20,376 bases of DNA from a virus, in IMG/VR virus record IMGVR_UViG_3300038701_000505, positions 1 to 20,376 of that record, one strand, 5' to 3'. A program made the position numbers and the translations under genes. The notes below the pieces were generated by a model. That model did no database searches, was not told the origin of the DNA, and was given only the letters and a program-made list of their open reading frames with translations. This document shows, piece after piece, positions 1 to 20,376 of the stretch (the first letter of the stretch is position 1; each line of letters opens with the position of its first letter).

Positions 1-402
1 GCGTCCTACAATCTGAACCGCAATGAAGCTGACGACGCGACGAGCGTATTCAAAGCTGCGAGCGCTGTAACGGGTGGCTCTGCTATTTCTTCCGAGTTAG
101 TTTCTGCTTCCAAGCAGGGAGGCGGTGGGAGCATGATTGTCTCAAAAATTCACACCCTAGAAGCCTCAACTCAGTATGCTATGCGGTTTGTAAACCAAAC
201 AGAGCAGGCCACTGACTGTTATTTGCAGATAATCTTCTCCGAGAAGTTCAACGGCCAGAATGACATTTGGCTCGGGGGCGACGCGGGGGAATCTATTAAG
301 TTGAGCGGGGGAGAGACTTTGGTCTTACCGATGGTGCAAAATCAAACGCTGAGCGCTGTTGCGATGACAGATTCCGAACTCGGCGTTCTTAGGCAGGACT
401 AA
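1..402 (+). CDS. Unidentified head-region protein, 5' end cut by the window
   Basis: Frame 1 is open from the first base to the TAA at 400-402, and the other two forward frames stop within the first 25 bases, so this is probably the 3' end of a gene entering from the left. An ATG at 133, with GGGAGG about 9 bases upstream, is an alternative start for an 89-aa protein. The stretch before that ATG has a Ser/Ala-rich composition ending in KQGGGGS, which resembles a linker. The part after it is beta-rich with no motif I recognise. The stop overlaps the next start (TAATG). Its position before the prohead protease is where portal or small head proteins usually sit, so a virion role is inferred from position only. 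Confidence 0.6.
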   Translation, partial: ASYNLNRNEADDATSVFKAASAVTGGSAISSELVSASKQGGGGSMIVSKIHTLEASTQYAMRFVNQTEQATDCYLQIIFSEKFNGQNDIWLGGDAGESIKLSGGETLVLPMVQNQTLSAVAMTDSELGVLRQD

Positions 403-2018
403 TGGCCTACTTCATTACCGATCAGTCCGAAGAATGCCCAAACTGGGCAACCGTCAAAGATGATGGCACAGTGATCCCCGGCGGGTGTCACGAAACTAAG
501 CAGGAAGCAATCGACCACATGGTTGCTGCTTCTCTAGCGGAAGACATCCCGGCAGGCGGGGATTATGAGGCGGACGCGGTAGCGCGACCCCGTAGCGTAA
601 GAGCCTTGCCCGGCGAGGTAGAGATCAACGACTTCGTAGAATGGGATTCTTCTGGTGGCATGGCCCGAGGCCGAGTCGAGCAAATTATTACCCGCGGGGA
701 AATCGACGTACCGGATAGCGACTTCACAATCCAGGGCACCGAAGAAGACCCAGCAGCCCTAATCCGTATTTACCGTCAGTCTGAGAACGAAGACGGGCAG
801 ATGGAATGGCAAGCCACCGAGACGTTAGTCGGCCACCGATTCTCGACCCTCACGCCCATCGAGCCGCTCTCCCGTTCTTTGCTGGGGCTGATCACCCGGC
901 AGGTCAATCTAGACCCACCAGCGTATATGAGGGCAGCTGCACGTCGCGGACTTCAGTTCTACGAAGATGGTCTTGGCGGGGACGGGCTACGCGACCAGAC
1001 AATCGCAGAGGCTCGGGCGATGGCGCGTGGGAACGTGACTGCGGACAAGTGGGTAAGGCTACGGGCTTGGATAGCGCGCCACCTGTCCGACCTGCGGGCT
1101 CCCGGCGCTGATCCCGATAGCGATGAGTACCCAACTCCTGGAGTCGTGGCACACTTGCTCTGGGGCTCCGGGCCTTCAATCCGCGCTGCGGAGCGTGCTT
1201 TGGCATATGCTGACGGTGTGGTTGCTAGACTAGAAGAAGACAACGAAGGACGGGCGAGGAGTCACGCTGTGAGCGCTATGGAAGTTCGAGTCAATCAAAC
1301 TGACTACAAAATCGACGAGACCCAAGATGGCATGACATTCGAGGGCTACGCTGCTATCTTCGACTCGTCTTCACACCCGCTGCCGGGATCAATGCGTTCC
1401 GCAACATTCGTTGAGCGCATCCAGCCCGGTGCGTTCATCCGCTCGCTCAAAGCCCGGAACGATATCAAACTCTTGTGGTCTCACGACACCGCTGAGGTGC
1501 TAGGATCAACGCGAGCCGGAACACTGAAACTAATTGAAGACGAACGTGGCCTCAAGGTGCAAGCCTCTTTGCCGAATACGACTAGGGGACGTGACGCAGC
1601 GGAACTGATCCGGCGCGGAGACGTAGATGCCATGTCGTTTGGGTTTACCGTCCCCAAGGGTGGCGACGATTGGAGCGAAGATGGCTCTGAGAGGACTCTG
1701 CGGGAAGTAGCACTTCACGAGGTTAGTATCGTCTCATTCCCGGCTTACCAGGATACCGCTGGAACTGCTAGTGTCCGCGGTCTTGCTAAGGTTGCTAAGC
1801 GTGCGAACGTGGATGTGGACGGCTTGGCTGACGCGCTCCTCAAGCTGGAGAACGGTGAACAGATGACCGAAGAAGATACACGGTTGCTGACCGAGGTACT
1901 AGATTCGATTGCTCCAGAAAAGCAGGCGAACGACGACATTCCTGATGAGACGGCGAACGGCGACAAAGCAATGCTAGAGTTGAAGAAGAAGAAGCTCGCC
2001 CTACTGATGGGAATCTAA
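402..2018 (+). CDS. Multidomain HK97-type prohead protease fusion
   Basis: The C-terminal part (from about residue 291 of 538) is a prohead serine protease, which cleaves scaffold and capsid N-termini during head maturation. Visible signatures are the opening FEGYAAIFD, His361 in LLWSHD, Ser412 in DAMSFGF and the HEVSIVSFPAY block at about 438-448; which residue there completes the triad is uncertain. Three further segments precede it: a short N-terminal module (1-55) with paired Cys residues and TKQEAIDHMV; a beta-type module (about 70-155) rich in polar residues; and a helical module (about 168-285) with DKWVRLRAWIARHL and PGVVAHLLWGSGPS. Stand-alone proteases of this family are usually about 150-250 aa, so this is a fusion. 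A Lys-rich tail (KKKK) ends the protein. The start overlaps the previous stop by one base. Confidence 0.9.
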   Translation: MAYFITDQSEECPNWATVKDDGTVIPGGCHETKQEAIDHMVAASLAEDIPAGGDYEADAVARPRSVRALPGEVEINDFVEWDSSGGMARGRVEQIITRGEIDVPDSDFTIQGTEEDPAALIRIYRQSENEDGQMEWQATETLVGHRFSTLTPIEPLSRSLLGLITRQVNLDPPAYMRAAARRGLQFYEDGLGGDGLRDQTIAEARAMARGNVTADKWVRLRAWIARHLSDLRAPGADPDSDEYPTPGVVAHLLWGSGPSIRAAERALAYADGVVARLEEDNEGRARSHAVSAMEVRVNQTDYKIDETQDGMTFEGYAAIFDSSSHPLPGSMRSATFVERIQPGAFIRSLKARNDIKLLWSHDTAEVLGSTRAGTLKLIEDERGLKVQASLPNTTRGRDAAELIRRGDVDAMSFGFTVPKGGDDWSEDGSERTLREVALHEVSIVSFPAYQDTAGTASVRGLAKVAKRANVDVDGLADALLKLENGEQMTEEDTRLLTEVLDSIAPEKQANDDIPDETANGDKAMLELKKKKLALLMGI

Positions 2019-2047
2019 TGCCAGGTGGCAAGGGTAGGAAGAAGTAG
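2018..2047 (+). CDS. Possible 9-codon basic mini-ORF
   Basis: An ATG overlapping the protease stop (TAATG) opens a nine-codon frame, MPGGKGRKK, ending two bases before the next start at 2050. It may couple translation of the protease to the next gene, or it may be chance, because the same bases also carry the Shine-Dalgarno-like AGGAAG for the ATG at 2050. Nothing shows that the peptide has a function. Confidence 0.2.
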   Translation: MPGGKGRKK

Positions 2048-2049
2048 TC

Positions 2050-2232
2050 ATGGCAACTGTTCAAGAAATCGAAGCTGCAATCCTCAAGGTCGCGGGCAAC
2101 CCCACCTCCGGTTCTATCAAAGCTCTGGCTGGGCAGATGGCAGAAGCCGTCGCTGATCTTGATGCTCCTAAGCGTGAGAAGCAGAAGCCAGCGCGGGAAA
2201 TCCGCGTAGACGTTCCTGCCGAAACGCGATAG
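2050..2232 (+). CDS. Small unknown protein between protease and capsid genes
   Basis: This is a 60-aa protein. The first half is predicted helical (VQEIEAAILKVAGNPTSG, then a helix ending AEAVADL); the second half is Lys/Arg/Pro-rich and ends REIRVDVPAETR. The start has AGGAAG upstream. Small proteins of this kind sit next to the capsid gene in some siphoviruses, but I do not recognise a named family. It is the last rightward gene before two leftward genes. A role in head assembly is inferred from position only. Confidence 0.65.
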   Translation: MATVQEIEAAILKVAGNPTSGSIKALAGQMAEAVADLDAPKREKQKPAREIRVDVPAETR

Positions 2233-2256
2233 AGGCCCAGCCGAAGCCGAGCCTCT
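2231..2256. terminator. Hairpin between converging genes
   Basis: AGAGGC (2231-2236) and GCCTCT (2251-2256) form a 6-bp stem around a 14-nt loop. Read on the minus strand the loop contains a GC-TTCG-GC mini-hairpin. It lies where the rightward gene at 2050-2232 and the leftward gene at 2277-2825 converge, as expected for a two-way terminator. There is no good T-tract on either side, so strength is doubtful. Confidence 0.4.
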
Positions 2257-2276
2257 ACCTTGTGGGGCGTTGCGGA

Positions 2277-2825
2277 TTAGTCGGTAGCCAAGTCCTCCAA
2301 GCGGTACATGGTGTCGTAGGCCTGATCGCCTAGCTCTTGGAATCGGATACGGCACTCTTTCACATATTCCTTTTGCAGTTGATCGTTAGTACCATACGTA
2401 AAGTGTGCTTGCGCTCGCTTCCAAGCGGTGAGAGCATCCGCCAAGGAGTTCTGGTAAGAGAACAGGGCCTTGATCCAGTTGGTTACCTGAATCGCTTTGC
2501 CCTCATCCCATTCGTGGCCGTCTTTGAGAATGTTGTGGACGAGCTCCGCACTGTCCACTTCGTATCGTGCGGTAACTTCTTCTGCCGTTTCTAATGTGAA
2601 CTCAGGTTTGGTAGTCACTCTCTCCTCTTTCTTTACTAGGTGTGTTCCGCCGATTCGTTGTCCGGCGAGGGTGGTTCCGCAGATATCACAAGCGGAACGG
2701 CTGAATGCGCTGAAGTCTACGAACTCTCCGGTGAACTCATCGAGTTCTGCGCCGAAGTCATCGCGGTTCAGGCAGTCAATGCAGACTTGCCCTTTGTAGG
2801 CTTCGTATTCGTTGATGGTGATCAT
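2277..2825 (-). CDS. Unknown protein with two CxxC zinc-binding pairs
   Basis: This is a 182-aa protein. The N-terminal third carries CIDC (residues 15-18) and CDIC (residues 46-49), a spacing typical of a small structural zinc site. The rest is largely helical and charged with no recognised motif. The start MITINEYEAY follows AGAAAGGA on the minus strand at a good distance. It is the second gene of a two-gene leftward unit with 2866-3219, the gap being 40 bases. It is oriented against the head operon that surrounds it. The family is unknown to me; zinc binding is inferred from the Cys spacing. Confidence 0.75.
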   Translation of the reverse strand: MITINEYEAYKGQVCIDCLNRDDFGAELDEFTGEFVDFSAFSRSACDICGTTLAGQRIGGTHLVKKEERVTTKPEFTLETAEEVTARYEVDSAELVHNILKDGHEWDEGKAIQVTNWIKALFSYQNSLADALTAWKRAQAHFTYGTNDQLQKEYVKECRIRFQELGDQAYDTMYRLEDLATD

Positions 2826-2865
2826 GATCTTGTCCTTTCTGTTCGAGATAAACTACCTCGGTTGG

Positions 2866-3219
2866 CTAGCGGGCTTCCTGACCGCGGTTGATTTGGTCTG
2901 ACTTCCAGCGAGCTTCTGTAAGGGCTTCGGCGTCATCGGCGTAACCGTTTTCCACCATCGACTCAAAGGCGTTCCGGCACATTGTCAGTTGCCGGATTGC
3001 GTCGGCCCGAACCTGTAAGAGTTCCTCGACCTGCGCGAAGTCTTCAGCGAACTTGTCTTGGTAGTTGAACGAAGCTGACCAGCGACTCTCGGAGACGTTC
3101 AGTTCTCGGATTGCGTCTTTCAGGGCTTGGCGCACTTTCTCGAAGCGAATTGCCCGCTTGTATGTCTTCTCGCTGATCAGTTCCTCGGGAGTGATTTTGG
3201 TTTGAGTTGTAGTAGCCAT
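2866..3219 (-). CDS. Unknown helical protein, first gene of leftward cassette
   Basis: This is a 117-aa, mostly helical protein with long charged helices (SEKTYKRAIRFEKVRQALKDAI and EDFAQVEELLQVRADAIRQL) and a short Thr-rich N-terminus. No domain is recognised; the pattern would suit a helical bundle or coiled coil. The start is preceded by GAAAGGAG on the minus strand. It lies just downstream of the palindromic promoter or operator at 3245-3258, so it heads the leftward unit, and it shares leader TAACGAAAGGAG with the first gene of the other leftward operon (16808-16993). Early expression is inferred from that shared control region. Confidence 0.75.
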   Translation of the reverse strand: MATTTQTKITPEELISEKTYKRAIRFEKVRQALKDAIRELNVSESRWSASFNYQDKFAEDFAQVEELLQVRADAIRQLTMCRNAFESMVENGYADDAEALTEARWKSDQINRGQEAR

Positions 3220-3293
3220 TTGGCTCTCCTTTCGTTAGTAATAAGGATAGCGGTATCCCTCTAAGAAATCTACTCCAAACGAAACTTTTTTTT
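3220..3293 (-). promoter_or_regulatory. Palindromic promoter or operator with A8 tract, copy 1
   Basis: Read on the minus strand: an A8 tract (3286-3293), 27 bp, the imperfect palindrome at 3245-3258 (plus strand GGATAGCGGTATCC, arms GGATA and TATCC), then the leader ending TAACGAAAGGAG before the ATG at 3219. TATCCT inside the palindrome fits a TANNNT -10 element, so a protein bound to the palindrome would cover the promoter. No clear -35 is seen; the A8 tract could act as an UP element. The same layout recurs at 17001-17066. Confidence 0.65.
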
Positions 3294-3393
3294 GGTACCC
3301 TTGAAGAGCCGGAATCGTGAGTGTGCTCTGCCGGTCTTAGGGGTTGAGCGGAACCGCCACCCGATCAGTAAACCCGACACATTGAGGAGAACA

Positions 3394-4548
3394 ATGTCTG
3401 AGTTCATTAAGACTCAGCAAGAGGTTCGTGCCAACCTGACTCAGCAGATTCGAGAGACCATCGAAGCTGCCGAAACTGAGGGACGCGGACTTGGTGCTGA
3501 AGAAGTCACAAAGATTGACCGCATCGAAGCTGATATCCGCAAAGCGGAAGAAGCTATCGAGGTCGCTAAGCGCAACGCTGAGCGCGTCGCTGAGGTAGCC
3601 GAGGCTGCCCGTGAGTTCGCTCCCGTCGAAGAGTCACGAGGCTCTGCTGACGTGTTCCGTTCGCTTTACAACGGCGAAGTGCGTTCGCACACGTTCGGTA
3701 TGGAGCACCGCGCAACACTGATCCCTGCCACCGCTACTACTCCTGTCGATTTCCTCGACCAGGTTTACGGTGTCGCTCGACTCGTTGGCCCAATGCTCGA
3801 CGTGTCCGAGGTTATTACCCGCGACAGCGGCAACGACCTCCGCATCCCCACCTACACTGCGTACAGCACTGCTTCGCAGGTGTCAGCCGGTTCCGCGATC
3901 AGCGATTCCGAGCCCACCTTTGACAGCGTGCTGCTCCAGCCCAAAAAGCAGGCCTTCATCGTCAAGATTGCGAACGAGCTCCTCGAGGACGCTGGTTTCA
4001 ACATCGAGTCGGTTATCGCTGAGCAGGCTGGTAACGCAATCGGCTTCGCCGTGAACGACCTCGCTACCGTTGGTACTGGTACCACCGAGACTCAAGGTAT
4101 CGTTCCCGCTGCTGGTTCCGGTGTGACCGCTGGTACCACCAACGCGATCACTGCTGACGAACTGATCGAATTGGCTTACAGCCTTGACGGTTCCGCTCGT
4201 CGCTTGCCTGGTGTTGGCTGGATGATGAACACCGCTTCCGCTGGAGTGGTTCGCCGTCTGAAAGACGGAGCTGGAAACTACATCTTCAACCCCGGTGTTG
4301 GTGGCGTGGGCGACAGCATCCTCGGATACCCTGTGTTCGAGAACCCAGCAATGGCTGACATTGCTACCGGCAACAAAGCAGTAGTCTTCGGACACCTGCC
4401 GTCGTACAAGATTGTTACGACTGGTCTCGAGGTGGCAACCTCTACGGATGCTTACTTCGAGAACGACGTGACCGCGTACCGCTTCACTTACCGTTTCGAT
4501 GGCAAGCTGACGCACGCGAGCCACGTGAAGTACCTCGAACTCGCGTAG
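3394..4548 (+). CDS. HK97-fold major capsid protein
   Basis: This 384-aa protein forms the icosahedral shell. The ATG at 3394 is chosen because GAGGAG lies just upstream; an open frame reaches back to 3292, but its extra 34 residues look non-coding. Residues 1 to about 75 are a charged coiled coil (EEVTKIDRIEADIRKAEEAIE), the delta or scaffold domain that the protease normally removes. Then come VYGVARLVGPMLDVSEVI (N-arm and start of the core), the E-loop region with FDSVLLQPKKQAFIVKIANELLED, and the P and A domains with GYPVFENPAMAD near the C-terminus. Order and length fit the HK97 family. The gene is separated from the protease by the inverted two-gene cassette, which is unusual, and is followed by a terminator. 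Confidence 0.93.
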   Translation: MSEFIKTQQEVRANLTQQIRETIEAAETEGRGLGAEEVTKIDRIEADIRKAEEAIEVAKRNAERVAEVAEAAREFAPVEESRGSADVFRSLYNGEVRSHTFGMEHRATLIPATATTPVDFLDQVYGVARLVGPMLDVSEVITRDSGNDLRIPTYTAYSTASQVSAGSAISDSEPTFDSVLLQPKKQAFIVKIANELLEDAGFNIESVIAEQAGNAIGFAVNDLATVGTGTTETQGIVPAAGSGVTAGTTNAITADELIELAYSLDGSARRLPGVGWMMNTASAGVVRRLKDGAGNYIFNPGVGGVGDSILGYPVFENPAMADIATGNKAVVFGHLPSYKIVTTGLEVATSTDAYFENDVTAYRFTYRFDGKLTHASHVKYLELA

Positions 4549-4565
4549 TTCGATTCTAAGTTGAG

Positions 4566-4596
4566 TGCCCTCGGGTTGGTAGGTCTCCCGGGGGCA
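4566..4596 (+). terminator. Intrinsic-type hairpin after the capsid gene
   Basis: TGCCCTCGGG (4566-4575) pairs with CCCGGGGGCA (4587-4596) over 10 bp with one G-U pair and an 11-nt loop. It begins 17 bases after the capsid stop. The following bases TTCGCTTT are only moderately T-rich, so it may attenuate rather than fully stop transcription. Confidence 0.65.
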
Positions 4597-4604
4597 TTCG
4601 CTTT

Positions 4605-4683
4605 GGGCGCGGAAGGTTTCGATTGACGCGAAGACCGCAAGCGGAGCGCGTTAAGACCTCGGTTCGACTCCGAGCGTGTCCAC
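4605..4683 (+). ncRNA. tmRNA-like tRNA domain without a usual mRNA domain
   Basis: The bases fold into a compact tRNA-like shape. GGGCGCG (4605-4611) pairs with CGTGTCC (4675-4681) as a 7-bp acceptor stem. The D-side loop contains GGTTTCGATT (4615-4624), the signature of the tmRNA 5' end. GACGCG (4625-4630) pairs with CGCGTT (4647-4652) like tmRNA helix 2 and is capped by CCG-CAAG-CGG. The T arm is CTCGG-TTCGACT-CCGAG (4658-4674). The third acceptor pair is G-U (4607 with 4679) and the discriminator base is A4682, the identity elements for alanyl-tRNA synthetase. CCA is not encoded (ACTTA follows). There is no ordinary D stem or anticodon loop, so it is not a normal tRNA. Expression and function are unknown. 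Confidence 0.5.
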
Positions 4684-4897
4684 TTAATTAGGCTGTATAT
4701 GATCGCTAGAACATAACCTGTCCTGCGCGAACGAGCAGATTCCCGGAACAACTGACACTTACGCTTCGGCTAAGTGACGGTTATTGTGCGAGCGCGCATA
4801 ATTGCTGTTAAGTCAAAAACATAACGCGGTGTAATGGTTTCGACAGGAACTAAGACAGGTGTGGCACAACTGTACCGAATTCGGTATTGTTTTGACT
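4684..4897 (+). other. Non-coding stretch with tmRNA-like fragments and hairpins
   Basis: No convincing gene lies here. Visible items are: (a) CACTTA (4756-4761) paired with TAAGTG (4771-4776) and closed by GC-TTCG-GC with one bulged C; (b) a tag-like frame at 4729-4779 starting A-N-E-Q and ending Y-A-S-A-K-stop; (c) TGTAATGGTTTCGAC at 4830-4844, which looks like a second tmRNA 5' end; (d) a GACAGG direct repeat at 4842-4847 and 4854-4859; (e) the palindrome TACCGAATTCGGTA (4873-4886) followed by TTGTTTT, a possible weak terminator. I found no partner strand for (c). TATTGT at 4885-4890 could be a -10 for a leaderless glycosyltransferase mRNA starting at 4898. Confidence 0.4.
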
Positions 4898-6094
4898 ATG
4901 GCCTACGAAAGAATTAAGGGAGCGATTGCTCTCGCAAGTAACAGCCCGGGAGCACCTACCGGATACGGAGTTCAAGCGGAGTATCTAGTAGAGCGGTTCG
5001 TGCGTCACGGCATTAAGACTGCTGTCCTATCGAACTACGGTCTCGAAGCTCAACGCTCAAAGATCACTACGCCATACGGCAAGGCAGAGCACTTCCCCAA
5101 AGGGCTCACGCCATACAGCGATGATGTGATTCCCCTCTGGTATGAAGCGTTCATGGCGGATAATCTCGGGACACCCGGAGCGGTCATGACGCTGTTCGAT
5201 GTTTGGGTTTACAACAACCTCAAGTTTGACGGCGACATCTTGTCTTGGGTTCCGATAGATCACGTCACCTTGCCTCCCGGAGTGCGGCACTTCTTGGCAC
5301 GCGACAACGTAACGCCTATCGCCATGAGCCCTCACGGTAAACGCCTACTCGACAAAGAGTTCAAAATAGACTCGGCTTATATTCCTCACGCTGTCGATAC
5401 CAGCATCTTCAAGCCGACTAAGACTATGCGCGGTGTTGCTACGCGGAAACTTATGGGAGTCCCGGAAGACGCGTTTTTAGTTTCAATGGTGGCTGCTAAC
5501 AAATCGAATGGGATGATCCATCGCAAAGCGTTCGCAGAGCAACTGATCGCGTTCTCTCATCTACGACAAGCGCACCCTGACGCTTACCTGTATTTGCACA
5601 CGACACCTCACAAGACGTACAACGGCTTCAACTTGAATGCCCTACTGCCCGCGGTGGGGCTGGATAGGGAACGAGTAATTATTGCCGACGAGGATCAGTT
5701 GCGTATTGGATACCCGCAGAAGGAGCTGGCTGCCCTATACACGGCTTCCGACGTGCTTCTCGCCGCTTCTTACGGTGAAGGGTTCGGAGTGCCTCTGATC
5801 GAAGCACAGGCCTGCGGAACTAAGGTTATTACCGGCAACTGGACTTCCATGCCGGACTTGGTCTCCGAGAGCTCTTACTTAGTCCAAGGGCAACCGTTCT
5901 GGGACGAACCACAAATGTCGTTCTTCCAGGTTCCGCTGATCCAATCTGTTTACAACGCGCTCGAGCAAGCGTATGCAGATGAACGCGGTTCGGATCAGGT
6001 GAGTATCGACTTCGCTCAGCAGTTCGGGCTGGAGAAAGTCTGGGCTGATTATTGGATGCCGTTCCTCCGGGATTTTTTTGAGCGGCGGAAATAA
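4898..6094 (+). CDS. GT-B (family 4 type) glycosyltransferase
   Basis: This 398-aa enzyme is predicted to transfer a sugar from a nucleotide-sugar donor. The N-terminal half has the acceptor-side GYGVQAEYLVERF motif. The C-terminal half has the donor-binding block TASDVLLAASYGEGFGVPLIEAQ with the EX7E pair Glu294 and Glu302, then ACGTKVITGNWTSMPDLV. No signal peptide or membrane segment is seen, so it is probably cytoplasmic. The ATG at 4898 is chosen because the conserved N-terminus begins right after it, although it lacks a Shine-Dalgarno site and may be leaderless; a GTG at 4859 would add 13 residues. It overlaps the methyltransferase by one base (TAATG). The acceptor is unknown; position next to the capsid gene suggests a virion protein. 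Confidence 0.88.
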   Translation: MAYERIKGAIALASNSPGAPTGYGVQAEYLVERFVRHGIKTAVLSNYGLEAQRSKITTPYGKAEHFPKGLTPYSDDVIPLWYEAFMADNLGTPGAVMTLFDVWVYNNLKFDGDILSWVPIDHVTLPPGVRHFLARDNVTPIAMSPHGKRLLDKEFKIDSAYIPHAVDTSIFKPTKTMRGVATRKLMGVPEDAFLVSMVAANKSNGMIHRKAFAEQLIAFSHLRQAHPDAYLYLHTTPHKTYNGFNLNALLPAVGLDRERVIIADEDQLRIGYPQKELAALYTASDVLLAASYGEGFGVPLIEAQACGTKVITGNWTSMPDLVSESSYLVQGQPFWDEPQMSFFQVPLIQSVYNALEQAYADERGSDQVSIDFAQQFGLEKVWADYWMPFLRDFFERRK

Positions 6095-6627
6095 TGAGTC
6101 TTCAAGAAATCTATAAGCGATACTCTGCTCCTGATCGGGGAGGGGACAAGGGCACTCAGCACAGCTACATCGACATCTACGGCAAGTGTATCCAGCCAGG
6201 CCACACTGAGGCCCTGCTGGAAATTGGTGTTTGGGCGGGCCACTCGTTAGCAATGTGGCAGGAGTATCTGCCAGAGGCCTTAGTAGTTGGTTTCGACATC
6301 GACTTGAGCCGGGTGCAGTACGACGTAGGAGCGCTTCAGATAGACGCTACTGATCGGCTTGCCGTTGATCGAGCTCTTGGGGAAACTACATTCGACGCGA
6401 TTATCGACGACGGTTCACATCTCGTGTTCGACCAGATTGTGTCGTTCGATATTTTGTTCGACAGATTGAAGCCCGGTGGTAACTACTTCATCGAGGACGT
6501 AGCAGGGCCAGATGCGCTACGAGTTCTTATGGAAGCTATCAGCGCTCGAACCAACGAATACACGGTTTACGATTTGCGCGGCGAGAAGGGACGCTGGGAT
6601 GACATCCTGGTGGTGATTACCCGATGA
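6094..6627 (+). CDS. Class I SAM-dependent methyltransferase, sugar O-methyltransferase-like
   Basis: This 177-aa protein has Rossmann-type methyltransferase motifs: motif I LLEIGVWAGHSLAMW (about 35-50), the acidic end of strand 2 in VVGFDID, DAIIDDGSHL with paired Asp residues (about 103-112), and LKPGGNYFIED. The IDDGSH and LKPGG pattern resembles enzymes that methylate sugar hydroxyls in antibiotic and polysaccharide pathways (macrocin O-methyltransferase-like). It lies between two glycosyltransferases with one-base and four-base overlaps, so methylation of the transferred sugar is the natural reading. The substrate is inferred; a DNA substrate is unlikely because no DNA methyltransferase motif (DPPY type) is seen. 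Confidence 0.82.
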   Translation: MSLQEIYKRYSAPDRGGDKGTQHSYIDIYGKCIQPGHTEALLEIGVWAGHSLAMWQEYLPEALVVGFDIDLSRVQYDVGALQIDATDRLAVDRALGETTFDAIIDDGSHLVFDQIVSFDILFDRLKPGGNYFIEDVAGPDALRVLMEAISARTNEYTVYDLRGEKGRWDDILVVITR

Positions 6628-7277
6628 TCCCTAACCTGATTGTGCCGGTCTTGAACCGATACGACTTGCTCGAACGTATGCTCGATTCGATTGACTACCC
6701 AGTTCGGCAGTTGTTAATTATCGACAACGGTCAGAAACTCGGCGGAAACTTAACACATGAGAATCGGTACGTTAGATCAGTGAACGTGTTGAGCCTCCCA
6801 TCGAACCTCGGTGTTGCCGGTTCTTGGAACCTCGGGATTAAATGCTTGCCTCATAATAATCGTTGGTACTTCTCCAGCGTCGATGTAACCTACGGCAAGG
6901 GTGCGCTAGAAACTATGTCTCAAGCGTTGCCTACTGACATTACTCTCAATGCTCACCCTCCGCACTGGCAGACGTTCGTGATCGGAGAGGCAGTTGTTCA
7001 AAAAATTGGATTGTTCGATGAGGCTTACCACCCTATTTACTTTGAGGACAATGACTACGCTCGCCGGGCCTCAGAAGCAAACGTGCCAATCCGGTTTTAC
7101 GAAGCGCCAGTAAGCCACGAGAACTCCTCTACGATTAACTCTGACTCACAGTTGAGGAGAGAGAACGACAGGACTTTCTCCGAGAACCGGAAGTTGTTCC
7201 GGGACAAGCAAAATAGAAACGACTATTCTGTTCACGGCTGGAATCTATCTCGCCGGAGACAACTGTCTTGGGACTAG
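6624..7277 (+). CDS. GT-A (family 2 type) glycosyltransferase
   Basis: This 217-aa protein starts with the GT2 opening LIVPVLNRYDLLERMLDSI, followed by LLIIDNG and NLGVAGSWNLGIK. The metal-binding DXD position appears to be represented by the Asp in FSSVDVTYG. GLFDEAYHPIYFEDNDYARR is the typical C-terminal catalytic block with the ED pair. At 217 aa it is a minimal catalytic domain without membrane helices. The ATG overlaps the methyltransferase stop (ATGA). With 4898-6094 and 6094-6627 it forms one translationally coupled glycan unit inserted between capsid and connector genes. Confidence 0.87.
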   Translation: MIPNLIVPVLNRYDLLERMLDSIDYPVRQLLIIDNGQKLGGNLTHENRYVRSVNVLSLPSNLGVAGSWNLGIKCLPHNNRWYFSSVDVTYGKGALETMSQALPTDITLNAHPPHWQTFVIGEAVVQKIGLFDEAYHPIYFEDNDYARRASEANVPIRFYEAPVSHENSSTINSDSQLRRENDRTFSENRKLFRDKQNRNDYSVHGWNLSRRRQLSWD

Positions 7278-7283
7278 GCCCGC

Positions 7284-7289
7284 TACAAT
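7284..7289 (+). promoter_or_regulatory. Possible -10 element (TACAAT) before the connector gene
   Basis: TACAATAGAA at 7284-7293 lies in the gap after the glycan genes and just before GGAGG and the ATG at 7305. A related TAGAATAGAA occurs at 9161-9170 before another GGAG and ATG. TANNNT fits actinobacterial -10 elements. No -35 is recognisable, so this is weak. Confidence 0.3.
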
Positions 7290-7304
7290 AGAAGCGGAGG
7301 CTCT

Positions 7305-7919
7305 ATGTCTATTACGAATGGCTACGCAACTTTGGCAGACGTCAAAGCTGCTTTACGGATCACTGACAACATCGACGACTCTTTGCTAGAGACTGCTATT
7401 GAGGCTGCCTCGCGGGAGATAGATGGTCACACAGAACGTCACTTCTACAACGCGGGAACGGCTACTCGCGTCTTCATGCCTACGGATGCGTTCCTGACTG
7501 AGATTGACGACGCGGTCACAATTACTCAGGTCGAGACTTCTTCGGACGGTGTACAGTTCGATACGACTTGGAACTTGAGCAGCGATGTGCAACTTGAGCC
7601 GCTTAATGGCATAGTCGGCGGGCTCGCTGTGCCTTACCAACGGTTGCGCGCCATCGGATCATACTTGTTCCCAATTTGGGACGTAAAGAACGTGAACTCT
7701 TACGAGGCCACGGTGCGCGTTACGGGCACTTGGGGCTGGTCTGCTGTGCCGTTGGCGATTAAGCAGGCGACAATCCTTTACGCAGCGCGTCAATACAAAC
7801 GCTACGACGCTCCCCTCGGCGTTGCTGGCTTTGGGGACATTGGCCAGATTAACATCACCAGGATAGACCCCGACGTGATGGCGCTGGTTGCTCCCTACCG
7901 TAAGGTGCGGATGGCGTGA
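7305..7919 (+). CDS. Head-tail connector (HK97 gp6-like adaptor)
   Basis: This 204-aa protein has the usual connector layout: an N-terminal ATLADVKAALRITDNIDDSLLETAIEAASREIDGHTERHFY block, a central beta region, and a C-terminal helix LAIKQATILYAARQYKRYDAPLG ending DPDVMALVAPYRKV. Such proteins form the ring under the portal that receives the tail. GGAGG lies 6 bases before the ATG. The stop overlaps the GTG start of the next gene. Confidence 0.85.
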   Translation: MSITNGYATLADVKAALRITDNIDDSLLETAIEAASREIDGHTERHFYNAGTATRVFMPTDAFLTEIDDAVTITQVETSSDGVQFDTTWNLSSDVQLEPLNGIVGGLAVPYQRLRAIGSYLFPIWDVKNVNSYEATVRVTGTWGWSAVPLAIKQATILYAARQYKRYDAPLGVAGFGDIGQINITRIDPDVMALVAPYRKVRMA

Positions 7920-8317
7920 GTATTTTTGATATTCGGGCGGGCCTAGCCACGAACCTACAGACGATCAGTGGCCTACGGACATCGGTGAACATTCCCGACA
8001 ATCCCAACCCGCCCATCGCAGTAATCGCAATCGACAACGTGCAGTATGACGCTGCGTTCCAAAGAGGCCTCGCGGAGTACAACTTCACGGTAACGGTTCT
8101 AGCCTCTCGCGCTACTGATCGCTACGCGCAACGGGCACTAGATTCTTACACTTCCCCTGGCGCTTCTTCGGTGAAAGAAGCCATTGAGTCAGACAAGACC
8201 CTCGGTGGTGCTGCATACGATGTGCGAGTCACACAGATGAGCAACGTTGGTGCTGTATCATTGGGGGAGGTAAGTTACCTAGCCGCAGACTTCGCGGTAA
8301 CGGTTTACGCGAACTAA
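7916..8317 (+). CDS. Tail terminator or neck protein
   Basis: This 133-aa protein starts at GTG 7916, overlapping the connector stop (GTGA). The pattern is that of siphovirus tail terminators: an N-terminal helix, PPIAVIAIDNVQYDAAFQRGLAEYNFTVTVL strands, a helix with AQRALDSYTSPGASSVKEAI, and a final strand pair with SYLAADFAVTVYA. The protein would cap the tail tube and join it to the head. Position just before the major tail protein supports this. A head-closure protein is the main alternative. Confidence 0.72.
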   Translation: MSIFDIRAGLATNLQTISGLRTSVNIPDNPNPPIAVIAIDNVQYDAAFQRGLAEYNFTVTVLASRATDRYAQRALDSYTSPGASSVKEAIESDKTLGGAAYDVRVTQMSNVGAVSLGEVSYLAADFAVTVYAN

Positions 8318-8327
8318 GGAGCAAGAA

Positions 8328-8735
8328 GTGGCAAAGTTTGTCGCAACTGACTACAACATCGAAATCGGGGGAACCGACTTCAGCACCTCGCTTGCTGCGG
8401 TGACTCTGGACATCTCTTCGGAGGAGCAGGAAACTACGGCTTTCGGTAGCGACTGGCGACAGCGCATTGGTGGATTGAAAGACGCGAGCGTTACGCTTGA
8501 CTTCCACCAAGACTTCGCTGCTGGCTCGGTAGACGAAACCCTTTGGGACAACCTCGGGGGAACCGTTGCTATCGTGATCAAGCCGACCTCCGGCACTGTC
8601 ACCTCCAGCAACCCCACCTACTCGTTCGACGCGCTTGTCACTCAAACGCAACCTTACGCAAACTCGGTGGGCGACCTGGCAACTATGTCTGTGACTTGGC
8701 CTGTGAATGGAACGGTAACGCGCGGAACAGCGTAG
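8328..8735 (+). CDS. Major tail tube protein
   Basis: This 135-aa protein has alternating beta strands and Thr/Ser/Gly-rich loops: YNIEIGGTDFSTSLAAVTLDI, ETTAFGSDWRQRIGGLKDASVTLDFHQDF, ETLWDNLGGTVAIVIKP and TMSVTWPVNG. This matches phage tail tube proteins (KDASVTLDF-type motif). It starts with GTG at 8328 after AAGGAG. It precedes the frameshifted chaperone pair, the standard order. Confidence 0.87.
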   Translation: MAKFVATDYNIEIGGTDFSTSLAAVTLDISSEEQETTAFGSDWRQRIGGLKDASVTLDFHQDFAAGSVDETLWDNLGGTVAIVIKPTSGTVTSSNPTYSFDALVTQTQPYANSVGDLATMSVTWPVNGTVTRGTA

Positions 8736-8747
8736 TAGGATGTTCGC

Positions 8748-8996
8748 ATGAACTTCAATCTACGAATTACCTTCGCGGACGGCACAACCAAAGACATCGT
8801 CGGTAAGGCAGCGGACATTGTTGCTTTCGAGCAACACTTCGACCTGTCGATGGCGAAACTACAGAACGAAGTCAAACTGACTCACCTGTTCTATCTGGCT
8901 TGGCATAGCGAGAAGCGGAACGGGGAAACCAAGGATGACTTCGAGAAGTGGTTGGAGTCGGTAGACATGATTCAGGCGGCAGACCCAAAAGAATAA
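8748..8996 (+). CDS. Tail assembly chaperone, short form
   Basis: This 82-aa protein starts at ATG 8748. It is followed by an overlapping frame with no start of its own that makes sense, the classic G/GT arrangement in which the chaperones coat the tape measure protein during tail assembly. The sequence has FADGTTKDIVGKAADIVAFEQHFDLSMAKL and a helix LTHLFYLAWHSEKRNGE, typical of the N-terminal part of actinophage chaperones. Translation ends at TAA 8994-8996 unless ribosomes slip. Confidence 0.85.
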   Translation: MNFNLRITFADGTTKDIVGKAADIVAFEQHFDLSMAKLQNEVKLTHLFYLAWHSEKRNGETKDDFEKWLESVDMIQAADPKE

Positions 8997-9163
8997 CCGG
9001 CTTAGGCGATGAGTCAATGCATTGGTTCGTCGCCTCCATCGCTTGCGAGACGGGGATCAGTCCCCGAGAGTTGATGGAACTAGAGCCGAGGATGCTTTGG
9101 ACACTTAATCGCTACCTAGTTGGTCGGGCGCAGAAGCAAGCACAACAGTCCCGTCGGCGGTAG
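8748..9163 (+). CDS. Tail assembly chaperone, long form by -1 frameshift
   Basis: The heptamer CCCAAAA (8984-8990) is in the correct phase, read as C CCA AAA in frame 0, immediately before GAA TAA. Slipping back one base re-reads A8990 and continues AGA ATA ACC to the TAG at 9161-9163. This gives a join of 8748-8990 with 8990-9163 and a protein of about 138 aa. The added part contains MHWFVASIACETGISPRELMELEPRMLWTLNRYL, which resembles the usual T domain (WF..S..ACE.G..P..L). The downstream ORF has no credible start of its own. Confidence 0.85.
8984..8990 (+). promoter_or_regulatory. -1 ribosomal slippery site CCCAAAA
   Basis: An X XXY YYZ heptamer (C CCA AAA) ends 3 bases before the frame 0 stop codon TAA at 8994-8996. 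It joins the two chaperone frames described above. I did not find a clear downstream stimulatory hairpin by eye. Confidence 0.85.
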
Positions 9164-9166
9164 AAT
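9161..9166 (+). promoter_or_regulatory. Possible -10 element (TAGAAT)
   Basis: TAGAATAGAA (9161-9170) overlaps the stop of the chaperone long form and precedes TTAGGAG and the ATG at 9187. It differs by one base from TACAATAGAA at 7284-7293. No -35 is visible. It could be an internal late promoter or chance. Confidence 0.25.
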
Positions 9167-9186
9167 AGAACGGTTAGGAGTCCCAC

Positions 9187-9720
9187 ATGGCACAGCGCGC
9201 AGGCTTGGAGATTCTCGCACCTCGTATGGAGATTACTATTCCTCCAGGCACCGAGGGTCGTCTCCGGCGCACTGTTGCCAAAGTTCCGCCAGGTGTCCGT
9301 CGCCAACTGTCTAACGACTTACGCAAGAGCCTCCAGCCTCTCGCTGATCGCGTAGCACAGGGAGTGCCGAAGGAAGCCCCGATGTCCGGGATGGTGCCTC
9401 GCTGGGGGAACGCCATGGCGGAAATCAAAACATTCCCCAAGGGCAGGCCAGGTCGGGCGATTGCTACGATCAGGGTAATGGGCGATTCGGGTGGATTCGC
9501 CAAGTTGCTATCTATCACTGAGTTGGCAGGTTCGGTCACTCCCGGTGGTTACTCTAAGCGCGGTGCGAGCATGATTTCTGTGCTACAGGAGGACTACCCG
9601 CTCGTTGGGAAGGGTGGTCGATTCGTTTGGAAAGCCTGGCTCAAGGTTCGCCCGGAGGCTGTCGGTTTGGCCATTGCTTCGATCAATCGCTTCGTCGAGA
9701 AGTTCAATCGTAAGGGATAA
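9187..9720 (+). CDS. Unknown virion-region protein before the tape measure gene
   Basis: This 177-aa basic protein starts at ATG 9187 after TTAGGAG. It has an N-terminal helix pair around LSNDLRKSLQPLADRVAQGVPKEAPMSG, a central Gly/Arg-rich region and the C-terminal GGRFVWKAWLKVRPEAVGLAIASINRFVEKFNRKG. The helix, SG loop, FVWKA, helix layout is loosely like HK97 gp10-type tail completion proteins, which normally lie before the major tail gene, whereas this one lies after the chaperones. I cannot name it with confidence. It is two bases from the tape measure start and belongs to the tail operon. Confidence 0.75.
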   Translation: MAQRAGLEILAPRMEITIPPGTEGRLRRTVAKVPPGVRRQLSNDLRKSLQPLADRVAQGVPKEAPMSGMVPRWGNAMAEIKTFPKGRPGRAIATIRVMGDSGGFAKLLSITELAGSVTPGGYSKRGASMISVLQEDYPLVGKGGRFVWKAWLKVRPEAVGLAIASINRFVEKFNRKG

Positions 9721-9722
9721 TC

Positions 9723-11864
9723 ATGAAGCCTATTGTCCTGCCAATTACGTACAAGTCTGATCCCAAGGGCCTCCGCAAGGCACAAGATCAGCTCAAAGGA
9801 TTCGCCAAGGGTATTGGGCGAACTGTAGTTGGTGCTACGGCTGCGGTAGCCGGTATTGGCGCTGCCTCGATCAAAGCGTTTGCTGACTTCGATGGGGCGA
9901 TGACACAGTCGCTCGCCATTATGGGCGATGTCTCCGACAAGATGAAGGGGGAGATGTCGGATGCGGCCCGAGAGGTTGCCAAACAGACCACCTTCTCCGC
10001 GGAGCAGGCTGCCGAGTCTTACTTCTTCCTTGCCTCTGCCGGTCTAGACGCCGCTCAATCTATTGAGGCGATGCCCAAGGTCGCTGCGTTCGCTCAAGCA
10101 GGTATGTTCGACATGGCTCTCGCCACCGACTTGCTGACAGATGCTCAGTCTGCTCTCGGCTTGTCGAGCGATGACGCAGCTGAGAACACAGCCAATATGT
10201 CCCGCGTTTCGGACACGCTCGTCAAAGCGAACACTCTTGCGAACGCTTCAGTCCAGCAGTTTTCTGAAGCATTAACGAACAAGGCTGGCCCGGCGATGAA
10301 GACCGTCGGTATGGACATTGAAGAAGGTGTCGCGGTTCTCGCTGCGTTTGCCGATCAGGGTATCAAGGGCCAAGAAGCCGGTACTCAGTTCTCTATTGTG
10401 ATGCGCGAACTCCAGCGTCGAGCTCTCGAGAACTCGGCTGCGTTTGAGCAAGCGGGTATTTCTGTCTTCGACGCGCAAGGCGAGTTCCGCAACTTCGGTG
10501 ACATCATGGGCGACGTTGAGGGCCGTCTCGATGGGATGTCTGATGCTCAAAAGAAAGCAGAGCTGGCGCAGTTAGGCTTCGCGGACAAATCGGTTCAGTC
10601 CCTTTTGGCTTTGCTGGGAACGTCGGATGCGATTAAGCAATACGAATCTGACCTGCGTAACGCTGCTGGGACTACGCAAGACGTAGCCGATAATCAGCTC
10701 GACACGATTAGTGCTCAGTTCGACCTACTTAAGTCTGCTGTTGTTGATGTCGGTATCGTCGTGGGCCAAGCGCTCGAGCCAGCCTTCAAAGACTTGATTA
10801 CTGAGTTGAAGCCAGTTGTGGCACAAGTTGGCGGTTCGCTGATCCCCGCTTTCAAAGGCGTGATGGTATTCGTGTCAGAAGTAGCGGGGATGTTGCCGTC
10901 GCTTATACAGGCGTTCATTCCGCTGATCCCTATCATCACTCAAATTGCTTCGCTGGTGTTCGGTGTCGTCGCCCAACTCCTGCCGACGTTCGTGGCGGTC
11001 TTGAGCGTGCTCCTGCCGATTATTGAGTCCTTCACAGCGTTCCTCGCCAACAACGTCGAAGTCGTTACTGCTGTGGTCATAGCGTTCGCCAGTTTCGTGG
11101 CAGTAATCAAGACGTACAACGCTGTTATCAACTTGGCGAAACTAGGTATGGCTGCCTTCAATGCTGTGATGCTAATGAACCCGCTCGGCTTGATCCTTGC
11201 CGCTGTGGTTGCGCTGACCGCTGCTCTTGTTTGGTTCTTCACTCAAACCGAAGTCGGCCAACAGGCTTGGGCAGCGTTTACTGAGTTCTTGACTGTGGCT
11301 ACGACGGCTGTAGGCGAGTGGTTTGCGTATGTCTTTGGCGAATGGTTCCCGGGCCTGTGGCAAAGCATGGTGGACTTCTTCACTGGTGGTTGGGAGACGT
11401 TCAAAGAGTACTTCTTCACAGCCATAGAAGCCATTGGGGATTTCTTCAAGGGTATTATCAACGGCTGGATCACGATGTTCGAGGGCTTCATCAACTTCGT
11501 AATCGGCGGCGTAAACAAACTCATTAACGCTCTGAACAAGATCAGTGTGGACGTGCCCGCTGGCCCATTCAACGACGCCTACACTTTGGGTATTAACATT
11601 CCGAATGTTCCCGAAGTCTCGTTACCTCGGTTGGCCAAGGGTGGAATTGTTAAGTCGCAACCGGGTGGTATTTTGGCAAACATCGGTGAGGGTCGTTACG
11701 ATGAAGCCGTAGTTCCACTTAAGCCGGGCATGGGATTAGGCAATACTTACAACATTACGGTGAATGCTGGTATGGGAACTAACGGTGCTCGTGTTGGTGA
11801 GGAAATTGTTCGCGCGATTAAGCAGTATGAACGTAACTCTGGCCCAGTGTTTGCGAGCGCGTAA
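9723..11864 (+). CDS. Tail tape measure protein
   Basis: This is the largest ORF in the window (713 aa). Residues about 55-250 contain the tape-measure core (AKQTTFSAEQAAESYFFLASAGLDAAQSI, NMSRVSDTLVKANTLANASVQQFSEAL). Residues about 380-510 are strongly hydrophobic with several possible membrane helices (LIPIITQIASLVFGVVAQLL, LGLILAAVVALTAALVWFF), as expected for the part ejected into the host membrane. The C-terminus has LPRLAKGGIVKSQPGGILANIGEGRYDEAVVPL, a common end motif of tape measure proteins. By the rule of about 0.15 nm per residue the tail would be near 107 nm. The stop overlaps the next start (TAATG). Confidence 0.93.
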   Translation: MKPIVLPITYKSDPKGLRKAQDQLKGFAKGIGRTVVGATAAVAGIGAASIKAFADFDGAMTQSLAIMGDVSDKMKGEMSDAAREVAKQTTFSAEQAAESYFFLASAGLDAAQSIEAMPKVAAFAQAGMFDMALATDLLTDAQSALGLSSDDAAENTANMSRVSDTLVKANTLANASVQQFSEALTNKAGPAMKTVGMDIEEGVAVLAAFADQGIKGQEAGTQFSIVMRELQRRALENSAAFEQAGISVFDAQGEFRNFGDIMGDVEGRLDGMSDAQKKAELAQLGFADKSVQSLLALLGTSDAIKQYESDLRNAAGTTQDVADNQLDTISAQFDLLKSAVVDVGIVVGQALEPAFKDLITELKPVVAQVGGSLIPAFKGVMVFVSEVAGMLPSLIQAFIPLIPIITQIASLVFGVVAQLLPTFVAVLSVLLPIIESFTAFLANNVEVVTAVVIAFASFVAVIKTYNAVINLAKLGMAAFNAVMLMNPLGLILAAVVALTAALVWFFTQTEVGQQAWAAFTEFLTVATTAVGEWFAYVFGEWFPGLWQSMVDFFTGGWETFKEYFFTAIEAIGDFFKGIINGWITMFEGFINFVIGGVNKLINALNKISVDVPAGPFNDAYTLGINIPNVPEVSLPRLAKGGIVKSQPGGILANIGEGRYDEAVVPLKPGMGLGNTYNITVNAGMGTNGARVGEEIVRAIKQYERNSGPVFASA

Positions 11865-13051
11865 TGACTGCGACGATAGAGATTGGTCGGGTGCGCGGTT
11901 TCGTGCTGGATGATCCCGTCGCTGGCGTTCTAGACAACATCGAATATCCGCTCGGTGGTCTTTCGTTCGTAGACGTAACCGACAAAGTGCGAAGCGTATC
12001 TGTTACTCGCGGCAAGAACCGTGATCTCGAGCGATTCTCAGCGGGGACGCTAGAGGTTTCTTTGAATAATCAGACGCGATACTTCGACCCGTTCAGCAGT
12101 TCCGAACTCGATCCAATCCCCCGCGTTCCAGTTCGATTCTCTTACGGTGGCACCGCTCAGTTCTACGGTCAAGTTGAAGACTGGAACTACTCCTACAATC
12201 CCGGCGGGGTTTCTTACGCTGAGATCAGTGCCGTGGATGACTTTACGAAACTAGCCCGGACGAACATTCTTGCTTCGGGTAGCGCAACACCTCAGTTCTC
12301 TGGCGAACGGGTGACTGAAGTGCTCGATATGTTTACGGTGGATTGGCCAGGAGACAAGCGCAATATCGACACCGGGGACACGTTCTTGTGCACCGATCAG
12401 TACGAGGGCGAGAACGCTCTGGAGTATTTACAACTGATTGACGCCAGCGAGCAAGGGCAACTCTTCATCGGTAAGGAGGGCGACCTCGTATTCCGTTCGC
12501 GCGGGGACGCTACGCCTACTTCTGACGGCTTGCTCACTTTTGCTGACGATGGTTCGGGGATTGACTACAAACGGGTTCTAGTGAACTACGGTTCTGAGTT
12601 GATGGTGAACCGGGCAACGATCACTGCGCCTTTGGGAACGGCAATCGCAGATAACCAGTTGTCACAAATTACCTACGGTTTGATCAGTTCTGAGATTGCG
12701 ACATTGTGTGCTTCCTCTACGACGCTACAAGACTTGGCCGATTACACTGTGGCGAAATACGCAAACCCGGAATATCGCTTCGAGGCCATATTGTTGGACA
12801 TTCGCGCGCTTCCGCCAGCGGAAGTTGCCAGCGTGATGAACTTAGAAATTGGCGATGTCATTGAAGTAATCTTTACGCCGAACAATATTGGCTCGGCAAT
12901 AGATCAGTACGCGCAAATTATTGGTATCGAACACGAAGTTTCATTCGATAGTCATGAGGTTACGATTCGCCTCGCCGGGCTCACTTTCACCTCATTGGTG
13001 CTTAGTGATACAGAGTTCGGTAAACTAGACACATACACACTTGGGTTCTAG
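11864..13051 (+). CDS. Minor tail (tail tip) protein
   Basis: This 395-aa beta-rich protein follows the tape measure gene with a one-base overlap. It begins IEIGRVRGFVLDDPVAGVLDN and has VTDKVRSVSVTRGKNRDLERFSAGTLEVSLNN, a pattern typical of actinophage minor tail proteins that form the tail tip hub. Later blocks (FYGQVEDWNYSY, GSELMVNRATITAP, FTPNNIGSAIDQYAQIIGIEHEVSF) also fit baseplate hub-like folds. No enzymatic motif is seen. Confidence 0.8.
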   Translation: MTATIEIGRVRGFVLDDPVAGVLDNIEYPLGGLSFVDVTDKVRSVSVTRGKNRDLERFSAGTLEVSLNNQTRYFDPFSSSELDPIPRVPVRFSYGGTAQFYGQVEDWNYSYNPGGVSYAEISAVDDFTKLARTNILASGSATPQFSGERVTEVLDMFTVDWPGDKRNIDTGDTFLCTDQYEGENALEYLQLIDASEQGQLFIGKEGDLVFRSRGDATPTSDGLLTFADDGSGIDYKRVLVNYGSELMVNRATITAPLGTAIADNQLSQITYGLISSEIATLCASSTTLQDLADYTVAKYANPEYRFEAILLDIRALPPAEVASVMNLEIGDVIEVIFTPNNIGSAIDQYAQIIGIEHEVSFDSHEVTIRLAGLTFTSLVLSDTEFGKLDTYTLGF

Positions 13052-13060
13052 GGGGACAAC

Positions 13061-14344
13061 TTGGCAGGCGCAGGCTTCAAAGACTTTACCGCTGGTGAAG
13101 TGCTCACAGCAACAGACGTGGACACTTACCTCATGCAGCAAACGGTCATGGTGTTCGGTGGAACGGCTGCACGCGCATCAGCGTTGGGAACGGTTGTCGC
13201 AGAAGGAATGCTCTCTTACCTTTCGGACAGTAATTCCGTTGAATATTACAATGGTGCTGAGTGGGAACCGCTCGGCGGTGGAGGTGCCGCTGTTCACAAT
13301 CTGTTAGACAACGGCGCGATGCAAGTACACCAGCGTGGCACTGCTGACACCGGAATTACCGGTTCAAGCGGTGTGATAAGAACTGCCGACAGGTGGGAAT
13401 TTCAAATTAACCACAGTGGGTCTTGGACTCAGGATATTCGAGCCGACGGGCCTACTGGTTTCTCAGAATCGTTCCGAGCGCTGATTTACGCTGGGTCGGG
13501 CGCTCCAGGTGCGGCTGAGTATTGTTTCGTTCGTCAAAAAATTGAAGGACAAAATCTTCAGTTGCTTAGCAAAGGCACCGCTGGCGCTCGCGAGATGACC
13601 TTATCATTCTGGGTCAAGTCCAACGCCACGGGGACTTACGTTTGCGAAATCCAAGATGACGATAACAACCGCCATATCTCGAAGGCGTACACGATAGACA
13701 GTATTGACACGTGGGAAAAGAAAGAGATTCTGATTGACGCTGACACGACTGGCGCTCTAGACAACGACAATGAGGCCTCGCTAGATGTGTCTTTCTGGCT
13801 CGTTGCGGGTTCAGATACGTCGTCGGGCACTTTGGCGACCTCGTGGGCGTCGTACGTTGCCGCGAACCGCGCTGTTGGGCAGAGGAACTTGGCTGAGAAC
13901 ACGAACTACTATTGGCAGGTGACGGGTGTTCAGCTCGAAGCCGCAACAGAAGCGAGCGAGTTCCAGCACAAGGCATACTCGGATGAACTGTTGGAATGTC
14001 AGCGGTATTATTTCAAGTTCCGTTCTGGTGGTTCGAACTATACGCCATATGGCCCAGCTTTTGGTCGGCAGTCGAGCAATGTGCAGGGGATGGTTTCGTT
14101 CCCGGTTGAGATGCGCGTGCCGCCTACGGCGTTGGAAACTACGGGGACAGCTTCCGACTACCGCGTGTTGTACCAAAACGCAAATGAGGTATGCACAAGT
14201 GTTCCCACCTTTACGAGCGCAGGCACACTGTCTTCGAGACTAATCTTCAGCGGCGGTTCAGTATTTACTGTAGGTGAAGGAGCAATGCTAACCACCAACT
14301 TCTCTAGTAGCACATCATTCTTAGCTTGGAGCGCAGACCTATGA
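13061..14344 (+). CDS. Tail fibre, likely receptor-binding
   Basis: This 427-aa protein starts with TTG 13061, supported by GGGGGA just upstream. The N-terminus GFKDFTAGEVLTATDVDTYLMQQ is a tail-attachment opening I associate with phage fibres. After a GGGG linker (about 72-77) come NLLDNGAMQVHQRGTADT and DRWEF, then a jelly-roll-like module with WVKSNATGTYVCEI and YYWQVTGVQLEAATEASEFQHKAYSDELLECQRYY, a motif set found in many phage fibre proteins with carbohydrate-binding folds. The last third is Ser/Thr-rich beta. It probably recognises a cell-surface glycan. Confidence 0.82.
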   Translation: MAGAGFKDFTAGEVLTATDVDTYLMQQTVMVFGGTAARASALGTVVAEGMLSYLSDSNSVEYYNGAEWEPLGGGGAAVHNLLDNGAMQVHQRGTADTGITGSSGVIRTADRWEFQINHSGSWTQDIRADGPTGFSESFRALIYAGSGAPGAAEYCFVRQKIEGQNLQLLSKGTAGAREMTLSFWVKSNATGTYVCEIQDDDNNRHISKAYTIDSIDTWEKKEILIDADTTGALDNDNEASLDVSFWLVAGSDTSSGTLATSWASYVAANRAVGQRNLAENTNYYWQVTGVQLEAATEASEFQHKAYSDELLECQRYYFKFRSGGSNYTPYGPAFGRQSSNVQGMVSFPVEMRVPPTALETTGTASDYRVLYQNANEVCTSVPTFTSAGTLSSRLIFSGGSVFTVGEGAMLTTNFSSSTSFLAWSADL

Positions 14345-14496
14345 GATGGGTAGTCCTGGAACACTTATCTGATGAAGCGACAGTCTATGGTCGTATTGAC
14401 GAAGATGGGCTGATGCGCGTGACAGCGATACAAGGTTACGCGGAGTTAGACGAGTGGCTTGCCGCGGGGAACGTTCCCGAGGTTGTCACAGAATGA
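14341..14496 (+). CDS. Small unknown protein between fibre and lysin genes
   Basis: This 51-aa acidic protein (MRWVVLEHLSDEATVYGRID...) starts at ATG 14341, overlapping the fibre stop (ATGA), and ends at TGA 14494-14496, overlapping the lysin start. The overlaps on both sides and codon-like composition support it as real. It has no motif I recognise; the WLAAGNVPE near the end recalls short tails of fibre-associated proteins. Confidence 0.6.
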   Translation: MRWVVLEHLSDEATVYGRIDEDGLMRVTAIQGYAELDEWLAAGNVPEVVTE

Positions 14497-15038
14497 TTGA
14501 ACTGACTCAGCCGTGGCCAGAGCCCTACACAATCAACGCGCGTAGCCCTTACGGGCCTCGCAAACATCCAATAACGCGTCGCGTAAAGTTTCACCACGGT
14601 ATCGACGTAGCCATGCCAGTCGGTACAGCTCTTACGGCTCCCGCGGATGGGACGATTGCTCACAAAGGAGCTGGGGCTTCCGGCGGGTTCACTTTGCTGA
14701 TCCGGCACGAGGGTAACTTCCACACAGTTTACTATCACTTGCAGAAACCTAGCCACCGCAACGTCGGTGAGCGGGTGAAGACTGGTGATGTCATAGCCAA
14801 CTCTGGTAACACAGGCAGTTCAACCGGCCCACACTTGCACTTCGAGTTGCGCCGCTCCCGTCAATGGGGCGACACTGTTGATCCCGCGCAGTATCTCCGC
14901 AGGGCACGCTCGCACGCGCCAGAACAGCCTTCTCGCTCACGTTCTAGGGTGGGGCGACCTTCACCTGGGCTTGAGTCTTTTGGGCGCTCCTGGATGGCTA
15001 GAGGCGCTCACGCGATTAAGAGGGGGTTGGGCAGATGA
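14493..15038 (+). CDS. M23-family peptidase, likely endolysin
   Basis: This 181-aa zinc metallopeptidase would cut peptidoglycan cross-bridges. The catalytic layout is clear: His34 or His35 and Asp38 in HHGIDVA (the HxxxD motif), HTVYYHL around residues 80-86, and His114 and His116 in GPHLHFE. GVQ-type LysM or SH3 domains are absent; the C-terminal 55 residues are Arg/Ser/Pro-rich and could bind the wall by charge. The ATG at 14493 is chosen because it overlaps the previous stop (ATGA) and opens directly into the domain. Position directly before three small membrane proteins points to lysis; a tail-associated lysin is the alternative. Confidence 0.85.
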   Translation: MIELTQPWPEPYTINARSPYGPRKHPITRRVKFHHGIDVAMPVGTALTAPADGTIAHKGAGASGGFTLLIRHEGNFHTVYYHLQKPSHRNVGERVKTGDVIANSGNTGSSTGPHLHFELRRSRQWGDTVDPAQYLRRARSHAPEQPSRSRSRVGRPSPGLESFGRSWMARGAHAIKRGLGR

Positions 15039-15280
15039 CGGAGAACAACGGAACCGGAGGCGTCCGAATCACCATGAAGGATATCTTCGAGGAAGTTCAA
15101 CGGCAAGGACGTTTGCTCGAGAAGATTGCGAACAGCTTGCCCGACACAGAATCACAAGTTCATGATCATGAGCAACGCATCCGCAAACTAGAGATGCGTA
15201 TGGGATGGGCTGTCGGAGTGTTCGGTTTCCTCGCTGCTGCCATGCCACTGATCGTAGCGGGCTTCAGCTCAGGGCTGTGA
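15035..15280 (+). CDS. Small membrane protein with coiled coil, holin candidate
   Basis: This 81-aa protein overlaps the lysin stop (ATGA). Residues about 15-56 form a charged helix with heptad character (IFEEVQRQGRLLEKIANSL, DHEQRIRKLEMRM), and residues 58-79 are one hydrophobic segment. This one-span design with an N-terminal coiled coil occurs in holin-like phage proteins. Its end overlaps the GTG of the next gene. Confidence 0.7.
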   Translation: MTENNGTGGVRITMKDIFEEVQRQGRLLEKIANSLPDTESQVHDHEQRIRKLEMRMGWAVGVFGFLAAAMPLIVAGFSSGL

Positions 15281-15507
15281 CGGCTAGCAATGAACGCTGG
15301 CGTATCCGGCGAAAGTTAATCTTCGGCGCTGTATTTTTTGGTGCCGGAATGATTGTGACTGGCGGTATCGGATTGTTCGGTGACAAATTCACCGGAGAAC
15401 TCGTTTACGGTGGTGTCACGATTATTACTGGGGCGATCAGCGCGTATGCTGGATTCGCAACTTACGACGACAAGTGGAATGGAACAGGAGAGAATCCCGA
15501 TGGATGA
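15277..15507 (+). CDS. Two-span membrane protein, holin candidate
   Basis: This 76-aa protein starts at GTG 15277, overlapping the previous stop (GTGA). The basic N-terminus NERWRIRRK is followed by two hydrophobic segments (about 14-34 and 42-62) joined by a short loop with DKFTGE, and a polar tail. This is a normal two-span holin layout, though small phage membrane proteins of other kinds look similar. Confidence 0.68.
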   Translation: MTASNERWRIRRKLIFGAVFFGAGMIVTGGIGLFGDKFTGELVYGGVTIITGAISAYAGFATYDDKWNGTGENPDG

Positions 15508-15751
15508 GTTTGAGGAGAAGACATGGTGGACGTCGGCGCGGAGGGCGTGGCTGTACAAGATTGTCGTTGCCCTGGTACCGTTGCTAGTGGCAGTGGGAGT
15601 CGTTACTCAGGATATTGCCGGACTGATCTTGAACGTCGTTGCTGCCCTGCTTGCTGTTGGTGCGGGAGGTATGGCCCTGACAAACGTAACGCCTGACAAC
15701 GTCTTCAAGATTGCCGTTGAGGTAGAGGAAGAAGACGAGGAAGTGGCATAA
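15500..15751 (+). CDS. Two-span membrane protein with acidic tail, holin candidate
   Basis: This 83-aa protein starts at ATG 15500, overlapping the end of the previous gene by 8 bases, with GGAGAG upstream. WLYKIVVALVPLLVAVGVVTQDIAGLILNVVAALLAVGAGGMAL forms two hydrophobic segments. The tail EVEEEDEEVA is strongly acidic. The organisation resembles actinophage holins more closely than the two preceding proteins do. Confidence 0.72.
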   Translation: MDEFEEKTWWTSARRAWLYKIVVALVPLLVAVGVVTQDIAGLILNVVAALLAVGAGGMALTNVTPDNVFKIAVEVEEEDEEVA

Positions 15752-15828
15752 TGGATTTTGAAAGTTTCGACGGCATCCAGGTGCCGATTGATCCTATGGA
15801 GTTGCTTAACTGCGATTCTTGCCAGTAA
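15751..15828 (+). CDS. 25-aa ORF with a C-terminal CxxC
   Basis: An ATG overlapping the previous stop (TAATG) opens a 25-codon frame, MDFESFDGIQVPIDPMELLN then CDSCQ, ending 6 bases before the terminator. The overlap and proper placement as last gene of the operon support translation; the CxxC pair could bind metal or be redox-active. No family is recognised. Confidence 0.4.
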   Translation: MDFESFDGIQVPIDPMELLNCDSCQ

Positions 15829-15834
15829 AGACTA

Positions 15835-15874
15835 AACCCCGGCCAGGCTTCCCTCCTTTCTCCTGACCGGGGTT
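15835..15874. terminator. Strong bidirectional terminator
   Basis: AACCCCGGCCAGG (15835-15847) pairs with CCTGACCGGGGTT (15862-15874) over 13 bp with one C-A mismatch and a 14-nt loop. It is flanked by AAGACTAAA on one side and CTTTG on the other. It sits where the rightward late operon and the leftward operon 15888-16993 converge, so it can end both. Confidence 0.8.
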
Positions 15875-15887
15875 CTTTGCTGTCTGG

Positions 15888-16067
15888 TTATTTTGTCCAG
15901 AGGTAGACGGTGCGTTTCGCTACGCCGAGGAGCTTGGCAATAGTCGGAGCGTGATACCCATGCTCCATAGCTCGGTGCGATACGTAGCGCATTTGACGGC
16001 TGTTCTGTGCCAGGTCTTTCAAGATGGCCTTCCGGTCAGCGCCCAAGCGTTCTAGTACTTCTTTCAT
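15888..16067 (-). CDS. Small helix-turn-helix protein
   Basis: This 59-aa protein ends HAPTIAKLLGVAKRTVYLWTK, a helix-turn-helix in which KLLGVAKRTVYLW looks like the turn and recognition helix (similar to IAKLLGVS.RTV.RW). I chose ATG 16067 because GGGGAGGTG lies 3 bases upstream; a GTG at 16091, which overlaps the upstream stop, would add 8 residues. It is the last gene of the leftward operon. Such small HTH proteins often control early phage promoters, and the repeated palindromes at 3245 and 17018 are possible targets, but that link is inferred only. Confidence 0.72.
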   Translation of the reverse strand: MKEVLERLGADRKAILKDLAQNSRQMRYVSHRAMEHGYHAPTIAKLLGVAKRTVYLWTK

Positions 16068-16087
16068 GTTCACCTCCCCTTCTTCGC

Positions 16088-16330
16088 TCACTCTACGAAC
16101 TCGCAGATGGCTTCGGTTAGTTCGTCGAGGTCGAGCGCGGGATCAGTCCAGCTGACACCGTCGGGTGTTGCCTCCCCGATGATGTTCCGGGCTTGAAGCG
16201 CGCCGATGACTTCTGGGTAGCTGAGGCTGGGCTCTGCCTCGAGTTCCCGAACGACAGCCGCGTAGTAGTCCTCGTCTGAGTTCAGGAACATCATTACGTT
16301 CCAGGTTTCTCTGTTACGCCAACCGTTCAT
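16088..16330 (-). CDS. Small phage protein with NRETWNV motif
   Basis: This 80-aa acidic protein starts MNGWRNRETWNVMMFLNSDEDYY. The GWRNRETWNV opening is a recurring motif in small phage proteins of unknown function. The rest is helical and acidic. It is preceded by GAAAGGAGAG and its start overlaps the stop of the 53-aa gene upstream (TAATG), supporting translational coupling. Function unknown. Confidence 0.72.
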   Translation of the reverse strand: MNGWRNRETWNVMMFLNSDEDYYAAVVRELEAEPSLSYPEVIGALQARNIIGEATPDGVSWTDPALDLDELTEAICEFVE

Positions 16331-16491
16331 TACTTGCTCTCCTTTCTAGGGTGCTCTTCTCGCCAGAGGCGGAGCACTTCTTTTTTGGTGTAGTAAAGGT
16401 ACTTGTGGTTGTGCGGGTGGCGACCATCGCAGGGCAGATGATAGAACCCGCTATCCAATAAGACGATGTCTTTCTCAGTTGGCCTCACCAT
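16330..16491 (-). CDS. 53-aa unknown gene in leftward operon
   Basis: On the minus strand an ATG at 16491 opens 53 codons ending at TAA 16330-16332. The protein MVRPTEKDIVLLDSGFYHLP... continues with a His-rich patch (HPHNHKYLYY) and an Arg/Lys-rich end. The start overlaps the end of 16485-16808 by 7 bases and the stop overlaps the start of 16088-16330 by one base, so it exactly fills the gap in a tightly packed operon. No family recognised. A chance ORF would not be expected to fit this neatly. Confidence 0.65.
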   Translation of the reverse strand: MVRPTEKDIVLLDSGFYHLPCDGRHPHNHKYLYYTKKEVLRLWREEHPRKESK

Positions 16492-16808
16492 TCTGGCTTC
16501 TCCCTTCTCACCGCAGGCATATCCCTGACGGTTCGCCGGTAATCCACGACAACAACATCATTGCCAGCGTCGTTGTCTTGCATCTCGGTACTGATCCCTA
16601 GACCGGACTCGCCGGTCAAGTCGGGGTCGATGTACTTGAGCATCTTGGTAAACAGGATGCGGGTGAAGTACGCTGGATCACTTACCCGTCGCCCTTCAAG
16701 TATTGCTTCTTCGACGATACGGACATTCTCCTCACCTAACCAGTGACCGTAAAGCCAAACTGATTCACCGTTCGGGTGGATTACTTGGATATTGCTACGG
16801 TCTCCCAT
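16485..16808 (-). CDS. Phage protein of unknown function, MGDRSNI type
   Basis: This 107-aa protein starts MGDRSNIQVIHPNGESVWLYGHW and continues RRVSDPAYFTRILFTKML. This opening (MGDR.NI.......VWLY.HW) and the D..Y.TRI.F block recur in many actinophages and other phages; I know of no assigned function. The end is acidic, then basic. The start overlaps the stop of the first operon gene (TAATG), so translation is coupled. Confidence 0.75.
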   Translation of the reverse strand: MGDRSNIQVIHPNGESVWLYGHWLGEENVRIVEEAILEGRRVSDPAYFTRILFTKMLKYIDPDLTGESGLGISTEMQDNDAGNDVVVVDYRRTVRDMPAVRREKPEW

Positions 16809-16993
16809 TAGGCAACCTCATCCCGAATATCGACGAGCTCGACCTGAGCGCGGATTCCGTTACGGAACGCGTCGTCGTGAACAATTTGAATCATGATCAT
16901 TGCGTCCTTGAAGGAGCGGTGGGCGGTTTGGCTCACGCCATCGCGGGTGATTACGTTCACCCGGTAGGGAGCTAGTGTTTTGGTGCTGGCCAT
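16808..16993 (-). CDS. Small unknown protein, first gene of leftward operon
   Basis: This 61-aa protein (MASTKTLAPYRVNVITRDGVSQTAHRSFKDAMIMIQIVHDDAF...) has a predicted beta-helix-beta pattern. The start follows GAAAGGAGG on the minus strand. It heads the leftward operon just downstream of the palindromic promoter at 17018-17031, with a leader nearly the same as that of 2866-3219. Function unknown. Confidence 0.7.
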   Translation of the reverse strand: MASTKTLAPYRVNVITRDGVSQTAHRSFKDAMIMIQIVHDDAFRNGIRAQVELVDIRDEVA

Positions 16994-17000
16994 TGTGGCC

Positions 17001-17066
17001 TCCTTTCGTTATTTATAGGATAGCGCTATCCTTACAAAAAGGCTACCTGAATCCGCTATTTTTTTT
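17001..17066 (-). promoter_or_regulatory. Palindromic promoter or operator with A8 tract, copy 2
   Basis: Read on the minus strand: A8 (17059-17066), 27 bp, the perfect palindrome GGATAGCGCTATCC (17018-17031), then TATAAA and TAACGAAAGGAG before the ATG at 16993. Layout, spacing and leader match copy 1 at 3220-3293. TATCCT within the palindrome fits a -10 element. It lies in the divergent gap between the leftward operon and the rightward operon starting at 17114, so it could control both. Confidence 0.7.
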
Positions 17067-17113
17067 GAGAATCAGCTAGGCTTCGATCAGACCCAAAAAC
17101 TGTAGGAGGGAAT

Positions 17114-17350
17114 ATGGGCTACTTCAAGAATCGAATTATCGCTAACCAGGTTGAGCTGGGAGACCGGATACCGGCTCCGCGATCAGCCAAAAGTCACGTC
17201 GCATATCAACACGGCATTACGAGCCGTCGCTGGTTACGCGCAATAGAACGTGAGCACCGAGACCATCATCGAGGAGTTGCCCTCGCTGTCGGTTTCGTAG
17301 CACTCGGCATTGGGATGTTGCTCGGATTCGTGTGGGCGGTGATCGCATAA
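17114..17350 (+). CDS. Small single-span membrane protein
   Basis: This 78-aa protein starts at ATG 17114 after TAGGAGGGA. The first 50 residues are basic and polar (FKNRIIANQVELGDRIPAPR, YQHGITSRRWLRAIEREHRDHHRG); residues about 54-77 are one hydrophobic segment (VALAVGFVALGIGMLLGFVW). It is the first gene of the rightward early operon. Possible roles include superinfection exclusion or host takeover at the membrane, but nothing specific can be seen. Confidence 0.7.
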   Translation: MGYFKNRIIANQVELGDRIPAPRSAKSHVAYQHGITSRRWLRAIEREHRDHHRGVALAVGFVALGIGMLLGFVWAVIA

Positions 17351-17472
17351 TGAAAATCATTGCTTACACACTCGGATTCCTAATGGGCCTCGGGGCTTGG
17401 ATAAGTGCCTCGAAGTTCCGCGCCATTGTCTTCATGTCAGTGGCAGCCGTTATGGTAACAGTAGCCGGATAG
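17350..17472 (+). CDS. 40-aa membrane protein
   Basis: An ATG overlapping the previous stop (TAATG) opens a 40-codon frame. Its residues form two hydrophobic segments (about 4-18 and 24-39) separated by a short basic stretch SASKFRA. Coupling with the preceding membrane gene and the hydrophobic pattern support a real gene, although small frames like this are hard to prove. A partner of the 78-aa membrane protein is a natural guess. Confidence 0.5.
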   Translation: MKIIAYTLGFLMGLGAWISASKFRAIVFMSVAAVMVTVAG

Positions 17473-17480
17473 GGGGAATC

Positions 17481-17771
17481 ATGGCTAGAGCAAGGAACAC
17501 TGATCCGATCACGTCGCATGAAGCGGCGGAGTCAGTCGGAGAACCGTCAGAAACGCAAGCGTATGTTCTTCGAGCATTACGCAAACCCCGTACCGACTCT
17601 CAGTTGATTGAAGCGTACAACGCTTTGGCAAGAGCTCCCAGGGCCAGCGAATCTGGTATCCGTACACGTCGCGCTGAACTCGTAGCGATGGGTCGCGTAT
17701 CGGATTCCGGCAAGCGGGAAAAGACTGCTTCTGGCCGTTGGTCAATCGTCTGGGAGCGTACCGAGCGATGA
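17481..17771 (+). CDS. Winged-helix-type DNA-binding protein
   Basis: This 96-aa protein starts at ATG 17481 after GGGGGA. It begins ARARNTDPITSHEAAESV and continues ETQAYVLRALRKPRTDSQLIEAY, then SGIRTRRAELVAMGRVSDSGKR and SGRWSIVW. Helix, helix, RTRRAELV recognition helix and a beta wing fit small winged-helix proteins common in actinophages. No transcription target is known. Its end overlaps the next gene by four bases. Confidence 0.75.
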   Translation: MARARNTDPITSHEAAESVGEPSETQAYVLRALRKPRTDSQLIEAYNALARAPRASESGIRTRRAELVAMGRVSDSGKREKTASGRWSIVWERTER

Positions 17772-17977
17772 GCACATACGAACGCGCGGATGCTATCGAA
17801 TCGCTGGCGGAAACACTGGCTGAGGCCTGGCGTGATCTGTTAAGTGATGGATTACACACCGGCGAGAAAGCAGAAGCGTTGCGGGTGGAGGTAGTTGATT
17901 CAGCCCGGCAACTGGGGATAGCGGAAGACGTCTATCACCGAGCAGTTCAAATAATGAAAGGAGAAGAAAATGATTAG
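17768..17977 (+). CDS. Small helical protein of unknown function
   Basis: This 69-aa acidic helical protein starts at ATG 17768, overlapping the previous stop (ATGA). It has three predicted helices (ERADAIESLAETLAEAWRDLL, KAEALRVEVVDSARQLG, DVYHRAVQIM). AAAGGAGAAGAAA near its end serves as the Shine-Dalgarno site for the exonuclease gene. No family is recognised. Confidence 0.6.
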   Translation: MSTYERADAIESLAETLAEAWRDLLSDGLHTGEKAEALRVEVVDSARQLGIAEDVYHRAVQIMKGEEND

Positions 17978-18551
17978 CGATCAGTTCGTGGCTAGCAAGT
18001 CTCTTGATGAGGCGGGTTGGTTATCGGCTCGGGAGGGCAAGATCACTGCGACGTTAATTTCTAAGGCGCACACACCTGCGGGTAGGGCTGAAGCGTTGGC
18101 GAAGTTACGCGGTGATTCTGAACCTATCCAAGACAACGCTTACATGGCGTTCGGGCGGGAGATGGAACCGTTCGTATCTATGTTCCTGCTGGATAAGTTC
18201 TCAATCCTGCCTAACGACTGGCTCGTCAAGTCCCGTGTCGATGACAAATACGTTGCAACACCAGATGGTATTTCCTTTTGGGCTCCACTGATCTCAGAAG
18301 TCAAGACCACCGGCAAGGACTGGGGAAGTTGGTCAAAGGTGCCAGCGCAATATAAGCGCCAGGTTCAATGGCAACTTTACGTCACCCAAGCCGAGGAGTG
18401 TGTGTTCTCTTGGCTCTTGCGAGAGGAGCGCGATGGCGTCTTCGTATCACCTTGGATGGAGCCAAAGTGCACCTCGGTGAAGCCCGATGAGGAAATGATT
18501 TCGGAGCTCGTAGCCCTGGCCGAGGGCTTGATCGAGGAGGCTGGATTGTGA
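17970..18551 (+). CDS. YqaJ / lambda-type 5'-3' exonuclease
   Basis: This 193-aa protein has the PD-(D/E)xK nuclease layout of the YqaJ family: an N-terminal WLSAREGKITATLISK motif, GREMEPFV with Glu64/Glu66, then Asp99 in ATPDGIS, Glu110 and Lys112 in SEVKTT, and QVQWQLYVTQAEECVFSWL. It would resect double-stranded DNA ends to give 3' single strands for the annealing protein. It starts at ATG 17970 after AAAGGAG, overlapping the previous gene by eight bases. Neighbouring annealing protein and resolvase genes support a recombination role. Confidence 0.87.
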   Translation: MISDQFVASKSLDEAGWLSAREGKITATLISKAHTPAGRAEALAKLRGDSEPIQDNAYMAFGREMEPFVSMFLLDKFSILPNDWLVKSRVDDKYVATPDGISFWAPLISEVKTTGKDWGSWSKVPAQYKRQVQWQLYVTQAEECVFSWLLREERDGVFVSPWMEPKCTSVKPDEEMISELVALAEGLIEEAGL

Positions 18552-18739
18552 CGATTACAGCAACCGAAGCCGTAGGCCCTGATGATGAGCGTTGGGCTTA
18601 TAGACAGTTCACCGTTACGGGCAAGATTTACAGCCCGAAGAAAAGTATCGCCCAGTATCGCGTCTTCTGGGCTTTACGGAACAGCAATTTTGATGACGCA
18701 ATTCTGATTGACAACATTGAGATAGAGGAGGAACAGTAA
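18548..18739 (+). CDS. Small unknown protein in recombination operon
   Basis: This 63-aa protein starts at GTG 18548, overlapping the exonuclease stop (GTGA), and its TAA overlaps the next start (TAATG). It is beta-like with FTVTGKIYSPKKSIAQYRVFW and an acidic end (IEEEEQ). It has no recognised motif. The overlaps on both sides make it a convincing gene; position between exonuclease and annealing protein suggests an accessory part of the recombination set. Confidence 0.6.
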   Translation: MTITATEAVGPDDERWAYRQFTVTGKIYSPKKSIAQYRVFWALRNSNFDDAILIDNIEIEEEQ

Positions 18740-19266
18740 TGCCACAGTTCAACTTGGATGAGTACGAACTTGTTGAAGACCGTATCCGCAGGTTCTACGA
18801 GGATCACCCGGATGGTCGTATCACGACGATGGAGATTACGACTCCCGAAGACCGAGCAAAAGGTGTTTGGGTAGTCCGGGCGGAAATCTACATCGACCAC
18901 GAGGATCAGCACGCACATTGCCCAAAAGCAAGCGGCTGGGCGTTCGAGGTTGAGGGCACTGCGGGTGCGAATCGCACTTCAGCGCTCGAGAATGCTGAGA
19001 CAAGCGCTATCGGTAGGGCACTAGCCAATGCTGATTACGCCAAGGGCAAACGTCCTTCACGTCAAGAGATGGCCAAAGCGCAGGCTGGGCCTCCTGTTAA
19101 GACTCGGGAGTCGATTGAGGTTCCTGCTGAATTCATGGCTAGGATTAAATCCAGCGAAGACCTTGAGGCTCTTGGAGTCTTGTGGGAAGAAGCAGTCAAG
19201 AATGGATGGACAGAAGAAGTACGCAGTCACTTTACTGCTAGGAGGAAGGAGGTAGAAGGTGGTTAA
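18739..19266 (+). CDS. Erf-like single-strand annealing protein
   Basis: This 175-aa protein carries GANRTSALENAETSAIGRALANADYAKG (about 75-102), the signature of Erf-type annealing proteins (AL..AETSA.GRAL). The N-terminal half is beta-rich, with ITTMEITTPEDRAKGVWVVRAEIYI; the C-terminal part is helical, with SSEDLEALGVLWEEAVKNGW. It would bind single strands made by the exonuclease and anneal homologous ends. It is shorter than many Erf proteins (about 200 aa or more). TAATG overlap links it to the gene before it. Confidence 0.78.
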   Translation: MPQFNLDEYELVEDRIRRFYEDHPDGRITTMEITTPEDRAKGVWVVRAEIYIDHEDQHAHCPKASGWAFEVEGTAGANRTSALENAETSAIGRALANADYAKGKRPSRQEMAKAQAGPPVKTRESIEVPAEFMARIKSSEDLEALGVLWEEAVKNGWTEEVRSHFTARRKEVEGG

Positions 19267-19429
19267 GACTATAGGAATGAAAGACGTGCGCCTAATCGCG
19301 ACGGCTGACGCTTACGTAGACGCTTTCCATCAGGGATCAGCGAGCTGGCGTGACTGGTATGCGATCAGTTCGATACTGCTCGGGGAACAGCGGAATCCAA
19401 TCGGAGAAGCCGAGCCTGATGCCGAGTAA
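19259..19429 (+). CDS. 56-aa unknown protein
   Basis: Start GTG 19259 is supported by GGAAGGAGGT just upstream, one of the strongest Shine-Dalgarno sites in the window, and it overlaps the end of the Erf-like gene by 8 bases. The protein (MVKTIGMKDVRLIATADAYV...) has a helical run with AYVDAFHQGSASWRDWYAISSILLGEQ. No family is recognised. It overlaps the start of the next gene by 11 bases. Confidence 0.6.
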   Translation: MVKTIGMKDVRLIATADAYVDAFHQGSASWRDWYAISSILLGEQRNPIGEAEPDAE

Positions 19430-19760
19430 TCTAACGCCACAACAAGTGATCGAAACCTTGTCTACAATCGGCAAGGATATCGACGAAGCGACAGCTGACT
19501 TGGGCGACCTCGATGAGGCAGTGGTTCATGCTCGACGTGAGTATGAGACAGCCTATGCGAGGACGTTCTTGAGCACAGAAGGAGCGATGGAGATACGGAA
19601 GTACTCTGCGCGACTGGAGACTGTCAATCAGATGTTCGCTTTGGAGATTGCGGAGCAAAAGCACCGCGCAATGACAGCACACATTCGTGCTCTCAGGGAC
19701 AGGCTGGAGGTTGGCCGTTCAATTAGCGCGCTCGTAAGGATGGAGTGGGGAGCGCAGTGA
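19419..19760 (+). CDS. Coiled-coil protein of unknown function
   Basis: This 113-aa protein starts at ATG 19419, inside the end of the preceding gene, with only a weak ribosome site, so coupling is likely. Long charged helices (QQVIETLSTIGKDIDEAT, LDEAVVHARREYETAYA, EIRKYSARLETVNQMF) fit a coiled coil. The end is RALRDRLEVGRSISALVRMEWGAQ. Its place between annealing protein and RusA is the only functional hint. Confidence 0.68.
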   Translation: MPSNLTPQQVIETLSTIGKDIDEATADLGDLDEAVVHARREYETAYARTFLSTEGAMEIRKYSARLETVNQMFALEIAEQKHRAMTAHIRALRDRLEVGRSISALVRMEWGAQ

Positions 19761-20155
19761 TCGGTGTAGCCGGGAACCCTCCAGACCGAGCAGTAATGTT
19801 TACGGTCTGGGGGGAACCCCGCTCTAAGCAACGCCCGAGGGTGACGCAGCGGGGAGCTTACACGCCGAAGGAGACACTTGAACGGGAGCGGGCTGTCCGG
19901 GACGCGTGGCGAGAGTTTGGGGAGCCTTGGTTCGAGCACAAGTTGGTTGTGTCGATAGACTTCTTCAACTCGACCCGACATCGACGCGACATTGACAACA
20001 TGGTTAAGCTCGTGCTGGATGCTTTGAACAATGAAGCGTTCCCAGACGACAGCGCTGTGGTAGAGCTTAATGCCCGCAAGTTCTTTACCACAAAGGGCAA
20101 AGCTCGAACGGTTATTACGTTGCGCGAAGTGATCTTGTGGCCCGATGAACAGTAA
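19757..20155 (+). CDS. rusA: RusA-type Holliday junction resolvase
   Basis: This 132-aa protein has FTVWGEPRSKQRPRV near the start and RRDIDNMVKLVLDALNNEAFPDDSAVVEL, the RusA catalytic block with Asp78, Asp80 and Asp97/Asp98. RusA enzymes resolve four-way DNA junctions as dimers. GTG 19757 is chosen because it overlaps the previous stop (GTGA); an in-frame ATG 13 codons later is a second option. It fits with the exonuclease and annealing protein of the same operon. Confidence 0.9.
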   Translation: MIGVAGNPPDRAVMFTVWGEPRSKQRPRVTQRGAYTPKETLERERAVRDAWREFGEPWFEHKLVVSIDFFNSTRHRRDIDNMVKLVLDALNNEAFPDDSAVVELNARKFFTTKGKARTVITLREVILWPDEQ

Positions 20156-20376
20156 GCAGTTCCGCCGCTTCTTAGACAGGGATGGTGGCTGTGTTCACTG
20201 CGGTGAGCTTGAAGCTGTGGCACCTCATCATCGTCGTAACCGTGGCATGGGAGGCTCTAAGTTGTTAGGCGAGCCATCTAACATCATTGTGCTCTGCTCT
20301 ACGATTAACGGCTTGCTCGAATCTGATGCGCGTTGGGCGGAACTCGCTCGGGAACGTGGTTGGAAATTAACGGCAG
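20145..20376 (+). CDS. HNH-type endonuclease, 3' end cut by the window
   Basis: An ATG at 20145, overlapping the RusA end, opens a frame that runs out of the window (77 codons seen). It contains CVHCGE, APHHRRNRGMGGS and SNIIVLC, the zinc-ribbon, HH and N parts of an HNH nuclease fold. Where the last His is expected, the sequence is CSTINGLLES, with Asn rather than His, a variant I believe also occurs in other phage HNH proteins. Such genes often lie near the terminase and may help packaging, or act in DNA repair. The 3' end is missing, so the domain cannot be judged fully. Confidence 0.78.
   Translation, partial: MNSKQFRRFLDRDGGCVHCGELEAVAPHHRRNRGMGGSKLLGEPSNIIVLCSTINGLLESDARWAELARERGWKLTA

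Follow-up and report, generated by a model that had tools for sequence, protein, structure and literature searches.

A CDS-less tmRNA gene reduced to the tRNA-like domain in a tailed phage, and its widespread relatives in viral sequences

Trans-translation is essential in many bacteria and is a target of antibiotics. In tmRNA, helix 2 runs on into the mRNA-like domain. Among phages, mycobacteriophage DS6A is listed by Hudson et al. 2014 as 'TLD only', that is, with the tRNA-like domain (TLD) only (PMC4131195), and no other phage case is named in the tmRNA papers of 2014 and 2025 (PMC4131195, PMC11915505). According to the passages of these two papers that cite Mao et al. 2009, a molecule like that of DS6A strongly inhibits tmRNA whether or not it can be charged with alanine, perhaps by titrating SmpB (PMC4131195), and the form found in DS6A is inhibitory to E. 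coli tmRNA (PMC11915505). CDS-less tmRNAs also persist in mitochondria and plastids, the mitochondrial ones together with SmpB, and the 2025 tmRNA database contains nine unique sequences classed as 'standard, no CDS' among 97,179 (PMC11915505). In the openly licensed papers, we found no report of TLD-only RNA as a widespread phage gene family.

The locus described here lies in a virus record of 20,376 bases, analyzed at its full length (hereafter, the window). It belongs to a tailed phage, whose identified proteins are a protease, an HK97-type major capsid protein, a head-tail adaptor, a tape measure protein, an endolysin, and RecE-like and RusA-like proteins. Among named phages, Pontimonas phage phiPsal1 has the most similar capsid (53% identity), which suggests an actinobacterium as the probable host. 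In the interval from the end of the HK97-type major capsid gene (4548) to the ATG of a glycosyltransferase gene (4898), we observed that positions 4605-4683 of the plus strand read as a complete tRNA-like domain of tmRNA from which the mRNA-like domain is absent. This putative TLD-only RNA gene is a single contiguous piece of 78-79 nt with the following features.

4605..4683, + strand: TLD-only RNA, from G1 to C74 (direct reading; held-out family covariance model R2, 80.8 bits, E 5.4e-17)
4605..4611, + strand: 5' strand of the acceptor stem, GGGCGCG, with G3 at 4607 (7/7 pairs with 4675-4681)
4615..4622, + strand: GGTTTCGA, D-loop segment of the actinobacterial tmRNA type; D stem absent (direct reading)
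4623..4630, + strand: 5' strand of helix 2, TTGACGCG (8/8 pairs with 4647-4654)
4635..4644, + strand: small hairpin CCG-CAAG-CGG that caps helix 2 and replaces the mRNA-like domain and pseudoknots (direct reading)
4647..4654, + strand: 3' strand of helix 2, CGCGTTAA (direct reading; family covariation)
4658..4674, + strand: perfect T arm, CTCGG-TTCGACT-CCGAG (direct reading; 4/5 pairs covary)
4675..4681, + strand: 3' strand of the acceptor stem, CGTGTCC, with U70 at 4679 (direct reading)
4682..4683, + strand: discriminator A73 (4682) and encoded C74 (4683); C75 and A76 not encoded (direct reading)

In order, the element reads GGGCGCG-GAA-GGTTTCGA-TTGACGCG-AAGACCGCAAGCGGAG-CGCGTTAA-GAC-CTCGG-TTCGACT-CCGAG-CGTGTCC-A-C, and its G3-U70 pair is formed by G4607 and U4679. 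The D loop is of the tmRNA type (GGUUUCGA) without a D stem, and the 16 nt between the two strands of helix 2 leave no space for a resume codon, a tag or pseudoknots. The initial annotation had described a stand-alone TLD of tmRNA type, in which helix 2 closes on itself within 79 nt. Direct reading confirmed its coordinates and parts; the stand-alone reading and the self-closing helix, with its own small hairpin, were also borne out by a large covarying family.

Compared with canonical tmRNA (RF00023), the window element shares the acceptor with G3-U70, GGTTTCGA, helix 2, the T arm and A73, and relatives of it score above the RF00023 cut-off even though their matches leave out most of the model; in contrast with canonical tmRNA, it has no resume codon, tag frame or pseudoknots, and helix 2 is closed within 79 nt. 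With tRNA-Ala it has in common G3-U70, A73, the acceptor and the T arm, but not a D stem or an anticodon loop, and its helix 2 is variable in sequence. The possibility that the element is a tRNA was rejected, given that it has neither a D stem nor an anticodon arm and that ARAGORN reported 0 genes in the window, neither tRNA nor tmRNA. The CDS-less tmRNAs of mitochondria and plastids (Jacob et al. 2004; Hafez et al. 2013; PMC11915505) have likewise kept the TLD and lost the tag, although they are organellar and the mitochondrial ones are mostly permuted genes. As far as its available description goes, the TLD-only tmRNA of DS6A (tmRNA Website id 11587; Mao et al. 2009, RNA Biol 6:355) resembles the window element in having little beyond the TLD; the window phage is a different virus with a phiPsal1-like capsid. 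By its features, the window element belongs to an already known kind of RNA, the CDS-less (TLD-only) tmRNA. What is new is that TLD-only RNA constitutes a widespread phage gene family, with a strict alanine identity, and that one phage pairs a TLD with a full tmRNA.

When folded as a single sequence, the window element was not better than its shuffles (z -1.4), and therefore the case for it rests on its relatives. The initial annotation had proposed a comparison with related phages, and in L005, one of 80 contigs with related capsids, the element is present at the equivalent site after the capsid gene, with an acceptor, helix 2 and T stem that are altered yet still paired. Covariation was evaluated in the 33 distinct sequences with a 3-nt linker, which were chosen by their acceptor and T stem and not by helix 2. 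In this set, 96.5% of cells pair, compared with 66.9% in shuffled sequences and at most 51% when the partner was slid. Two-sided changes were present in 16 of the 20 pairs, the four that never vary being G1-C72, G3-U70, G7-C66 and G53-C61. The compensatory changes that had been suggested as a check on the acceptor and helix 2 were found in both: all eight pair positions of helix 2 and four of the seven acceptor pairs showed two-sided changes, the remaining three acceptor pairs being invariant. The same picture was obtained with 62 representatives under 90% similarity and, family-wide, each varying pair has a compensatory change. These comparisons indicate that the window element is more than a product of chance.

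The family covariance model R2 was trained on 31 sequences, leaving out the window and L005, and was used to search 481 kb. It recovered the window element with the score given above, as well as eight other TLD-only copies, of which seven are from capsid relatives, phiPsal1 among them, and the eighth is from Streptomyces phage CeilingFan, whose full tmRNA scored only 28 bits. A scan with the Rfam tmRNA models, also proposed in the initial annotation, had a divided outcome. In the window, no match reached the cut-off, which is 47 bits for RF00023 and for tmRNA_permuted: the only candidate was tmRNA_permuted (RF04321) with 20.6 bits, RF00023 did not match the window's copy, and RF02544 gave no match in the window at E values up to 10. 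However, seven of ten relatives tested reached 54.6-61.4 bits with RF00023. In 60 family loci, ARAGORN called no element correctly. TLD-only RNA genes are missed by ARAGORN, and some of them by the Rfam cut-off.

IMG/VR was searched with a pattern consisting of GGTTTCGA, a gap of 26-54 and GACNNNNGTTCGANTC, which left the acceptor, the outer T stem, helix 2, U70 and A73 free. At least 120 stretches matched, and in at least 117 of them both the acceptor and the T stem are complete and G3-U70 and A73 are present; two of the matches (L096 and L183) did not have the full structure, and a third (L106) is a broken copy. A version of the pattern with GGATTCGA matched 36 contigs, 34 of them with the structure, and a version with GGTTTCGAT matched 13 further contigs. 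Altogether, the family has 124 distinct sequences, and at least 160 viral contigs carry it. G3-U70 is present in 123 of the 124 (the exception is the broken copy in L106), A73 in all of them, and an inner hairpin stem of at least three pairs in 121, according to a permissive test; the conservation of GGTTTCGA is partly imposed, since it served as the search word. C74 is encoded in 113 of the 124 distinct sequences, and C75 and A76 mostly are not, perhaps in relation to 3' processing.

The named carriers are LuckySocke, GiJojo, pSt2308, BRock and phiPsal1, along with CeilingFan, in which the D loop has drifted. A BLAST search with the window region matched Streptomyces phages LuckySocke and GiJojo, the match being inside a tRNA array, and about 35 further Streptomyces phages matched the CeilingFan TLD by BLAST, at a site that is nearly always unannotated. 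In Streptomyces phage Alone3 (L299, 787-863), a partly broken TLD, with a changed D loop and mismatches in helix 2 and the T stem, occupies the site where its relative LuckySocke has an intact copy. No SmpB gene was found in the ten carrier records searched, from which it follows that the RNA of this family must rely on the SmpB of the host.

A stricter pattern applied to 257 Gb of bacterial and archaeal genomes gave 17 matches, 12 of which were rejected because the structure was absent; the five structured matches (L221, L222, L227, L228 and L230) came mostly from metagenome bins. In a scan of 396 Actinomycetota genomes with strict filters, the sole match was the one already known, and the other 395 genomes did not contain the element. 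This near-absence from cellular genomes indicates that the TLD-only element belongs to viruses and is a virus gene. At the level of sequence, the anatomy of the RNA, the selection acting on every stem, the conserved alanine identity and the phage specificity are established here.

Within the capsid group, the element immediately follows the capsid gene in the window, L005 and L006 and immediately precedes it in L016, L021, L030, L032 and phiPsal1, so its position moves; the location behind the capsid gene, given in the initial annotation, is accurate for the window and two relatives but not for the other five. In other carriers (L086, L108, L122, L130, L140, L101 and L123), the element is inside or beside tRNA arrays and on the same strand; in L122 it precedes a tRNA-Trp by 2 nt, and in L140 it is flanked by tRNA-His and tRNA-Arg. 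This gene-like placement was also observed in Streptomyces phages LuckySocke, GiJojo, pSt2308 and BRock. Both flanking reading frames are on the strand of the element in 47 of the 78 cases with two flanks. A promoter and terminator scan around the window element revealed nothing convincing for the element itself.

Two other structures were noticed in the window. The loop of a hairpin located after the capsid gene (4566-4596) is complementary to the first codons of the glycosyltransferase gene (4898-4907), TTGTAGGTT with AACCTACAA, and the TLD gene sits between the two sides of this complement. A complement between the capsid hairpin loop and the next gene is also present in L001, L007, L038, L041, L050, L062 and others, and the loop and the start codons co-vary (AGACTAGGTT with AACCTAGTCT in L038, L041 and L050; TTTGGTTGAT with ATCAACCAAA in L062). 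The longest complement had a mean of 8.0, compared with 6.9 for swapped partners (maximum 7.3, 200 swaps). The capsid hairpin and the glycosyltransferase start could possibly form a long-range RNA switch acting on translation. In addition, the region 15788-15889, which contains a strong hairpin (CCCCGG...CCGGGGT), gave a weak match to the Rfam ErsA RNA (25.5 bits, cut-off 50, E 0.27) that is probably due to chance.

Since inhibition by TLD-only molecules is reported in the tmRNA papers cited above, the simplest account is that the window RNA is such an inhibitor, and we consider it fairly probable that it is a CDS-less tmRNA with which the phage inhibits host trans-translation. The RNA would be transcribed together with neighboring genes or tRNAs, trimmed by the host enzymes that process tRNAs and, by virtue of G3-U70 and A73, charged with alanine, and it would bind SmpB and EF-Tu-GTP via the GGUUUCGA loop, helix 2 and the T arm, in the same fashion as tmRNA. 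Without a tag reading frame, a TLD-only RNA could not complete trans-translation, and for this reason SmpB (and stalled ribosomes) would be taken from the host tmRNA, with the consequence that tagging and rescue would be blocked during infection. The expression, charging and SmpB binding of the TLD-only RNA, as well as its benefit to the phage, are what we infer. In favor of an inhibitor, the initial pattern left the stems, U70 and A73 free, yet at least 117 of the 120 matches have both G3-U70 and A73. These identity elements hardly vary, even though inhibition is reported for an uncharged TLD as well, which suggests that the natural TLD-only RNAs act after charging, probably on the ribosome; if titration needs no charging, this near-invariance suggests more than passive binding of SmpB. 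A more specific proposal, which we advance only tentatively, is that this large, virus-specific family of RNAs of ~75-85 nt plays an active part in ribosome rescue: charged with alanine and bound to SmpB, the RNA would move into stalled ribosomes and accept the nascent chain but add no tag to it. If this were true, viruses would possess an RNA that either counters trans-translation or rescues ribosomes without a tag, and some phages would run such an RNA next to their own full tmRNA.

The latter situation is illustrated by Streptomyces phage CeilingFan, which carries a TLD-only RNA (85816-85893) and a complete tmRNA (98419-98699) with the tag ANSNVASAYALAA (L213 4001-4078, L281). Its TLD retains all stems, with a D loop that has drifted to GGTGTGA (GGUGUGA). 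The presence of both RNAs implies that the small one is not a mere remnant of a phage tmRNA. This pairing is odd for a simple inhibitor, and it raises the possibility that inhibition is selective or timed.

The co-existence with a full tmRNA in CeilingFan, together with the strictly conserved alanine identity and the persistence of CDS-less tmRNAs in mitochondria (with SmpB) and plastids (PMC11915505), would also agree with tagless rescue, in which the alanine-charged TLD and SmpB enter the stalled ribosome and take the nascent chain while another factor recycles the ribosome. As proposed for the tagless mitochondrial tmRNAs, ribosomes would be freed to the benefit of the phage, and phage proteins would be neither tagged nor degraded. 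We find this rather doubtful, considering that the TLD-only molecule, as presented in PMC4131195, inhibits E. coli tmRNA whether charged or not, and that no release factor or rescue gene was recognized in the window. We know of no release mechanism for such a tagless rescue. The conserved acceptor and T arm, and the frequent location among phage tRNA genes, would suit a decoy for another tRNA-binding factor, such as AlaRS, EF-Tu, RNase R or a host anti-phage nuclease that attacks tmRNA or tRNA; but AlaRS or EF-Tu alone would not need helix 2 and a tmRNA-type D loop, and no anti-phage nuclease defense system was identified, which makes a decoy unlikely.

It is quite improbable that the element is a processing signal, whose tRNA-like fold would let RNase P and RNase Z cut the transcript of the structural genes near the capsid gene. 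The element adjoins this gene in the window and in several relatives, but other copies are remote from capsid genes, within tRNA arrays, and neither G3-U70 nor GGTTTCGA nor a covarying helix 2 would be required for such cleavage. The initial annotation had also considered that the element could be a relic or mark an attachment site. It is common for prophages and islands to exploit ssrA or tRNA genes, the 3' half being part of the common core (PMC10865867), and the copy in phage Alone3 is partly broken; nevertheless, the stems are maintained with compensatory changes across the 124 distinct sequences (L106 being broken), and the family includes large phages that carry the element in tRNA arrays. 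Moreover, a comparison with 396 Actinomycetota genomes, a set that may lack the host of this phage, whose contig is partial, revealed no identity of 30-45 bp; the best DNA match was 31 bp at 87%. These data disfavor both a relic of a tmRNA gene and an attachment site copied from the host ssrA, and we judge them very improbable. As to a permuted two-piece tmRNA with GGTTTCGACAGG (4835-4846) as its 5' piece, the Rfam model tmRNA_permuted joins both pieces, but at 20.6 bits, below the cut-off of 47, and the family model gives 4826-4891 just 8.2 bits (E 2.8). Of the 7-nt stretches before 4835 tried by eye, none pairs with CGTGTCC, whereas 4605-4611 pairs perfectly. Because the acceptor match is missing and the 5' strand is contiguous, a permuted tmRNA that uses the downstream GGTTTCGAC was rejected, and we assign it almost no chance of being correct. 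GGTTTCGACAGG itself, a second tmRNA-like word ~150 nt downstream that has no partner structure, may be a relic or a chance occurrence.

Four phage matches were not accepted as TLD-only elements. The match in Tunturiibacter phage Tunturi_4 reads as a permuted tmRNA, with its 5' piece GGGGACGACATGGCTTCGACGGGG ~160 nt downstream, and was not counted. In this phage (L301, 418-1180), the apparent permuted tmRNA adjoins the gene of a 115-aa protein with an RF-1 domain (PF00472, E 6e-11) and an ArfB-like size, which places two ribosome-rescue parts next to each other in one phage. Synechococcus phage S-CRM01 and the crAss-like phage cr130_1 match mainly in the T arm and were not counted either. The annotated tmRNA of cr130_1 (L302, 742-1132) does not look whole: only the T arm and a helix 2-like part score, and the annotated tmRNA contains a tRNA-like sequence. 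The match in Vibrio phage 1.081.O looks like a degenerate tRNA-Ala.

The TLD-only tmRNA of phages, with DS6A as its one example, has hitherto passed for an isolated curiosity. The 124 distinct sequences, the spread over at least 160 contigs of viruses and the near-absence from bacterial genomes point to frequent selection on phages to interfere with trans-translation or to replace it. Why phages touch ribosome rescue, and whether the RNA needs alanine to do so, can now be tested in laboratory hosts.
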